Part shown: positions 1 to 64,000 of the stretch, in pieces
Layout: every line of letters starts with the position of its first letter
Position numbering within the stretch: position 1 is the first letter of the stretch
Origin: Roseofilum capinflatum BLCC-M114
GTDB taxonomy: Bacteria; Cyanobacteriota; Cyanobacteriia; Cyanobacteriales; Desertifilaceae
NCBI RefSeq assembly: GCF_030068505.1
Contig: NZ_JAQOSO010000015.1
Location: 1-64,000 of the forward strand
DNA: 64,000 bases
Direction: 5' to 3'
Notes under the pieces: model-generated
The model's database searches: none
What the model saw: the letters and a program-made list of their open reading frames with translations, nothing else
Told to the model about the DNA's origin: nothing
Translations under genes and position numbers: made by a program

Positions 1-629
1 CGACTGCGGTCAATCTGAACAATTCCACCATCAGTTTACCCGAAGACACCAACACTACTAGCGCCATAAAAGTGGCTGATATTGCCATTACTGATGATGG
101 AGAGGGAACCAACACCCTCAGTTTAAGTGGTGCGGATGCCGGTAGCTTTGAAATTAGTGGTTCTGAACTCTATTTGAAAGCGGGGACAGTTCTAGATTTT
201 GCCACCCAGTCTAGTTATGACGTGACGGTGGAGGTGGATGACACGACGGTGGGTGCGACTCCTGATGCGACAACGGCTTATAGTTTGGGCATTACGGAAG
301 TGGCGACGAATGCTGCACCGACGGCAGTAGACCTAAATAACGCCACAGCCAGTTTAGCCGAAGACACCGATACCACTAGCGCGATAAAAGTGGCAGATAT
401 TGCCATCACCGATGATGGACTGGGAACCAACAACCTCAGTTTAAGTGGTGCGGATGCCGGTAGCTTTGAAATTAGTGGTTCTGAACTCTATTTGAAAGCG
501 GGGACAGTTCTAGATTTTGCCACCCAGTCTAGTTATGACGTGACGGTGGAGGTGGATGACACGACGGTGGGTGCGACTCCGGATGCGACGACGGCTTATA
601 GTTTGGGCATTACGGAAGTGGCGACGAAT
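1..629 (+). repeat. 318-bp tandem repeat inside adhesin gene
   Basis: Two copies, about 1-311 and 319-629, with a period of 318 bp (106 codons), differ at only a handful of positions. The high DNA identity points to recent duplication or gene conversion, and further copies may lie upstream of the window. Confidence 0.9.
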
Positions 630-1931
630 AATGCACCAGTTGTCCAGACTCAGATAGCTGACCAAACTGTAGATGAAGACCATCAATTTACCCTTGATAT
701 TGCCGCAAATTTCAGTGATGCTGATGGAGATGAGTTAACCTATAGTGCTACTTTAGCCAATGGTGCAGCCTTACCCAGTTGGTTGAACTTCAATGGCAGT
801 CAGTTTAGCGGGACAGCCACAGGTGTGGGAGCGCTGGAGATTAAGGTAACGGCTGATGATAGTCAGGAAACCGTTGAGGATACGTTTAAGTTAACTGTAA
901 ATCAGAACGTCAACGATCCTGTGGTTCTGATTCAAGACATCCCTAACCAAACCGTAGATGAAGGGAGTGAGTTCAGTTTAGATGTGTCTTCCTTTTTCAG
1001 AGATCCTGACGGCGATCCGATAACATACTACAGCTTTGCGGGCGATCATAGACCGGAATGGCTAAATTTCAATGGCAGTACGTTCAGTGCTACGCCAACC
1101 CAGGCAGCAGTGGGATATAACATTATTACAGTAACAGCATTCGATCCGGACTGGGCAGGAGTGCAAGGAAGTTTTGTATTAACTGTAAATGAAATCAATG
1201 ATGCTCCCATTGTAATCAAGGAAATTCCTGACCAGACTATACAGCAAGGCTCTCCTGAATGGCAGACTGGCACTTTTTGGTTAGATTTTAGTGGTTTTGA
1301 GTCGGATCTTGGCGATCTTAACTCATATTTCAGCGATCCGGAGGGAGAGCAGTTAACCTACAGTGCCGAGGGCTTACCCAGTGGGTGGGTGTTCGATAAA
1401 AACAGTTGGATTATCTCCGGTATAGCCAGCAATGACCAAGTGGGAGAGCATGAGCTAACTATAGCGGCTAGTGATGGTGAGCTAACCACTCGTCAGACGT
1501 TTAAGGTAACTGTCAATAACGTCAACGACCCTGTGGTTCTGATTCAGCCCATTCCTGACCAAACCGTAGCTCAAGGGAGTGAGTTCAGTTTAGATGTGTC
1601 TTCCTTTTTCAGCGATCCTGACGGCGATCCGATAACATACTACAGCTTTGCGGGCGATCATAGACCGGAATGGCTAAATTTGAATGGCAGTACGTTCAGT
1701 GCTACGCCAACCCAGGCAGCAGTGGGAACTCACGAGATTATATTTCTAGCAGTAGATCCCACGTTTGAAGAAGGAGAGGTAGGATTTTTTTACCTTAACG
1801 GTGACCCCCGAAGCCATTGCCCAAACTATCCAAGCCAACGCCCAAGACGGCCCCATCTCTGGAGCCACTGCCTTCCTCGACACCAACTTCAACGGCATCC
1901 AAGACAGCAACGAACCCGGTGCAACCACTGA
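3..1931 (+). CDS. Giant repeat adhesin, N-terminal part (5' end outside window, frameshifted at 3' end)
   Basis: This reading frame is open from the first base, so the gene begins upstream. It encodes extracellular beta-sandwich repeats of cadherin/VCBS and putative-Ig (He_PIG) type: two near-identical 106-residue units (about 1-629), then units with the motif P-x-Q-T-V followed by FSDPDGDxLTYSA and LPSWLNFNGS, typical of calcium-dependent surface adhesins. The real coding frame stops making sense at about 1791. Beyond the T7 run at 1785-1791 the protein changes to an unrelated Arg/His-rich tail, while the next frame continues with the expected F-T-L-T-V strand and runs into the RTX part. I therefore read this and the 1801 ORF as one gene with a one-base insertion. 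Role as a cell-surface or secreted adhesin is inferred from the repeats; no ligand can be named. Confidence 0.85.
   Translation, partial: TAVNLNNSTISLPEDTNTTSAIKVADIAITDDGEGTNTLSLSGADAGSFEISGSELYLKAGTVLDFATQSSYDVTVEVDDTTVGATPDATTAYSLGITEVATNAAPTAVDLNNATASLAEDTDTTSAIKVADIAITDDGLGTNNLSLSGADAGSFEISGSELYLKAGTVLDFATQSSYDVTVEVDDTTVGATPDATTAYSLGITEVATNNAPVVQTQIADQTVDEDHQFTLDIAANFSDADGDELTYSATLANGAALPSWLNFNGSQFSGTATGVGALEIKVTADDSQETVEDTFKLTVNQNVNDPVVLIQDIPNQTVDEGSEFSLDVSSFFRDPDGDPITYYSFAGDHRPEWLNFNGSTFSATPTQAAVGYNIITVTAFDPDWAGVQGSFVLTVNEINDAPIVIKEIPDQTIQQGSPEWQTGTFWLDFSGFESDLGDLNSYFSDPEGEQLTYSAEGLPSGWVFDKNSWIISGIASNDQVGEHELTIAASDGELTTRQTFKVTVNNVNDPVVLIQPIPDQTVAQGSEFSLDVSSFFSDPDGDPITYYSFAGDHRPEWLNLNGSTFSATPTQAAVGTHEIIFLAVDPTFEEGEVGFFYLNGDPRSHCPNYPSQRPRRPHLWSHCLPRHQLQRHPRQQRTRCNH
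910..1734 (+). repeat. About 210-bp direct repeat pair, 612 bp apart, inside adhesin gene
   Basis: Segments of about 910-1122 and 1522-1734 are almost identical. Both encode the Ig-like unit beginning DPVVLIQ and ending TPTQAAVG. They are separated by one diverged unit, so the array has been shuffled by recombination. Confidence 0.85.
1785..1791 (+). other. T7 homopolymer frameshift site
   Basis: Seven T residues. Removing one T joins the upstream frame (E-E-G-E-V-G-F-F) to the downstream frame (T-L-T-V-T-P-E) and restores a strand like those ending the other repeats. It could be a sequencing error, a phase-variable tract or a slippery site. Confidence 0.75.
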
Positions 1932-3525
1932 CGCGGCGGGTAATTTCACCCTGGATATCTCCGTCAACTTCGACCTCAATGGCAATGGCACTCTCGACCC
2001 CGACGAAGGACAATATGTGGTGGTTGGCGGAACTGATGCCATCACCGGCCAAGCCTTTACCGGCACATTGCGAGCCGTTCCCGGTTCCACTGTGGTGACT
2101 CCGCTAACAACTCTCGTCGCGAGTCTCGTAGATACCGGACTCACCCCAGAAGCAGCACAAACTCAGGTGAAAACCGCCCTGGGACTGCCCAGTAATATCG
2201 ACCTCTCCACTTTCGACCCCATCGCCCAAGGGGGTTCGAGCGCAGCGCAAGCGGTCTTAGCTGCCCAAGTAGCGGTGCAAACTCTAGTTAGCCAAGTGAG
2301 CAACGCCATAGGGACGAGTCTCGGTATCGGTGGCAATACCTTAGACGCTGAAGTGACAGCTAACTTGGCCAAGCTTGTACAATCCGGTAGTGTAAACCTG
2401 AGCGACTCTAGCGCCATTCAAAGCCTGGTCAACACCACCGCCAGCACTCTGACGGAGTTTGACGAAGAGTTAAACCTAGACCAAGTAACCAACAACAGCG
2501 CACAACTAGCCCAAGTTATCGCTGCCAGCAACGAGCAAATCCTCACAGCCACCAGTACCGAGCAACTCTTCCAAGCCCAAAAAGTGTCCCAAACCAGCGT
2601 CACGGAAGATTTAACTGCTGCCTTCAGTGGCACAAAATCCTTCAGCGAAGTAGTGGCCGAAAATACGGGTGCAGCTCTCACCAGCCAAGTGAGCGCCGCC
2701 AGCATCAATGGTTCCGTCCTCACGGAAAATACCACATTTGCCACTAACTCGACCCAACCGTTTACCGACCCAGTAGCGCCAGAGTCCACACCAGTACAGG
2801 CTTCCACCCTGTTTAACCCGGAAGCCTTAGAAGCCTTAATCAACACCTTAAACTATGCCGTCACCCTCAACAGCCCCCCTCCCCACGACCTGATGTTGGG
2901 AGATGCGAGCGCTAATACCCTAACGGGTGGCGTAGGCAATGATACCTCGTTTGGGGGTGGTGGTGCGGATTACCTGCTCGGCAATCAAGGAGAAGATGTC
3001 CTGCATGGCAATGCCGGAAAGGATACCATCCACGCCGGACAAGGGAACGATCTGGTACGGGGCGGTCAAGATGATGACTGGGTTTGCGGAGATTTGGGGG
3101 ATGATACCCTAGGCGGTGACTTGGGTAATGATACCCTGCTCGGTGGTATGGGAAGTGACTTAGTAGTGGGAGGTGAGGGTAATGACCTGGCCCACGGCGG
3201 TCAAGGCAATGACCAAATTTCTGGCGGCGCAGGTAATGATACGGTCTCTGGAGATCTGGGAAATGATACCTTATCTGGCGGTGCAGGGGCGGATCGGTTT
3301 GTCCTGGGAACCAGTCATGGCTCTGATATCATAACGGATTTCGCCATTGGTGAGGATGTGTTGTACTTGATGAATCCCCTGACCTTTAGGGATTTAACGG
3401 TTACTCAAGTCACGGGCAGTTCGGGCGTGGAAACTCAGATTCGCGTCAGTGCCAGCAATGAGTTGTTAGTGACGTTGACGGGGGTTTCTGCCGATGGGAT
3501 AACGGCGGCGGTGTTTGGAGTATAG
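1801..3525 (+). CDS. Giant repeat adhesin, C-terminal part: SdrD-B-like segment plus RTX calcium-binding repeats
   Basis: The listed start is a GTG, but the reading continues the upstream adhesin once the T7 frameshift is corrected. Residues about 15-85 resemble an SdrD-B-like domain (SGATAFLDTNFNGIQD, followed by a D-x-N-G-N-G-T-L-D-P-D-E calcium-like loop). Residues about 90-350 are an Ala/Thr/Ser-rich helical stalk seen in many cyanobacterial RTX proteins. Residues about 362-500 hold tandem RTX nonapeptides of GGxGNDxLx type, and a terminal domain of about 75 residues (ADRFVLGTSHGSDIITDF) matches the usual end of type I-secreted RTX proteins. It is probably exported by a type I system, none of which is encoded in this window, with calcium-driven folding outside. 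The stop is followed 11 bp later by a 31-bp palindrome. Confidence 0.85.
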   Translation: MTPEAIAQTIQANAQDGPISGATAFLDTNFNGIQDSNEPGATTDAAGNFTLDISVNFDLNGNGTLDPDEGQYVVVGGTDAITGQAFTGTLRAVPGSTVVTPLTTLVASLVDTGLTPEAAQTQVKTALGLPSNIDLSTFDPIAQGGSSAAQAVLAAQVAVQTLVSQVSNAIGTSLGIGGNTLDAEVTANLAKLVQSGSVNLSDSSAIQSLVNTTASTLTEFDEELNLDQVTNNSAQLAQVIAASNEQILTATSTEQLFQAQKVSQTSVTEDLTAAFSGTKSFSEVVAENTGAALTSQVSAASINGSVLTENTTFATNSTQPFTDPVAPESTPVQASTLFNPEALEALINTLNYAVTLNSPPPHDLMLGDASANTLTGGVGNDTSFGGGGADYLLGNQGEDVLHGNAGKDTIHAGQGNDLVRGGQDDDWVCGDLGDDTLGGDLGNDTLLGGMGSDLVVGGEGNDLAHGGQGNDQISGGAGNDTVSGDLGNDTLSGGAGADRFVLGTSHGSDIITDFAIGEDVLYLMNPLTFRDLTVTQVTGSSGVETQIRVSASNELLVTLTGVSADGITAAVFGV

Positions 3526-3536
3526 CTGGGGAGTCA

Positions 3537-3567
3537 GAAGCCGGGTTTCTTCAAGAAACCCGGCTTC
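3537..3567. repeat. 31-bp perfect palindrome (dispersed repeat, possible terminator)
   Basis: The arms GAAGCCGGGTTTCTT and AAGAAACCCGGCTTC flank a single C. It lies just after the RTX stop and could end transcription, but it has no T run. Thirty bases (3543-3572) recur identically at 4357-4386, so it is a dispersed repeat rather than a gene-specific terminator. Confidence 0.85.
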
Positions 3568-3612
3568 TCGATACAGTAATCTTATGGGATAAAGGTTAAG
3601 AGGTACAGTGAA

Positions 3613-3972
3613 TTGGAACCAGAGGAGGTGTGGCAAGAAGTTGGTAAAATGGTCATAACCTATCCATTGATGGAATGCGATCGCTGTGCGATCGCGGTGA
3701 TGGCATGGTTGGCACAACAGGGTATTGCCGGAAAAATCCTGAGATTGCAAACGAAACGCCCAAGCGAAATATTTATTATTAGTCGTCGCTACACTATGAA
3801 TGAATCGATTACTGAGAATGGTACACACTATGGAGTAGAGGTGTTAGGATTGGTGTTTGATAATTTGTCTGAATATGGCTTGCCAAGATCGCAATGGATT
3901 GCTGATTTTATGTGCCCCAGTGGTCAATTCTTAATTGATGAATTAGAATATTTAGGAGATGAGAATGGCTAA
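3613..3972 (+). CDS. Papain-fold toxin (Tox-PL-2-like), stand-alone
   Basis: A 119-residue protein that matches the pattern of the small cyanobacterial papain-fold toxin 2 proteins. It has a CxxC-A helix (C22, C25), a G-x-x-G-K-I-L-x-L-x-T-K strand, an N-G-x-H-Y-G-V-E-V motif (H72), V-F-D-N (D83) and a W-I-A-D-F-x-C-P-S-G-Q-F end. Cys25, His72 and Asp83 would form a protease or transglutaminase-like triad. The family is usually the C-terminal warhead of polymorphic toxins; here there is no delivery domain. The chosen start is TTG with AAGAGG nine bases upstream; ATG at 3649 is a possible shorter start that keeps the core. The next gene overlaps its 3' end, which suggests a toxin/immunity pair. 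Target unknown. Confidence 0.65.
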   Translation: MEPEEVWQEVGKMVITYPLMECDRCAIAVMAWLAQQGIAGKILRLQTKRPSEIFIISRRYTMNESITENGTHYGVEVLGLVFDNLSEYGLPRSQWIADFMCPSGQFLIDELEYLGDENG

Positions 3973-4285
3973 TTTATTTAACACTTTAAACAAAATAAAA
4001 GAAGCCCCAGGAATGTATCTCGGTCGTCCTTCAGTTAGCGATCTCTTTATGTTTTTAGTGGGTTATGAGTTTGCCCGATCGCAAATGGGACAGGAATTAG
4101 AACCCTCAGAAGAGGATTTCTATCAAAATTTTCAACCTTGGCTTCAGGAAAAACTCGGAGTTCCTAGTGTGACCAGTTGGGCGAAGCTGATTATGCTATC
4201 TTGCCATGACGAAAAAGCAGGGTTTGACAAATTCTTTGCACTCCTCGATGAATTCATTGCCCAAGACAATCAACAGGTTGCTTAA
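3965..4285 (+). CDS. Putative immunity protein paired with papain-fold toxin
   Basis: A 106-residue acidic, mostly helical protein. ATG at 3965 is preferred over ATG at 3959 because AGGAG at 3954-3958 sits six bases upstream of it. The gene overlaps the stop of the toxin by eight bases, so the two are translationally coupled. Recognisable features are the N-terminal K-x-x-P-G-M-Y-L-G-R-P-S-V-S-D-L-F-M-F segment, L-V-G-Y-E-F-A-R, a central N-F-Q-P-W-L and C-H-D-E-K-A-G-F near the end. I recognise it as a conserved cyanobacterial hypothetical but cannot assign a named immunity family. The function is inferred from the overlap with the toxin. Confidence 0.6.
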   Translation: MANLFNTLNKIKEAPGMYLGRPSVSDLFMFLVGYEFARSQMGQELEPSEEDFYQNFQPWLQEKLGVPSVTSWAKLIMLSCHDEKAGFDKFFALLDEFIAQDNQQVA

Positions 4286-4305
4286 ATTAGAGGTTCTCAT
4301 TCAAC

Positions 4306-4464
4306 ATGACTGATCTCCGTTTTGTCTATTTGACTGGACTGCCTTGCTCTGGAACTGGGTTTCTTCAAGAAACCCGGCTTCTCGATCGTGTAAGATCAAG
4401 TCCGGTTAAACAGTTGTCATTGCGACCTCCGGGAAGCATTCGCGCTTCGCGCAAGCTTCGCTAA
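4306..4464 (+). pseudogene. 5' fragment of a sulfotransferase gene fused to the palindromic repeat
   Basis: The first 60 bases (4306-4365) match the start of the intact sulfotransferase at 5657 at 57 of 60 positions, including the P-loop-like L-T-G-L-P-C-S-G-T-G-F-L. At GGGTTTCTT the match ends, and the sequence continues as the 30-base repeat also found at 3543-3572. An open frame of 52 codons continues through the repeat to a TAA at 4462 but lacks the rest of the enzyme. It is a remnant of a paralogue truncated at the repeat. Upstream bases do not resemble those of the intact gene. Confidence 0.75.
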
Positions 4465-4495
4465 CGCTAAGATTACCGGGATTGTTGGGATTGCT
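4394..4495. repeat. Dispersed non-coding repeat (related copy at 7479-7546)
   Basis: TCAAGTCCGGTTAAACAGTT followed by GTCATTGCGA here parallels TCAAATCCGGATAATCAGTT ... GTCATTGCGA at 7480-7515. The stretch also contains small hairpin-like insertions (CGCGCTTCGCGC) and ends by the vapC stop. It overlaps the tail of the truncated sulfotransferase ORF. Confidence 0.6.
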
Positions 4496-4897
4496 TCATT
4501 CCGCTAAAAAAGGATTAATGAATCGAATGCCACATCCTTCAAAGTCTCTAGTATTGCGGGTGACCAAAGTCAATTGATGAATCTGAGCAGTAGCCGCAAT
4601 CATCATATCAGCTTGAGTCCTAGGTTTTCCCTGAGACTGCAATCTACCTCTTAATTGTCCAGCAACCTTAGCAATTGTTGGGGTTACTGGAAGAATCAGA
4701 CATTTAGAGTCGATAAAAGTGTCAAACCAAACTTTAATTCTAGAGTTGGGTTTCCAAGCCAAACCATAATAAATTTCGTCAACCGTAATTACACTAATCC
4801 TAATTTCTGAGAGCTTGGCCGACCAATTTATGACGTTTTGATTGGGCTTAGATCGGGTTAATTCACTGATTATATTCGTGTCCAATAGAAACATCAT
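4496..4897 (-). CDS. VapC-like PIN-domain ribonuclease toxin
   Basis: About 133 residues starting at the paired ATG ATG (4897/4894). The longer open frame upstream is only antitoxin sequence in another frame. PIN-fold acidic residues are visible: D6 in F-L-L-D-T-N, E41 in V-D-E-I-Y-Y, D97 in T-Q-A-D-M-M-I-A-A-T-A and D118 in N-T-R-D-F. The order and spacing are those of FitB/VapC-type Mg-dependent RNases that cut tRNA or rRNA. It overlaps the 3' end of the upstream antitoxin gene by 35 bases, the usual order for vapBC. The specific RNA target cannot be read from sequence. Confidence 0.85.
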   Translation of the reverse strand: MMFLLDTNIISELTRSKPNQNVINWSAKLSEIRISVITVDEIYYGLAWKPNSRIKVWFDTFIDSKCLILPVTPTIAKVAGQLRGRLQSQGKPRTQADMMIAATAQIHQLTLVTRNTRDFEGCGIRFINPFLAE

Positions 4898-5171
4898 CAC
4901 CAGGGTCACTAAAAGAATTCTCTCTATTTTGTCGCTGGGGAATTTCCAGGAAATAATCTTCTTCGGCACACAAGCTCCGCAACTCGGCAAAAGTATCAGC
5001 AATTGAAGACATTTTGCGCTGCTGTTGCCAAGTTAAAAAATCTTGAAATAATCGACTATCTACCACGGCGGCTACTAGGCGATCGCCCTCATAAATCAGT
5101 TGCGGCTCTTTCGGGGTTGCACTCAGAATTTCCTGAAATTTTTGCTCGATATTACGAATGTCCCAATTCAA
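4863..5171 (-). CDS. Antitoxin of the VapBC-like module (Phd/YefM-like)
   Basis: About 102 residues. The start is TTG at 5171, chosen because AGGAGGT (5184-5178) lies six bases upstream; the longer frame would translate the neighbouring MITE-like repeat. The N-terminal half (N-I-E-Q-K-F-Q-E-I-L, then P-x-x-I-Y-E-G-D-R-L-V-A-A-V-V-D) resembles the DNA-binding part of Phd/YefM antitoxins, and the acidic C-terminal tail would bind the PIN toxin encoded next. It probably represses its own operon together with the toxin. The promoter region is occupied by the repeat at 5197-5348. Confidence 0.7.
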   Translation of the reverse strand: MNWDIRNIEQKFQEILSATPKEPQLIYEGDRLVAAVVDSRLFQDFLTWQQQRKMSSIADTFAELRSLCAEEDYFLEIPQRQNRENSFSDPGDDVSIGHEYNQ

Positions 5172-5196
5172 GTTTTTACCTCCTGATGCCTGTATA

Positions 5197-5348
5197 TATA
5201 GCAAACCTAAATGAGTTGTGTAATGGCTGCCCCTCATCCCCCTACCCCCTTCTCCCGCGGGAGAAGGGGGAAAAAGTCAAGAATCCCGTGGGAGAGGGAT
5301 ATAGGGAGAGGGCATTTCCTGTTGCACAACTTATTTAGACTAGCTATA
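5197..5348 (+). mobile_element. MITE-like element, copy 1
   Basis: About 152 bp beginning TATAGCAAACCTAAATGAGT and ending with the imperfect inverse (reverse complement TATAGCTAGTCTAAATAAGT). Inside are two G/C hairpins (CCCTTCTCCCGCGGGAGAAGGG and GATTCTTGAC / GGGAGAGGG modules). It encodes nothing. Other copies are at 5345-5501, 36875-37034 and 38147-38322. Confidence 0.75.
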
Positions 5349-5501
5349 GCAAACCTAAATGAGTTTATGTAATGGCTGCCCCTCATCCCCCTGCCCCCTT
5401 CTCCCGCGGGAGAAGGGGGAAAAAGTCAAGAATCCCGTGGGAGAGGGATTTTCCTGCGGACATGAAAGGGAGAGGGCATTTCCTGTTGCACAACTCATTT
5501 A
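5345..5501 (+). mobile_element. MITE-like element, copy 2 (tandem with copy 1, interrupted by a small hairpin element)
   Basis: It shares the terminal TATA with copy 1, so the two are head-to-tail. Relative to copy 1 it carries an extra TTTCCTGCGGACATGAAA at 5450-5467, the same small element that recurs at 6577, 7374, 7635 and 28518. The right end is degraded after CAACTCATTT. Confidence 0.7.
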
Positions 5502-5552
5502 TTTTACTCCATAGCTCAAAGCAAGCGAATTAGTTCTTCCGGATAGTAGTAA

Positions 5553-5608
5553 GGTGGGCAGGGTCTTCTAGTATAATTTGAGCGATATTGCTTATGCTCC
5601 TGCCCACC
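5553..5608. repeat. Inverted repeat with 10-bp arms (GGTGGGCAGG)
   Basis: GGTGGGCAGG at 5553-5562 pairs with CCTGCCCACC at 5599-5608. It lies in the spacer before the sulfotransferase and resembles dispersed cyanobacterial stem-loops. Confidence 0.6.
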
Positions 5609-5656
5609 CTACAATTGGTCTCCAACCCAGATCCATTTTTAATTTTTAATTGACTT

Positions 5657-6475
5657 ATGACTGATCCCCGTTTTCTCTATTTGACTGGACTGCCTTGCTC
5701 TGGAACTGGGTTTCTCAGTCAGCTTTTGAGCCAGCATCCAGAGGTGTATAGCGATCGCCGAGAATCTCCTTTATGCGATCTGGTGGTTAACTTTCGGTCT
5801 GTTCTGTCTGAGCATCCCCAACTGACTCCCCTGGTGCAGGATGAGGTGAAGGGGATGATGGAGCGATCGCGCTATGGCATCCAAGGTTTTATCAAGGGTT
5901 GGTACTCCCAGGTTTCTGAGTCTTGGGCGATCGATGCTCATCCACAATGGTTACAGCATTTAGAATTAATCCATTTTCTTGACCCGGACTGTAAAATGGT
6001 GGTCTGTGTGCGAGAATTAGGACAAGTGTATGCCACCATTGAACGCCAGCATCAGAAGACTCTGTTGTTAGATTTTCCAGAGAAAATCGCCGATCTCTCA
6101 CGGACTGAACGAGCCAAACAATTCTTTTCTCCTTCAGGTCGGATGGGTTCTTTCCTAAATACCTTGGAGCAAGTCCAAGACTTAGAAGAAACGTTGCAAC
6201 AACGGCTCTTTTATGTGGTGTACGAGCATTTAATGAGCGATCCTCAAGAGGTGTTGACGGAGTTACTCAAATGGCTAGATCTTACCCCCATTACGGCTGA
6301 TTTAGGCAGTTCTGCTCTGTTACCCAGGTCTCCCGCTTCATTCAGTCAGTATGGTGAAGAAGCTTATGAGGGCGATCGCCCTCTGGTTCGCTATCCTCTG
6401 CCCAACCGGTTTGAAGTGATGATTAAACAAAATTTCAGTTGGTTTTATCGTTTATTTTATCCGGGTTTGTTATAA
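5657..6475 (+). CDS. Sulfotransferase family protein
   Basis: A 272-residue protein with the sulfotransferase 5'-phosphosulfate loop near the start (L-T-G-L-P-C-S-G-T-G-F-L, residues 9-20) and a likely 3'-phosphate motif M-V-V-C-V-R-E around residue 115-121. This fold transfers sulfate from PAPS to an alcohol or amine. Similar short cyanobacterial enzymes are annotated only as sulfotransferase family; the acceptor cannot be inferred. No signal peptide is visible, so it is probably cytoplasmic. It stands alone: repeats lie upstream, an inverted repeat and heptamer tract downstream. A truncated copy of its 5' end lies at 4306. Confidence 0.75.
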   Translation: MTDPRFLYLTGLPCSGTGFLSQLLSQHPEVYSDRRESPLCDLVVNFRSVLSEHPQLTPLVQDEVKGMMERSRYGIQGFIKGWYSQVSESWAIDAHPQWLQHLELIHFLDPDCKMVVCVRELGQVYATIERQHQKTLLLDFPEKIADLSRTERAKQFFSPSGRMGSFLNTLEQVQDLEETLQQRLFYVVYEHLMSDPQEVLTELLKWLDLTPITADLGSSALLPRSPASFSQYGEEAYEGDRPLVRYPLPNRFEVMIKQNFSWFYRLFYPGLL

Positions 6476-6495
6476 CAGTTTATTAATGTTATGGA

Positions 6496-6549
6496 GGGCG
6501 GGTTTACAACATCAATGGTTATGCATCGAAGATTTGGGTGAACCCGCCC
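6496..6549. repeat. Inverted repeat, possible terminator after the sulfotransferase gene
   Basis: GGGCGGGTTTA (6496-6506) pairs with TGAACCCGCCC (6539-6549) with one mismatch and a 32-base loop. No T run follows, and the motif looks like a dispersed cyanobacterial repeat. Confidence 0.6.
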
Positions 6550-6563
6550 CTACTTATCAACAC

Positions 6564-6632
6564 CCATTGTTAATTGTTTCGGCTGTCGCCGACATGAAAA
6601 TTGTTAATTGTTAATTGTTAATTGTTAATTGA
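6564..6632 (+). repeat. Heptamer tandem repeat (TTAATTG)n interrupted by a small hairpin element
   Basis: ATTGTTAATTG repeats occur at 6566-6576 and again from 6600 to 6631. Between them sits TTTCGGC-TGTC-GCCGACATGAAA (6577-6599), a 23-base hairpin element. This is a heptameric short tandem repeat of the kind known in filamentous cyanobacteria. It abuts the start of the next gene. Confidence 0.8.
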
Positions 6633-6633
6633 T

Positions 6634-7365
6634 ATGGATCTTAAATCACTAATTCTCCACCAAGGACGGTCTCTGACTTTGAGGCGAACCCAACCCAGTG
6701 ATGCTCCTTTGCTGTTGGAAAAAATGTACTCACGCTACGAGTTTATGCGCTTATTTCGCCTGAACGATCGCGCAGAAACCGTGGAGCAGGTGCGAGAAAA
6801 GCTAATTCAGCGATCGCGCTCTAGCTCTGCCCAAAGCAGCGATCTGGAATGCTTGATTATTCACAAGACCCATGGGGCGATCGGCATTATTGCGGCTGTT
6901 GATTATACCCCTTTACATCGAAAAGCAGAATTGCTAGTCGGAATTTTCGATCCGGAACATCGCTCTGTTAGCCATGGTGTAGAAGCCTGTTTGCTAATGA
7001 CTGATTTGGTTTTTAATGCCTACAATTTACATCGTTTTTATGCCCATTCTTATGGTTATAATCATTCGGTTCATATTATCTTTAAAAAAGTGGGAGCTGA
7101 ACTCGAAGGAATTATGAAAGAGCATTTATACGATCCCGTCAGTCAAGAGTATGTGGATATGCATATTTTTGGCATGGTTGAAGCTCAAATGCGTCAAAAC
7201 TCTCGAATCGCTCGCTTATCTAAACGCTTAATCGGGCGCGATATTACTCAACCTTTAACAGCGCCTTTACCTCCTCCCGATTTATCCAAGATTCCTGAGT
7301 GTGAACAGTTGCGTACTGCCCCAACTTGGGTCAAATCAGGAGCATTGATCCCACATCCCAATTAA
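6634..7365 (+). CDS. GNAT-family N-acetyltransferase (RimJ/RimL-like)
   Basis: 243 residues from ATG 6634; a TTG start 12 bases upstream would lie inside the heptamer repeat and is unlikely. The pattern L-T-L-R-R-T-Q-P-S-D-A-P-L-L at the start, I-G-I-I-A-A-V-D-Y in the middle and a C-terminal N-L-H-R-F-Y-A-H-S segment fit an Acetyltransf_3 domain over residues about 10-185. A Pro-rich tail of about 55 residues is extra. Such enzymes acetylate protein N-termini or small amines using acetyl-CoA; the substrate is unknown. The upstream heptamer tract could alter RBS spacing. Confidence 0.65.
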   Translation: MDLKSLILHQGRSLTLRRTQPSDAPLLLEKMYSRYEFMRLFRLNDRAETVEQVREKLIQRSRSSSAQSSDLECLIIHKTHGAIGIIAAVDYTPLHRKAELLVGIFDPEHRSVSHGVEACLLMTDLVFNAYNLHRFYAHSYGYNHSVHIIFKKVGAELEGIMKEHLYDPVSQEYVDMHIFGMVEAQMRQNSRIARLSKRLIGRDITQPLTAPLPPPDLSKIPECEQLRTAPTWVKSGALIPHPN

Positions 7366-7465
7366 TATAGCGCTTTCCGCTTCGCGGACATGAACGCGCT
7401 AGGGAATAGGGAATAGGGTTGTAGTACATGGCTTTGAGCCTTTAAGACTGTACACCATAACAGCG
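7365..7465 (+). repeat. 101-bp dispersed repeat, copy 1 (copy 2 at 28509-28609)
   Basis: It begins ATATAGCGCTTTCCGC and ends CACCATAACAGCG, nearly identical to 28509-28609 over 101 bases. It includes the small GCGGACATGAA hairpin element at 7374-7394 and a doubled AGGGAATAGGGAATAG tract. Confidence 0.85.
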
Positions 7466-7718
7466 CGAAGCGCTGTATCAAATCCGGATAATCAGTTACA
7501 CAATGTCATTGCGAACGGAACGCAGTGGAGTGAAGCAATCTCCCTAATTAAAAATCCAGGGAGCAAGATGCTCCCACTCCAGTCATATCAAAGAATTTGA
7601 GGAGTGCGGGCATCTTGCCCGCTTCTTAACAAATTTTCATGTCCGCTTGCGGAAACCGGACTTGATATGACAAGTCTTTAACCGGACTTGATATAACTTA
7701 AATCCACTGAATGGAAAA
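7466..7718. repeat. Intergenic cluster of dispersed repeats
   Basis: No gene is seen. The stretch carries GTCATTGCGAACGGAACG (7505-7522), two small palindromic motifs (GGAGCAAGATGCTCC about 7559 and GCGGGCATCTTGCCCGC about 7605), a minus-oriented hairpin element TTTCATGTCCGCTTGCGGAAA (7635-7655; longer than usual only by its arms), and AACCGGACTTGATAT twice (about 7654 and 7679). Confidence 0.6.
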
Positions 7719-9101
7719 TTATTTCCCAATACAAAAGCGGCTAAAGATGCGATCGAGTACGGATTCGGTGACTTCTTCTCCGGTGACTTCTCCCAAGGCT
7801 TGAATGGCTCCCCGTAAGTCAATAGTCCAGAAATCGAGGGGGAGCTGTTCGGCAATGGTGGCTTGCACTTGCTCTAGGGCAACTTGGGCGCGGGTGAGGG
7901 CGGCGGTTTGCCGTTGGTTAATGGCAATATCGAGATTGGCGGCTTGTAGGTTGCCCCCATTCACGGCGCTGAGAATGGCTTCTTCTAGGGCTTCAATGCC
8001 TTGTTTATGGGCGGCTGCGGTTTTGACGATCGCCACAATATCCCCCGGTAAACCAGAGGGCAACTCGCCCACTAAGTCAATTTTATTAAGGATTAGAATC
8101 ACTTTTTCGGGGGGCAGTTGCTCGTAAATGGCGCGATCTTCGGCAGTCCATCCGGCAGCCGCATCGAGGGTAAAGAGGATCAGATCGGCTTTTTGGGTGG
8201 CTTGGCGCGATCGCTCTACGCCGATTTTCTCCACGCGATCGCCCGTATCCCGAATGCCTGCGGTATCTAATACTTGAATGGGAACCCCGCGCACCACGAG
8301 CTGAGTTTCCACAATATCGCGGGTAGTGCCGGGTAGATCGGTAACAATGGCGCGATCGCTCTGACTCCAAGCATTGAGTAAGCTCGATTTTCCCACATTC
8401 GGACGACCGACGATCGCCACTTTTAAGCCACTGCGGAGTAATTCCCCCTGATTAGCCGTGGCTAAAATGCTGTTTAATTGCTCTAAAACTTGATTAATTT
8501 CGGTGATAATTTTCGGCTCATCCAGAGGGGGCAGATCGTCCTCAAAATCAATCCTTGCTTCAATTTCCGCCAATAGCTCCACACAGGTTTTACGCAGATG
8601 GCGAATAGGAGAAGCCAACTTACCCTGAATTCCCGCTAGGGCTAATTCTGCGGCTTGAGGCGATCGCGCCCCCACCAGATCTGAGATACTTTCCGCTTGG
8701 GTTAAATCAATCCGTCCATTCAGAAACGCTCTCAGGGTAAACTCTCCCGGTTGTGCCAGTCGAGCGCCCTGCTCTAAACACAGCGTCAGCACCTGCTGCA
8801 CCACCATGATGCCCCCATGACAATGGAACTCCACCACATCCTCGCGGGTGTAGGAGCGCGGCGCTTTCATAATCATCAGCAAAGCCTCATCCACCGTCGC
8901 CCCCGTGTGCGGATCGCAGATATACCCGTACAGAATGCGATGGCTCTCCCAGGGCTGATTTCCGGGCGCTTCAAACAGCAATTGGGCGATCTGCAAAGCT
9001 TCGGCTCCCGATAGTCGCACAATGCCCACACTACCCGCTTGGGGCACAATGGCAGTAGCGATCGCCGCGATCGTATCTTTAGCTGCAAACGAATTCAACA
9101 T
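7719..9101 (-). CDS. mnmE: tRNA modification GTPase MnmE
   Basis: 460 residues, the normal full length. The N-terminal folate-binding domain (D-T-I-A-A-I-A-T-A) occupies about 1-120 and the helical domain about 121-220 and 375-460. The inserted G domain has G1 [10 protein letters not shown] (about 231-240), G2/G3 G-T-T-R-D and D-T-A-G-I-R, and G4 N-K-I-D. It ends F-C-I-G-K, carrying the catalytic Cys of the family. With MnmG it installs the 5-carboxymethylaminomethyl group on wobble U34 of several tRNAs in the cytoplasm. It stands alone and is divergent from the MscS gene. Confidence 0.97.
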
Positions 9102-9351
9102 CTTGTCAGTCTTTCCCCTCTCAAGAGCCAGTCTTTTTTACATTCTATTTTCCCAAGAAAAAAATATTCAAACTTCTTAATCAAAACAAGAGTTATTGAA
9201 TATACTCAAATTCCAGAGATGGGGTCTTATGGGCCAAATTGATGGGTACGATCGCGGCGATCGCATCTCTTCCTGGGGGATGATTCATCTTCTGGCTACA
9301 ACCCGATATAATAACCCTGATATTATCCGATCCATTTTCCACCCATTTCCT

Positions 9352-10452
9352 ATGGAAAATACTGCTTCCGATCTGGCAACCTTTCCAACTCAATGGTTGG
9401 GTATTGGCTTATTTGCCTTGGCGATCGCCTCCATCATTCTGGGCTTACGCGCCCTCCCTGGAATCATTTTAAGGGCGATCCTATTGCTGCTACCGAGCCA
9501 AGCTGCCACTATCTTAGAAAAAACCGTTACTCCATTCAAGGGATTAATTCGCATTGTTTTCCTATTCGCTCTCGTCGATCTGACTCTCATTCTATGGGAT
9601 CTCGATTTTCTCAGTCCTTGGGGCGAGAGGATCGTGAGCTTAAGTCTCACCGTCACTACCAGCGTATTAGCTTCGCGCATTTTTCAACAATTCTTTGATG
9701 TTTATCTAATTGATGCTGCCTTTCAGAGTGGACGCAAAGTTAATAGCGAGCTATTGATTGTCAGTAAATGGACAGTGAATGCTGCGATTATCATTCTGGC
9801 AATTCTGCTTTTTGCCCAAACTCATCAGGTGAATGTTATCGGATTATTGGCGAGTTTAGGTGTTGGAGGATTGGCGATCGCCTTTGCTGCCCAAAATACC
9901 CTCAGCCAATTTCTAGGCGGTATCGTTCTTTATATCGATCGCCCCTTTGTCGTCGATGACTATATCGGCTTACCCGATGGCACATTTGGCCGGGTAGAAT
10001 CCATTGGACTGCGATCGACCAAAATTCGCACCTCTGGCAAAGGAACTCTCATGATTGTTCCCAACAACTCCCTCACTCAAGTCAATATTGAAAACTTCAC
10101 CGGAGCCAAAAAGGTGATGTCTTTACTCTATCTTACCTTTTATCAGATCATCGAAGAGCAAGAACAAGCCCTAATTCGGGAAGTCATTCTCGCCAGTACC
10201 CAAGACATTTTTGGCATTAATCCCCGCAGTACCAACGTTACCTTTAGAACCCTAAACACTGGAGGTTCAGAGGCTAAAACCCAAGCCCAAATTACCCTGT
10301 TTATCCTCGGTTCCGGTAAAGCTTCCATGGACATTCGCCGACAAATGATCGATCGCGCCCGTCAGAATATTACCGTAAAGCTCAAGGAGTATGGCGTTCA
10401 GTTTGATATTGAAGAACCCAATATTTATGTTGATTCTCCAATCACCATATAA
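9352..10452 (+). CDS. MscS-family mechanosensitive ion channel (paralogue 1)
   Basis: 366 residues from ATG 9352; the open frame extends to 9196 but that part is hydrophilic and unlike the family. Hydrophobic segments occupy about residues 18-40, 60-85, 95-120, 140-165 and the pore helix. The pore-lining helix and beta domain match MscS: L-L-A-S-L-G-V-G-G-L-A-I-A-F-A-A-Q, then F-L-G-G-I-V-L-Y-I-D-R-P-F, then V-E-S-I-G-L-R-S-T-K-I-R and V-P-N-N-S-L. These inner-membrane channels open on hypo-osmotic shock. It is followed 79 bases later by a second MscS gene, and both proteins end in E-P-N-I-Y-V-x-S-P-x-T-I, so they come from a tandem duplication. Confidence 0.9.
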   Translation: MENTASDLATFPTQWLGIGLFALAIASIILGLRALPGIILRAILLLLPSQAATILEKTVTPFKGLIRIVFLFALVDLTLILWDLDFLSPWGERIVSLSLTVTTSVLASRIFQQFFDVYLIDAAFQSGRKVNSELLIVSKWTVNAAIIILAILLFAQTHQVNVIGLLASLGVGGLAIAFAAQNTLSQFLGGIVLYIDRPFVVDDYIGLPDGTFGRVESIGLRSTKIRTSGKGTLMIVPNNSLTQVNIENFTGAKKVMSLLYLTFYQIIEEQEQALIREVILASTQDIFGINPRSTNVTFRTLNTGGSEAKTQAQITLFILGSGKASMDIRRQMIDRARQNITVKLKEYGVQFDIEEPNIYVDSPITI

Positions 10453-10531
10453 TGATACAGCCATTTCAAATGAGCGATCGGGGTAACACTCGGTTTTTCC
10501 TATTCCCTATTCCTGATTTCCATATTTCTAT

Positions 10532-11647
10532 ATGAATGTTTCTGCCTGGACTCAATTGACTGATTCAACCGTGAATCTGCTCGATCAATACAGTATTCCC
10601 TATCCCCTAGTTTTTCTAGTATTTGTCTTAGGATCGATTCTCATCAGTAAAGCTACCCCTAACTTTGTTCGTTTTGTCCTTAACCGCACCTTTTCTGGAC
10701 AAGTTAATCGTCTGTATGAAGATTTTGTGGAACCCCTCAAAAAAGAATTTCGAGTCGCAGGAAGTTTTATTTTAATTTATTTTTCCCTAGCATGGCTCGA
10801 AAATAACCCTGGACTTTATAAGTTTACCCAGCCCTTTATCACCCTAGGATTAACCATTAGTTTAGCCTGGCTCTGTTCCCGTATTTTTCGGCAGCTTGTT
10901 CGTATTTATGGCATTTCCATTGTCCGGAAACTGGGTATCGAAGTAGACGATTTTATCTTAATTATTGAAACCGTCGTTAATGTATTAATCGGCTTTTTTG
11001 CCGTTGTTGCCTTTGCCCAAAGTCAAAGAATTCCCCTGACTGCTTTACTCGCTGGGGTTTCTATTGGGGCTACTGCTGTGGCATTTGCGGCTAAAAGCAC
11101 CCTAGAACAACTGTTAGGAACAATTGTTTTATATTTAGACCGACCGTTTATTGCTGGGGAATATATTCGGTTACCCGATGGTTTATATGGGCGTGTGGAA
11201 TCGATTGGATTACGGTCTACAAAAATTAGAACGGCTGCCAAAAGCACCTTATTTATTATGCCTAATAATACGTTAGCCAATCTGGGGATTGAAAATGTCA
11301 CCAGAGGTAAAAAAGTGATGGTCTTGCTCTACTTAGATTTCAATCGCTATTTGCAAGAGCGGGAACAATCGTTGGTTCAACAAGTGGTCAAAGAAAGTAC
11401 GGATGCTCTATTTGGAATTGATCCAGGTAGCACGAGTATTGTTTTGCTAAATGATGAAAATTCTCATCAGAATACCAGAGCTAGGGTTACATTTTTCATC
11501 CTTGGATCTAATGAGAATTCTATTCAACTGAGGAAACGTTTACTTGAATTGGCTAATCAAAAAGTTACCAAAAAACTAATGGAGTTCGGAATTGAATTTA
11601 CCCTGCAAGAACCGAATATTTATGTAGAATCTCCAGTCACTATTTAA
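10532..11647 (+). CDS. MscS-family mechanosensitive ion channel (paralogue 2)
   Basis: 371 residues. N-terminal membrane segments at about 24-42, 72-90, 98-118 and 140-160 precede the pore helix (L-L-A-G-V-S-I-G-A-T-A-V-A-F-A-A-K) and the beta domain (L-G-T-I-V-L-Y-L-D-R-P-F, V-E-S-I-G-L-R-S-T-K-I-R, M-P-N-N-T-L). The C-terminal alpha/beta domain keeps the shared ending with paralogue 1. Sequence between the pair has diverged well beyond recent duplication, particularly in the first 150 residues, so the channels may differ in tension threshold or partner. The same-strand spacing of 79 bases is compatible with cotranscription. Confidence 0.9.
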   Translation: MNVSAWTQLTDSTVNLLDQYSIPYPLVFLVFVLGSILISKATPNFVRFVLNRTFSGQVNRLYEDFVEPLKKEFRVAGSFILIYFSLAWLENNPGLYKFTQPFITLGLTISLAWLCSRIFRQLVRIYGISIVRKLGIEVDDFILIIETVVNVLIGFFAVVAFAQSQRIPLTALLAGVSIGATAVAFAAKSTLEQLLGTIVLYLDRPFIAGEYIRLPDGLYGRVESIGLRSTKIRTAAKSTLFIMPNNTLANLGIENVTRGKKVMVLLYLDFNRYLQEREQSLVQQVVKESTDALFGIDPGSTSIVLLNDENSHQNTRARVTFFILGSNENSIQLRKRLLELANQKVTKKLMEFGIEFTLQEPNIYVESPVTI

Positions 11648-11676
11648 ATTTCTGAGCTTAAACCATATTTCCCATC

Positions 11677-12132
11677 TTAGGCTAAGGGGTCGTCATCATC
11701 CATTTGCACATCTAAATTAGCGGCTAAAACTTCTGCCATCATTACTTCTAATGCAGCCGTATTCAAAGAACTAACGGGTTGATTTTGTAGCGGATTGGAA
11801 AGAGGGATTAACCGCAGGACACGGTTATCTTGAACTAAATCAAAATAGGTTTCTTGGTCGTCAGATTGCTGAAGTTCTAAATAATCAAAGCTTTGAATGT
11901 TCAAATATAGGGTATGATTAGCCAGGATCGTCGATCGCAGGGGATCGGAAAAGACCTCTTGGATATAGGCTTCTCCCGTCGCTTGGGTTTGCCGATCGAG
12001 CAGTTCAACGTAACGCACACGATGGAGATCCCCGATCGCCTTCTGAATATCCTGTGGATTCACAATAATGCCTCTGTTGAGAATGCAAGGAGCAGGTAAC
12101 CGTGTATTGCCAGGCAATTGATCGTAATTCAT
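11677..12132 (-). CDS. Conserved cyanobacterial protein of unknown function
   Basis: 151 residues, acidic, no signal peptide or membrane segment. Visible landmarks are the N-terminal N-R-G-I-I-V-N-P-Q-D-I-Q-K-A-I-G-D-L-H, a central L-Y-L-N-I-Q-S-F-D-Y-L-E-L, and a C-terminal acidic tail D-D-D-D-P-L-A. I do not recognise a named domain. It is convergent with the MscS pair and divergent from cobS, so it is its own transcription unit. Confidence 0.7.
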   Translation of the reverse strand: MNYDQLPGNTRLPAPCILNRGIIVNPQDIQKAIGDLHRVRYVELLDRQTQATGEAYIQEVFSDPLRSTILANHTLYLNIQSFDYLELQQSDDQETYFDLVQDNRVLRLIPLSNPLQNQPVSSLNTAALEVMMAEVLAANLDVQMDDDDPLA

Positions 12133-12401
12133 GGGAAAAACTCTCTAATTTCAAAAGAGGACGACAAGACTACTGACGATTTGACATCCCAAGACTGCAC
12201 CCTAGGATAAAATAGCCTATAAAGTAGCCTATGAGACAATTCTATCCTAACTCTTTGGTGAATACTTGCCAGATTCTACGGATTTTTTGATCGAATTCTG
12301 GGTATCGATCGCCCAAGTAAAAGGGAAGATTCAGATCGACGGCCAAGAAAACAGAGTAGATGTCTATTCGCAGATTAACATAGAGCATAGGGGGAGTGGC
12401 A

Positions 12402-13157
12402 ATGAAATGGATGTGGAATTTTTGGGGAGCGATCTCCTTTTACACCCGTGTTCCGATTCCCTCTTCTTGGCCCTTAGAGTTTTCGGGGATCGCTCGGTTT
12501 GCCCCTCTCGTAGGACTGCTGATTGGAGTCATCCTAGGGGGGATTGATGGGGGATTATGGGCCGTAGGAATGCCTAATTTAACCCGCAGTTCAGTGATTA
12601 TTGCGCTTTGGGTGGGTATAACTGGGGGATTACACTTAGATGGAGCTATGGATACGGCTGATGGGTTAAGTGTTACGGATGGCGATCGCCGTTTGGAGGC
12701 GATGAGCGATAGCGTCACGGGGGCATTTGGAGCCATGTCAGCCATCCTGATTCTGTTACTGAAAACGGCGGCTCTGAGTTCTTTGACTCAACCCCATCTG
12801 TGGATCGTGACCGCTATTCCCGCATGGGCAAGAGCAGGACAACTGATTGCCATTTGGCGCTATCCGTATCTGAAACCCACAGGAAAAGGAGCCTTTCATA
12901 AAGCCACTATTCAATCGTATAAAGACGTTTTACCCGCTTTAGTTCTGCTCATAGCTCTGAGTGGTCTAGCAGCAGCGCTTAATCCCCAAGAGAGTATTCA
13001 GATTCTCAGCTTAACATTAGGATGGGCGGCGATCGCCTGGGGAAGCGGATGGTGGTTCAATCGCCAACTCGGAGGCCACACCGGAGACACCTATGGCGCA
13101 GTCGTCGAGTGGACAGAAGCATGGGGTTTAGTTTGGGCCGTTTTAATTCAGTCATGA
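12402..13157 (+). CDS. cobS: Adenosylcobinamide-GDP ribazoletransferase (cobalamin synthase)
   Basis: 251 residues from ATG 12402, chosen because GGGGGAG (12390-12396) sits five bases upstream; GTG at 12396 overlaps that site. Family motifs are clear: F-Y-T-R-V-P near the start, H-L-D-G-A-M-D-T-A-D-G-L (residues about 79-90), and G-D-T-Y-G-A-V-V-E near the end, with several membrane helices. It joins adenosylcobinamide-GDP to alpha-ribazole in the inner membrane, the last assembly step of B12. It lies directly upstream of the B12-dependent methionine synthase on the same strand (about 100 bases apart). No cobalamin riboswitch is visible upstream. Confidence 0.95.
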   Translation: MKWMWNFWGAISFYTRVPIPSSWPLEFSGIARFAPLVGLLIGVILGGIDGGLWAVGMPNLTRSSVIIALWVGITGGLHLDGAMDTADGLSVTDGDRRLEAMSDSVTGAFGAMSAILILLLKTAALSSLTQPHLWIVTAIPAWARAGQLIAIWRYPYLKPTGKGAFHKATIQSYKDVLPALVLLIALSGLAAALNPQESIQILSLTLGWAAIAWGSGWWFNRQLGGHTGDTYGAVVEWTEAWGLVWAVLIQS

Positions 13158-13168
13158 GTAATCTTCAT

Positions 13169-13205
13169 CCCCCCATTCCCCCATCCCCCCATCCCCCCAC
13201 TCCCC
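13169..13205 (-). other. G-rich tract between cobS and metH (possible G-quadruplex on the minus strand)
   Basis: The plus strand has five runs of four to six C separated by AT, ATT or ACT, so the minus strand has five G runs with short loops. It lies just upstream of a TACAAT box at 13217 and the metH start. Confidence 0.5.
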
Positions 13206-13263
13206 GATCGCCGGTACGGTACAATAAAGAAATATGCTTGTTAACCTTGTCGAAACCGTTCCC

Positions 13264-16200
13264 ATGAATAGTGCTTTCCTGAACCGCCTACAGAGTCCAG
13301 AACGTCCCGTCATCGTCTTTGATGGCGCGATGGGAACCAACCTCCAAGTTCAGAACTTAACCGCAGAGGACTTTGGAGGCCCAGAATATGAAGGGTGTAA
13401 TGAATATTTAATCAAAACCAAACCAGAGGCGATCGCCAAAGTTCACCGTGATTTCCTCAGTGCCGGATGTGATGTGATTGAAACCGATACCTTTGGGGCA
13501 GCCTCCATCGTCCTCGCTGAATATGACCTAGCCGACCAAGCCTACGAACTCAACAAAGCCGCCGCAGAACTGGCTAAAAGCATCACCGCCGAATTTTCCA
13601 CCCCAGAAAAACCCCGGTTTGTCGCCGGTGCGATCGGGCCAACCACTAAACTACCTACATTAGGTCATATTAATTTTGATGCCCTAGAAGCCGCCTTTAC
13701 CGAACAAGCCGAAGGACTCTATGACGGAGGCGTAGACCTCTTTATTATTGAAACTTGTCAAGACGTTCTGCAAATAAAAGCCGCATTAAACGCCGTAGAA
13801 AAAGTCTTTGAACGCCAAGGAGAACGCCGCCCGATCATGGTTTCCATCACCATGGAAGTCATGGGAACTATGCTCGTTGGTTCCGAAATTGGAGCCGCTT
13901 TAACCATTCTTGAACCCTACAATATTGATATTTTAGGCTTAAACTGCGCCACCGGCCCCGATCGCATGGCCGAGCATATTAAATATCTTTGCGAGCATTC
14001 CCCCTTCACCGTCTCCTGCATTCCCAACGCCGGATTACCCGAAAATGTCGGCGGTCATGCCCATTACAAACTCACCCCCATGGAATTACGCATGGCCCTC
14101 AATCGGTTTGTGGAAGATTGGGGCGTGCAAATCATTGGCGGATGCTGTGGAACCCGTCCCGATCATATTCAACAATTAGCCGAAATTGCCGCTACCCTCA
14201 AACCCAAAGAACGCCACCCCGTCTTTGAACCAGCAGCCGCATCCATCTATAGCCCTCAACCCTACCATCAAGATAATTCCTTCCTCATTGTCGGCGAAAG
14301 ACTCAACGCCAGTGGCTCCAAAAAATGCCGCAACCTACTCAATAAAGAAGACTGGGATGGCTTAGTTTCTCTAGGTAAAGCCCAAGTCAAAGAAGGGGCC
14401 CATATTTTAGATGTGAACGTCGATTATGTGGGTCGGGATGGAGTGCGAGATATGAACGAACTCGCCTCTCGTTTAGTCAACAACATGACCCTGCCCTTAA
14501 TGTTAGATTCCACCGAGTGGGAAAAAATGGAAGCCGGGTTAAAAGTGGTGGGCGGAAAATGTATCCTTAATTCCACCAACTACGAAGATGGAGAACCCCG
14601 GTTTTTGAAAGTCTTAGAACTGGCGAAAAAATACGGCGCGGGTGTGGTTGTGGGAACCATTGATGAGGATGGCATGGCGCGAACGGCCGATAAAAAGTTT
14701 GAGATTGCTAAACGGGCTTATGACCAGGCAATTGAATATGGAATTCCTGCCCATGAAATATTCTTTGATACTCTAGCACTGCCTATTTCTACCGGGATTG
14801 AAGAAGACCGAGAAAACGGAAAAGCAACCATAGAATCGATTCGTCGCATTCGCGAAGAATTGCCAGAGTGTCATATTATGCTTGGTGTTTCCAATATTTC
14901 CTTCGGCTTAAATGCAGCAGCGCGGATTGTTCTCAACTCCATGTTCTTGCACGAAGCCATGCAAGCAGGATTAGATAGCGCCATTGTCAGCGCCAACAAG
15001 ATTTTACCCCTAGCCAAAATTGAACCCGAACATCAAGAAGTCTGTCGCAAACTGATCTACGATCAACGGGAATTTGATGGCGAAATTTGCACCTACGATC
15101 CCCTGGCAGAATTGACTAAACTGTTTGAAGGGAAGAAAGCGAAGCGCGATCGTTCGGGTGATGAAAATCTGCCCATTAACGAGCGCCTCAAAAACCATAT
15201 TATCGACGGCGAGCGTATTGGTTTAGAAGACTCCTTGAAAAAGGCCTTAGAAGAGTATCCACCCCTAGAAATTATTAACGTCTTCCTACTCGATGGCATG
15301 AAAGTAGTTGGGGACTTATTCGGTTCCGGACAGATGCAACTTCCCTTTGTGTTGCAATCAGCCGAAACAATGAAAGCGGCAGTCGCCTATCTAGAACCGT
15401 TCATGGAAAAATCAGAATCGGGCAACAATGCCAAAGGAATCTTTGTGATTGCCACAGTGAAAGGAGATGTCCATGATATTGGTAAAAATTTAGTCGATAT
15501 CATCCTGTCCAATAACGGCTACAAAGTGGTTAACTTGGGCATTAAACAACCCGTCGATAATATTATTGATGCCTATCGCGAGCATAACGCCGACTGTATC
15601 GCCATGAGTGGCTTGCTGGTGAAATCGACAGCGTTTATGAAGGATAATTTGGAAACCTTTAATGAGCAAGGAATTAGCGTGCCGGTGATTTTGGGGGGAG
15701 CCGCTCTAACGCCCAAGTTTGTCTATCAGGATTGTCAAAATGCCTATAAAGGTCGAGTGATTTACGGGAAAGATGCTTTTTCTGACTTGACGTTTATGGA
15801 TAAGTTGATGCCTGCGAAAGCGGCGAATAATTGGGATGATTTCCAAGGCTTTTTGGATGAAGTAGACAATAATGGAAACGGCCATGTTGAAGTCGAGGAT
15901 AAGGGAGAAGACACAGGAACAGAATCCAAGTCCTCGGAACCAGAGGTGATTGATACTCGGCGATCGGAAGCCGTAGAAATTGATATTCCTCGTCCCACTC
16001 CTCCCTTCTGGGGCAGTCGGATTTTGCAACCGGAAGATATTCCTTTAGAAGAGGTTTTCTGGTATTTAGATTTGCAAGCGCTGTTTGTGGGGCAATGGCA
16101 ATTCCGCAAGCCGAAAGATAAATCTCGTGAAGAATATGACGAGTTCTTGCAAGAGACGGTGCATCCCATCTTAGAGGAATGGAAAGAGAAGATTTTAACG

Positions 16201-16809
16201 GAAAATATCTTGAAGCCCCAAGCGCTTTATGGTTATTTCCCGGCTCAGTCGGAAGGGAATACGGTGTTTGTTTATGATGCTGAGGAGATGAACGGGGGAA
16301 TGGCGAAAACGGTGAAATATACCTTTGAGTTTCCGCGCCAAAAACGCTCCCGTCGCTTGTGTATTGCGGATTTCTTTGCGCCGAAGGAGAGCGGGGTGAT
16401 GGATGTGTTCCCGATGCACGCGGTAACGGTGGGAGAAGTAGCGACGGAATACGCGCAGAAGTTGTTTGCAGGCGATCGCTATACAGACTATCTTTATTTC
16501 CATGGTATGGCGGTGCAAACCGCCGAAGCAATGGCGGAATGGTTGCACGCCAAAATTCGCCGCGAATTAGGCTTTGGGGATGAAGAACCGGATAATGTGC
16601 GTGATATGTTCAAACAGCGCTATCACGGTTCCCGCTATAGTTTCGGCTATCCCGCTTGTCCGAATATGGAAGACCAGTATAAGCAATTGGAGCTGCTGGG
16701 GAGCGATCGCATTAATATGTACATGGACGAGAGCGAGCAAATCTATCCCGAACAATCCACCAGCGCCATTATCACCCACCATCCCGTCTCCAAATACTTC
16801 AGCCCATAA
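13264..16809 (+). CDS. metH: Cobalamin-dependent methionine synthase
   Basis: About 1181 residues from ATG 13264; an in-frame ATG at 13234 is possible, but it would lie only about 10 bases after the TACAAT box. All modules are present in order: homocysteine-binding barrel with zinc Cys residues (L-N-C-A-T-G-P and G-G-C-C-G-T-R-P), pterin-binding barrel, B12 cap, B12-binding domain with the base-off motif [10 protein letters not shown], an acidic linker, and the reactivation domain with [10 protein letters not shown]. It makes methionine from homocysteine and methyl-tetrahydrofolate in the cytoplasm. Proximity to cobS links B12 supply to its main consumer. A stem-loop follows the stop. Confidence 0.98.
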
Positions 16810-16829
16810 GCCAGTTTGACCTCCTTCTC

Positions 16830-16852
16830 ACAAGGGGCTTGTGGCCCCTTGT
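16830..16852 (+). terminator. Stem-loop after metH, possible terminator
   Basis: ACAAGGGGC (16830-16838) pairs with GCCCCTTGT (16844-16852) around a five-base loop. There is no long T run, so it may be factor-dependent or only a repeat. Confidence 0.5.
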
Positions 16853-16925
16853 CGCTTGTTCAAGGAGCGAATAGTCATTCTAATTAAGGTTGATACACCA
16901 AGATCTATCTACAACAACGGTATCT

Positions 16926-16953
16926 GTAGGGGCGAACGGCCGTTCGCCCCTAC
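16926..16953. repeat. 28-bp perfect palindrome (dispersed cyanobacterial repeat)
   Basis: GTAGGGGCGAACGG is followed immediately by its exact complement CCGTTCGCCCCTAC. It is a known type of widespread cyanobacterial palindrome and lies in the 371-base spacer between metH and the GTPase island. Confidence 0.85.
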
Positions 16954-17064
16954 AATTGATGTATCGAGGCTCCATATTTTTCATATGCACCGGCTTATGG
17001 TCATTTTAAGGGGATTTTAAGGATTGTTAATGTTACCTTTCAATCCAGACAGGGGATAAAATGC

Positions 17065-17094
17065 TTGACACCGGTCTAGAATTACAAGTATACT
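17065..17094 (+). promoter_or_regulatory. Sigma70-type promoter of the GTPase island
   Basis: TTGACA at 17065-17070 and TATACT at 17089-17094 are separated by 18 bases. Transcription would begin near 17101, giving an 80-base leader before the ATG at 17181. Confidence 0.7.
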
Positions 17095-17161
17095 TGGAAA
17101 CAGAACAAAATTAATTCTTAAATATCACACTTATAACTAAGCTCACAAGTTGACCCAATGC

Positions 17162-17178
17162 TTTCACTTTTGGTGAAA
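17162..17178 (+). promoter_or_regulatory. Hairpin covering the ribosome-binding site of the first island gene
   Basis: TTTCAC (17162-17167) pairs with GTGAAA (17173-17178) across TTTTG. The only SD-like GGTGA lies in the 3' arm, five bases before the ATG at 17181, so the stem could limit translation. Confidence 0.45.
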
Positions 17179-17180
17179 CC

Positions 17181-17570
17181 ATGAGTAAAGACGAAATCAA
17201 AAAAGAAGTAGTTAGTGGCGTATCAAATGGTGTTGCTTCAGGAATAGCAGCAGCAGTAGCAACTGGCATAGGTGGTATGGTCATGTCTAATCTTAGTAAC
17301 TCTCTGAACAATCTGACAGATGAATTGAAGCGTCATCGTCGTCGGGCCCCTTTGGAATTAGATGGGGATTATGATCCTTCTTATGATGATAATCCTGATG
17401 ATGTGGGCCAGGATGCCTTTGAGCCTGAACCTCCAGAGCCTGAACCTCCAGAACCTGAGCCTCCAGAACCTGAGCCTCCAGATGAAGATAATTTCTGTGA
17501 GAATGCCTTTGAAGATCCTTGTGACGAGGAATTCGATGGCGATTTTGATGGTGATTGTGATTTTGATTGA
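17181..17570 (+). CDS. Small Gly-zipper/acidic-tail protein, first gene of the GTPase island
   Basis: 129 residues with two distinct halves. Residues about 10-38 form a small-residue hydrophobic helix (V-A-S-G-I-A-A-A-V-A-T-G-I-G-G-M-V), suited to membrane insertion or helix packing. It is followed by an Asn/Leu helix and the basic K-R-H-R-R-R. The second half is strongly acidic, with four PEPPE-type repeats encoded by a 15-bp tandem repeat (17421-17480) and a D/F-rich end with four Cys. I recognise no family. It is the promoter-proximal gene of a run ending in two GTPases, so a regulatory or membrane-adaptor role is possible but unproven. Confidence 0.7.
   Translation: MSKDEIKKEVVSGVSNGVASGIAAAVATGIGGMVMSNLSNSLNNLTDELKRHRRRAPLELDGDYDPSYDDNPDDVGQDAFEPEPPEPEPPEPEPPEPEPPDEDNFCENAFEDPCDEEFDGDFDGDCDFD
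17421..17480 (+). repeat. 15-bp tandem repeat (four units) encoding E-P-E-P-P
   Basis: Units start at 17421, 17436, 17451 and 17466; the first two and last two are identical pairs. The tract lies in frame inside the acidic tail and can change length without frameshift. Confidence 0.85.
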
Positions 17571-17603
17571 TTAAAGTAGATATACTACCTTGTGGTATTA
17601 ATT

Positions 17604-18863
17604 ATGCCGTTACCTTGGGTCATCGCTGCTACTGGCACTTTTGTTGCGATAACTGCTAGTAGAATCATATCAATTGTTGCGGGAAGAAAATTTGCTGAGA
17701 AATCTGCCTCTAAACGGAGAAGCGTATCTGCTCAGAAGAGTGAAAAAGTGAGCCAGGCTGAATCTGAGTATTTCAAGCGCAAGAACCAAAGGGAAGAGGA
17801 ATTGGCCAATATTGAGGCTGATCTTGCTAATATGCGAGAGACCGAGATTTTAGCTAATATTGAAATTGCCAAGGCAGAGGCAGATAGAGAAGAACGTTTC
17901 TTGGGAATTTCTAACAAAAATTTGCAATTGAGAAAGCAAGAATTGGCTCTATTAAAAGCCCGACTTAAAGAAGATATCAAACACTCGGAAGCACAAAGAG
18001 AACAAATGGAATGCTCTCTCAAGCTTCGACAAAGGGAAGTTGAGTTGATGGAGGAAGATATCCGCGAAAGACAAAAACTGAGTTACTTGTATCTTGATGC
18101 TCAAAGAACCCATAATGCTAATCAAGTTATCCTGAAGCTCACTGAACTTCAGTCCAACTGGGATCGGGAAAACTGGGCAGGAATTATCAGTCGAGAAGAG
18201 ATGAAAAGGCTTCTCGTCGAATCGCAAAGTAAACATCGTTTACTGATCATGATTTCTCCACCTGATATTGCTGATTCCTTGGAATTCAACACTCATTTAC
18301 AAAAGCAAGTGAGGAGTGAGGTAAAAGAGTTTCTTGAACAGAACTACCCCCTGCATGAAGATCTCTGTCCTGTGGAATACTATGGGAAATTCTTTAAGAG
18401 TTCTATTTTTGATGCTGAAGTCAAACAACTGGAATCCGACTTAGAACCTATACCAACTCTAGTGATCTACAGTGACGTGACTGACGAAAAAGTTTACTTT
18501 CATGTCTACTTCTGGGGATTAGAAGAGACTCTACCCCTAACCTTTCCCTGGAACTGGCAGGAAGAGTATCAGAAGTTGATAGCACAAGGTGTCAGTCAAG
18601 AAAACAGCCTAATGGCGATTCGTCAATCAATTGTAACAATTCATCAACTAATAGCTGCATTTTTGGCGGATCTATATTACCTTAGTATTAATCCACTACA
18701 TCAACCACGGTTATTTGAGATGGATACGGATCTTCCTATAGAGTGGATCGAAAGTAACTTTGGCATACTCAGGGAAGTTCAACAACAGAAACTCAAGGAG
18801 TATGAAGAAGAGCAGAAGTTAATTGAGCAAGAGAATCAAATTATTAAACGCTTTGCGTATTAG
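17604..18863 (+). CDS. Membrane-anchored coiled-coil protein of the GTPase island
   Basis: About 419 residues from ATG 17604 (GTG 17592 is an alternative). An N-terminal hydrophobic helix (about residues 4-28) is followed by a basic patch and a long charged coiled coil (about 45-180, rich in E-x-x-x-R/K heptads). A globular C-terminal region of about 220 residues contains W-D-R-E-N-W-A-G-I-I-S, L-I-M-I-S-P-P-D-I and a low-similarity F-P-W-N-W-Q-E-E-Y segment. I recognise no named domain. The layout fits a membrane scaffold with a cytoplasmic recognition domain. It starts 33 bases after the acidic protein and ends 41 bases before the first GTPase, so the three are likely cotranscribed. Confidence 0.75.
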   Translation: MPLPWVIAATGTFVAITASRIISIVAGRKFAEKSASKRRSVSAQKSEKVSQAESEYFKRKNQREEELANIEADLANMRETEILANIEIAKAEADREERFLGISNKNLQLRKQELALLKARLKEDIKHSEAQREQMECSLKLRQREVELMEEDIRERQKLSYLYLDAQRTHNANQVILKLTELQSNWDRENWAGIISREEMKRLLVESQSKHRLLIMISPPDIADSLEFNTHLQKQVRSEVKEFLEQNYPLHEDLCPVEYYGKFFKSSIFDAEVKQLESDLEPIPTLVIYSDVTDEKVYFHVYFWGLEETLPLTFPWNWQEEYQKLIAQGVSQENSLMAIRQSIVTIHQLIAAFLADLYYLSINPLHQPRLFEMDTDLPIEWIESNFGILREVQQQKLKEYEEEQKLIEQENQIIKRFAY

Positions 18864-18904
18864 TCAAAAACAGATCGAGTCATACCATAACTATGGAGTG
18901 TTCT

Positions 18905-20791
18905 ATGTCTTCTAATTCATTACAAAAACTTAGAGTTTTATTCTATGATCGCCCTGAAGTTTTGAAAATGTTGGATTTTCGAGAACTCGATTTATCTAGT
19001 TTAGAAGAAGCAGCTTATCTTCAAGAACAAAAGAACAGAAAGTTATATCCAGAGCCTGTTAACTTTTACGCGACAGGCCGTACTGGAGCGGGAAAAACTT
19101 CATTAGGGAATGCTTTACTCGATCCAGGATCGGGCAAACCTCCAATGGAATCTCATGGTCATCAAGATTGCACAAGCAGTATACAATATTTTAAGCTACA
19201 GAGTAATTTGCGTTACTTTGATTTACCAGGAGCTGGCAGCAGCGAAGAGTATGAAAATATCAATCGGGCATCGTTACTTGTAGAGCAGCTTGATGATGAA
19301 GATGACGAAATGTACCCCGTTGATGAATTTAAAGTTTTAGATTTCTCTGAATATGAGACTCAAGGTGTTCAAGAAGAAGTCATCACAGTCGAGCAATGGC
19401 AATCCAGTGGAAATCAACAGTTTGTTGCCGCAGATATCATTTTGTACGTGGTTGCTCCCCATATGCTGTTTACTCGTGATGATCAAAAATACTTAAAGCA
19501 ATTACTAAAATCCCAAAAGCAGCGATCTCAAAATCCAATCGTTATATTTGCTTTAAACATTCATCGGACTAAAGAGGGCCAAATCAAGCCAACATCGGAA
19601 AATCTAGAAGATGCACGTAAATTAATTACACAGATTTATCAAAAATTCTATCCCAATATCAGCCCTCCAATCGTTGAAATCGACTCTAGAACTGGAGCAG
19701 GAATTAATCAGATTACTGAGATTATCTGTCAAATTTTGCCATCAGAGAAGATTGGCAACATGCAACAAGCACTTAAGAAAGAACTGAAGGAGTATGCCAA
19801 AAAAGAGCGTAGCTACCGCTATCGGGAAGCCTTGCTTCATATTGCCAGTCGTTTAGCAACTGTTGTGGTCGATCAAAAATTAGGTGACCAAGGTTTAATC
19901 AATGAAGCATATATGGCTGTAACTGATTACGCCATTCGAGTATTCAGAGAAGAGCAGGCTGTTCTCGAAGCACAGCAAGAATTTGATGATGCTATTAATC
20001 AATTTGCTGAAAGTGCTAAGGTCTCGCGACAAGAAGCTGAAACAATTTTGGTTGAGCATCAGTGGGTTCAAATGCGAGACCAAGAAGTAGAGAAGACTGA
20101 CTATGTACCAGACATCCAAGATGTAGATGTTCAGCAACAAATTGTAGATTATGTAGACTCCCAAGAATCTAGAAAAGAACTTGTTGATGGAGGCCGATCT
20201 CCCGGTCGTATTGCTGGCGGTGCTGCTGTTGGAGGTCTGGCTGGTTTAGGAGGGTTTGTTCTTGGTTTAACGGGTGTACTTGCAACTGGTGCAACAGTAG
20301 CAACTGGTGGATTAGCAGCTCCTCTTGCTGCTGCCGTACTTGGAGGAGCTGTAACAGGTGGAGTCAGGGGTACAAAAAAACGCAAGAAAGAAGTTACTGT
20401 CACTGAAGATGTGATTAAACCTGTAGTCAAGACTATTACAGTAACGGAAAAGCGGTTAGTTGGAATGAAAGAAGTGAAGAAAACAGTCACTGAAAAAGTT
20501 CCCGAAGTGATGAGAGAGCAGCGAGAGCAAGCGACCGGGAATATTAAATATCTGCAAGGAGGTTATCCTGTTGTTGAGAATTTACTGGCTATTGGGTTAG
20601 GGATTGAAAAAGCCGATTCAAGTGTAGACTTAAAAGCAGATTTTGCATCAGTTGTGAACAAGGGTCGTCAAGAAGTCCAAGGTATTCTACAACCCTATTT
20701 AGAACAAATCAATGATTTTGCAGTCAATTCGGATCGCAAATATGCAGAAGAAAAAATTATGGGTATTTTACAAGCAGTTTTTCTCAATTGA
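18905..20791 (+). CDS. Dynamin/IRG-like P-loop GTPase with Gly-rich membrane hairpin (GTPase 1)
   Basis: About 628 residues from ATG 18905, favoured over ATG 18893 because GGAG lies six bases upstream. G1 is G-R-T-G-A-G-K-T-S-L (58-67), a switch-I-like H-Q-D-C-T lies at 86-90, G3 is D-L-P-G-A (106-110), and the G4 position reads A-L-N-I-H-R-T-K-E, not NKxD. A G5-like R-T-G-A-G-I follows. Residues about 430-490 are a Gly/Ala-rich double hydrophobic helix ending in K-K-R-K-K, flanked by Val/Thr/Lys-rich stretches. This resembles bacterial membrane-active GTPases near the Era/IRG/dynamin-like groups. No characterised subfamily is recognised. It pairs with the second GTPase at 21499. Confidence 0.8.
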   Translation: MSSNSLQKLRVLFYDRPEVLKMLDFRELDLSSLEEAAYLQEQKNRKLYPEPVNFYATGRTGAGKTSLGNALLDPGSGKPPMESHGHQDCTSSIQYFKLQSNLRYFDLPGAGSSEEYENINRASLLVEQLDDEDDEMYPVDEFKVLDFSEYETQGVQEEVITVEQWQSSGNQQFVAADIILYVVAPHMLFTRDDQKYLKQLLKSQKQRSQNPIVIFALNIHRTKEGQIKPTSENLEDARKLITQIYQKFYPNISPPIVEIDSRTGAGINQITEIICQILPSEKIGNMQQALKKELKEYAKKERSYRYREALLHIASRLATVVVDQKLGDQGLINEAYMAVTDYAIRVFREEQAVLEAQQEFDDAINQFAESAKVSRQEAETILVEHQWVQMRDQEVEKTDYVPDIQDVDVQQQIVDYVDSQESRKELVDGGRSPGRIAGGAAVGGLAGLGGFVLGLTGVLATGATVATGGLAAPLAAAVLGGAVTGGVRGTKKRKKEVTVTEDVIKPVVKTITVTEKRLVGMKEVKKTVTEKVPEVMREQREQATGNIKYLQGGYPVVENLLAIGLGIEKADSSVDLKADFASVVNKGRQEVQGILQPYLEQINDFAVNSDRKYAEEKIMGILQAVFLN

Positions 20792-20841
20792 TTTGAGTGA
20801 ATTGGCGGCTAAATAAACCTAGAGAGGTTAAGAGGTGAGTT

Positions 20842-21039
20842 GTGAAAGGGTATGTACAAGGCAGAACAATTATTCTTTTAGAAACGTTACCTGGAGCAAT
20901 TAAAGATGGGGATGAAGTGGAGATTACCATTACTCCACTTCGTCAGGAGGATTATCCATTCCCTACTTTTGAACTAGGGGTAAAAGACCAATATATTAGT
21001 CGGGAAAACATTTATGAACAAACCCAGGATATTTTTTGA
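20842..21039 (+). CDS. Antitoxin-like protein of the embedded VapBC pair
   Basis: 65 residues from GTG 20842, with GAGG about 10 bases upstream. The N-terminal half (V-Q-G-R-T-I-I-L-L-E-T-L-P, then D-G-D-E-V-E-I-T-I-T) looks like the short beta-rich DNA-binding fold of cyanobacterial VapB-type antitoxins of about 65-80 residues. The C-terminal tail (Y-I-S-R-E-N-I-Y-E-Q-T-Q-D-I-F) would bind the toxin. The PIN gene starts inside its last 26 bases. It lies between two GTPase genes, 50 bases after GTPase 1. Confidence 0.7.
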   Translation: MKGYVQGRTIILLETLPGAIKDGDEVEITITPLRQEDYPFPTFELGVKDQYISRENIYEQTQDIF

Positions 21040-21478
21040 TACTAATGTATTGGTTTATGCTCACGATCGCACTTCAACGTACCATACTGACTCCGCTACC
21101 CTACTCAAGATGGCAGTAGAACAGAATATTCAGGGAGTCTTAGCAGAACAAAATCTGATTGAACTCTATAGGATTTTAACCAATCCTACCGCAATGAGAG
21201 GAAAAGAGTTAACACCACAACAAGTGAATAGCTTAGTCAGAACTACTTATTTAAATGGCTTGTTTCAAGTGGTCTATCCCATCCCCATAACTCTCGATAA
21301 GGTATTAAGTTTGGCGACGAGTCATAATATTACCTCAGCAAGAATTTTCGATATTCGTCTAGCTGCATTAATTTTAGAATCAAATATTGACTATTTTGCC
21401 ACTTATAACCTCAGTGACTTTCAAAGTATCCCAGATGTAAATCCCTTTACTCCAGCAAACATCATCAAGATTATTTAA
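21014..21478 (+). CDS. VapC-like PIN-domain toxin embedded in the GTPase island
   Basis: 154 residues. PIN residues are D9 in F-F-D-T-N, E50 in L-I-E-L-Y-R, D113 in I-F-D-I-R-L-A-A and D135 in N-L-S-D-F, the layout of Mg-dependent toxin RNases. It overlaps the antitoxin by 26 bases and ends 20 bases before GTPase 2, so all four could share a transcript. It is unrelated in sequence to the other PIN toxin at 4496. It may stabilise the island, act as an effector, or be a chance insertion. Confidence 0.85.
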   Translation: MNKPRIFFDTNVLVYAHDRTSTYHTDSATLLKMAVEQNIQGVLAEQNLIELYRILTNPTAMRGKELTPQQVNSLVRTTYLNGLFQVVYPIPITLDKVLSLATSHNITSARIFDIRLAALILESNIDYFATYNLSDFQSIPDVNPFTPANIIKII

Positions 21479-21498
21479 CCTTAGCTAATTAGAAACCG

Positions 21499-23817
21499 AT
21501 GTACTTTCAACTCACTCCTCCATCTATCTCCAAAATTCGGGCAAAATTTATTATCGAGAAACTGAGGAACTTCCCTCAGAGTCTGGGTTCAATCAATATC
21601 TTTGCCACGGGAAGAACTCATAGCGGTAAAACTACTCTCGGAAACCGTTTACTAGGGATTGATTATTTTTTATCAACAGGTCGTCAAGATTGTACCAAAG
21701 AAATTAATCTGATTGAATTTCCCATTGGATTAAAATACTTCGATCTTCCTGGAGTCTGTAGTGATGATTTTCTGGAAAACTACAATCGAGTTGCTTTTGG
21801 GATGTCGCAAATTGAGGATTTCCCATGGGTTGATGAAGTTACTTTGGCAAAATTCAAGGAAAATCAAGCACCTTCCGAACAAAAATTAAGCATTAGTGAC
21901 TATGATAATTTAGGATTTCAACCTGATCTGGTGTATTACTTAATTGCTCCAGACAAGCAGTTTGCGAGAGGAGATAAAAAATATCTCAAAGATTTATTGA
22001 GACGGAATCAAAATATTATCTACGTCTTCAATATGTTTGTCAATAAGCAAACAGGAGTGAGTTATTCAGCGACTGAAGCTAATATTACTGATGCAACAAT
22101 TCAAATCCTCAAAGTTCATAATTCAATTTTAGGAGAAGAGCGCAAACCGGTAATAGTAGGTGTCAATTGTTGGACGGGTGAAGGGATATCGGAATTACTC
22201 CATCAATCTCAACTGATGCTATCTGGGGAAAAAGGGAGTGTTTTTGAAGATCTGATTCAGTATCAACGGGAAAAAACACCGGATGAATATGTGAAGCAGG
22301 TAAAGGAGGAACTCATTCGATTATATGCTCATACGGCCTGCCAAAGAGCCATAGGAACTGATACTTGCGATCAACCTTTACACGAAATCTGTTATACACT
22401 TTTTGATTTCCTCTGTAGCTTACCGATTCAAACTGAGCAAGTCGGTGACTCGATTTCTGAAAAAGTTAACACGATTGTCCAGCAGGTTTTTGCGAATCCG
22501 ATTGAACAGATAGCTACCGAATCTTTAGGTGATAAAGTAAATTATGTGATTCAAGCAAGCAACTATATTCTCAATCAAAGTATTGAGTCTTTTAACGAGT
22601 TGATAAAAACTTACATTTCTGACATTCAGGAACAAGCTTATGAAATGAGCAATACAGAAATGGAACAATGGTCACGAGATAAAGAGAACTACAGTAATCA
22701 ATTATCCCAGAAATGGGATGCAATTTTATCAGTAGATCAAGAAATCAGTCGATTGAAGGATGTTATTACTTCTCAAGAGAGCCAACTTGAATACCTTGCT
22801 AATGATTTTAGTTCTTATGTTGAAAAACATAAAAAACTCTCTTTTGAAATATCCTCCCGTCGTCAAAGACTAAATTCTAGAATTGAGAGATTTAACGAGC
22901 GAATGAATCGATATAATAATAATGTTGATAAAATCAATCGTAGTTCAGCTAGACTAACTTATGATGCTGAACAGTCAATAAAAGAAGAAGAAAAGAACTT
23001 GCGAAGAGAAAAAGAATCTATACTAAATGAAGATCGGTGTATAGATGAGTTAATTGTAAAGTACGAAAAGCACGGTAAAAAAGTTAATCAAAAGAAAGAA
23101 GAAGCTGAACATAAAATAGCAGAAAATAATTACTCTGTTGAAAATCATGATCGCAAGATTGAAGAACTGAGAAATAAACTCAAAGAGCGTAATAAATTCA
23201 AGAAAGAAGCTCAAGATGAGATCAACTTCTGGTTCGAGCTAATTAAGGCTTTCCAAGGTGAATTATCATCTTTTGATGATAAGGTTAACACTCGAATAGA
23301 AGAAATGAATCATCATCTTCGAGAAATTAGAATTCGCCTTTCAGAAAACTACCTGGAAAAATTTGAATCTGTGGAAGATGGGATTAATGAGCTACAAGAA
23401 GTTATCAACACCTGTATCGATGAGATGGGTATATTTGAAAACCAAATATTTGAATTTTCTCAAGAGATTAATAAAATAATTTTCAGGCTCAATATCAATA
23501 AAATGGTCACTCAAGTGCTGCAAAAAACAACAGAGCATTATTTTGATCAAGCTGGTGAATTTGAATATCGAGGCAGCCATTACCATTATTTCCGACAACA
23601 TGGTATAGCCATCTCCCTTGCTCTGACAACGATGACTCTTGTTGGTTTAGAAGAAGACTACGAAGTGTTTTATAACACTTTATTACAAAAAGTTGAACGT
23701 TTAGGTTATTTTCCCGATGATCCGGTGGAAAGCAATATCTTGGCCTTACTGGAGTCAAATCTTGATTCGCTCTTTGACTCCAGTTGGGAACAAGCAATCC
23801 GAAAAGCAGTGTCCTGA
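21499..23817 (+). CDS. P-loop GTPase with long coiled coil (GTPase 2)
   Basis: 772 residues. G1 is G-R-T-H-S-G-K-T-T-L (38-47), a switch-I-like R-Q-D-C-T lies at about 62-66, and G3 is D-L-P-G-V (82-86). At the G4 place stands V-F-N-M-F-V-N-K, not NKxD, and a G5-like W-T-G-E-G-I follows. Residues about 370-640 form a long charged coiled coil (R/E/K/N-rich), then a C-terminal region with H-Y-F-D-Q, H-Y-H-Y-F-R-Q-H and a hydrophobic A-I-S-L-A-L-T-T-M-T-L-V. The motifs shared with GTPase 1 (QDCT, FDLPG, TGxGI) show common origin, but the bodies differ. Paired GTPases with a coiled coil recall dynamin-like heteromers. No known family is recognised. Confidence 0.8.
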   Translation: MYFQLTPPSISKIRAKFIIEKLRNFPQSLGSINIFATGRTHSGKTTLGNRLLGIDYFLSTGRQDCTKEINLIEFPIGLKYFDLPGVCSDDFLENYNRVAFGMSQIEDFPWVDEVTLAKFKENQAPSEQKLSISDYDNLGFQPDLVYYLIAPDKQFARGDKKYLKDLLRRNQNIIYVFNMFVNKQTGVSYSATEANITDATIQILKVHNSILGEERKPVIVGVNCWTGEGISELLHQSQLMLSGEKGSVFEDLIQYQREKTPDEYVKQVKEELIRLYAHTACQRAIGTDTCDQPLHEICYTLFDFLCSLPIQTEQVGDSISEKVNTIVQQVFANPIEQIATESLGDKVNYVIQASNYILNQSIESFNELIKTYISDIQEQAYEMSNTEMEQWSRDKENYSNQLSQKWDAILSVDQEISRLKDVITSQESQLEYLANDFSSYVEKHKKLSFEISSRRQRLNSRIERFNERMNRYNNNVDKINRSSARLTYDAEQSIKEEEKNLRREKESILNEDRCIDELIVKYEKHGKKVNQKKEEAEHKIAENNYSVENHDRKIEELRNKLKERNKFKKEAQDEINFWFELIKAFQGELSSFDDKVNTRIEEMNHHLREIRIRLSENYLEKFESVEDGINELQEVINTCIDEMGIFENQIFEFSQEINKIIFRLNINKMVTQVLQKTTEHYFDQAGEFEYRGSHYHYFRQHGIAISLALTTMTLVGLEEDYEVFYNTLLQKVERLGYFPDDPVESNILALLESNLDSLFDSSWEQAIRKAVS

Positions 23818-23892
23818 TAATCAGTTATGATAAATCCTTGGCAAGGGTAACGAATGTGAAGACAAAAACTAGACTAATGAAACCAAGAAATC

Positions 23893-24174
23893 ATGATATC
23901 ATCCAATTCTACCCTACCCCCTTTAAACGCTTTACCCGCTTCCCTACCCCTAGAGGGAGCCATCCGAATTGAGTTACAATCTGGAATTCCTATTTTTAGA
24001 GCGTCAGGAAATGTACAATCTCGGATCGAGAGTCTCTTAGATAAGCAAATGTTTGAAGGTTTAACTGAGTTAGAGGAACAGGAGTTAGATGCTTATGAAG
24101 AAGTTGATGATTATTTGAGCTTTGTGAATCGCACAATTCGCAATCTGGCGCTGTCTTCTAGTCCTCAATCTTAA
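23893..24174 (+). CDS. Conserved cyanobacterial protein that normally precedes an HNH nuclease gene
   Basis: 93 residues. It matches a widespread small cyanobacterial protein with I-R-I-E-L-Q-S-G-I-P-I-F-R-A-S, then E-L-E-E-Q-E-L-D-A-Y-E-E-V-D-D-Y-L-S-F-V-N-R-T. The pattern is seen in genes placed directly before an HNH endonuclease starting M-S-R-x-W-I-S-E. Here that partner is broken (24184-24243). It is 75 bases after GTPase 2. It may be an antitoxin-like protein; this is inferred only from pairing. Confidence 0.6.
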   Translation: MISSNSTLPPLNALPASLPLEGAIRIELQSGIPIFRASGNVQSRIESLLDKQMFEGLTELEEQELDAYEEVDDYLSFVNRTIRNLALSSSPQS

Positions 24175-24183
24175 AAGTTGATC

Positions 24184-24243
24184 ATGTCTCGTCCTTGGAT
24201 TTCTGAACAGACACAGGCGGAAGTTAGACAAACCAGTTTCTAA
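24184..24243 (+). pseudogene. Remnant of an HNH endonuclease gene (19 codons)
   Basis: ATG at 24184 encodes M-S-R-P-W-I-S-E-Q-T-Q-A-E-V-R-Q and then diverges and stops at TAA 24241. The start is that of the HNH nuclease usually found after the 23893-type gene, where it continues R-A-x-x-R-C-E-Y-C. The nuclease body is missing, so the partner has been lost. Confidence 0.5.
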
Positions 24244-24285
24244 TAACTTCGTTATAATAGCATCAACCCTTACCTTATCCTGAAT

Positions 24286-24636
24286 ATGACCTTCACCACA
24301 GACAACCCCGTAACTTGGCAATATCTGGAAATTGACGCTCAAAGTCGGGCAAAAATTGCTAATAGTCGCGTTTTCGTTTCCCAACTGATTCAAGAAAAAC
24401 ACGCCCACGGTTGGAGTCCTGAAGAACTGCATTTTCAACATCCTGAAATTTCCCTTGCTGCTATTTACTCTGCCCTCAGCTATTACTACACCTATCAATC
24501 CCAAATTGATGCCCAAATTGCTCAAGAACAGCAGACTATTCAAGCGTTGCAAGCTGAGTTAATTCAAAGGGGAGTCGGTCATTATAGCTCCAATTTTAAA
24601 CAAAAGCTTCAGACAAAACGGGGACAGCAGGGATAA
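24286..24636 (+). CDS. DUF433 family antitoxin-like protein
   Basis: 116 residues. The core Q-L-I-Q-E-K-H-A-H-G-W-S-P-E-E-L-H-F and P-E-I-S-L-A-A-I-Y-S-A-L-S-Y-Y-Y is the DUF433 winged-helix pattern seen in VapB45-like antitoxins. Residues after 75 form a Gln-rich helix. DUF433 genes usually precede a DUF5615 PIN-like toxin starting M-x-I-R. Here only a 32-codon ORF starting M-A-I-R-R-L-Y-F follows (24639-24737), so the toxin seems to be lost. Confidence 0.75.
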   Translation: MTFTTDNPVTWQYLEIDAQSRAKIANSRVFVSQLIQEKHAHGWSPEELHFQHPEISLAAIYSALSYYYTYQSQIDAQIAQEQQTIQALQAELIQRGVGHYSSNFKQKLQTKRGQQG

Positions 24637-24638
24637 AA

Positions 24639-24737
24639 ATGGCCATTCGTAGACTTTACTTTACCTTAAACAGACCTTTACCAAAAATCTGGGTCAAATG
24701 GGGTAGCTTGGAGTTGAAGGTAACGTTAGTTAGTTGA
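24639..24737 (+). pseudogene. Possible remnant of a DUF5615-type PIN toxin start
   Basis: The ORF begins two bases after the DUF433 stop, where the toxin should begin. It reads M-A-I-R-R-L-Y-F then loses all resemblance and ends in TGA at 24735. No other gene lies before 24835. Confidence 0.3.
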
Positions 24738-24834
24738 GATTCAACCCTTCTGAAGGTTCCCAGTTTTCCGAAATGAGGAATGGGTCTGTGGTTAGATCTC
24801 GATGCATCCATGTTCATCACTACGGCACTCTACC

Positions 24835-26541
24835 ATGATGACCAAAAAAATCACTACATCTGCGATCGCCACCTTGGGCTGTTTCCTCCTCGGAGCCTGT
24901 TCTGCCCCTGACTCTGGCTCCTCTACACTCTATGAAGGATTTGAAGTCAAAGCTTGGGTGGGGAGTGCCCTCAAAGACTTCTGCAATCAAACCGCTACGC
25001 AGTTTAACCAACAACAGCCTAAACTCGACAGTGGAGAAGCCTTTTATCTCAGTTGCCACGCTAAAGGTAGCGGAGATATTGTCACCCTAGTTACATCCTT
25101 GTCTGAACAACTGAAAAACGGAAGTCTACAACCGGATGATGCTAACTTTCCTAGCTTGATTTCTGTCGATGGGGAAATTTATCAGGAGCAACTGCGCTAC
25201 CAGATGACCCAGATTTTCCCTGGGCAAGATTATATTCCCCCCGTGACTGATGCACCCCTGTTGGCCTACAGTCCCATGGTGTTTATGGTTCCCTCGGAAT
25301 TTGCGGAAACCCTGAGCAAACAACCCGATATTTATCAAACGTTAGCCACAGCGACAACCTATCAAGATATTGACCCCAGTAACTCTCCCACTCCCATTTA
25401 TTACGCCCATACTGCCCCGACTCGCTCCAATTCTGGGTTACAAACTTTGGTGGCTCAATTTGCATCGGTTTCCGGTAAGCGACCGGAAGAATTGACGGTG
25501 GCTGAGGTGGAACAGTACCAAACGCAAATTCAACAAATTCAGAGTAAAGTCACCCGCTACGGCACATCAACCAGTTCTTTGGCTCGTGACATGGTGAAAA
25601 ATGGGGTATTTTGGGCTTCGATCGCCTCGGTTTATGAATCTTCTGTGATCGCCGCTAATACGGAACAGAATAGCTCAACCCGCTACCAGGCCATTTATCC
25701 CTCGTCCACTTTCACCTCGAATATGCGGGCTATTTTACCCAATGCTCCTTGGGTGAGCGCCCAGGAAAAAGAAGCGGCTGAACAAGTCATTGAATATTGG
25801 CGATCGCCCCAAGCCCAAACCATCGCCACCAGTTTGGGGTTGCGTCCGGGAATTCCAGGGGTGGAGCTGGGGCCGAAATTCTCCCCAGCATTGGGAGTCG
25901 ATGCCAATGCCAACTACGACTCCTTGCGATCGCCTCAACCGGAAGTCGTGGACGCAATGTTAACCTCCTGGCGAAACTTCGCCAAAAAACCCTCCCAGGT
26001 GGTCGTCGTCGTAGACTCTTCTGGCTCCATGGCTGTAGACAAATTATCCTCTGTCCAAAACACCTTAAATTACTACATCCAACAATTGGGGCCCAAGGAG
26101 ACGATTACCTTAATTGATTTTGATACCATCATTAAGCCTCCCGTAACCGTCAATGGAACCGTAGAAGGTCGAAATCGAGGCATTGAATTTATTGGCAACT
26201 TAAAAGCCGACGGCAACACGAAGTTGTATGATGCCACCTTAGAAGCTCGTAACTGGCTGCGGGACAATCTGCGATCGGATGCCATTAACGCGGTGGTTGT
26301 TCTCACGGATGGAGAAGATTCTGGCTCCACAACTTCTTTAGAACAACTCAACCAAGAATTAGAGCAAACGGGGTTTAACTCTGATCAGCGCATCGCCGTT
26401 TTTACCATCGGCTACGGCAACCAAGGGGAATTTGATTCTGGAATTCTCAAACAAATTGCCGAACTCAATGGAGGATATTACCGGGAGGGAAATCCGGAGA
26501 CTATATCTACCCTAATGTCCGATTTACAAGTTGAGTTTTAA
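24835..26541 (+). CDS. Lipoprotein fusing a solute-binding domain to a von Willebrand A domain
   Basis: About 568 residues from the ATG pair at 24835/24838. A signal peptide with lipobox L-L-G-A-C-S (Cys about 23) anchors it outside the inner membrane. Residues about 35-360 look like an extracellular solute-binding fold (I-Y-Y-A-H-T-A-P-T-R-S-N-S-G-L-Q, then P-W-V-S-A-Q-E-K-E-A-A). Residues about 390-565 are a vWA domain with intact MIDAS, V-V-V-D-S-S-G-S-M and L-T-D-G-E-D. It heads a three-gene operon: the next start lies two bases beyond its stop. No ABC permease or ATPase is nearby, so the binding domain probably works as a sensor or in assembly. Confidence 0.85.
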   Translation: MMTKKITTSAIATLGCFLLGACSAPDSGSSTLYEGFEVKAWVGSALKDFCNQTATQFNQQQPKLDSGEAFYLSCHAKGSGDIVTLVTSLSEQLKNGSLQPDDANFPSLISVDGEIYQEQLRYQMTQIFPGQDYIPPVTDAPLLAYSPMVFMVPSEFAETLSKQPDIYQTLATATTYQDIDPSNSPTPIYYAHTAPTRSNSGLQTLVAQFASVSGKRPEELTVAEVEQYQTQIQQIQSKVTRYGTSTSSLARDMVKNGVFWASIASVYESSVIAANTEQNSSTRYQAIYPSSTFTSNMRAILPNAPWVSAQEKEAAEQVIEYWRSPQAQTIATSLGLRPGIPGVELGPKFSPALGVDANANYDSLRSPQPEVVDAMLTSWRNFAKKPSQVVVVVDSSGSMAVDKLSSVQNTLNYYIQQLGPKETITLIDFDTIIKPPVTVNGTVEGRNRGIEFIGNLKADGNTKLYDATLEARNWLRDNLRSDAINAVVVLTDGEDSGSTTSLEQLNQELEQTGFNSDQRIAVFTIGYGNQGEFDSGILKQIAELNGGYYREGNPETISTLMSDLQVEF

Positions 26542-26542
26542 G

Positions 26543-27268
26543 ATGATCAAAATAGCCAATCCCCTCTATTACCCCACGGCCGTTTTCATCGGTGGTGCGT
26601 GTTTAGTCGTCGGCGTGCGCGTCCTGGGACTCTCTAACTTCATCATTGTACCTGGGGCGATCGCCGCCACCGTTGCCAGTGCCACAGCCCTAAAATTGCG
26701 GGAACCTGATGCAGAGCGACAGGAACAACAGCAGTTACAACAGGAGTTAGATAACCTGAAAGCCACAAGCCAGATGGTGGCCAGCAAAGCAGAAGAATTG
26801 CGTCAAGAAGCCCAGCGTCTGCTCACCCAGAGTTCCTTTGAAATCGATGTATTGGTGACAGTGCAGCAGGTCTGTGATGATGCGATCGAACTGCCGGCCA
26901 CCATTGACAGCATCGCCCGCACCCTTCCCCAAGGTCAATCCCTTTTGTCTGTGGACGACCTAGAACGGCAATTGCTCGAAGTAAACCAGAAACTGCGATC
27001 GAGTTCGGAGATTTCCCGCCAACATCTCAAGGACTTAAAAGCCAGTTTAGAGCGCAATATTCAACTGGCAAAAACGGGTCAAGATACCCGCCAAGCGAAA
27101 CTGATTAGCCTTCAGAAAATGATCCAAGATTCGGCGGGGGTGTTGCAACAACTGCAAAATAAATTGAGACGAGCCGACTTACAAAATTCGGCAGATCTTG
27201 AAGACCTGCAACGGTTGAGTGATGAACTCAAAGCCTATCAAGATAATGTGGAAATTTTGGCTCATTAG
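26543..27268 (+). CDS. Membrane-anchored coiled-coil protein, middle gene of the vWA operon
   Basis: About 241 residues from ATG 26543, one base after the vWA stop (a TTG upstream would overlap it). Two adjoining hydrophobic stretches (about residues 7-25 and 30-50, ending A-T-A-L-K-L-R-E) form a membrane hairpin or anchor. The rest is a Gln/Leu/Glu-rich coiled coil (about 58-240). No named family is recognised. Its place between two solute-binding genes suggests a scaffold that holds them, which is an inference. Confidence 0.75.
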   Translation: MIKIANPLYYPTAVFIGGACLVVGVRVLGLSNFIIVPGAIAATVASATALKLREPDAERQEQQQLQQELDNLKATSQMVASKAEELRQEAQRLLTQSSFEIDVLVTVQQVCDDAIELPATIDSIARTLPQGQSLLSVDDLERQLLEVNQKLRSSSEISRQHLKDLKASLERNIQLAKTGQDTRQAKLISLQKMIQDSAGVLQQLQNKLRRADLQNSADLEDLQRLSDELKAYQDNVEILAH

Positions 27269-27294
27269 TAGCCTCAAGGGGAGAGTCTTGAATT

Positions 27295-28410
27295 ATGAAT
27301 GCCAAGTCGAGTCCGATGCAACAGCAAAATAAAGCGATCGCCTCAGCACTTTTAGCCGTGGCTGCTGTCGGTTTAGCCTATGCCCCCCTTCCGGGGTTAA
27401 ATCAAACCGTGATTGTAGTCAGTGGGAGCGAACTGGCCGAACCCTTGCAAGAGCTAGAAGTTCAGTTTGAAAACAGTAATCCGAACATTAATATTGAACT
27501 GGAATTTCAAGGTTCCCAAGATATGGTTAACAACTATATCGATGAGAACAATGATTTTACGCCCACGGTTTTGATCCCCGCCAATGCAGAATTAATTGAC
27601 GAACTGAGTCAACGTTGGCAAGCCCAAAATAATGGCCAACCCTTTCATCAAGACCCCCAAGCGATCGCCAAAACCTTCCTCGTCGGAGTCGCTTGGCCGC
27701 AACGGGGGCAAGTCCTGTTTCCCCAAGGTTCCTTTGACTGGAACCGCGTCGAACAAGCCATGGAAGCGGGCAGTTGGCAACAAATTGGCGGACAAGCGGA
27801 CTGGGGCAGTTTTGACTTTGTGATCACCGATCCCATCCGTTCCAATAGCGGTCAGGTGACCTTAAGTTTGTGGACTCAAGCCCAATTGGGCAATGGCAGC
27901 AGTTTAAATAGCCCAGAAGCAGAAAATTTATTCGGCTTAATTCGGCGATCGGTGTATCAGCCCCCCCGGTCAACCGATACTTTACTCCAAGAATTTATCA
28001 CTCGCGGCCCCAATGATGCCGATGTAGCCACCGTTTATGAAAGTATCGCCCTCTATCGCTGGCAACAGTCCGCCACCAGTCAGGGCAAACCCTATCAAAT
28101 TTATTACCTTAATCCGACCATTGAAACCGTAGCGACGGCGGCGATCGTCCGCCGAGATGTGGGGTCTCAAACTGCCAAAGCTGCCAGGGAGTTTATCGAT
28201 TTCCTTACCCAACCCGAACAGCAAGCGGTGTTTGTGCGCTACGGTTTTCGACCTGCCCAAAATTCAGTGGATTTAACCTCAGTTTCCGGCAGTCCCTGGA
28301 CTCAAAACATCCCTGGGGCCGAAGTCGATCCAGCTCTGTCGGTACTTCCGGCTCCCCAACCGGCTGAAATTGGCGAAATTCAGCGCCTCTGGCAACGGGC
28401 CAACCCTTGA
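27295..28410 (+). CDS. Extracellular solute-binding protein, last gene of the vWA operon
   Basis: 371 residues. An uncleaved-looking or weak signal helix (about 13-32) precedes V-V-S-G-S-E-L-A-E-P-L, typical of the start of a type II periplasmic binding fold. Later comes V-I-T-D-P-I-R-S-N-S-G-Q-V-T, which matches the S-N-S-G substrate loop also present in the vWA protein. It starts 26 bases after the coiled-coil gene. Two homologous binding domains in one operon without a transporter is unusual. The ligand is unknown. Confidence 0.8.
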   Translation: MNAKSSPMQQQNKAIASALLAVAAVGLAYAPLPGLNQTVIVVSGSELAEPLQELEVQFENSNPNINIELEFQGSQDMVNNYIDENNDFTPTVLIPANAELIDELSQRWQAQNNGQPFHQDPQAIAKTFLVGVAWPQRGQVLFPQGSFDWNRVEQAMEAGSWQQIGGQADWGSFDFVITDPIRSNSGQVTLSLWTQAQLGNGSSLNSPEAENLFGLIRRSVYQPPRSTDTLLQEFITRGPNDADVATVYESIALYRWQQSATSQGKPYQIYYLNPTIETVATAAIVRRDVGSQTAKAAREFIDFLTQPEQQAVFVRYGFRPAQNSVDLTSVSGSPWTQNIPGAEVDPALSVLPAPQPAEIGEIQRLWQRANP

Positions 28411-28714
28411 GTTGCTGTCAATTTTCCCTTATAAATCGGGACTTTTAAGAGAACCGATTACCGATTACTGATTACCGTGCGAAGCGCTGTATAAAATCCC
28501 AGGTGTGCATATAGCGCTTTCCGCTTCGCGGACATGAACGCGCTAGGGAATAGGGAATAGGGTTGTGGTACATGGCTTTGAGCCTTTAAGACTGTACACC
28601 ATAACAGCGAAAACTACTGTAAAATTAATTCTTAAATAATTTGGGCTAATTAGGATTCTGCATCCTTCCATCTTTGATAATAGTGCGTTGACAATAATGG
28701 ATTAATATTGAACT
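28411..28714. repeat. Intergenic stretch with heptamer tract and dispersed repeats
   Basis: About 300 bases without a gene. It holds three GATTACY heptamers (about 28455-28475), GCGAAGCGCTGTATAAAATCC (split by one base from the form at 7463) and the 101-bp repeat copy listed separately. I see no clear promoter for the downstream phosphatase gene. Confidence 0.55.
28509..28609 (+). repeat. 101-bp dispersed repeat, copy 2 (copy 1 at 7365-7465)
   Basis: Nearly identical over its length to 7365-7465, with the hairpin element at 28518-28538 in the same place. Flanks differ, so the 101 bp defines the mobile or amplified unit. Confidence 0.85.
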
Positions 28715-30955
28715 ATGGCAATTTTAATCGGGGATGCAACCAATAATACCCTAACAGGAACAACTGAAAATGACCTGATTTTAGGATTAGCCGGTAATGA
28801 CCAACTGTTGGGTTTAGACGGAAATGATACCTTGAGTGGCAATGAGGATAAAGATTCTCTCAATGGTAATCAGGGGAATGACTGGGTATTTGGCGGTCAG
28901 GGAGAAGATTGGGTTCGCGGAGGACAAGGGAATGATGTGGTATCGGGCGATCGCGGCAATGATATCCTGTATGGAGATTTGGGAAACAATACCCTCATCG
29001 GAGGTGCAGGGCGCGATATCTTAGTCATTCAATCGGCAAGTACGACAGCAGAACAGTTAATTACAGACTTTGTAGACGGTGAAGACTTGCTCGGTTTAGA
29101 CGGACTGAACTTTACGGAAATTACCATCACCGCAGAGGGCAATAGTACCCTGATTCAACAGAGTGCAACTGGTCGCATTCTAGCCCGTTTACCGGGTATA
29201 AATGCCAGTCAAATTACTCAAGCCGATTTTACCACCGCCTTAACACCGTTGCCGTCCTCTCCAGAAACAACAACCTTAGTCAATGGGATTGCTAGTGGAG
29301 ATACCACCCAAACCTCGACCATCTTATGGGCAGGGAGTACAGCAGTTGGCCCTGTGACGTTTGACTATAGCACTGATGAGAGTTTTAGCACCGTGTTGGG
29401 CACATTAAACGCCACGGTAATCGATCCCAGTGTACCCGTGAAAGCGGGATTAGCGGGACTGACACCGGGAACCCAATATTACTACAGAGTAACGGATGCT
29501 CAGGGCGACACGGCGATCGGTCAGTTTCGCACCCCTAACCCCCCAGGAACTCGCGAAGGATTACGCTTTGGGGTTTCCGGAGATTTGAAAGGAGAACTTG
29601 CGCCCTTTGTCTCCCTCGGCAATGCCGATGAGCGCAACCTCGACTTCTTTGTGCAAATGGGCGATATGATCGAAGCTGATAGCGAATCTCCCGCTCTTCC
29701 AGGGGTGACGCAAGCCAAAACCCTAGAGCAATTTCGCGCCAAACACAATGAAGTCTATTCCCCCCGGTGGGGCTTAAACACCTGGAAAGATTTACGGGCC
29801 ACCACCTCCATTTATGCTACATGGGACGATCACGATGTTACCAATGACTTTGCCGGGGGTGCAACCCCAGCCGACTCCCCGCAAAAACAGGATCTCTTTG
29901 GCAATGCGACCACTGGATTTGTCAATCAAACTCCCGCCTTTCATCGGGCACAACAAGCCTTTCAAGACTATTTTCCCCTGCGAGAAGACCAATTTTATGG
30001 CAATACGGGAGATGCACGCACCACCAATCGCCGCAAACTCTATCGCCATAATACCTTTGGTTCCGATGCAGCGACTTTTGTCTTAGATGTGCGCTCTTTC
30101 CGGGATGCTCCTCTCCCCTTTGTCCCTGAAAATGCCCCCCAAGAGCGTCTCAATCAACAACTCACCGATGCCTTTGCTCCTAACCGCACCATGCTCGGTG
30201 CAGCACAGTTAGCCGAATTGAAAGCCGATTTATTAGCCGCCGAACAGTCCGGAATTACCTGGAAGTTTGTCCTGTCTACTGTTCCCATGCAACACTTCGG
30301 AGTTGCAGTTATGGGAGAGCGCTGGGAAGGGTATGCCGCAGAACGGGCGGATTTGCTCAATTTTATTGAGGAAAATCAGATTAAAAATGTGGTCTTTATC
30401 ACCGGAGACTTCCATGGCTCTGTCGTCAATAATGTTACGAATCAACAAGCCCCCGGTGAATCGGTCACTCCCACAGGCGTATTTGATGTGATGATTGGCC
30501 CCGTGGGGATTGAGTTAACCGTTCCCTTTCTCCCTGAACCCTTTAACCAGACGTTTGCTGCTCCCTTTGGCCCGGCAACTGTGGGCTTTACTCCCGAAAG
30601 CCTCTTAGAGCAACAAGGGAAAACCCAAGCCGAATATCTAGCATTAGGGGATGACCGGGCCGCTAAAGACCAGTTTGTGCGCGAAGTCCTCGATTTCCGT
30701 ACTGAGGGACTCCTGGGCTATGACCCCATGGGTTTAGAAGGCTCGCCTATTAATGCCCAATTGTTACAAGGAGAGTATTTAGCTACCCATACTTATGGCT
30801 GGAGCGAGTTTGACATTGCACCCAGTACGGGTCAATTAACCGTCACGACTTACGGAGTGCCACCCTATACTCAATCTGAAGTATTAGCCAATCCTAATCC
30901 TATTCTGGCGGCTCAACCAGAAATTGTCAGTCAATTTCAAGTTACTCCAATGTGA
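28715..30955 (+). CDS. PhoD-like alkaline phosphatase with N-terminal RTX repeats
   Basis: 746 residues. Residues about 1-105 are RTX calcium repeats (G-N-D-x-L-x-G-x-x-G type), 106-180 the RTX capping domain, about 187-275 the PhoD N-terminal fibronectin-like domain, and 285-735 the metallophosphatase. The metal and catalytic motifs are visible: V-S-G-D-L, Q-M-G-D-M, W-D-D-H-D and I-T-G-D-F-H-G. PhoD enzymes release phosphate from mono- and diesters outside the cell using calcium and iron. RTX repeats normally lie C-terminal; here they are at the front, with no signal peptide. Type I secretion is likely but the signal is unclear. Confidence 0.9.
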   Translation: MAILIGDATNNTLTGTTENDLILGLAGNDQLLGLDGNDTLSGNEDKDSLNGNQGNDWVFGGQGEDWVRGGQGNDVVSGDRGNDILYGDLGNNTLIGGAGRDILVIQSASTTAEQLITDFVDGEDLLGLDGLNFTEITITAEGNSTLIQQSATGRILARLPGINASQITQADFTTALTPLPSSPETTTLVNGIASGDTTQTSTILWAGSTAVGPVTFDYSTDESFSTVLGTLNATVIDPSVPVKAGLAGLTPGTQYYYRVTDAQGDTAIGQFRTPNPPGTREGLRFGVSGDLKGELAPFVSLGNADERNLDFFVQMGDMIEADSESPALPGVTQAKTLEQFRAKHNEVYSPRWGLNTWKDLRATTSIYATWDDHDVTNDFAGGATPADSPQKQDLFGNATTGFVNQTPAFHRAQQAFQDYFPLREDQFYGNTGDARTTNRRKLYRHNTFGSDAATFVLDVRSFRDAPLPFVPENAPQERLNQQLTDAFAPNRTMLGAAQLAELKADLLAAEQSGITWKFVLSTVPMQHFGVAVMGERWEGYAAERADLLNFIEENQIKNVVFITGDFHGSVVNNVTNQQAPGESVTPTGVFDVMIGPVGIELTVPFLPEPFNQTFAAPFGPATVGFTPESLLEQQGKTQAEYLALGDDRAAKDQFVREVLDFRTEGLLGYDPMGLEGSPINAQLLQGEYLATHTYGWSEFDIAPSTGQLTVTTYGVPPYTQSEVLANPNPILAAQPEIVSQFQVTPM

Positions 30956-30973
30956 TTGAGTCAAAGGGTGCGT

Positions 30974-31852
30974 TTACGATCTCGGTTGAAATTCAATCTG
31001 GTTTTGGCGAATAACCAGGTCATAATCGCCAAAGAAGTCGTGACCGAGTAAGCCGATTTCCAATTGAGAACCGGCGATGATGACGGGCAAATTCTGCACC
31101 ACTACGCCTTTAACGGCGATCGATTCAACTAAACCGATGGGAACCGTGATTCCTTTGGCGCTGGCGGTATCCATTTTAGCCGATCCAATGAGGGGAAGAT
31201 CGAGGGATTGGGCCATATTTTGGGTAATGACCACTCCTGTGGCTCCGGTATCGACGATCATTTCAAAAGTTCGGGTCTGATTAAATACCACATCGATGAC
31301 TGGGGTTCCGGCTTCCCGGCGCTTAATGGGAACTTGGATGGCTCCGGGTTGGGCAGTAGAGGAGCGCCGTTGAACGGGTTGAAGGGGAGTGATGGGTTTG
31401 ACCGCAATAATGGCGGGGGTAGGGGAAGGGGGTGGGGAGGCGGTTTGACTTTGGGTTTGGGCGTATGTCAGGTTTTTCTGATATTCATTAATTTTTTGTT
31501 GGGCGAGGGTGTGGTGGGGACTTGGGGGCGGAATTTGTTGGAGCAGGGCGATCGCCTGTTGCCATTGCCGAGCCACTAACTGCCAATCTCCTGGAGAGGC
31601 CGCAGACTGGGCGATACTGGCTGCACCATAGGCTTTATCAAATGCCCGTTGTAGGGTTTTTTGGTCGTCCTCCACCGGAGAAGGTTCAGGAGAGGGAGAG
31701 GGGGAAGGAGAGGGAGAAGCGATCGCCTGGGGAGTGGCTGGAGGAGGCGGATCGGCCACCTCAACCGGCGATCGCTCGCAGGCCACCATGGAGACAACTA
31801 TCCCAAATACAATCAAGCGTTTCACCGGTTGCCACCCTTTCTGAGTATCCAT
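30974..31852 (-). CDS. Lipoprotein with retropepsin-like aspartic protease domain
   Basis: About 292 residues from ATG 31852 (the frame opens 12 bases earlier). A signal peptide ends in a lipobox-like S-M-V-A-C, followed by a Pro/Ser linker with S-P-S-P repeats and a helical hairpin (about 60-125). The C-terminal domain (about 170-292) carries I-V-D-T-G-A-T-G-V-V-I-T and L-L-G-H-D-F-F, the D-T-G motif and flap of retropepsin-like proteases. It would act as a dimer on the periplasmic face. It is convergent with the phosphatase gene, 18 bases apart. Its substrate is unknown. Confidence 0.8.
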   Translation of the reverse strand: MDTQKGWQPVKRLIVFGIVVSMVACERSPVEVADPPPPATPQAIASPSPSPSPSPEPSPVEDDQKTLQRAFDKAYGAASIAQSAASPGDWQLVARQWQQAIALLQQIPPPSPHHTLAQQKINEYQKNLTYAQTQSQTASPPPSPTPAIIAVKPITPLQPVQRRSSTAQPGAIQVPIKRREAGTPVIDVVFNQTRTFEMIVDTGATGVVITQNMAQSLDLPLIGSAKMDTASAKGITVPIGLVESIAVKGVVVQNLPVIIAGSQLEIGLLGHDFFGDYDLVIRQNQIEFQPRS

Positions 31853-31928
31853 TAGCAAAAACAATCTAAAAATACCATGGCTTCCTTTTTCCCTGTGCGA
31901 TAATAACCAGCGTTCTTAATCCTGCTTG

Positions 31929-33083
31929 ATGCCTATGCCACTCAACAAAGATGCTCAACCCGCCCTCCTCGTCCTTGCTGATGGCACAGCCTATCGCGGT
32001 TGGTCTTTCGGTGCGACGGGAACCACCCTCGGAGAAGTTGTGTTCAATACGGGAATGACAGGCTATCAAGAAGTCCTCACCGATCCCAGCTACTGTGGCC
32101 AAATTGTAACCTTTACTTATCCCGAATTGGGTAACACCGGAGTTAACCTAGACGACGAAGAATCCGATCGCCCCTACGTCAAAGGGGCGATCGCCCGCAA
32201 TATTTGCCCCATTCCCAGTAATTGGCGCTCCACCGAATCCCTCTCGGACTATCTCAAACGACATAATATTATCGGGATTTACGGCATCGATACCCGTGCC
32301 CTAACCCGCAAAATCCGGGGCTTTGGAGCCATGAACGGGGGCATCTCCACCGAAATCCTCGATGAAAGCCAACTACTCGAACAAGTGCAACAAGCCCCCG
32401 ACATGAACGGACTGAACCTGGTGAAAGAAGTGACCACCGCCTCGACCTACGAATGGTCAGAAGCCACCTCCGAAATCTGGGAATTCACCCCCAAAGACAG
32501 CAAAACCAATCCCCCAGCCTATACCGTGGTGGCGATCGATTTTGGAGTCAAACGGAATATTCTACGGCGGTTAGCCAGCTACGGTTGCCGGGTGATCGTC
32601 GTTCCCGCTAACACTCCAGCCGAAGAAATCCTCAGCCATAACCCCGATGGTATCTTCCTCTCCAATGGCCCTGGAGACCCTTCCGCCGTCACCGAAGGTG
32701 TGGCCACCGCCAAACAACTGATCCAAGCCGGAAAACCCATGTTTGGTATCTGTATGGGTCACCAAATTCTTGGACTCTCCCTCGGAGCGCAAACCTATAA
32801 ACTCAAATTCGGTCACCGAGGGCTGAATCAACCGGCTGGACTCTCCCAAAAAGTCGAGATCACCAGTCAAAACCATGGCTTTGCCATCAGTGGAGACTCC
32901 CTCGATCCCCAAGTGGAAGTTACCCATCTCAACTTAAACGACAAAACCATTGCCGGACTGCGCCACAAAGAACTACCGATCTTCTCCGTTCAGTATCACC
33001 CAGAAGCCAGTCCTGGCCCCCATGATGCCGATTATCTGTTTGAAAACTTTATTAAAGCCATGGAAAGCGCCCGCGCCGCTTAA
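31929..33083 (+). CDS. carA: Carbamoyl phosphate synthase, small subunit
   Basis: About 384 residues; ATG 31929 or 31935 are both possible. The N-terminal domain ([23 protein letters not shown]) is followed by a class I glutaminase domain with the catalytic Cys in F-G-I-C-M-G-H-Q and His/Glu in Y-H-P-E-A-S-P-G-P. It releases ammonia from glutamine for the large subunit in arginine and pyrimidine synthesis. The large subunit gene is not in this window. A terminator hairpin follows at 33154. Confidence 0.98.
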
Positions 33084-33153
33084 CCCCTAGTAATGATGGA
33101 CTCGGTTAGAGGTCTGGTACAACAGAGGGTAAAAATGTTAATCTAGATCTCCA

Positions 33154-33178
33154 ACCATCCAATCCTGATGGTCTTTTT
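33154..33178 (+). terminator. Rho-independent terminator after carA
   Basis: ACCATC (33154-33159) pairs with GATGGT (33167-33172) over a seven-base loop and is followed by CTTTTT. Position 70 bases after the carA stop fits its terminator. Confidence 0.65.
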
Positions 33179-33237
33179 ATGGGGTTTAACCCTGAAACGT
33201 TCAACGTTGATTTGATCTGAAATCAAAGGAGGGTAGA

Positions 33238-33612
33238 ATTAAGCCTGAACCACTCACCCTGACCGTTAGTTTAAGAGGCACACGGGAGGTCAGGGATAAT
33301 GCACAAATTTTTCGCCTCACGGGTTTACTAGATGCATTTTCTGAACCCACATTCCGTAAAACCATCGGTTCTTACATCGACCAAGGGCCGACACATATTG
33401 TTCTAGACCTATCGAAGATTGATTTTGTTGATAGTTCTGGGTTAGGAGCTTTAGTCCAACTGGTGAAAAAAGCCACTAAAGATACAGAAGGAAGTCTACA
33501 AGTGATTGCCAATGCCCGTGTATTGCAAACAGTGAAACTGGTTCGCCTAGAAAAGTTCCTCTCGGTGTGTGAGAACATCGACCAAGCCCTCGAAACGATT
33601 AAGAAGTCATGA
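33238..33612 (+). CDS. STAS-domain anti-sigma factor antagonist with apparent AUU start
   Basis: About 124 residues, ending at TGA 33610. No ATG, GTG or TTG lies in frame near the family start. The frame is closed at 33208, and AAAGGAGG (33225-33232) sits five bases before ATT at 33238, which I take as the start. The protein matches cyanobacterial STAS proteins (V-S-L-R-G-T-R-E-V-R-D, F-R-L-T-G-L-L-D-A-F-S-E-P-T-F). The phosphorylatable serine lies in F-V-D-S-S-G-L-G-A-L. Such proteins bind anti-sigma kinases or act in partner-switching and stress signalling. It lies between carA and mini-RNase III, with terminators on both sides. Confidence 0.85.
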   Translation: MKPEPLTLTVSLRGTREVRDNAQIFRLTGLLDAFSEPTFRKTIGSYIDQGPTHIVLDLSKIDFVDSSGLGALVQLVKKATKDTEGSLQVIANARVLQTVKLVRLEKFLSVCENIDQALETIKKS

Positions 33613-33632
33613 CCAGGATGGGTCTTAAACCG

Positions 33633-33658
33633 GCTATCCAGTCCTTTTACTGGATAGC
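33633..33658 (+). terminator. 10-bp perfect hairpin between the STAS and mini-RNase III genes
   Basis: GCTATCCAGT (33633-33642) pairs exactly with ACTGGATAGC (33649-33658) around CCTTTT. It may terminate the STAS transcript or, since the next start is only six bases on, form a leader structure of the RNase gene. Confidence 0.6.
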
Positions 33659-33664
33659 TTCCTG

Positions 33665-34090
33665 TTGGAGTTGTTGCTGGGGGAGTCAGTGGTACTCGAT
33701 CCGCGATCGCTAGTTCCCGATCCTATCGATCTGCAACGGTTATCGCCAGCGGCCTTAGCCTATGTGGGAGATGCGGTGTATGAGTTGTACATGCGAACCT
33801 ATTACCTGATGCCTCCCAAGCGATCGCAACTCTATCATCAAGCGGTCGTCCAACAAGTCCGCGCCGAACAACAAGCTCAACATCTACAAACCCTAATCCC
33901 CCACTTAAATTCTCAAGAGCTAGAAATGGTTAGACGGGGACGCAACAGCGTCCATCGTCCCCCCCGACGCTTAGACCCCCAAATTTATCAACAAGCCACG
34001 AGCCTAGAAACCCTGATTGGCTATCTCTATTTAAGCGATCCCTCTCGATTACATCAGTTATTAGGATCACTTAACCTCGATCAACAGTGA
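33665..34090 (+). CDS. mrnC: Mini-ribonuclease III
   Basis: 141 residues from TTG 33665, or about 133 from GTG 33689; neither has a good ribosome site. The RNase III catalytic core is present without a dsRNA-binding domain: L-S-P-A-A-L-A-Y-V-G-D-A-V-Y-E-L (metal-binding Asp and Glu) and T-S-L-E-T-L-I-G-Y-L-Y-L near the end. The enzyme dimerises and trims 23S rRNA precursor; in cyanobacteria it accompanies full-size RNase III. It precedes rlmB, another 23S rRNA gene, by about 70 bases, with a short hairpin (GCCCTGT/ACAGGGC, 34098-34118) between. Confidence 0.92.
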   Translation: MELLLGESVVLDPRSLVPDPIDLQRLSPAALAYVGDAVYELYMRTYYLMPPKRSQLYHQAVVQQVRAEQQAQHLQTLIPHLNSQELEMVRRGRNSVHRPPRRLDPQIYQQATSLETLIGYLYLSDPSRLHQLLGSLNLDQQ

Positions 34091-34162
34091 GAACTGTGCC
34101 CTGTTCGACAGACAGGGCCAAAACCCATCCGGCAAACTACATCCTTAGATACGATTAATCCT

Positions 34163-35113
34163 ATGGCAGCATCCCATAAACCCCGTCCTCAAAGAAACTC
34201 TGAGGGGAAACGCTTTTCGCGTCCCCAGATCAAAGGGAAATCTAAACCCATTCTCAAGTCTCGCCCCTCTCCGGCCAAGACCTCCCAGGAGTCCCTGCCA
34301 GAAGACTCCAAAGAGCGATCGCCAGAAGTAGAGGAAGACTCCAACCCCGACTTAATTTATGGACTCCATCCGGTGCTGGCCGTACTCAAAGGAGAACGGC
34401 ATATTAATCGCGTCTGGATTACGGCCAAAATGAGGTATGATTCCCGCTTTCATACCCTCCTCAACCAGGCCAAAGCCAACGGAACCGTCATTGATGAGGT
34501 AGACTATCGACGACTCGACCAAATCACAGATCGGGGGAACCATCAAGGGGTGGCCATTCAGGTGGCTCCTTATCAATATATGGAGTTCTCAGATCTGGTT
34601 CAAAGGGCCAAAGAACAAACCCCCAATCCAGTCTTAGTTATTGCTGATGGAATTACCGATCCCCATAACCTAGGAGCAATGATTCGCACGGCTGAAGCGG
34701 TGGGATCGCAGGGACTCGTGATCCCCCAACGGCGAGCGGTGGGGATCACCTCTACCGTGGTCAAAGTAGCCGCCGGATCTTTAGAATCTTTTCCAGTTTC
34801 TAGGGTTGTCAATCTGGCGCGGGCCTTGGAAGAATTGAAAGCATCAGGCTTTTGGATTTATGGAACGGTCGCTGAATCGGGTGAAGCCCTCCATCAAGTC
34901 AACTTTTCGGGAGCGATCGCCCTCGTCATTGGTTCAGAAGGCAGTGGTTTAAACTTGCTGACCCAACGCCATTGTGATTTCCTCATTTCCATCCCCCTCC
35001 AAGGCAATACCCCCAGTCTCAATGCTTCTGTAGCCACTGGCATGAGCCTTTATGAGATTTACCGGCAACGGTGGAATGCTCCCTTGGAACTTTCAGAGCA
35101 ATTGCCAAAATAA
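34163..35113 (+). CDS. rlmB: 23S rRNA (guanosine-2'-O)-methyltransferase, RlmB/TrmH family
   Basis: 316 residues. An unstructured basic/Ser/Pro leader (about 1-60) precedes a substrate-binding domain ([11 protein letters not shown]) and the SpoU knot domain. Motif 1 is [15 protein letters not shown], motif 2 V-I-G-S-E-G-S-G-L, and motif 3 [15 protein letters not shown]. It methylates ribose in 23S rRNA using SAM. Assignment to RlmB rather than another SpoU enzyme rests on length and the N-terminal domain. The neighbouring mini-RNase III also works on 23S rRNA. Confidence 0.9.
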
Positions 35114-35213
35114 ATTCCACAATGTATAACAAAATGTAAAGAAACTCAACCATCGATCAATTGCGTCCGCTCAACCTTATCGTCCATCGGCAGAGTCAAT
35201 AGGCAGGCTAGTA

Positions 35214-35495
35214 ATGAATAACCTCAAAGACTTGTTAGTAAACACTCAAAATTTCCTTGGTTTCGCCTACTGGATTGAAATCAAAACACAAATCCCCGCT
35301 TGTACCTACTACTTCGGCCCCTTCCAGAGCCAAGAAGAAGCCCAACAAGCTCAAGAAGGCTATGAAGATGATCTCAAAGCTGAAGCGGCCCAAGGCATCA
35401 GTAGCGTGATTAAACAATGTAAGCCAGAATCTCTGACTATCTCTGAAGACTTGGGGGAGATTAATGGGCAGCAGACTCCTGCCTATACGGGTTAA
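35214..35495 (+). CDS. DUF1816 domain protein
   Basis: 93 residues. The pattern A-Y-W-I-E-I-K-T-x-x-P-x-C-T-Y-Y-F-G-P-F, then G-Y-x-x-D-L and a Cys-Pro end, is that of DUF1816, a small domain nearly confined to cyanobacteria. It resembles a phycobilisome linker C-terminal domain in size. No membrane segment or signal. Function unknown; it stands alone. Confidence 0.85.
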   Translation: MNNLKDLLVNTQNFLGFAYWIEIKTQIPACTYYFGPFQSQEEAQQAQEGYEDDLKAEAAQGISSVIKQCKPESLTISEDLGEINGQQTPAYTG

Positions 35496-35543
35496 ACTGA
35501 GGCAAAAAGAAAATAAGCCATTAGCTATTACCTGCCCAAAGTC

Positions 35544-36356
35544 CTAGAATTGCTGAGAGTCTAACCAATGGTCAATATCGGCTAAAACTAGGTTAGGGAC
35601 TTCCCAAGGAAATAAATGGGCCGTTTCTGGATAGCAGTGCCATTGGCTCTGGGATAGAGCTTGGGCCGTTTCCCAACTAGAATCGGCAGTAATATGACAA
35701 TCTTGGGCCCCGGCTAACACTAAAGCGGGGCATGGGATCTGATTGATAAGCTTTAGGCGATCGTAGCGCTCTCTCAGGGCCCGATTGAGGGCGCGGTTGG
35801 CCGCCCCAGAAGTGGAGAGATAGGCCCTTGTGCCTTCTTGGGCTAAATAGCGGTAAGCTTGGGGTGTATGTTGGCGGATTAAATAGCGAAAGAGCGATCG
35901 CCGCCCAAAGCAGTTAATATTCCACTCCCATCCCGGTTTGATGCCATTCAGCAGTGCCGCTATCCCTGTATACAGATAATCGAGCCAACTGACTGGGGGA
36001 TGATTGCCACGGGGCCGAGCTGCTGTTGCCACCAGAATTAACCCCTTCACCCGTTGCGGATGCCTAAGAGCCAATTCCAGGGCTAGAATGCCTCCTAAAG
36101 ACCATCCCAAGAGCAAAAACGGGCCAATCTGTAACCGCTCCAATAACATCTCTAGATCGGTTAAATGATCGACCAATTCAAACTCCCCTCCTGCCGGGGA
36201 ACGGCCATACCCGCGCAAATCTGGGGCGATCGTCCAAAACTGCTGAGACAGGCGATCGGTAAACACGGACATCGAGCCACTTGTACCCGGATGGCCATGT
36301 AAACACAAAATTGGGAACCCTTTCCCCTTCGACTCCACAAACAACTCCTGGCTCAT
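35544..36356 (-). CDS. Alpha/beta hydrolase
   Basis: 270 residues with a full catalytic triad: nucleophile Ser in L-G-W-S-L-G-G, Asp in L-A-G-A-Q-D-C-H-I and His in T-A-H-L-F-P-W-E. The oxyanion loop is L-H-G-H-P-G-T. The fold is like epoxide hydrolases and esterases; substrate cannot be told. Its ATG overlaps the TGA of the upstream nitrate-reductase-associated gene (ATGA), so the two are translationally coupled. Confidence 0.9.
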   Translation of the reverse strand: MSQELFVESKGKGFPILCLHGHPGTSGSMSVFTDRLSQQFWTIAPDLRGYGRSPAGGEFELVDHLTDLEMLLERLQIGPFLLLGWSLGGILALELALRHPQRVKGLILVATAARPRGNHPPVSWLDYLYTGIAALLNGIKPGWEWNINCFGRRSLFRYLIRQHTPQAYRYLAQEGTRAYLSTSGAANRALNRALRERYDRLKLINQIPCPALVLAGAQDCHITADSSWETAQALSQSQWHCYPETAHLFPWEVPNLVLADIDHWLDSQQF

Positions 36357-36829
36357 GGCACAATCTGAAACTCCCGCAATGCGGGGACAAAATTATGATT
36401 TTCGTGACTCGGACGACTGAGTTTAATTAAAGCAAAACGTTGCGCTGGAGTCAGCCTAGCCCATTGCTCCAGAGTCAAATCAACCCCCACACTCTCAGCC
36501 TTCTCCAGTACAGTTCTGGCGATCGCCGTTGCATCCATCCAAGGGGGATCTGGCTCAATATCGAGATCCTTGGGAAAGTTTCCTGTTTTGGCAAAAATCA
36601 ACTCTCGCAACCCTTGCCGATAGGCCTGCTGCTCCTCCAGAGTCTCACAAGGTGCAGCCATCAGCCCCTCTCTTTCCTCTAGCGTCAATTGATACCAATG
36701 GGTTAACTTCAGCTTCACCCCACAACTATCGAGTTTCATCCGTACCTGCATGGGAATACAGCGCAGGTCTTGCACAAAATCGGTTTCAAACTTAAAAAAC
36801 GATAGGTTGTTGCCCTGATTCTCACTCAT
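36353..36829 (-). CDS. narM: Nitrate reductase-associated protein (NarM-like)
   Basis: 158 residues from ATG 36829. The longer open frame upstream is mostly MITE-like sequence. It matches Nitr_red_assoc proteins: F-F-K-F-E-T-D-F-V-Q-D-L-R-C-I-P-M-Q-V-R-M-K-L-D, then V-K-L-K-L-T-H-W-Y-Q-L. In cyanobacteria NarM is required for nitrate reductase (NarB) activity and usually neighbours nitrate genes. Here it sits instead with a hydrolase gene, coupled by an ATGA overlap, and no nirA or narB is in the window. Function in nitrate reduction is from the family only. Confidence 0.85.
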   Translation of the reverse strand: MSENQGNNLSFFKFETDFVQDLRCIPMQVRMKLDSCGVKLKLTHWYQLTLEEREGLMAAPCETLEEQQAYRQGLRELIFAKTGNFPKDLDIEPDPPWMDATAIARTVLEKAESVGVDLTLEQWARLTPAQRFALIKLSRPSHENHNFVPALREFQIVP

Positions 36830-36874
36830 GAAGGATCGGTTGTTAAGGGTTTCTATAAGAGTGTAGCAAACCTC

Positions 36875-37034
36875 TATAGCTAGTCTAAGTTGTGCAACAG
36901 ACAATGCCCTCTCCCTAATCCCTCTCCCTAAATCCCTCTCCCTTGGGAGAGGGACTTCTGCTCCCCTTCTCCTGCGGGAGAAGGGGCTGGGGGATGAGGG
37001 GCAGCCATTACATAACTCATTTAGGTTTGCTATA
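36875..37034 (-). mobile_element. MITE-like element, copy 3
   Basis: About 160 bp in the reverse sense to the copies at 5197. It begins TATAGCTAGTCTAAGTTGTG and ends AACTCATTTAGGTTTGCTATA, the matching terminal repeats. It lies 45 bases upstream of narM. In a stretch next to it (37062-37110) lies TAGGGGCG ... GCCCCTAC, another dispersed stem. Confidence 0.75.
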
Positions 37035-37161
37035 TAGTCATTTGAATTAGGAAACAGATATGATATAGGGGCGTTCACGTCGCAAAGCGATAGGGCTGGA
37101 AAGCCCCTACAAGTTTTGTAAAAATACCTTTGCGGCTCACAAGAGGACATTGAGCCATTCT

Positions 37162-38136
37162 ATGACCAAAACTGCACTAATCACAGGAGTTACCGGACAA
37201 GATGGTTACTACTTGAGCCAATTATTATTAAAAAAAGGATATCATGTGGTGGGGTTAGTCCCTCCAGAGCGAACTCAGAATATCTCAAAATTGGGCGAGT
37301 TAGCCGAACAAATTGAAGTGTATCCGGTGAAGTTAACCGATAGTGATGCCCTGATTGAGATGGTTGCCCAAAAACAGCCGGATGAAATTTATAATTTAGC
37401 GGCTCCTAGTTTTGTTCCCGCTTCTTGGAGCGATCCGCTAGGGACATTGGACTTGGTGACGGGAACAGCTACGCGGCTATTAGATGCGGTACGCCAAGCC
37501 AATTTAAACACCCGATTTTATCAGGCCAGTAGTTCGGAAATGTTTGGCGATGTGCGCTGTTCTCCCCAGGATGAAGAAACGGCATTTCGACCGAAAAATC
37601 CCTATGCGGCGGCTAAACTTCATGCCCATTGGACAATGGTACATCATCGAGAACGGTATGGTTTATTTGCCTGTAGCGGAATTTTATATAATCATGAATC
37701 TCCCCGCCGACCGAGAAATTTTGTCACCCGTAAAGTGTCTTTAGCGGCTGCTTCGATTAAGTTGGGTTTGAGAGAAAATTTAGAGATGGGAAGTTTAGAA
37801 GCAAAACGAGATTGGGGCTATGCAGGCGATCATGTGGAAGCCATGTGGCGAATGTTGCAAGCAGACGAGCCGGAAGAGTATGTAATTGGGACGGGAAAGC
37901 TCCACAGCGTTCAGGATTTGGTGGCTGCGGCGTTTGCTTGTGTGGATTTGAATTGGGAGGATTATGTAACGATTAATCCGAAGTTTTTGCGCCAAGATGA
38001 GCATTTCCAATTGGTGGCTAATCCCACCAAGGCCAAGACAAAATTAGGATGGAATCCCCAGGTGAGTTTTGGGCAATTGATTGAGAAAATGGTACGACAG
38101 GATTTAGAGTTATTAAAAGAAGGGGAGATAGGGTGA
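37162..38136 (+). CDS. gmd: GDP-mannose 4,6-dehydratase-like SDR enzyme
   Basis: 324 residues from ATG 37162 (a TTG lies 12 bases upstream). NAD(P) motif G-V-T-G-Q-D-G-Y-Y-L at the N-terminus, catalytic Ser/Thr region S-S-S-E-M-F-G and Y-A-A-A-K-L-H-A-H with the Tyr-x-x-x-Lys, then R-D-W-G-Y-A-G-D, all typical of Gmd. It makes GDP-4-keto-6-deoxymannose, a precursor of GDP-fucose or rhamnose-like sugars, in the cytoplasm. The length (about 325) is shorter than most Gmd. A glycosyltransferase gene follows, so a surface-polysaccharide role is likely. Confidence 0.88.
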   Translation: MTKTALITGVTGQDGYYLSQLLLKKGYHVVGLVPPERTQNISKLGELAEQIEVYPVKLTDSDALIEMVAQKQPDEIYNLAAPSFVPASWSDPLGTLDLVTGTATRLLDAVRQANLNTRFYQASSSEMFGDVRCSPQDEETAFRPKNPYAAAKLHAHWTMVHHRERYGLFACSGILYNHESPRRPRNFVTRKVSLAAASIKLGLRENLEMGSLEAKRDWGYAGDHVEAMWRMLQADEPEEYVIGTGKLHSVQDLVAAAFACVDLNWEDYVTINPKFLRQDEHFQLVANPTKAKTKLGWNPQVSFGQLIEKMVRQDLELLKEGEIG

Positions 38137-38146
38137 TAGGGATCTA

Positions 38147-38322
38147 TATAGCTAGTCTAAATGAATCGTGCAACGGGAAATGCCCTCTCCCTAAATCCCT
38201 CTCCCACGGGAGAGGGACTTCTGCTCCCCTTCTCCCTTCGGCTTCGCTCAGGGCAGCGCCTGCGGGAGAAGGGGCTGGGGGATGAGGGGCAGCCATTACA
38301 TAACTCATTTAGGTTTGCTATA
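38147..38322 (-). mobile_element. MITE-like element, copy 4 (with a 24-bp insertion)
   Basis: It begins TATAGCTAGTCTAAATGAAT and ends AGGTTTGCTATA. Compared with copy 3 it has an extra CTTCGGCTTCGCTCAGGGCA stretch within the second hairpin. It lies between gmd and the glycosyltransferase. Confidence 0.75.
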
Positions 38323-38326
38323 TACC

Positions 38327-38357
38327 TATTCCCTATTCCCTATTCCCTATTCCCTAA
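38327..38357 (+). repeat. Heptamer tandem repeat (TATTCCC)n
   Basis: Four to five TATTCCC units just before the glycosyltransferase ATG at 38363. Related tracts occur at about 7405, 10500 and 28550. This is a short tandem repeat of known cyanobacterial type. Confidence 0.85.
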
Positions 38358-38362
38358 TTGCC

Positions 38363-39478
38363 ATGGATATATTTGTGTTTTTGGAAATTTTTAGCCTGGA
38401 AGGAGGTATCCAATCCTATGTGAAAGATATTCTCAGGGGTTATGTTGAATTGTCCGCTCAACATCCGGAAAAAAGGGCTGAAGTTTATCTTTTGCGAGAT
38501 CCTGCGGGATGTGATAATCCCTTTGAGGGTAAACCGGGTCTGAAGTTTTATTATTTCAAAAAAGAACAAGCTTGGTTAGGTCGCACCCATTTAGCGAGTA
38601 CGCTGTTTCTCCATTTGCTGCAAAAACGGCCCCATCGGGTGTTTTGTGGCCATGTGTATTTAGCGCCCTTGATCCAAATCTTATGTCAGCCTTTGGGGAT
38701 TCCCTATACGGTTTTGACCTATGGTAAGGAAGCTTGGGAGCCTTTAGAAGCTAAGTATCGCAATGCACTGCAAAAAGCGGAATGGATTTGGACGATTAGC
38801 CGCTATAGTCGGGATCAGACGAGTGCGAATAATAACCTCGATCGCCAGAAATTTGAATTGCTTCCCTGTGCGATCGATGGAGATGGGTTTACCCCAGGGC
38901 CAAAAAATCAGGAGTTGATACAAGGTTACCAGTTGGAGAAAGCTAAGGTGCTGATGACGGTTGCTCGGTTGTGGAGTGGGGATATTTATAAGGGGGTGGA
39001 TGTGACGATCCGAGCGCTGCCGAAAATTGCCCATGCGATCGCAGATGTGAAGTATTTGGTGATTGGACGGGGAGACGATCGCCCCCGGTTGGAGAAATTA
39101 GCAGAAGATCTAGGAGTGAGCGATCGCGTCGTATTTGCCGGGTTTGTCCCCGATGAGGCCTTGGTCGATCATTACCGTCTCGCAGACGCTTATATTATGC
39201 CCTCCCAAGAAGGATTTGGCATTGTATATCTTGAAGCGATGGCTTGTGGTGTTCCCGTGTTATCTGGGGATAATGATGGTTCCGCCGATCCCTTACAGGA
39301 TGGTCGTTTGGGCTGGCAAGTGCCCTACCGAGACCCGGAAGCGGTAGCAAAAGCCTGTATCGAAATTCTGCAAGGAGGCGATCGCCGTTGTGACGGTTCT
39401 TGGTTACGGGAACAAGCTCTAGAAGGGTTTGGAAAACCGGCCTTTAGCCAACGGTTAGCTCAACTTCTCCATGACTGA
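38363..39478 (+). CDS. Glycosyltransferase, GT4 family
   Basis: 371 residues from ATG 38363; the longer frame runs through a repeat. GT-B fold with N-terminal E-G-G-I-Q-S-Y-V, the acceptor half, then the C-terminal donor half with V-A-R-L-W-S-G-D-I-Y-K-G-V-D and the nucleotide-sugar motif P-S-Q-E-G-F-G-I-V-Y-L-E-A-M-A-C-G-V-P. It transfers a sugar from a nucleotide donor to a lipid-linked or surface glycan. Neighbouring gmd suggests GDP-mannose or a derived sugar as donor, an inference only. Confidence 0.9.
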   Translation: MDIFVFLEIFSLEGGIQSYVKDILRGYVELSAQHPEKRAEVYLLRDPAGCDNPFEGKPGLKFYYFKKEQAWLGRTHLASTLFLHLLQKRPHRVFCGHVYLAPLIQILCQPLGIPYTVLTYGKEAWEPLEAKYRNALQKAEWIWTISRYSRDQTSANNNLDRQKFELLPCAIDGDGFTPGPKNQELIQGYQLEKAKVLMTVARLWSGDIYKGVDVTIRALPKIAHAIADVKYLVIGRGDDRPRLEKLAEDLGVSDRVVFAGFVPDEALVDHYRLADAYIMPSQEGFGIVYLEAMACGVPVLSGDNDGSADPLQDGRLGWQVPYRDPEAVAKACIEILQGGDRRCDGSWLREQALEGFGKPAFSQRLAQLLHD

Positions 39479-39535
39479 CAATTGGTCAACTGAGCCATTA
39501 TCCTAGAAGAAGACAGACCCCAGAAGGAGGCGATC

Positions 39536-39925
39536 GTGAACTTAGACGACTGGAAGAAACTTCAGATTAACCTATCCGGTATTGGCTTTTGGTTAGCCAT
39601 TTTTGGGGGAGTTTGGCTGTTAGGATCGGTAGGCTTGGGCTGGATCGTCCATTCGATTCTGATTCTGATTGTCTTATTGGCGATCGCCCCTGTTGTTCTC
39701 CTCATTGGTTTGCGTTGGTGGTTGCAACGAAACCTAATTGAGTCTTCCTGTCCCGTGTGCCAGACCTCATTTCCAGCCTTAAATAACACTCAGGTTCGCT
39801 GTCCCGGTTGCGGGGAACCCCTGCAAGTGTCCTCTGGCAAGTTTACCCGACTGACTCCCGATGGCACAATTGATGTCGAGGCGATCGATGTATCTGTACA
39901 GCAAATCGACGACCGAGCCAGTTAG
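39536..39925 (+). CDS. Membrane protein with C-terminal zinc ribbon
   Basis: 129 residues from GTG 39536, with AGGAGGCG six bases before it. Two membrane helices (about 14-38 and 42-62) are followed by a zinc-ribbon: C-P-V-C at about 72 and C-P-G-C-G at about 89. The acidic C-terminal tail is unremarkable. No family name is recognised; the layout suggests a small membrane protein with a cytoplasmic metal or nucleic-acid-binding knuckle. Confidence 0.75.
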   Translation: MNLDDWKKLQINLSGIGFWLAIFGGVWLLGSVGLGWIVHSILILIVLLAIAPVVLLIGLRWWLQRNLIESSCPVCQTSFPALNNTQVRCPGCGEPLQVSSGKFTRLTPDGTIDVEAIDVSVQQIDDRAS

Positions 39926-39973
39926 GACTTAAATCTTGAATGGGTAAAGTTTTAATTATTAATTTTTCATTAA

Positions 39974-40387
39974 TTATTCCTTCCCCCGATCGCCAGAGGT
40001 TGTCTCCTTGAGTTTCTCTCGTAATTGTACTTGTTCCACTAATTCCTGATTCAAGAAATAATTGAGGAACGTGCGGATGATGGCGATCGCCCCTAATTTT
40101 CCCAGACTTTCCCAACTCGGTGCAACCGTTGTGGCTAAAATATCCGCTCCTAGCTGAAACTCCAGCGCCAAAGCCAGCCAAGACCCCAATTTAATCCGCA
40201 GCAGCACAAACGGAGTTTCTGCATCTCCATAAGTCGTCAGCCTAATTTGATGCATTAGCTTCACGGCTAATCGAAGGGTTTGCACTAAACCAAGGAGAAT
40301 ACAAAAGACTGCCATCATCTCAAAGGCCAGTTGAAGAATTTGAATACAGCCACTAAAGGCTTCTTCAACATGATGTATCCATTCCAT
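39974..40387 (-). CDS. DUF1622 family membrane protein
   Basis: 137 residues. Hydrophobic segments at about 16-40 and 68-92 and near 95-115; the motif F-V-L-L-R-I-K-L-G-S-W-L-A-L-A-L-E-F-Q-L-G-A-D-I is diagnostic of DUF1622. Function unknown. It is 7 bases downstream of the BASS-type transporter, so they likely form an operon. Confidence 0.85.
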   Translation of the reverse strand: MEWIHHVEEAFSGCIQILQLAFEMMAVFCILLGLVQTLRLAVKLMHQIRLTTYGDAETPFVLLRIKLGSWLALALEFQLGADILATTVAPSWESLGKLGAIAIIRTFLNYFLNQELVEQVQLREKLKETTSGDRGKE

Positions 40388-40394
40388 AGGTTTA

Positions 40395-41264
40395 TTATTT
40401 TTGTTCTTGTTGGGCTAGTTTCTTCTGATAGAGATTCGAGTAAATCCCGCCAGCTAAGGAAGAGAATAATGCATAGGTGGCGATCGCCCCTAAGATCCCC
40501 GGATCGGTAAAGTTAGCTGTCGCAATAGCCAGGGCAAGTCCCGCATTACGAGTGCTATTCGCCACCGCAATGGTCAGACGACTTTCGGGTTCCGGCCCGC
40601 CCAAGAAATGACCAATCAGCAAACATGAAGCAGCAAACAACACCGCACCCAGAACCGGCAGAACCCCTGCGGTCAGCACTTTCGGCAAAGCAACTGCCAG
40701 AATGACAACTAACATCCCTAGGAGTAAAAAGCTACCGATTTTAAAAACGGGTTGCTCTAAATCCTCCGCTAGACCGGGCAGCCACTCGTGAAAGGCTAAA
40801 CCCACGGCAATGGGCATAAATTGAGCTTCCGCCACCTGCTTAAACACCGTTGCCACATCAACCGTTGCATTAGCTGGGTAAAGAGCTGAAATCACACTCA
40901 TCCAGAGGGGAACCACTAAAACAGCTAATAGAGCTGTAGTGACCTGAAAGCTACCCGCCAGATCCGGCAGAGCGCGACCCTTGAGCAACTTGCGGTAAAT
41001 CATTGGTGCGCCAGGACAAATGGCCATGGTGGCTAAACCCACTCGCACGGAAAAACTCATGGGAATAATTAGCTCAATGACCATCGCGGCTAAGGGAACG
41101 AAAAGAAACGAGGCTAACAAACACCGGATCAGTAAATTGGGTTTTCGCCAGAGTAGGGAGAGGTTCTTATGGCCTTGGGAAAGCCCAATCGATAACATCA
41201 GAATAAATAGGGTGAGACGAGCATAACTGCTCAAAATGGCTTGGATATCGAGGTCAATAGACAT
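40395..41264 (-). CDS. Bile acid:sodium symporter (BASS)-like transporter
   Basis: 289 residues, with about eight to ten hydrophobic helices and no signal. The pattern A-T-M-A-I-C-P-G-A-P, then N-S-T-R-N-A-G-L-A-L-A-I, is that of the SBF/BASS family core with its crossover helices. Family members move organic anions or bicarbonate with sodium; the substrate here is unknown. Downstream is the DUF1622 membrane gene. Confidence 0.85.
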   Translation of the reverse strand: MSIDLDIQAILSSYARLTLFILMLSIGLSQGHKNLSLLWRKPNLLIRCLLASFLFVPLAAMVIELIIPMSFSVRVGLATMAICPGAPMIYRKLLKGRALPDLAGSFQVTTALLAVLVVPLWMSVISALYPANATVDVATVFKQVAEAQFMPIAVGLAFHEWLPGLAEDLEQPVFKIGSFLLLGMLVVILAVALPKVLTAGVLPVLGAVLFAASCLLIGHFLGGPEPESRLTIAVANSTRNAGLALAIATANFTDPGILGAIATYALFSSLAGGIYSNLYQKKLAQQEQK

Positions 41265-41361
41265 GGCTGAGTTGAGTAAATAGAAAGACTATACACCAAA
41301 GAATTGACCATCTCTGAGTCCGTTAATGAAAAAATTCTTCCCTATTGCCTAGAGCGCAGCG

Positions 41362-41919
41362 TTATACCTTCTGGAAAACATAGGGCCCTAAAATAGCACC
41401 CCAGAGAGATTGACCCGTTTCTCGATCTACTCCGCGATCGTAGCTTTTAAATTCCTCTGAAGTCACTTCAAAGCCGAGTACCACTTGTCGCGTTTTGCCC
41501 TGATATTCAAATGTACAGATTGCATCCGTGGGAGGTTGGGCCATAAAGGTTTGTTTTTGTTGCTTGACAATCAGTAGACAACCGGGTAAAGGAATTAAAT
41601 CTGATGGGGATAAGGACTCAAGCTGGGTGGGATGACTTCCTGCTCCCCGAAACCGTCCCGGATCTTTTAACTGTCGATATTCCACTTGCCATTCTTGAGG
41701 CAATGGTGTAGACCGTAAAATCATCACCCGTTGACGATAGGGTTGATTTAGGTTAACTTTGGGTGCTTGTTCGGCAAATAGGGCAAAACACCCGTCAATT
41801 AAAAAGGGTAACGGTTGATGCCAGAGGCGTAAATGGACATACCATGCCGGTTGATCTAATGCTTGTTTCCGATTTTCCCATGTCCCAGATAAGTAATCTG
41901 CCAGTTGACTTAAAGACAT
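41362..41919 (-). CDS. CpeT/CpcT-like phycobiliprotein lyase
   Basis: 185 residues. Family hallmarks are L-A-D-Y-L-S-G-T-W-E-N near the start, F-A-E-Q-A-P, P-Y-R-Q-R-V, L-P-G-C-L-L-I-V and S-Y-D-R-G-V-D-R-E-T-G-Q-S-L-W-G with G-P-Y-V-F near the end. CpcT attaches phycocyanobilin to Cys-153 of the phycocyanin beta subunit; CpeT acts on phycoerythrin. It is not next to a phycobilisome operon, so which bilin or Cys it serves is open. Confidence 0.85.
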   Translation of the reverse strand: MSLSQLADYLSGTWENRKQALDQPAWYVHLRLWHQPLPFLIDGCFALFAEQAPKVNLNQPYRQRVMILRSTPLPQEWQVEYRQLKDPGRFRGAGSHPTQLESLSPSDLIPLPGCLLIVKQQKQTFMAQPPTDAICTFEYQGKTRQVVLGFEVTSEEFKSYDRGVDRETGQSLWGAILGPYVFQKV

Positions 41920-42053
41920 TTTGCCTGTTGAGTGACTTCACCTCTAGCCATTTTAGCCTTAACTCATCTACTGGAGCGATCGCTGCGATCGCCGGTTGGA
42001 TCGATGTCCAAGACGAGCTTCAATCTTCGCCCAAAACTTAAAGAGTATTTCTG

Positions 42054-42608
42054 ATGCCTAAACTCGATCAAATCGTTGTCATTGATATTGAAGCCACCTG
42101 CTGGCGAAAACGATCGCCACCGGGTCAACACCATGAGATTATTGAAGTGGGGATTGCTACGGTGGATTTCCAGCTATGCCAACCCTTAGAGAAGGAGAGT
42201 ATTTTGGTGAAGCCGATGCTCTCAACAGTGAGTGAGTTTTGTACTCAACTGACCACGTTAACTCAAGAGCAAGTGGATACGGGAGTGAGCTTTCGGGAAG
42301 CGTGCGATCGCCTGAAAAGTGAGTATCATACCCATAACCGAATTTGGGCCAGTTATGGCAACTATGACCGGACTCAGTTTGAGAAGCAATGTCAAATGCT
42401 GCAAGTGCCCTATCCCTTTAGCACTCGGCATATTAATATTAAAACGCTGCTGGCAGTTCTCTATGGTTTACCGAAGGAAGTGGGAATGGCACAAGCTTTA
42501 GAACTGCTCAATCTTCCCCTGATGGGAACCCACCATCGAGGGGTTGATGATGCGTGGAATATTGCCCATATTCTGGCCCATTTGATGAAAGCGTATAGAC
42601 AAGAATGA
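42054..42608 (+). CDS. DEDDh 3'-5' exonuclease
   Basis: 184 residues. ExoI motif V-I-D-I-E-A-T-C-W, ExoII A-S-Y-G-N-Y-D-R and ExoIII T-H-H-R-G-V-D-D-A-W-N-I-A form a complete DEDDh active site. The layout is near ERI-1/KapD-type RNases. It overlaps the menE start (ATGA), so the genes are coupled. Substrate unknown. Confidence 0.9.
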   Translation: MPKLDQIVVIDIEATCWRKRSPPGQHHEIIEVGIATVDFQLCQPLEKESILVKPMLSTVSEFCTQLTTLTQEQVDTGVSFREACDRLKSEYHTHNRIWASYGNYDRTQFEKQCQMLQVPYPFSTRHINIKTLLAVLYGLPKEVGMAQALELLNLPLMGTHHRGVDDAWNIAHILAHLMKAYRQE

Positions 42609-43969
42609 CGATCGCCAATTTAGTCCAATCCTTTGATCTCATCTGTCCCCAAGGCGATCGCCTTTATCCCCTATTCTGGGAAAAATATCAGCATCTGCGC
42701 GAATATACCACACCCCCCAGACTCCTGCTCAATGAATCTGAACCCGTCCCCTTCCTAGCGGGGTTTTTCGCCGCTCTTGCCACCCAAACCCCAGTTTTTT
42801 TGGGTAACCCCCAGTGGAAAGCTTCAGAATGGCAACAAGTTTGGCAACAGGTACAACCCCAACTCATTTGGGGAACGGTTCCCTGTTCTCCGGTAAAATC
42901 ATCGCCCCCGCCTCCTTTTCCTGGTAGGGTGATGATTGCGACTGGGGGATCGTCGGGTAAGATTCGCTTTACCATGCATACTTGGGAAACTCTGGGCGCT
43001 TCAGTTGCAGGGTTTACCCACTATTTTAACGGTGCAGAAAATCATCCCATCCACTGTTGTTGCACCCTTCCTCTCTATCATGTCAGTGGACTAATGCAAG
43101 TGATGCGCTCCTTGCTCACGGGGGGCACTTTAGCCCTTTTACCTTATCGCTCTCTTAGCGGTTCCCTGCCGTTTGATCCCCAAAATTACTTTATTTCTCT
43201 GGTTCCCACCCAACTCAAGCGCTTGTTATCCCAGTCTTGCTCTCATTTATCTCAATTTCGGGCGGTGCTGTTGGGAGGAGCGCCTGCTTGGCCGGAGTTG
43301 CTGGAACAGGCAAAAACAGCTAAAATACCCGTTGCCCTGACTTATGGGATGACGGAAACTGCGTCGCAAGTGGCAACCTTGAAACCCGATCGCTTTTGGG
43401 CTGGGAATAGGACTGAAAATATCAGTTGCGGTCAACCCCTACCCCATGCTCAGATCGTTATCCAAGATGATCGGGGGAACCCCTTACCGGCACTGCAAAC
43501 GGGACGAGTGGCGATCGCCTCTTCATCCCTAGCTCTAGGCTATTTTCCCCATCCATTTTTCGGCGATCGTCCTTTCTTAACGGATGATATTGGTTACTTT
43601 GACAACCAAAACTATCTGTATATTCTGGGTCGCCACAGTCAGACCCTTATCACCGGAGGCGAAAAAGTTTTTCCCCAGGAAGTGGAAGCTGCAATCTTAG
43701 CAACACAATGGGTGCAGGATGTAGCCGTCATGGGGATTCCTGATGCAGACTGGGGAGAACAAGTCACGGCGGTGTATGTGCCCAAGGATAATAGAGTAAC
43801 TTTAGAGACTTTGGAAGCGGCCCTAAAAGAGGCGATCGCCCCCCATCTCAGCCCCTATAAGCAGCCAAAAACTTGGATAGCAGTCCAGCAGCTTCCCAGA
43901 TCTGCCCAAGGTAAACTCAATCAAGCCGCCTTGCAAGACCTTATCGCCCCAAGCCCTGGTAATGGGTAA
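42605..43969 (+). CDS. menE: 2-succinylbenzoate--CoA ligase
   Basis: 454 residues. Acyl-adenylate motifs are M-I-A-T-G-G-S-S-G-K (P-loop), L-P-L-Y-H-V-S-G-L, G-M-T-E-T-A-S-Q-V, T-D-D-I-G-Y and an A10-like P-R-S-A-Q-G-K-L-N. MenE makes o-succinylbenzoyl-CoA for phylloquinone, the quinone of photosystem I. Assignment from length and the G-M-T-E-T-A-S pattern is good but not certain against other acyl-CoA ligases. Start overlaps the exonuclease stop. Confidence 0.85.
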   Translation: MTIANLVQSFDLICPQGDRLYPLFWEKYQHLREYTTPPRLLLNESEPVPFLAGFFAALATQTPVFLGNPQWKASEWQQVWQQVQPQLIWGTVPCSPVKSSPPPPFPGRVMIATGGSSGKIRFTMHTWETLGASVAGFTHYFNGAENHPIHCCCTLPLYHVSGLMQVMRSLLTGGTLALLPYRSLSGSLPFDPQNYFISLVPTQLKRLLSQSCSHLSQFRAVLLGGAPAWPELLEQAKTAKIPVALTYGMTETASQVATLKPDRFWAGNRTENISCGQPLPHAQIVIQDDRGNPLPALQTGRVAIASSSLALGYFPHPFFGDRPFLTDDIGYFDNQNYLYILGRHSQTLITGGEKVFPQEVEAAILATQWVQDVAVMGIPDADWGEQVTAVYVPKDNRVTLETLEAALKEAIAPHLSPYKQPKTWIAVQQLPRSAQGKLNQAALQDLIAPSPGNG

Positions 43970-44001
43970 TCTCCACGTCTGGAGCCTCCCCAGTGTTCAA
44001 C

Positions 44002-44349
44002 CTAACTGCAATCTTCATGGACAGGAGCTTGGGAATATTCTTGGGTATAAACTTGCTGCCACAAATACTTAACATAAGATTTAGTCGCAGGTAGCAGTTG
44101 ACCTTGAGTCGCTAAATCTGTCGCGGTACGGTCTAAAATCCGTAAATCAATAGCACTAAGCCGTTTCCGTCGGTTAGTCGAAGATAGAAGCCAAACCAGT
44201 TTGTACATCGTGCCAGGATCTCTGGTCAAATTCGGATTTGACCAAGCTAAGGCTAAGGTACTCTGGGGATCGCGAGCCGATAATCTATCGGTCTGATCCC
44301 AGTATCCTCGCTGACGGAGTTGCTGGTAAAACGATTGTTCAATTGTCAT
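44002..44349 (-). CDS. Conserved cyanobacterial protein of unknown function
   Basis: 115 residues from ATG 44349. A basic, helical protein with Y-Q-Q-L-R-Q-R-G-Y-W, a central L-S-S-T-N-R-R-K-R-L-S-A-I-D-L-R-I-L and an acidic end. I recognise no domain. It is convergent with menE. Confidence 0.65.
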   Translation of the reverse strand: MTIEQSFYQQLRQRGYWDQTDRLSARDPQSTLALAWSNPNLTRDPGTMYKLVWLLSSTNRRKRLSAIDLRILDRTATDLATQGQLLPATKSYVKYLWQQVYTQEYSQAPVHEDCS

Positions 44350-44537
44350 AGGGCAATCCCCTTCTAGCAATCCCCTGTGGCAACCCAACCAGGGGTATGT
44401 ATAAGCTATCTTAACAATTTATTAATATTTTAGCAAAAAATCTGTCTAAACATAGCAATAACCAGATGGGGGAGAGTTCAGAGAGAGCTTTCACGATCCA
44501 CTAGCCACTTGACCTAAACGATAAGTAAAAGATCTCA

Positions 44538-46043
44538 TCACTCAAGTCCGTATTCATCCAGTAACCAATAGGTAGTCATTTTCCCTCGACCTTTTACATT
44601 AAATATTCCACGTTTTTCCAATTTAAATCTGTATTTGAGCTGATCGTAAGTAGCTTGGGTAACTTGAATTTTACCGGGTAAACCCTGGGATTCCATGCGA
44701 GAAGCTACATTCACCGTATCTCCCCACAAATCCAATTGCAATTTACTCATCCCAATCACACCCGCGACAACTGGGCCTGTATTCATGCCAATCCGTAATT
44801 GAAAGGGTCGATTTTTAAAGGTTTCCATCTCTTTTTCTAGGGTCAAAGGGCGATGAAACTCTTTGATCTTATGTTGCATGGCTAAAGCCAATTTAGCTAC
44901 CCTCTCAACCGAGTTATCTGGCTTTGGATGGGGCTGAACCGGTAATCCGCCCACCACCATATAAGCATCGCCGATGGTTTTAATTTTTTCGAGTCCATAA
45001 TGCTTGGTCAGTTTATCGAAACTGGAAAAAATTTCATTGAGTAAGGTTACCAAATCAGTAGAATCGAGTTGGGCAGATAGCTCAGTAAAGCCGACTAAAT
45101 CTGCAAACAAAACTGTAGCTTCAGGTAAATGATCGGCAATGGTATGACGATTTTTTTTTAACTTTTCAGCAATATATTGGGGCAAAATATTTAAGAGGAG
45201 TTCCTCGGACATTCTTCTTTGTTTTCGCAACTCCTCTTCCATCTTTCGTTTTTCTGTGATGTTGCGTACAGTTCCTTCAAAATATAGCAGTTCTCCCTGG
45301 TTATTGGTAATTTTACGAACACTTTCAGAAATCCAAATTTTATCTCCATTCTTGCAATAAATTTCTGATTCAAATTCCTCCACATAATCATAAAGCTCCA
45401 TATAGGCTAAGAATTCATCTCGACGTTGAGGACGGACATAAAAATCTTGATTAACATCAGAAACTGCCTGGATCAGTTCCTGGGGCGAATCATATCCATA
45501 GAGTTTAGCTAGGGCTAAATTGGCTTTAATAAATTTACCCTCTGGATTGGTTTGAAACATGCCATCAATAGCATTTTCAAAAATACTGCGATAATTTTCT
45601 TCAGCTTGTTTGCGAGCTTGAGCGTGTTCTTTGAGGAGGTTTTGCAAATTAAGTAGACTTAATTGAATGTTGATTTTAGAGAGAACTTCTTCAACTTGAA
45701 TCGGTTTCGTGATGTAATCGCTTCCACCTACTTGAAAGGCTCGTTTCTTATCTAATTCACCGTTTAATGCACTGACAAAAATAACGGGAATCGATCGATA
45801 TTGAGGGTCGGATTTAATTTGTTCGCAGAGTTCGTAGCCATCTATATGAGGCATCATAATATCGACCAGGATCAAATCGGGTTGAGAAGAGCGCACAGCA
45901 TTGATGGCTAATTCACCATTAATGGCTTTACGGACACGATATCCTTGTTGTGTGAGAATGTGGGATAAAAAGCGGATATTATTTGGGTTATCATCAACGA
46001 CTAAAATATCCTGACAAGAGTGTAAAGTGGTGTGATCCTGCAT
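44538..46043 (-). CDS. Receiver-PAS-class III adenylyl cyclase
   Basis: 501 residues. Receiver (about 1-130) with D-D and phosphoacceptor Asp in I-L-V-D-I-M-M-P and a K-P; PAS/PAC (about 145-270) with F-E-N-A-I-D-G-M-F; a signalling coiled coil; and the class III cyclase domain (about 310-500) with metal-binding F-A-D-L-V-G-F-T and K-T-I-G-D-A-Y-M, and L-W-G-D-T-V-N-V-A-S-R-M. The Lys and Asp/Thr pattern favours ATP over GTP. It would make cAMP in response to the phosphorylated receiver. It follows a hybrid kinase gene on the same strand, its likely partner. Confidence 0.93.
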   Translation of the reverse strand: MQDHTTLHSCQDILVVDDNPNNIRFLSHILTQQGYRVRKAINGELAINAVRSSQPDLILVDIMMPHIDGYELCEQIKSDPQYRSIPVIFVSALNGELDKKRAFQVGGSDYITKPIQVEEVLSKINIQLSLLNLQNLLKEHAQARKQAEENYRSIFENAIDGMFQTNPEGKFIKANLALAKLYGYDSPQELIQAVSDVNQDFYVRPQRRDEFLAYMELYDYVEEFESEIYCKNGDKIWISESVRKITNNQGELLYFEGTVRNITEKRKMEEELRKQRRMSEELLLNILPQYIAEKLKKNRHTIADHLPEATVLFADLVGFTELSAQLDSTDLVTLLNEIFSSFDKLTKHYGLEKIKTIGDAYMVVGGLPVQPHPKPDNSVERVAKLALAMQHKIKEFHRPLTLEKEMETFKNRPFQLRIGMNTGPVVAGVIGMSKLQLDLWGDTVNVASRMESQGLPGKIQVTQATYDQLKYRFKLEKRGIFNVKGRGKMTTYWLLDEYGLE

Positions 46044-46130
46044 GATCTAAATTCCCAAGAAGAAAGGGGAGCTGTGTATAAATGGCCAAAATTCCAGAGC
46101 CTCGATCGCTTCTTTCCCGTTATAACACTA

Positions 46131-49100
46131 CTATCTTAGAGCCTCGATCGCCTCTACTGTGGCATCGAGAATGCGATCGAGACGGTAATCATGGAGTAAA
46201 CCAGCGATCGCCTCCCGTAAATTAGACTGAGTATCTGGAATCTCTTGCAGGAGCTTCGAGATCGAGTCTTCATCGGCTTCAGTTGCCCCTTGATGTAACG
46301 CCATCAGCCAATCGATCGGCATCCCCATTAACTGCTCTCCACTTAAAATACCATCGGTTGGGTGAACTCGATGTTCCATATTTTCCTCAGTATGGGAGGA
46401 AGTGTAGATATACTCAACCCCTAAATAATCCCGAATTTTTTCTAATAAAACTGCTTGTGAAACTGGTTTATGGACTAATTCATTACATCCAGCCTCTTCA
46501 ATTAAGGCTTGATCTTCTTCTAAAGCACTGGCTGTGAGGGCTAAAATGGGAATAGCAGAGGTGCTAGTCTCCTGTTGCTCTTGCTGACGAATAGAGCGAG
46601 CGGCTGAATAACCATCCATGACTGGCATTCGTAAATCCATCCAGATCAAATCAGGAGACCCATTTCTCCACAGCTCTAAGGCTTGCTGACCATTTTCGGC
46701 TTCGAGTACCTGAAATCCTAGGGGTTGGAGCTGCTTTAAAAGCAGTCGCCGATTTTCCCAATGGTCATCAACGACTAAAATGCGGTAGGCGGGTTGATTC
46801 GGAGCTAAGGCGATCGCCTGTTTTTCCGGTATCTGTTTGGGAATCTCTTCTGGTTGTGCTGTTCGCAAAGGGATCTGGAAACTCACTAATGTCCCCACTC
46901 CCACCTCCGAAGATACCCAAATATTCCCCCCCATCAGTTGCAGCAGTTGTTTACAAATGGTCAAACCTAATCCCGTCCCTTGTCCAGAATTGAGACCGGA
47001 GGTGGTTTGCATAAAGGGTTCAAATAATAAAGGCAATTCCTCCGAGGCTATTCCTTCTCCAGTGTCTTGAACTTCCCAGATATAATCTTGGATCAGGGGA
47101 TGCTGCCGATCGGGAGTTGGAAACACCCGAAGATGGACTTCTCCGATATGGGTGAATTTTAGACTATTGGATAATAAATTCATTAAGATTTGACGGAGTT
47201 TCCCCTGATCGGTGATGACCCAGGAGGGAACATTCGGAGCGAGGGTGACTGATATGACGAGTCCTTTCTCGTCAGCTTTCAGTTTTAACACATCTTTTAC
47301 TTCATCAACTAATCGATACAGATTAAAACAGGTTTCTTCGAGACTAATTTTACCGGCTTCAATTTTTGATAAGGACAGAATATCATTAATCAGTTCTAAT
47401 AAGTGTTCGCCACTGCGATTGATAATGTTTAGATACTCTTGATATTCAGAAGTTAAACTTACTTCACGTTTAACAATTTGGGTAAAGCCTAAAATCGCAT
47501 TCAGGGGAGTGCGTAGTTCATGGCTCATGCGAGCAATAAATTGACTTTTGGTCTGATTGGCAATTTCGGCTGCTTGTTTCGCGCTTTGTAGGGCGATTTG
47601 AGTTTGTTTGCGAGCTGTCGCATCCATACCAACACTCAGGATACCCATCGCTTCTCCTGACTCATGGTAGAGAATACGATTTGTCCATTCTATCCACACG
47701 CGATCGCCATTCTTGAGTTGGTTTTCGTTTTCATAGATCCGATACTTTTCTGTATGCTCTAAAATATCATCAATTATAGGATATAATGTATGCCCCTCTG
47801 TATCTTTAACAGGAACAATTGTGCCTTTGATATTTTTGCCAAGAATTTCGGCTTCTGTATAACCAAAAAAGTTTTGGGCAAATTCGTTAAAAAAGAGAAT
47901 GTTACCCTGGCGATCGATTTTTATGATCAGGCTGTTAGCACAATCGACTAATTGACGGTACTTGGTTTCACTTTCTCGTAGGGCTAATTCAATCCGTTTG
48001 CGTTCTTCTATTTCTTGCTGCAATAAACGATATTGTTCGTTTAGGCGATCTTTGGCTAATTTCAGGTCTGTAACATCAGTTTGCACGCCAATATAATAGA
48101 GTAATTTTTGTTGCTCATTAAAAACGGGAGACAAGGACAGATCGTTCCAAAATACTGTACCGTCTTTGCGGTAATTTTTGAGGGTGACTTGGCAATTTTT
48201 TTTCTCTTTTAGGGCTTGTCTTAAAAGAGCTAAGTCGGGTTGATCTCGATCTTCTCCTTGCAAAATACTACAAGTGCGACCGAGAATTTCCGCTTCGGTA
48301 TAACCGGTTAGTTTTTCAAATCCTGGATTGACATAGACAATCGGATTGCCTGGTTTCGTGGAGTCACTAATAATAATACCATTGGTGCTGGCGGCGATCG
48401 CTCGCTCTAATAATCCGAGTTTCTTTTCTGACTCTTTTTGATCAGTAATATCACGGCAAACCCAAATGGCAGTATTCTGGGTTAAGGGAGAAATTGTACC
48501 CATAAACCAATAGTCTTTTTCTTGAATAGGCCAACAATATTCCAGGTTTTCTATGGTTTCTTGGTGTTCAATAACATATCGAGTCCAATAGCGCTTCAAG
48601 TTAACCAGTTCAGGGGGAAGTAGGCTCTGTATCTTGTCATTTAAGTAAGATGAATGGGGATCAAAATGATTGAACTGCATTGCATATTGAGTCGGTGCAA
48701 CTTTAATGCACTCACCATCTGGATTGAAGACGATGATGAGTTCATCGATTGCTCCAAACATCGCTAAAAGCTCATTTAAAGTACGGTTTTCTTGGTGTAT
48801 TCTTTGATGGTCGATATAACTCTCGACTTTAACACGCAGTTCAATTAAGCTGGAGTGAGAGACCAGGTAATCTCTCACTCCAGCTTCAAACACCTTGATT
48901 CTGTCTACCGCAGCACCGGAAGAATTAATCGCTAAAATTGGTATATTTCCATACTCTGGATGGGAACTGAGAATCCCACAAGCGTCTAAGGAGAGAAAGC
49001 TAGAGAGACCGACTTCTAAGATAATTAAACTGGGATCGACTGCCTCAACCAAGGGCAGGACTTGAGCCAAATCCGTGACCCATTCAACCTGATACCCTTG

Positions 49101-49193
49101 TTCGATTAAAAACTCAGAGAGCCAAGCTAACGCTTCGGGTTGAGGATGAGCGATCATCACGTGAACAGATGAAGAGGGGGGAGGATAAAGCAT
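46131..49193 (-). CDS. Hybrid sensor histidine kinase with multiple PAS domains
   Basis: About 1020 residues. Start ATG 49193 is preferred: T-T-G-G-G-A-A-T-T-T precedes it as also before the cyclase start. An N-terminal receiver-like domain lacks the phosphoacceptor Asp (L-I-I-L-E-V-G). Three PAS/PAC domains follow (about 140-560), then HisKA with M-S-H-E-L-R-T-P-L-N, HATPase (D-T-G-E-G-I, G-T-G-L-G-L), a complete receiver (W-M-D-L-R-M-P-V-M-D-G) and a short C-terminal helical extension. It probably sits in the cytoplasm. The next gene, a receiver-cyclase, is 87 bases on. Confidence 0.92.
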   Translation of the reverse strand: MLYPPPSSSVHVMIAHPQPEALAWLSEFLIEQGYQVEWVTDLAQVLPLVEAVDPSLIILEVGLSSFLSLDACGILSSHPEYGNIPILAINSSGAAVDRIKVFEAGVRDYLVSHSSLIELRVKVESYIDHQRIHQENRTLNELLAMFGAIDELIIVFNPDGECIKVAPTQYAMQFNHFDPHSSYLNDKIQSLLPPELVNLKRYWTRYVIEHQETIENLEYCWPIQEKDYWFMGTISPLTQNTAIWVCRDITDQKESEKKLGLLERAIAASTNGIIISDSTKPGNPIVYVNPGFEKLTGYTEAEILGRTCSILQGEDRDQPDLALLRQALKEKKNCQVTLKNYRKDGTVFWNDLSLSPVFNEQQKLLYYIGVQTDVTDLKLAKDRLNEQYRLLQQEIEERKRIELALRESETKYRQLVDCANSLIIKIDRQGNILFFNEFAQNFFGYTEAEILGKNIKGTIVPVKDTEGHTLYPIIDDILEHTEKYRIYENENQLKNGDRVWIEWTNRILYHESGEAMGILSVGMDATARKQTQIALQSAKQAAEIANQTKSQFIARMSHELRTPLNAILGFTQIVKREVSLTSEYQEYLNIINRSGEHLLELINDILSLSKIEAGKISLEETCFNLYRLVDEVKDVLKLKADEKGLVISVTLAPNVPSWVITDQGKLRQILMNLLSNSLKFTHIGEVHLRVFPTPDRQHPLIQDYIWEVQDTGEGIASEELPLLFEPFMQTTSGLNSGQGTGLGLTICKQLLQLMGGNIWVSSEVGVGTLVSFQIPLRTAQPEEIPKQIPEKQAIALAPNQPAYRILVVDDHWENRRLLLKQLQPLGFQVLEAENGQQALELWRNGSPDLIWMDLRMPVMDGYSAARSIRQQEQQETSTSAIPILALTASALEEDQALIEEAGCNELVHKPVSQAVLLEKIRDYLGVEYIYTSSHTEENMEHRVHPTDGILSGEQLMGMPIDWLMALHQGATEADEDSISKLLQEIPDTQSNLREAIAGLLHDYRLDRILDATVEAIEALR

Positions 49194-49376
49194 AAGTGCA
49201 AATTCCCAAGATAACAATAGGACACTGAAGCACAATCACAAGTCTGTCTATTGTGCTTGAATGTACAACCTGGGCTAAGTCTGATTTATGTTTATGATAC
49301 TGGCAAATCTCCATTTCGTTAATCTTTCAGTCCTCTCCTTGTCCCCGATCGATTGTTCCCAGCTATGAATAGGCAT

Positions 49377-49406
49377 AAAAATGCACCCCGCGATCGCAGG
49401 GTGCAT
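49377..49406 (-). terminator. Rho-independent terminator of the 49421 gene
   Basis: On the minus strand ATGCACCC pairs with GGGTGCAT (arms 49399-49406 and 49381-49388) around a HIP1-containing loop and is followed by five T. Confidence 0.75.
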
Positions 49407-49420
49407 TGTGGCGTTTTGGG

Positions 49421-49807
49421 TTAGTTTTTCATCGCCGCTTGCGTCTGAGAAGCCATCCAGAGATGGAAGAGGAAGAACTCCGTGCGATCGCCCAATTCAA
49501 CCAAGAACATCCCTTCTTCTGCTTGGGGGTTCGAGGTCAACCAAGTGCCTTGCAAGGTTACTTCCATATAATCGCAATCTACCCGATCTAAGGTAATCCG
49601 GTTATCCACCTGATGGCGTACCTGGCTCTCTAACAACCGCATTTCCCGTAAATCCGCAGGCAATAGGAAAGAGGCTGTAGTTTTTTCCAACGAGATGGGT
49701 TCACCAACGCGCAACAGGAAGGTTAAGCGAGCAGTCACCCAATCTTCCAGGGAGGTAGCAAAGCGCTCTAGATGAAAATCATTGTCTAAATAGGTTAACT
49801 TCAACAT
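49421..49807 (-). CDS. Conserved cyanobacterial protein (alr0857-like)
   Basis: 128 residues, no signal. It begins M-L-K-L-T-Y-L-D-N-D-F-H-L-E-R and has L-L-P-A-D-L-R-E-M-R and a central W-V-T-A-R-L-T-F-L-L-R-V-G-E. I recognise it as a conserved cyanobacterial family known by its Anabaena name only; function unknown. It starts 15 bases after the HNH gene stop, so they are likely cotranscribed. Confidence 0.7.
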   Translation of the reverse strand: MLKLTYLDNDFHLERFATSLEDWVTARLTFLLRVGEPISLEKTTASFLLPADLREMRLLESQVRHQVDNRITLDRVDCDYMEVTLQGTWLTSNPQAEEGMFLVELGDRTEFFLFHLWMASQTQAAMKN

Positions 49808-49822
49808 GCTGTCTTTGCCTCC

Positions 49823-50359
49823 TTACGCATCCAGGTCTCTTTGATGTTCTCGCCAGAACTGTTCCGCAAATACCACGGCCGGGTGGATCGGGGCTTTCGG
49901 TTGAGTTCGGAGTTTGAGGCCGGATTGTTCTGGGGTGCGATCGCCCTTTCGAGAATTACAAGATCCACAAGCGATCACCACATTATCCCAAGTATGTTGA
50001 CCTCCTTTTGACCGAGGGATCACATGATCGATGGTCAAATTCTTCTTATAGCCACAGTATTGGCACATATGTTTATCTCGCCGCAACAGTTCTTTACGGT
50101 TAACGGGAGGCGTTTTCCAAATGCCCTCTGTCCCCGCAAAAGTCAATCGGATATGTTCAGGAACCATCAGCACTAAATTAGGAGAGCGAACCATCCATTG
50201 TTGTCCTTTGACCAAATCCAGGGGTTCCGCTTTTCCGGTGACCAAAAGGGCGATCGCCCGTTTGAGATTAATTCGGCTGACAGGCAGGTAGTTTTTAGAG
50301 AATACTACCACCGATTGACTTAAAACATGGGTTGCACTGGTCACGACTAAGTTCCTCAT
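49823..50359 (-). CDS. HNH endonuclease
   Basis: 178 residues from ATG 50359 (M-R-N-L-V-V-T-S). Residues about 1-80 form an N-terminal domain with V-F-S-K-N-Y-L-P-V-S-R-I-N; the HNH nuclease at about 90-155 has C-Q-Y-C-G, I-D-H-V-I-P-R-S-K-G-G and C-G-S-C-N, with two Cys pairs for zinc. This form of HNH protein is widely conserved in cyanobacteria; target unknown. A strong hairpin lies six bases upstream of the start. The alr0857-like gene follows on the same strand. Confidence 0.88.
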   Translation of the reverse strand: MRNLVVTSATHVLSQSVVVFSKNYLPVSRINLKRAIALLVTGKAEPLDLVKGQQWMVRSPNLVLMVPEHIRLTFAGTEGIWKTPPVNRKELLRRDKHMCQYCGYKKNLTIDHVIPRSKGGQHTWDNVVIACGSCNSRKGDRTPEQSGLKLRTQPKAPIHPAVVFAEQFWREHQRDLDA

Positions 50360-50365
50360 AAAATC

Positions 50366-50398
50366 ACCCCCGCTTCGGCTTAGGAACGAAGCGGGGGT
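50366..50398 (-). promoter_or_regulatory. Strong hairpin at the ribosome-binding region of the HNH gene
   Basis: ACCCCCGCTTCG and CGAAGCGGGGGT are perfect 12-bp arms around nine bases (50378-50386). On the minus strand its 3' arm GGGGGT ends six bases before the ATG at 50359. No separate ribosome site is visible, so it may block translation initiation. Confidence 0.65.
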
Positions 50399-50404
50399 AA
50401 ACAC

Positions 50405-50755
50405 AACAGGAGAATGCTTTGAGTTTTACCCAGGTACACTCTGAAATTTGTACCTTTGGCTTCGCTGATCAGTTCGGATGTTTGTCTCTAGCACATCCGC
50501 AATTATGGGATTTAAGGGTTCAGAATAATTTCTCAAACCGCAAGACATTCCGATCGCTCCCATTTTCTGACCCCAATCCCCTGTCTCTCCATAGAGACCT
50601 AAGCCACTGAAGCCGTGTCGATCGCGGCTAGGGCATAGGTGGGTTGATGGGGAAAAATCAGGAATCACAGGAATTTTTGGCTGCAAGATGTAAGGATTGA
50701 CTTTTAAATACTACACTGATATTACAGAGTTGTCCACCCATTGAGGAAAAAAATC
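50405..50755. other. Intergenic stretch, about 350 bases
   Basis: Between the divergent HNH and RHH genes. A 86-codon frame on the minus strand lacks any family likeness or ribosome site. I see no clear promoter, RNA or repeat. Confidence 0.4.
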
Positions 50756-51088
50756 ATGTACACCCTCCCAAGAACATCCACAACCGACATGGAAGTGACA
50801 AGCATTCGCTTGGAAAAAGAACTCAAACAACAGCTCAAGAAGCTGGCTGGCAATCAGGGCTATCAAGCTATGGTGCGAGATATTCTCTGGAACTATGTGC
50901 AACAGCGATCGGATGACTATCAATGTCACTATCATCCGGAAGACATTCGCTCTACGATAGAGGCGATCGCCCATCAAGAAGAACGCTGTGCCATTACCGG
51001 CAACCCCATTCACCCCAATCAACCCATGTTACTCGGTCTCACCCATCACGGGGAATTTGTGCCCCTCAGTCCCCACGCCCTGCCATAA
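50756..51088 (+). CDS. Ribbon-helix-helix DNA-binding protein with extra C-terminal domain
   Basis: 110 residues from ATG 50756, with GAGG nine bases upstream. The N-terminal part (M-E-V-T-S-I-R-L-E-K-E-L-K-Q-Q-L-K-K-L-A) is a CopG/RHH fold; the C-terminal half has C-H-Y-H-P-E-D and C-A-I-T-G-N-P-I-H-P with several Cys/His. It probably binds DNA as a dimer and may bind metal. Targets unknown. It is convergent with xisI, with a shared terminator between. Confidence 0.8.
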   Translation: MYTLPRTSTTDMEVTSIRLEKELKQQLKKLAGNQGYQAMVRDILWNYVQQRSDDYQCHYHPEDIRSTIEAIAHQEERCAITGNPIHPNQPMLLGLTHHGEFVPLSPHALP

Positions 51089-51121
51089 CCCCATCCTGAA
51101 TGAAACAATAAGCCACAATGT

Positions 51122-51163
51122 ACCCCGCGATCGTCCTGCCCAGATGGATTGCGATCGCGGGGT
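51122..51163. terminator. Bidirectional hairpin between convergent RHH and xisI genes
   Basis: ACCCCGCGATCG (51122-51133) pairs exactly with CGATCGCGGGGT (51152-51163) around 18 bases. Without T runs it is a weak terminator; HIP1-type sequence makes up part of the stem. Confidence 0.55.
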
Positions 51164-51191
51164 GCTGTCATCGGATTGATCCTTTCTTTCT

Positions 51192-51527
51192 TCAAGCCAC
51201 GCCAAAATCTGTGTATTGACGCACATAGGGAGGATGGAAGCCTAAAATAATATCCTCTGCGGGAACGCCTAGTTCTACCAACTCTTCGGCTACAGAAATA
51301 TTGGTTCCGTCGTGTTGAATCCAGATTTTGCCGTCAATAATATCAATATGAATCACGGAACCATGGACGCGCCGTTGGTTATCCCAACCTACATGCATTA
51401 ATTCATAGCGATCGCGCTCCAAATCCAGGATAACCTCCGGCTCAATCTCCCCATTAGAGGGTTTATATTGCCCATATTTGAGGATCAGATTACGCACCAA
51501 TTCGCGATAGTTCTCTAGGGTATCCAT
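51192..51527 (-). CDS. xisI: XisI-family protein
   Basis: 111 residues. It matches XisI (fdxN element excision controlling factor): Y-R-E-L-V-R-N-L-I-L-K-Y-G-Q-Y, then H-I-D-I-I-D-G-K-I-W-I-Q-H-D-G-T, and I-I-L-G-F-H-P-P-Y-V-R-Q-Y-T-D-F. In Anabaena, XisH and XisI are needed for excision of the fdxN element by XisF. They are widespread in cyanobacteria without that element, so their general role is unclear. It overlaps xisH by 13 bases. Confidence 0.93.
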   Translation of the reverse strand: MDTLENYRELVRNLILKYGQYKPSNGEIEPEVILDLERDRYELMHVGWDNQRRVHGSVIHIDIIDGKIWIQHDGTNISVAEELVELGVPAEDIILGFHPPYVRQYTDFGVA

Positions 51528-51934
51528 TGGATCGATCTCCTTGCCACTTCATCAAAAACGATCAGTTTGATATCCCAATTTCTTACAATAAGCTGACCTA
51601 ACTTTTCCGTCAAAATTGTTTCATAGGTTCGTTTGGGAACTGCAAGATAGAGCATCCGTTCCGGTTGCAGCTCTGCCAGGATGCTTTGATATATTCCATA
51701 TTGTCCTAGCGCATCGCCCAGATCGGTGACTGGAGAAGACTTGAGGAAACTTTTAATTTCCACAGCTATCTTAAGATTTCCCTTTTGCGCGGCGATCGCA
51801 CTTCGTTCTGCTCCCAGATCCACAAATAAATCCCGACCTCCATAAGATAAATAGAGGGGATCGTCCGTAATTGTCCAACCTTCATCAATGAGAAGTTGGA
51901 CAACGAGATCGTGATAGAGATCCTTTGCAGGCAT
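51515..51934 (-). CDS. xisH: XisH-family protein
   Basis: 139 residues. It matches XisH: M-P-A-K-D-L-Y-H-D-L-V, D-L-G-A-E-R-S-A-I-A-A, and V-E-I-K-S-F-L, the last resembling a PD-(D/E)xK nuclease core (D in D-L-G-A-E and E-x-K). With XisI it forms a coupled pair (13-base overlap). No recombinase gene or element edge is near. Confidence 0.93.
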   Translation of the reverse strand: MPAKDLYHDLVVQLLIDEGWTITDDPLYLSYGGRDLFVDLGAERSAIAAQKGNLKIAVEIKSFLKSSPVTDLGDALGQYGIYQSILAELQPERMLYLAVPKRTYETILTEKLGQLIVRNWDIKLIVFDEVARRSIQWIP

Positions 51935-52001
51935 GTAAGGGAGAGTTTTGGCAGACTATGAAAGTTATACCATATCGGATATAGATTGACTCAAAACCTG
52001 A

Positions 52002-55000
52002 CTAGGACAAGCCATTAAACGAGGACACACTGATAAATGAGGAAGCAGTAAAGACGGATGAACTGGTATTATTGACAATTCCCAAGACTTGATTGCTGCC
52101 ATTGACACTAATCACGGTACTGTTATTGCTAGTGGAGAAAATGGACAGGTTGAAAAAGCTGAGATTACCAGTAAGGACAATTTGATCGATGCCAACCTGG
52201 AAATCTTGAATGATATCGGCATTATTGATGTTGGTATTGCTGGTATTCACGCGCAAGACAAAGGCATCCGCACCTTCTCCACCGTTGAGAATATCAGTAC
52301 CAAAATCGCCGACGAGGAAATCATTTCCGAGTCCACCACTGAGGAAATCATTCCCTTGTCCTCCATGAACTACATCATTACCGTCGCCACCGCTCACGAT
52401 ATCATCACCGCGATCGCCTCGAACGGCATCGTCACCGCGATCGCCACTGACAAAATCATTACCTTGGCCCCCATGACCGGTATCATTGCCTTGACCGCAG
52501 AAAACGTTGTCATTTCCAGTGTTTCCACTCACGAAGTCATTACCGGTATTGCCATTAATGACATCATCGCCTCCCAGACCATGCAGTTGGTCGTTACCGC
52601 CTAAGCCCTGCATGTTGTCGTTATTTGCACTTCCTATTAATACATCACTTCCTGGAGTCCCGATAGGGGGAGATAACATTGGATCTCCCGGTTGTGGGGA
52701 GGGTGCTGGAGAAGGCGATGGTGGGGCAGAAGGATCGGAAGGAGGAGTTGGTGATGGAGTTGGTGCGATCGGAGGTGTTGGAGTCGGTGATGGAGTGGGA
52801 ACTGGAGGTGGTGTTGGAGTCGGAGTAGGTGTCGGGGTTGGGGTTGGAGTTGGAGTTGGAGTCGGAGTTGGAGTCGGAGTCGGAGTCGGGGTTGGGGTTG
52901 GAGTCGGGGTTGGGAGATCTGATCCGGTACTAAGTTTAATAATATAGCCATCTCCATCTCCAGCACTGAGTAAGTCAACAATGCCATCATTATCAATATC
53001 GATGTTCTCTCTAAACGTTCCAGTGGCAATCAGATTATCGCCGGGATCTGTGGCAAGCTGAACGCCAAAATCTTCGCTAGTGCTGCCAACATTTGTTGCC
53101 CAATCTAGGGAACCATTGCTGTTAAACTGAGCAATGTAAGCATCTCCGCCGCCAGCGCTGGTTACATCAGCAACTCCATCTCCATTTAAGTCGTGCGCTC
53201 CTTCAAACCGGCCGCTGACAAATACATTACCCTTGCTGTCAGTGGTGATTTGTGCTTGACCAATATTTGTGCCTAAATTATGTGCCCAGGCAAATGTGCT
53301 ATCACTATTAAATTTAGCCAAGTAAGTATTGCCAAGTTCAGCACCAATGAGGTCGAGAGTACCATCTCCATCAATATCGATATTGCCCCCAAAGAAACCA
53401 GTCGTAAAGACATTTCCGGCATTGTCGGTGGCGATCGCGATACCAAATTCGTTATCACCGAATACGGTATCGTCATTGCCGATACTGGTAGACCAAGCGA
53501 GAGCGCCATTGCTGTTAAACTTAACAATGTAAGCGTCATTACCGCCAGCACTGGTCAGATCGATCGCTCCATCACCATCAATATCGATCGCACCTTGAAA
53601 CGTTCCCGTGGCGATCGGATTGCCCAAATTATCCGTAGTAACGCCACTTCCCAATTCATTATTACCACTGCCTCCAATCGTGTTAGCCCATGCTAAGTTA
53701 CCATTACTATCCAATCGGGCAATGTAGGGATCGTCGCCTCCAGCACTGGTAAGATCGGCAGTGCCATCTCCGTCAATATCGATGCTTCCGGTGAACGTGC
53801 CAGAGATAAAGATATTATTCGAGTTGTCTGTAGCAATACCAAAACCACGACTGTTATCACCACTGATACTGGGAACATTTTGTATGGATTTAGCCCAAGC
53901 CAAAGTCCCATTGCTGTTAAATTTAGCAATGTAAGGGCTGAAAAAGTTGGCAGAATTATTGGTGAGTTCGGCGATACCATCTCCATTGAGGTCAAGGGAT
54001 GTTGAACTAGCAAAAGAACCGATGATCAATACATCGCCAGCACTATCGGTAGCGATGTTGCTCAAGAAATGAGTACCTTGTTGACCAGTTCCATTCAGCT
54101 CAGTTCCCCAAAGTACAGAGCCATCATTGGTAAATTTCGTCAGGTAGAGGTCGCGTTCTCGATCGCGATCGATCAGATCGAGGGTTCCATCGCCATTAAT
54201 GTCGATATTTTGCTGGAAATTACCAACAGAAAAAATATTACCCGCACTATCTGTAGAGAGTAAAGCACCTTCATCGATTAGGCTGTTGCCAATACTCCTA
54301 GCCCAGACTAAATCGGGTGGCGTTCCCGGTGTGGGTGTGGGGGTTGGAGTCGGGGTTGGTGTGGTGCTGGTGAGGTAGCGTTGGGCGTAAATACCTGTGC
54401 CATCGCCATCTTGTTCTTCGCTTTCCCAAACAATAGCGACTTGTCCATTCCCTCCTAGGGCAATATCGGGATTGCGTTGATCGCGATCGGTAAAGGTATT
54501 AACCTGGAATTCTTCACCATCGGGTTGCCCTTGAGCATCATAGCGTTGAGCATAAACTCCTCGCCCGCTACCATCTTGAAGACCGCTCTCCCAAGTGATG
54601 ATAAAGCTACCATCATTATCCATGCTCACTTCTGGAGCAAGCTGTTCGGCAATGATGGTGGTATTCACCTGAAATTCCGCGCCCATGGGATTACCATCAC
54701 TGCCATAGCGTTGGGCAAAAACCCCTTCTAGGCTGCCGTCTTGATTCATACTTTCCCAAGTAATCACAAATTGCCCACTGGCATTCATGGAGACGGATGG
54801 GTTACGCTGATCGCCGGTAGTCAAGGTATTGACTCTAAACTCGCTGCCAACTGGATTACCGGTATTGTCATAGCGTTGAGCATAAATGCCTTCACCACTG
54901 TCATCTTGGCCGTTGCTCTGCCATGCGACAATAAAATTACCACTGTTATCCATGCCTATGGAGGGGAAACTTTGGAAATCAGTGGTAAAAGTATTGACTT

Positions 55001-55526
55001 GGAATTCCGAGCCTTGGGGAGTTCCATTACTGTCATAGCGTTGGGCAAAAATGCCGTTAAGGTCTCCATCTTGATCGAAACTAGACCAAGCAATGACAAA
55101 GTTGCCATTGGCATCTAGAGCAACGGAAGATGATTCCTGGAAGCTCTCAGTTGTCCTATTGACTTGGAATTCTCCACCTTGCGGGGAGCCATCACTACCA
55201 TAGCGTTGGGCATAGACTCCATTTTCACTACCATCTTGATTAAAGCTTGTCCAAGTAATGACAAAGTTGCCATTGGGAGCGAAGGCAATTGAAGGCGAAA
55301 ATTGGAAGTCTTCGGTTGTGGTATTGACTTGGAATTCTCCACCTTGAGGAGAGCCTGCATTATCATAACGCTGGCCATACACTCCCGATTCGCTGCCATC
55401 TTGACCAAAACTTGTCCAAGTGACGACAGCATTACCATTTGCATCCAGTGCAACTTCGGGTGCGTCTTGGAAATCGGTAGTTGTGGTATTCACCAGAAAT
55501 TCAGCACCAACAGGATTAACAGGCAT
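52002..55526 (-). CDS. RTX protein with two seven-fold repeat (beta-propeller-like) domains
   Basis: 1174 residues. About 1-390: seven repeats of about 55 residues (E-F-Q-V-N-T-T-T, then W-x-S-x-x-Q-D-G-S and Y-A-Q-R-Y-D). After a T-P-linker, about 405-880: seven further repeats (W-A-x-S-I-G, then D-I-D-G-D-G-T-x-D-L and Y-I-A-K-F-N-S-N-G) of the SBBP kind, most with an EF-hand-like D-x-D-G-D-G loop. Then a long P-T-rich linker, RTX nonapeptides (about 1000-1095) and an RTX C-terminal domain. Sevenfold repeats suggest two seven-bladed propellers. It is probably secreted by a type I system; role unknown, perhaps surface or matrix binding. Confidence 0.88.
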
Positions 55527-55698
55527 CAGTTTTTTCTCCTTGGATAGTTCAGGGTAAAAGCAATAGATTAAGTAGCAATATCACTTGATTGCAATTGGCG
55601 TTTTTGCCAGTGTTTCCTGGGTTAGCTTCTTTGCTAGATAACCAACCCAGGTTAAGTTTTTCAGGAGCTAGTCAAAGAAGTATTCAATACTTGATTTT

Positions 55699-57546
55699 CT
55701 AATTGACTAGATCAACTGTTGCAGAGCATGGTCGGAATCCACTATTTAGATTACCAGTTAAATCAATAGGTCGTATTTGCTCATAATCTATTTGTGACCT
55801 ACTTGTACTAGTTAAAGCTACCCCTAAGAACCCTCCACGACGTGTATCACATTCACCATTACCGAGTGCATAGCCACTATTGGTAATTTCAAAGCGGTAT
55901 GTTCCTCTTCTCCTGCGACTAGGTGGAATGTCAACCCTATAATATCCCAACCCTCTAAGTTGACTGCCGGTAATCTCAAGTCTCCAAGCATCATTCTCTG
56001 GTACTACATAGTTAACAGTCAGGATTGCTGAAGACTGATAGGGAATTTGAGAACGACTCAAAGTAGCTTCAAACAATTCACTATTAAGTGGTTCATCACA
56101 CACATCTAATCCTAATGCCTCCCGAAGTGTTGTACGAAGTAGCTCATTTTGCTCTTTTGCATCAGAAATAGCCAAATCAAAAGTATATTCTGCAATACCC
56201 TCAGCTATGTCATCATCAAGGAATTTAAATAATTTATCAGCAAACGGTATAGGTGGTGGAGATCCTGGCTCGCCAAACATTAACCAACAAGTGGCATCGA
56301 CTATGAAACTGGTAGAAAACGCTGCTAAAATTACACCAGAAGATGCCACAAAACCTGCTGTTGTAACCGCAGCACCGAGAGCTGGTACAACTGCCCCTGC
56401 AAATTTTAAGCCCAAAATTCCTAGACTCCAAGCACCAACTGCATCAGAAAGTGCTCCCAGGAGATTACATAATCCTTGACCAAACTCACAAATTCTAGCC
56501 AAAGCAAATTGATTATAGCTGTTGGGTCGTCGCCGAGAACGATCGGGTAGTGATGTAGCACTAGGACTAGGAAAACGTATCGAGCCGGTTTGATAATCTC
56601 CTATATAAGTGCCTAGTGCATATCCACCTCTGTTACTAACAGTAAACTGCTCAAGGTTTCCCGTGTTAACTGAGGTACTATTAATCGTCATCCCATTACC
56701 TTCAGGGTCATACTGAACTTCAAAAGAAGGTAAGCCGCAAGCTTCACGACTGGCAGAAACAAAGCGCATTGACTCCTGATATACCCGGTCTCCATCCTTG
56801 CGAATGGTGGTAATAAACTGACAGCCTTCTCCTCCAAGACTTTCCAGATATAGTTCCACCAGTTGGGAAGAAAGAACATTCACCTTAGAGAAAGCAAATT
56901 CCAGGTTTTTCTTCGTAATATCATCCTCTGGAATAACCTCATCTAAAGTTAGAGTAAAGTCTCCTTCTCGACTCCCCGTACACCGGCCCATCGGTGTCAC
57001 TGTTCCGGAATATTCTTCAGGATTATTTCTGTTCACCGTGCCTTCAAATTCCTGTATAAATCCTTCTTCTGTTAAGGGATAAATCGTCAGTTCAACCCGC
57101 TCTCCTCTGCTTCTAATCGTACCGGTGATTGAAGCTGTCGGGTCTTGACTCGCTGATGGACGAATAACACCACTGAGTTGATTCCCCGATCGAATTAAAT
57201 TAACTTCCTCATCTCCCTGAATTGAACACCGACCCCCAGAATTAGGCACTCGATATTCAGGAAACTCTAACGTCCAAATTGTATAACCAGTCGGCGGAGT
57301 TGCCTGAGCGATTTGATTCGACAACCCCTCCCATAAATCTCGATCTACTGGTTGACTCACCACCCCAGAAGTGGCAGCCACACTCCTACCAGAAACCTTG
57401 GCTGCTGTGGCAATACACAAGCCAGAGTCCGCCCCCAAAAGACCGCACAATACAACAGCAAGAAGGCGATTAATCCAACTTCCATGGACTAAAATTAAGC
57501 CCAAAAAACTGACGATTCCTAAAATCAACCAACGCAGGTGACGCAT
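55699..57546 (-). CDS. Large membrane-anchored protein of unknown function
   Basis: 615 residues. An N-terminal hydrophobic double helix (about 6-50, L-I-L-G-I-V-S-F-L-G-L-I-L) serves as signal or anchor. The body includes a lipocalin-like or beta-rich segment (G-Y-T-I-W-T-L-E-F, R-C-T-G-S-R-E-G-D-F-T-L), a second hydrophobic block about 365-415 (A-G-A-V-V-P-A-L-G-A-A-V-T-T-A-G-F-V), and beta-rich ends with scattered Cys. I recognise no family. It is the gene upstream of the double-propeller RTX protein on the same strand, 172 bases apart, but no functional link is shown. Confidence 0.7.
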   Translation of the reverse strand: MRHLRWLILGIVSFLGLILVHGSWINRLLAVVLCGLLGADSGLCIATAAKVSGRSVAATSGVVSQPVDRDLWEGLSNQIAQATPPTGYTIWTLEFPEYRVPNSGGRCSIQGDEEVNLIRSGNQLSGVIRPSASQDPTASITGTIRSRGERVELTIYPLTEEGFIQEFEGTVNRNNPEEYSGTVTPMGRCTGSREGDFTLTLDEVIPEDDITKKNLEFAFSKVNVLSSQLVELYLESLGGEGCQFITTIRKDGDRVYQESMRFVSASREACGLPSFEVQYDPEGNGMTINSTSVNTGNLEQFTVSNRGGYALGTYIGDYQTGSIRFPSPSATSLPDRSRRRPNSYNQFALARICEFGQGLCNLLGALSDAVGAWSLGILGLKFAGAVVPALGAAVTTAGFVASSGVILAAFSTSFIVDATCWLMFGEPGSPPPIPFADKLFKFLDDDIAEGIAEYTFDLAISDAKEQNELLRTTLREALGLDVCDEPLNSELFEATLSRSQIPYQSSAILTVNYVVPENDAWRLEITGSQLRGLGYYRVDIPPSRRRRGTYRFEITNSGYALGNGECDTRRGGFLGVALTSTSRSQIDYEQIRPIDLTGNLNSGFRPCSATVDLVN

Positions 57547-57975
57547 TATTTTTTCCTCAAAAAAAGTTGACTAATTTTGCAAACAATCCATTCATTTTTA
57601 GTGATTTTTACATAAGATACTAACTGGAAAGTCCCTCTCCCTAAATCCCTCTCCCACGGGAGAGGGACTTTCCCCCTTCTCCTGCGGGAGAAGGGGGCAG
57701 GGGGATGAGGGCGACGGGTCTAGGATTCATTAAAATTGGTATCGATAGACTGTTCTCAATCCTCAGTCCCCAGAAACTTAGCCATGATTGTACCAAAGGT
57801 CAGTCATATTTAGGTTAAAAAAATCTAAAAAAATCAGCAAAATACCTTAAACTTTTGTTCTAAAAGTAGCAAAAAGTAGCGTTTAGTGTCATATGGTAGC
57901 ATTTGGTGTAGTCTTTCCGGCTGTACATCTCCCAGAAGCCCTGTGATAAAGTAAAGAAAAACTCCTCCTCAACCT
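57547..57975. repeat. Intergenic stretch with core of the MITE-like repeat and direct repeats
   Basis: About 430 bases without a gene. From 57629 to about 57712 it holds the hairpin core of the MITE-like family (CCCTCTCCCTAAATCCCTCT and CTTCTCCTGCGGGAGAAGG) but lacks the TATAGC ends. Direct repeats before the Uma2 gene are listed separately. Confidence 0.65.
57876..57909 (+). promoter_or_regulatory. 20-bp-spaced direct repeats GTAGCRTTTRGTGT
   Basis: GTAGCGTTTAGTGT (57876-57889) and GTAGCATTTGGTGT (57896-57909) lie two helix turns apart, with a further GTAGCAAAAA just before. They are 67 bases upstream of the broken Uma2 gene and could be an operator. Confidence 0.4.
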
Positions 57976-58666
57976 ATGCAACTCGAATACCACCCCAGAG
58001 ATTACTACCCCTCAGCACAAGATTTACCTGACTCAGATGAGACTCCTGTGGATAACGAACTGCAAGATCTAATTCCCACTCTCCTCAAAGCGATGCTGGC
58101 TTCCATTTGGGCGGAGCGCATGGATTGGTTTTTTGGCGTGGATATGGGAATTTACACCGATCCTAATCAACCAGCCATTGTCCCCGATGGTTTTTTGAGT
58201 ATCGGTGTCCCTAGAATTACCTAGAATTATGGGTGAAGGTTTGCGCTTATCCTATGTTCTTTGGGAAGAGCAACAAGTTCCCACTTTAGTGTTAGAAGTA
58301 GTTTCGCAAACGAGAAGAGGAGAATATAGCCAGAAAAAACAACAATATGCACAACTGGGAGTTCCCTACTCTGTCATTTATAATCCCCTGCGGACACAAC
58401 AACCCAGATTAGAAGTGCATCAACTCAAGGGAGGTGCATATCAATTATTATCGGGGGAACCCGTGTGGTTACCGGAACTCAATTTAGGTATAGGTAGAGA
58501 GCGAGGGACGTATCAAGGGATAGAGAGAGAATGGCTCTATTGGTACGATGAAGAGGGAAAACGCTATCTGACTCCAGAGGAAAGATGCCTTCGCGCCGAA
58601 TCTGAGTTACAACAGCTACGGGAGAAACTCCGACAATTAAATATCGATCCCGATACTCTATTATAG
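57976..58666 (+). pseudogene. Uma2 family endonuclease, frameshifted by a 10-bp duplication
   Basis: The 5' frame runs to 58224 with D-M-G-I-Y-T-D-P and V-P-D-G-F-L-S-I-G-V-P-R, the start of the Uma2 PD-(D/E)xK core. CCTAGAATTA then occurs twice in a row (58210-58219, 58220-58229). Removing one copy restores V-P-R-I-M-G-E-G-L-R-L-S-Y-V-L-W-E-E and P-T-L-V-L-E-V-V-S (E-V core) through to 58666. The remainder includes Y-x-x-L-G-V-x-Y and a C-terminal helix. Without the duplication it would be a full Uma2 protein of about 225 residues. A GTG at 58205 could start a partial product. Confidence 0.85.
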
Positions 58667-58687
58667 TTGCCCAACAGCAACTCCCAG

Positions 58688-58721
58688 AAAAAACTCGGTT
58701 CCCTAAATCAGGGTAACCGAG
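58688..58721 (-). terminator. Rho-independent terminator of glgB
   Basis: On the minus strand CTCGGTTACCCT pairs with AGGG-AACCGAG with one bulge and is followed by six T. It lies 50 bases after the glgB stop. Confidence 0.8.
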
Positions 58722-58770
58722 CCTTTAACTAGGTAAAATTTTACCTATTAATTAGAGAAAACATTAGCAT

Positions 58771-61110
58771 TTACACGGCTTCAGCCTCCTCCACCTCAAC
58801 CGCATCCACATTAAACGCAGCCTCAGTCTTCTTGCGATCCAGCTTCAAATACAATACCCCTAACGGAGGCAAACACAACTCAATCGAATGGGGATAATTA
58901 TGGAACCACCACTCATCCGTCCATTTACCCCCCAAATTCCCCATATTGCTACCCCCGTATTCATAGGAATCGCTATTAAACAACTCCGTATAGAATCCCG
59001 GTTCAGGAACCCCAATCCGATAATGGGAATGAGGTTGGGGCGTAAAGTTACACACAATCACCAAAAAGTCATCGCTCTCCTTATCCCGACGGATAAAGGA
59101 CACCACACTATGGTTATTATCATTACAATCAATCCAAGAAAATCCCTCTTGGCCAAAATCCTGAGTATAGAGCGCCGGTTCGCTCCGATACAGAGCATTA
59201 ATATTGCACATAAACTTCTTCAGCTTTTGATGGGGTTCATACTGCAACAATTGCCACTCTAGATCGCTCCAAGCATTCCACTCACTCCACTGCCCAAACT
59301 CCATCCCCATAAACAAAGTTTTCTTACCGGGATGAGCATACATATAACTAAACAAAGCCCGCACACTAGCAAACTTTTGCCAATGGGTCGGATCATCCGT
59401 TGGCCCAGGCATCTTACCAATAATGCTACTCTTACAATGCACCACCTCATCATGGGAGAGCGCCAGCATAAAATTCTCACTATAGTGATACATAATGCTG
59501 AACGTCACATTATTTTGATGGAATTGGCGGAACCAAGGATCAAGGCTGAAGTAGTCCAACATATCATGCATCCAGCCCATATTCCACTTCAAATTGAAGC
59601 CCAAACCGCCCACATACGTTGGCCAAGAAACCATCGGCCAAGAAGTCGATTCTTCCGCCACCGAAATCGTTCCAGGGAAATAACTAAACAAGCAATGATT
59701 CACCTGACGCAAGAAATCAGCCGCTTCAATATGTTCATGACCTCCATATTGGTTAGCCACCCATTCCCCATCTTTCCGCAGATAATTCAGATAGAGCATA
59801 GACGCAACCGCATCCACCCGCATTCCATCAATGTGGAATTTGTCATACCAGAATAAAGCATTCGCCACCAAAAAGTTGCGGACTTCATTACGGCCATAGT
59901 TAAACACTAAGGTTCCCCATTCCTTATGTTCCCCTTTCCGAGGGTCAGCATGTTCATAGAGATGGGTTCCATCAAAGAACGCCAAACCATGACCATCTTT
60001 AGGAAAGTGTCCGGGAACCCAGTCTACTAAAACCCCAATCCCATTTTGGTGACATTGATCGACAAAGTACATCAAATCTTGGGGGGTTCCAAACCGGGAA
60101 GTCGCTGCATAATAACCCGTCACTTGGTAACCCCAACTGCCATCAAAGGGATGTTCAGCAATAGGAAGCAATTCAATATGGGTAAAACCGAGTTCCTTAA
60201 CATAGGGAACCAGTTTATGGGCCAGTTCGCGATAGGTGAGGAAGCGACCACCGGGGTTGAGTTCCGAGGTAATGACTACCGGTTCAGTTTCGCCATTCGG
60301 CAGTTTAGCCGGTTCTTCTGAAGACGCATGAAGCCATGAGCCTAAATGGAGTTCATAGACCGAGATGGGTTTGGTTAGGGGGTCGGTATTGCGTCTTTCT
60401 TCCATCCAGTCCCTATCATTCCAAGTGTAGTCATCCAGGTCGGTGACAATAGAGCTGGTTTTGGGCCGCACTTCTTGTTGGAACCCATAGGGGTCTGATT
60501 TTTCGTAGATATGTCCGGCTGGATTTTTAATTTCGTATTTGTAGAGTGTGTTTACACCCAGGTCAGGAATGAAGAGTTCCCACACTCCGTTACCCGTGCG
60601 GCGCATTTGGTGCTGACGGCCATCCCAGTTGTTGAAGGTTCCCAGGACGGAGACGTTGCGAGCATTGGGGGCCCAGACGGCAAAATAAACCCCTTTTACG
60701 CCATCAACGGTCATTAGGTGAGCGCCGAGTTTTTCGTAGATGCGGTGATGGTTCCCTTCGGCAAACAGGTGAATGTCAAATTCGGTGAGTTTGGGAGACC
60801 TGAAGGCGTAGGGGTCGTAAATGATGCGCTCGTGTTCGCCTTCTTTGACGCGCAGTTGGTAGTTACTTAGTTCAGGAATGTCAATGCTGCACTCGAAGAA
60901 GTGAGGGTTGTGTACCGACTGCATGGGGTATTCTTGGCGTTGTTCCGGGAGTACCACCGATACAGCTTCGGCGTTGGGTTGATAGGCTCGCACAACCCAG
61001 GTTGATTTACCGTTATTCTCTATTTTGTGGGGGCCAAGAACTTCAAAGGGGTCATGATGTTGGTTCCATACAATGCGATCGATTTGGTCGGTGGCAATGG
61101 TCATTGACAT
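58771..61110 (-). CDS. glgB: 1,4-alpha-glucan branching enzyme
   Basis: 779 residues, full length. N-terminal N1 and CBM48 domains ([19 protein letters not shown]) precede the GH13 barrel with [11 protein letters not shown] (nucleophile Asp), A-E-E-S-T (Glu) and S-H-D-E-V (third acid), and a C-terminal beta domain. It makes alpha-1,6 branches in glycogen. ATG 61110 has AAGGA seven bases upstream; M3 at 61104 is an alternative. A terminator follows. Confidence 0.97.
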
Positions 61111-61334
61111 TTAATTATCCTTCCTTAAGTTTAAGAAATTTGATTGGCTTTGGTGGGTGTCCCCAACTGGGTCAGGATGATTACATTTTGTTTATATTTG
61201 ATATTTGACCATAAATCCTATGCCAATAGGAACAAATTTGGGGATTGAACATGGGGAACGATCCTGGGGACTGTATCACATTACCTTTAAAGGAGGTCAC
61301 GCCAATAGGCAATATGGAGTAATAGGTACTCCCC

Positions 61335-61997
61335 CTATCCCCCTAAGCCTGGAGGTAGGGCTTCTCCACAGTGTTGATGAATTTCCTGTATTCTTTCAAA
61401 TAGCCAGGGATATTGGGTTCTGTAGTGGGGAATGAGCGCTAGGGGACTCAATAGAGCGGCAGCAGCAATATCGGCGATGCTGATTTGTCCTCCGATCAGA
61501 TAGGGTTGATGTTGCCAGGTGTCACCTAAGATTTTGAGTCCGACTTCTAGGCGTTGGGTGGCGAGGGTAACGGCACGGGGATTAATGTTGTATTGGGTTT
61601 TAACGATTTGAATCACGGCTTGGCTAAACCAGGAGGGGTCGATCGCTTTTCCTTCTCCAGAGCGATAATGATAGTAAATGAAGCGGGTGGCGACTCCTAG
61701 GCTTTCGTCGAGCCAGTCTTCGAGGAGTTCGGCTTGCTGTTGTTGGTGGCGATCGCCTAAAATCAGACTCGGCTCAGGATACTCTTTTTCCAAATACTGC
61801 CAAATTTCGGTCGAATCACCAATTGCTCCATCCTCCGATAGCAGTACCGGAACCGTTTGCCCCCCAGTTAAGGGTTTCACTCGCAGAATATGAATCCCAG
61901 GCGTTAAGTTCTCCACTTCATAGGCAATTTTTTTATAGCCCAAAATCAAGCGAGCCTTACGACAGTAATGAGAGGTACTAAATTGCAGTAGACGCAT
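61335..61997 (-). CDS. Glutathione S-transferase-like protein
   Basis: 220 residues. N-terminal thioredoxin-like domain with S-T-S-H-Y-C-R-K-A-R (Ser/Cys near the active site), Q-T-V-P-V-L and D-S-T-E-I; C-terminal helical domain with I-S-I-A-D-I-A-A-A-A. It lies two bases after a receiver-cyclase gene (62000), so they share a transcript. Substrate unknown. Confidence 0.85.
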   Translation of the reverse strand: MRLLQFSTSHYCRKARLILGYKKIAYEVENLTPGIHILRVKPLTGGQTVPVLLSEDGAIGDSTEIWQYLEKEYPEPSLILGDRHQQQQAELLEDWLDESLGVATRFIYYHYRSGEGKAIDPSWFSQAVIQIVKTQYNINPRAVTLATQRLEVGLKILGDTWQHQPYLIGGQISIADIAAAALLSPLALIPHYRTQYPWLFERIQEIHQHCGEALPPGLGG

Positions 61998-61999
61998 GT

Positions 62000-63799
62000 T
62001 TATTCTTTTCCGTACAGATATTCAACCACTTGGTTAAAGTAAATTTGGGCCACCTTATCCTCTGGGCAAATCCGGATACATTCTTCAAAATAGGAAATCG
62101 CTTGGTGAAAGGATTGCAAGTAGTAAAAGGTTAATCCCTGTTCAAATATAGTTTTGGTTTCCATTTTAGCCCTCCGGATCGGTTCTGGATCGGCATTGAA
62201 GACTTCAAATACAGAAACCCGTTCCGATTTTCCTTTCACTCTTACTTTATCAATAATACGGATTTGATAACGACTGTCATGGTGCAACCGTAAAAAGGTA
62301 TGTTCAGAAATCAGTAAAGGAACCTTATAATTTTTAGTTAACCCCTCTAACCGGGATGCTAAATTCACCGCATCACTAATGACGGTGCTATCCATTCTAT
62401 TTTTCCCCCCGACGGTTCCAATCATCATTAAACCCGTATTAATCCCAATGCCAATATTCAGTTTTGGCCGTCCTGGACGACCCCGTGTTTCATTATAACT
62501 GTGCAGTTCCTCAAGCATAGTAATTGCTGCTTGCACGGCATCATCAGCACTACCATTAAAGATGGCCATTATGGCATCTCCAATATATTTGTCAATAAAC
62601 CCATGGTTCTCTACAATCGGCAGTTCCATCCGAGACAAATAAGCATTAATAAACTTAAAATTATCTTCTGGACTCATGGCTTCTGACAAGCTAGTGAAAT
62701 CACGAATATCAGAAAATAAAATTGACATTTCTTGCTGCACATGGTTGCCAATGTCAACATCTAAGATACTTTCTTTATGTAAAAGCTGAATAAATTCTTG
62801 AGGAACAAATCGCCCATAAGCATTTTTGAGTTCTACCTCTAAATTTAAGGCGTTTTCCAAGTCACTTAAGGCAATTTCTAGGTTGGTATTCACCTCAAAC
62901 ATATCTTCAATAAACTGTTGACGCTCGGCTTCTGCTGATTTGCGCTCAGTAATTTCTTCAATAAACCCTTGATAATAGAGAAGATTACCCTCTTGATCGT
63001 GAACACTACGAGCATTCTCGGAAATCCAAATAATTGTACCATCCTTACGATAGACCTGAGACTCAAACCCAGCAACTTCATGGTTTTCTTGCATCAACTC
63101 TAGAAATTCTTTTCGTCGTTCTAGATCCACATACAGTTCTTCTTCTATATTAGTAATACTATCAATTAAATCCTGTGGAGAATTATAACCATAAATTCTG
63201 GCTAATGCGGGATTTGCGCTCACATATTTACCATCAGGAGTCGATTGAAAAATGCCTTCTAAAGCACTTTCAAAGATCCGACGATATTTATCTTCTGCTT
63301 GCTTCAAAGATTCAATCAAATAAGCCTGTTCTTGGTTCAGCTTTTCCAAGTCCGTATTCGCTTGTTGTAAGCGGACATTAGTATCGATTAACATTTGCTC
63401 TTGGGCGTAGCTATTGAGAGCTTCTCGAATGGTTAATCGCAAATCTTCAATTTGCCAAGGCTTGGTCAAATAGCGATATAAATTGGCATAATTGACTACA
63501 TTTCTCATTCCTTCAATATCGGCTTGTCCCGTTAGCATTATTTTAATCGTTTTAGGACAAATTTCATGAATTTTTTGCAGCAGTTCATCCCCTTTCATTC
63601 TGGGCATCATGTAATCTGATATAACTAAGACTACTTCATTATTTTCTTCTAAACACTTCTGAATAATATCTAAAGCGCTACCCCCACTTTCTGCCAACTC
63701 TACCTGATAAGATTTGCCAAACTCTCGCCTCAACATTCTCTTGAGACTGTCTAAAATAAAATGCTCGTCATCGACACATAGAATTACCGGTTTATTCAT
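62000..63799 (-). CDS. Receiver-PAS-class III cyclase with C-terminal TPR-like repeat
   Basis: 599 residues. Receiver (about 1-135) with C-V-D-D-E and V-I-S-D-Y-M-M-P; PAS/PAC (about 175-300) with F-E-S-A-L-E-G-I-F; cyclase domain (about 355-540) with F-S-D-I-R-D-F-T-S-L, F-I-D-K-Y-I-G-D-A-I-M-A and D-S-T-V-I-S-D-A-V-N-L-A-S-R. A final 55 residues form one TPR-like pair (F-E-Q-G-L-T-F-Y, F-E-E-C-I-R-I-C-P). Probably an adenylyl cyclase with a conserved Lys. It precedes a GST gene and follows a further response-regulator gene. Confidence 0.93.
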   Translation of the reverse strand: MNKPVILCVDDEHFILDSLKRMLRREFGKSYQVELAESGGSALDIIQKCLEENNEVVLVISDYMMPRMKGDELLQKIHEICPKTIKIMLTGQADIEGMRNVVNYANLYRYLTKPWQIEDLRLTIREALNSYAQEQMLIDTNVRLQQANTDLEKLNQEQAYLIESLKQAEDKYRRIFESALEGIFQSTPDGKYVSANPALARIYGYNSPQDLIDSITNIEEELYVDLERRKEFLELMQENHEVAGFESQVYRKDGTIIWISENARSVHDQEGNLLYYQGFIEEITERKSAEAERQQFIEDMFEVNTNLEIALSDLENALNLEVELKNAYGRFVPQEFIQLLHKESILDVDIGNHVQQEMSILFSDIRDFTSLSEAMSPEDNFKFINAYLSRMELPIVENHGFIDKYIGDAIMAIFNGSADDAVQAAITMLEELHSYNETRGRPGRPKLNIGIGINTGLMMIGTVGGKNRMDSTVISDAVNLASRLEGLTKNYKVPLLISEHTFLRLHHDSRYQIRIIDKVRVKGKSERVSVFEVFNADPEPIRRAKMETKTIFEQGLTFYYLQSFHQAISYFEECIRICPEDKVAQIYFNQVVEYLYGKE

Positions 63800-63854
63800 A
63801 AGGAATTTGAGTCGAAAAAATCAAGTAAAAGTAAGTTGGCATTTGCAGATAAAG

Positions 63855-64000
63855 CTAAACTTGATCTTGGGGATACATCTGAACTTGCTGGAGTCCTGAT
63901 TTTATGGTTTCGATTAGTTTATCCTGATTCCAAGGTTTAGCGATAGATTCATAAAGGTTGGCATATTTTTGCGCCCGTTCAATGGCTGACTTATCTGCTT
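63855..64000 (-). CDS. Response regulator, C-terminal end (5' part outside window)
   Basis: The minus frame reads A-D-K-S-A-I-E-R-A-Q-K-Y-A-N-L-Y-E-S-I-A-K-P-W and ends at TAG (63857-63855). A-K-P-W-N-Q-D-K-L is the usual K-P end of a receiver domain. It is on the same strand as the receiver-cyclase gene 55 bases on, so the signalling operon extends beyond the window. Confidence 0.75.
   Translation of the reverse strand, partial: ADKSAIERAQKYANLYESIAKPWNQDKLIETIKSGLQQVQMYPQDQV

What the first reader, a model, noticed from the sequence alone, without database searches (positions are those of the whole stretch)
17043..23817. Two-GTPase membrane system: candidate undescribed system
A consensus promoter leads into a Gly-zipper/acidic protein, a membrane-anchored coiled-coil protein and two P-loop GTPases. 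The GTPases share G-R-T-x-x-G-K-T, Q-D-C-T, F-D-L-P-G and T-G-x-G-I motifs, lack a clear NKxD, and differ in their bodies: one has a Gly-rich membrane hairpin, the other a long coiled coil. This looks like a paired dynamin/IRG-like machine. Role (membrane remodelling, defence or envelope stress) is inference.
Basis: partly seen in the sequence, partly recalled or inferred. Interest (0 to 1): 0.8.

Follow-up and report, generated by a model that had tools for sequence, protein, structure and literature searches.

The report
Paired IRG-like GTPases in defence hotspot
A cyanobacterium carries, at a chromosomal spot where two sister species carry other immune-type genes, a low-GC cluster encoding two adjacent related GTPases whose predicted shapes resemble animal immunity GTPases and bacterial dynamins; it is likely an undescribed antiviral system that would act by remodelling or breaking the cell membrane.

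Summary
The conserved core is the pair: F follows C in 20 of 25 loci, and both profiles hit the same 18 of 388 genomes. It is sporadic (1 of 6 genomes of its genus) and lies in a 7-kb low-GC stretch after metH; there one sister species has an NB-ARC gene plus a PIN pair, another a GmrSD-Schlafen gene, a third ordinary-looking genes. A proteobacterial C lies between two PD-T4-4-like defence ATPases. The adaptor domain of B recurs in 76 of 388 genomes, 71 of them without the GTPases; nine scanned carry WD40 (6), FGE-sulfatase (1) or AIG1-GTPase (2) domains. The window's C and F match no DO-GTPase, IRG or dynamin model over cut-off; by predicted fold C is nearest Irga6 and F nearest BDLP. Most likely a modular counter-invader system in the style of Kaur et al. 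2020 but with another GTPase family. Context supports defence; membrane action is inference.

The parts
17065..17094 (+). promoter-like site TTGACA-18-TATACT
   Evidence: 11 of 12 consensus positions; number of sites not above shuffles
17181..17570 (+). A: small acidic protein (129 aa; the part shared with homologues, a NL..LN.LTDELKRHRR-like start plus an Asp/Cys-rich tail, begins about Met35, 17283)
   Evidence: homologues just upstream of B in L010, L011, L130, L131
17592..18863 (+). B: coiled-coil adaptor with N-terminal hydrophobic segment and conserved C-terminal domain; likely start ATG 17604 (419 aa)
   Evidence: profile match to upstream genes of other loci E 1.8e-9
18893..20791 (+). 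C: GTPase 1 (632 aa, or 628 aa from 18905): G domain, helical region, predicted long beta ribbon
20228..20353 (+). Gly-rich hydrophobic tip segment of C (hydropathy peaks 1.82 and 1.72)
   Evidence: lineage-specific
20842..21039 (+). D: antitoxin-like small ORF overlapping E
   Evidence: no Pfam family over cut-off; antitoxin role inferred from position
21014..21478 (+). E: PIN-domain (VapC-like) ORF
   Evidence: PF01850 32.5 bits, cut-off 23.6; TIGR00028 53.9 bits, below its cut-off 73.6
21499..23817 (+). F: GTPase 2 (772 aa)
22525..23337 (+). long antiparallel coiled coil of F (residues 343-613)
   Evidence: pLDDT blocks 75-97
16812..23864 (.). variable insert at the metH-downstream site, GC 0.385 against 0.466 (sd 0.020, minimum 0.432) in 87 windows of the same size in the rest of the window
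13234..16809 (+). left flank, metH, matched in all 6 genomes of the genus held
23893..24174 (+). right flank ORF; 23865-24231 is 98% identical in sister genome G213

Best explanation
The cluster, which holds two adjacent paralogous GTPases (C and F) and sits at a site where two sister species hold other immune-type genes, is likely a modular counter-invader system in which A and B would sense or relay infection at the membrane and C and F would then co-assemble and remodel or rupture that membrane. Shown: the pairing, paralogy, sporadic presence in a low-GC stretch, site sharing with NB-ARC and GmrSD-Schlafen genes, and reuse of the B domain with other modules. Predicted: G-domain fold, long ribbon of C, coiled coil of F. 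Inferred: B as membrane-anchored adaptor; nucleotide-driven hetero-assembly of C and F, as in the Cj-DLP1/2 pair; the Gly-rich tip of C as the membrane-contacting part; the coiled coil of F as lever or tether; the antiviral outcome (lysis control or cell death). The PIN pair between C and F would be an exchangeable back-up that arrests or kills the cell if the system is lost or attacked.
For: F lies next downstream of C on the same strand in 20 of 25 loci, and both profiles match the same 18 of 388 genomes (the profiles cross-match, and in the loci read a true F is present in 16 of the 18). Partly congruent C and F trees: 38 pairs, Mantel r 0.59, 0 of 5000 permutations as high; 10 splits with support of 0.9 or more shared out of 23 in each tree. 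Sporadic: 1 of 6 congeneric genomes, 2 of 61 of the Planktothrix/Okeania family. Low GC. Same site in sisters: G213 NB-ARC plus PIN pair, G426 GmrSD_N-SLFN_AlbA_2 (NsnA 4.6e-28). Parabeggiatoa C (L017) between two PD-T4-4_A-like ATPases (1.4e-101 and 7e-143). Modules typical of published conflict systems: GUN4 and TPR on F of L009, kinase plus pentapeptide on C of L024, Hsp70-TPR gene after F in L014, B with WD40, FGE-sulfatase or AIG1 GTPase. Folds. Precedents: DynA delays phage lysis (PMC8844932, abstract); Cj-DLP pair tethers liposomes (PMC6104087, passages).
Against: No experiment. PADLOC, Pfam and NCBIfam name no system here. No relative of C in the phage or plasmid records, nor of C or F in viral contigs, so mobility is inferred. 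Of five sister genomes three were readable at the site, and one of these (G437) has ordinary-looking genes there (judged by eye). L017 and L025 (proteobacterial MAGs of unstated completeness) have C without F, so C may act alone; L028 has only a truncated C. The 25 loci are not independent (three Moorena, two Microcystis). C and F exchange partners: 13 of 23 well-supported C splits are not supported in the F tree, and L016 has F 69% but C 45% identical to the window's; shared descent of the hosts also raises the correlation. Whole-chain matches to IRG and dynamin structures have rmsd of 16-58 angstrom; only the G domains superpose well. The models rest on 28-row alignments. The tip of C is low-confidence and not conserved. 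G4 lacks its Lys and, but for one row, its Asp, so GTP specificity is open.
Confidence: 0.45

Rival explanations
1. Counter-invader system in which C and F are a non-membrane nucleotide switch: they set a threshold and hand on the signal to a variable effector (kinase, GUN4 module, Hsp70, or here the PIN RNase E), as Kaur et al. propose for DO-GTPases.
For: Variable modules fused or linked to C, F and B; mutually unrelated PIN pairs in the C-F gap of the 3 loci with A3-type B (window, L010, L011) and a PIN gene in none of the other 17 C-F gaps; F has no hydrophobic segment.
Against: PIN pairs are absent from most loci; many loci show only the two GTPases; the Gly-rich segment of C and the hydrophobic N-terminus of B suggest membrane contact.
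Confidence: 0.25
2. Housekeeping membrane remodelling or envelope-stress system of cyanobacteria (dynamin-like, thylakoid or septum related), not immunity.
For: Dynamin-family fold neighbours of F; up to 8 putative dynamin-like proteins in some cyanobacteria (PMC6104087, passage); a dynamin-family gene beside C in L026.
Against: Present in 18 of 388 genomes of the order and 1 of 6 of the genus; low-GC stretch at a site with exchangeable cargo.
Confidence: 0.13
3. The cluster is a passenger: a mobile island kept by the VapBC-like pair, with GTPases of unrelated function.
For: PIN pair inside the cluster; 44 PIN stretches in this genome; a PIN pair also at this site in G213.
Against: 17 of 20 C-F loci have no PIN gene in the gap and still keep the pair.
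Confidence: 0.07
4. A counter-defence or lysis-control device of a mobile element rather than host immunity.
For: Weak Phage_holin_3_6 similarity of the Gly-rich part of C (E 0.0056, under cut-off; 5 of 28 rows at E<=0.01).
Against: No relative of C in 50,697 phage and 72,556 plasmid records, nor of C or F in viral contigs, at the sensitivity used.
Confidence: 0.05

Closest known systems
DO-GTPase (double-GTPase) conflict systems, Kaur et al. 2020 (PMC7159879: abstract, outline, passages, sections 27, 31, 33, 34 seen)
   Same: tandem paralogous TRAFAC GTPases, mobile gene neighbourhoods, linked Hsp70 and variable modules, proposed switch role
   Different: no match of C or F to DO-GTPase models, hhalign E 0.1 and 0.65, no Glu after G3 in 56 rows, no GAP1 found; cyanobacterial, where the paper says DO-GTPase systems are nearly absent
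Immunity-related GTPases (IRG; Irga6/IIGP1)
   Same: first Foldseek matches of C; profile of C finds IRG chains in the PDB at E 0.001-0.006 over G1-G3; helices before and after the G domain
   Different: no IIGP model match in the window's proteins; NKxD degenerate; ribbon or coiled-coil insert; tandem bacterial genes
Bacterial dynamin-like proteins (BDLP, IniA, Cj-DLP1/2, LeoABC, DynA)
   Same: often side-by-side GTPase pairs with a long body (PMC6104087, passages); fold neighbours of F; DynA acts against phage (PMC8844932, abstract)
   Different: no Dynamin_N match over cut-off in C or F; bodies predicted as beta ribbon and antiparallel coiled coil; poor whole-chain superposition
AIG1/GIMAP GTPases
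   Same: B proteins of L130 and L131 carry an AIG1-type GTPase domain over cut-off, next to an A gene
   Different: AIG1 is not listed for the window's C or F; only 3 of 28 C rows at E<=0.01, best 0.0011

Membership tests
DO-GTPase systems (Kaur 2020) | adjacent paralogous TRAFAC GTPases (38% of systems in the paper) | tested here: met
DO-GTPase systems (Kaur 2020) | membership in the DO-GTPase sequence family | tested here: not met
   no DO-GTPase model at E<=1 for C or F, none among 28 C rows at E<=0.01, hhalign against two DO-GTPase2 proteins E 0.1 and 0.65 (only two sequences). The AIG1-type GTPases of L130 and L131 match DO-GTPase2 at E 0.002 and 0.007, under cut-off
DO-GTPase systems (Kaur 2020) | conserved glutamate in Walker B; I take it as the Glu after DxxG that the two DO-GTPase2 proteins show | tested here: not met
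   Glu after D-x-P-G in 0 of 28 C and 0 of 28 F rows
DO-GTPase systems (Kaur 2020) | GAP1 partner | tested here: not met
   no GAP1 model listed for seven window proteins at E<=1
IRG (PF05049) | IIGP profile match | tested here: not met
   not listed for C or F at E<=1 nor for any of 28 C rows at E<=0.01. Against this: L022 C at E 0.0085, under cut-off, and one of 115 C hits (P0071) bears a precomputed PF05049 label
IRG (PF05049) | IRG fold (G domain plus bipartite helical domain) | tested here: inconclusive
   Irga6 first Foldseek hit of C, E 4.7e-6, but TMt 0.35 and rmsd 17; IRGs not among the listed VIA rows
IRG (PF05049) | G4 T/NKxD (recalled as an IRG and general GTPase feature) | tested here: not met
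   Lys in 0 of 56 rows; Asp in 0 of 28 F and 1 of 28 C rows
Dynamin superfamily (PF00350) | Dynamin_N profile match | tested here: not met
   F E 0.82, under cut-off; 1 of 28 C rows at E<=0.01, E 1.2e-4; one F hit (P0196) bears a precomputed PF00350 label
Dynamin superfamily (PF00350) | helical trunk with membrane-binding paddle | tested here: inconclusive
   BDLP first hit of F, E 4.4e-5, rmsd 53
Dynamin superfamily (PF00350) | nucleotide-dependent assembly on membranes | not testable with these tools
   needs protein
LeoBC (PADLOC) | match over most of the profile | tested here: not met
   22 of 28 C rows match at E<=1e-3, but in the window's C (E 8.3e-12) the best of two stretches covers positions 84-140 of 601
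AIG1/GIMAP (PF04548) | AIG1 profile over cut-off | tested here: not met
   not listed for C or F of the window; 3 of 28 C rows at E<=0.01, best 0.0011; one F hit (P0118) bears a precomputed label
VapBC toxin-antitoxin (genes D, E) | PIN domain over cut-off behind a small overlapping ORF | tested here: met
VapBC toxin-antitoxin (genes D, E) | recognised VapB-type antitoxin family for D | tested here: not met
   no antitoxin family for D in Pfam, PADLOC or NCBIfam
VapBC toxin-antitoxin (genes D, E) | RNase toxicity neutralised by D | not testable with these tools
   needs experiment

The most novel reading that the evidence does not exclude
A prokaryotic counterpart of IRG immunity: a heterotypic pair of IRG-like GTPases, one with a beta-ribbon membrane probe and one with a coiled-coil arm of some 200 angstrom, is the membrane-attacking output of a plug-in immune platform (A-B) that in other cyanobacteria is wired to AIG1 GTPases, WD40 propellers or FGE-type lectin-fold domains, with interchangeable toxin-antitoxin cassettes guarding the pair.
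Probability: 0.3. Interest if true: 0.85.

Novelty: new variant of a known kind. Interest (0 to 1): 0.62.

Why it matters
If true, it adds a further kind of paired-GTPase immunity in bacteria, beside DO-GTPase systems and dynamin-like anti-phage proteins, in a phylum where DO-GTPase systems are reported to be nearly absent, and gives a testable link between bacterial conflict systems and the IRG and GIMAP GTPases of animal cell-autonomous immunity. The B domain, seen in 76 of 388 sampled genomes of this order and without a Pfam family, would become a handle for finding further immune modules.

Tried and rejected
Chance adjacency of C and F: rejected by 20 of 25 loci and shared genomes. Profile hits of F to myosin, SMC, apolipoprotein, ZorA, JetC and others: taken as coiled-coil composition and set aside. 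Phage_holin_3_6, NheB and MakA-like similarity of the Gly-rich part of C: weak, set aside. LeoBC: chiefly the G1-G3 stretch. The Cas12f PADLOC hit of an L012 gene: the same protein is an IS605 OrfB with a Cas12f1-like TNB domain by Pfam, so a TnpB-type transposon gene. B against the upstream genes of L014/L016: hhalign E 0.087 with B and 5.9e-4 with the L009/L025 group, so that link is tentative. PDB search with B: nothing at E<=0.1. VIA-align lists G-domain neighbours; the absence of IRG rows there is no evidence. Phage and plasmid searches with C and viral-contig scans with C and F gave no relative. Loci of the 25 without a C-F pair: L024 (two C-type GTPases in tandem), L027 (contig end), L028 (truncated C), L017 and L025 (C only). 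Of 10 B proteins in the nine loci fetched nine were scanned; the nine loci were chosen by me from the list, not drawn at random.

Literature: searches of the held open-access library; in their listings and in what I read I found no description of this GTPase pair or of the B domain. Preprints and most subscription papers are not held, and supplementary files were not read. Seen: PMC7159879 abstract, outline, passages and sections 27, 31, 33, 34; PMC8195603 passages; PMC8844932 abstract and outline; PMC6104087 passages including the abstract; PMC4159319 listing and start of abstract; the rest listings only.
Full report
What is there. The stretch 17043-23817 holds six plus-strand ORFs that I take as genes, not four: A (small acidic protein), B (coiled coil with a hydrophobic N-terminus), C (GTPase 1), D and E (a small ORF overlapping a PIN-domain ORF), and F (GTPase 2). 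The motifs claimed are real. In 28 rows of each family, chosen by me from the hits: G1 GRTxxGKT in 28/28 F and 22/28 C; a G2-region QDCT in 28/28 F and DCT in 27/28 C; G3 DxPG in 28/28 of both; G5 with TGEGI in most F and GxG in C. The G4 Asn is kept in 28/28 of both, but Lys is absent in all 56 rows and Asp in all but one (P0113, NDWD), so nucleotide specificity is open.

The pair is the conserved unit. I read 25 loci: the window, the 20, and four further genomes fetched (the other fetched stretches repeat loci, as their contig lengths show). F is the next GTPase downstream of C on the same strand in 20. The five others: tandem C-C (L024), contig end (L027), truncated C (L028), and two proteobacterial MAGs with C alone (L017, L025; one match each in the whole genome). 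In L026 F is broken into three frames and in L079 it is short (349 aa). The loci are not independent (three Moorena, two Microcystis). In one sample of 388 genomes of the order the C and F profiles match the same 18; the profiles cross-match, and by the loci read 16 of the 18 have a true F. The F profile matches 6 of 386 genomes drawn from the phylum. In 38 C-F protein pairs that I matched by equal contig lengths, tree distances correlate (Mantel r 0.59, 0 of 5000 permutations as high), but only 10 splits with support of 0.9 or more are shared, of 23 in each tree. The partners co-evolve loosely and are sometimes exchanged: L016 has F 69% but C 45% identical to the window's.

The upstream partner. 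B-like genes lie upstream of, or fused to, C in 10 of 25 loci, in three groups: A3-type (window, L010, L011), A4-type (L014, L016, and a 248-aa ORF in L077) and A5-type (L009, L022, L023, L025); 70-aa remnants remain in L012 and L013 (several of these are the very sequences the A4 and A5 profiles were built from). A3 and A5 are related over the C-terminal domain (hhalign E 1.8e-9), A5 and A4 at E 5.9e-4, A3 and A4 directly not significantly (E 0.087). The B (A3) profile matches 76 of the 388 genomes at E<=1e-8; 5 of these also have C, 3 of them next to it. Of the other B proteins nine, chosen by me, were scanned: six have WD40 domains, one an FGE-sulfatase domain, and two (L130, L131) an AIG1-type GTPase over Pfam's cut-off; the protein search lists GUN4 and Clp_N labels too (precomputed). 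L130 and L131 also have an A gene just upstream, and the gene divergent from A in L131 is an NB-ARC-type ATPase. So A-B looks like a separable platform that is joined to C-F in this window.

Location. The insert 16812-23864 has GC 0.385, below all 87 windows of equal size in the rest of the window (mean 0.466, sd 0.020, minimum 0.432). metH is matched in all 6 genomes of the genus, the GTPases in 1 of the 6. In sister genome G213 metH and 23865-24231 (98% identical) enclose 3.9 kb with an NB-ARC protein and a PIN/DUF2281 pair; in G426 metH and 24230-24646 (91%) enclose a GmrSD_N-SLFN_AlbA_2 protein (NsnA 4.6e-28); in G437 ordinary-looking genes follow metH (by eye); in G460 and G414 the contig ends too soon. 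A relative of C in Parabeggiatoa, itself broken into two frames, lies between two ATPases matching PD-T4-4_A at 1.4e-101 and 7e-143. These are the best reasons for a defence role.

The toxin-antitoxin slot. The C-F gap holds a small ORF plus a PIN gene in the window, L010 and L011, the three loci with A3-type B. None of the other 17 C-F loci has a PIN gene there: most gaps are under 230 bases, L015 has a NUDIX gene and L026 a 147-aa ORF not scanned. The three toxins are not detectably related to one another (blastp, best E 0.34). PIN stretches number 44, 19 and 16 in the three genomes (the last is 73% complete), so placement in the same gap looks more than chance; but the three loci are related and the window's own was the starting point, so I call it suggestive.

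Mechanism. The most likely reading is a counter-invader system in which A-B senses or relays at the membrane and licenses C-F to assemble and act on that membrane. Membrane action rests on the hydrophobic segments of B and C, on fold resemblance to IRG and dynamin-like proteins, and on precedents (DynA and phage lysis, PMC8844932, abstract; Cj-DLP pair, PMC6104087, passages); it is inference. The main rival is a switch that hands the signal to other effectors, as Kaur et al. propose for DO-GTPases (PMC7159879, section 27 and passages).

Membership. DO-GTPase: pairing met; sequence family, G3 glutamate and GAP1 not met. IRG: profile and G4 not met in the window, fold inconclusive; one hit (P0071) bears a precomputed IIGP label. 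Dynamin: profile not met, fold inconclusive. LeoBC: chiefly the P-loop region. It may work like these but is not shown to be a member of any. Novelty: a new variant of a known kind (NTPase-centred modular conflict systems), with a GTPase pair and an adaptor domain of which searches gave no description.

Noticed in passing
L130:6206-9251 and L131:6669-9707: A-B module with an AIG1/GIMAP-type GTPase fused to B, divergent from a neighbouring gene (NB-ARC-type in L131; the L130 neighbour looks alike but was not scanned): a second GTPase wired to the same platform.
   Followed up: partly
76 of 388 genomes of the order: The B domain is widespread; the nine proteins scanned carry WD40, FGE-sulfatase or AIG1 domains behind it, and it has no Pfam family of its own in these scans.
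   Followed up: partly
L017:8071-13299: C-type GTPase (broken into two frames) between two PD-T4-4_A-like ATPases in Candidatus Parabeggiatoa.
   Followed up: partly
L141:169-463: A partial second copy of the metH 3' end (94% over 296 bases) beyond the defence-type insert in G426, as if the site recombines at metH.
   Followed up: no
L014:6641-8377 and L014:14289-18595: Hsp70-TPR gene directly after F, then a His/Asp-rich protein with a cysteine-peptidase-like pattern (by eye) and a weak beta-flower match; a similar protein lies upstream of B.
   Followed up: no
L026:7403-9904: A dynamin-family protein (PF00350, 9.8e-17) directly upstream of C in Richelia.
   Followed up: no
window 17181-17570, L010, L011, L130, L131: A proteins end in Asp/Cys-rich tails with DxDxDG-like runs, possibly metal binding; L009 and L022 have His-rich small proteins in the same place.
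   Followed up: partly
window 24231: Right flank is a mosaic: 23865-24231 matches G213 at 98%, 24230-24646 matches G426 at 91%; an HNH gene of G213 appears cut here.
   Followed up: no
L016:2-1615: metH also lies about 8 kb upstream of the pair in this genome of another family; whether the site is the same was not tested.
   Followed up: no
L012:7838-8968: IS605 OrfB/TnpB-type gene near the pair in Moorena.
   Followed up: no
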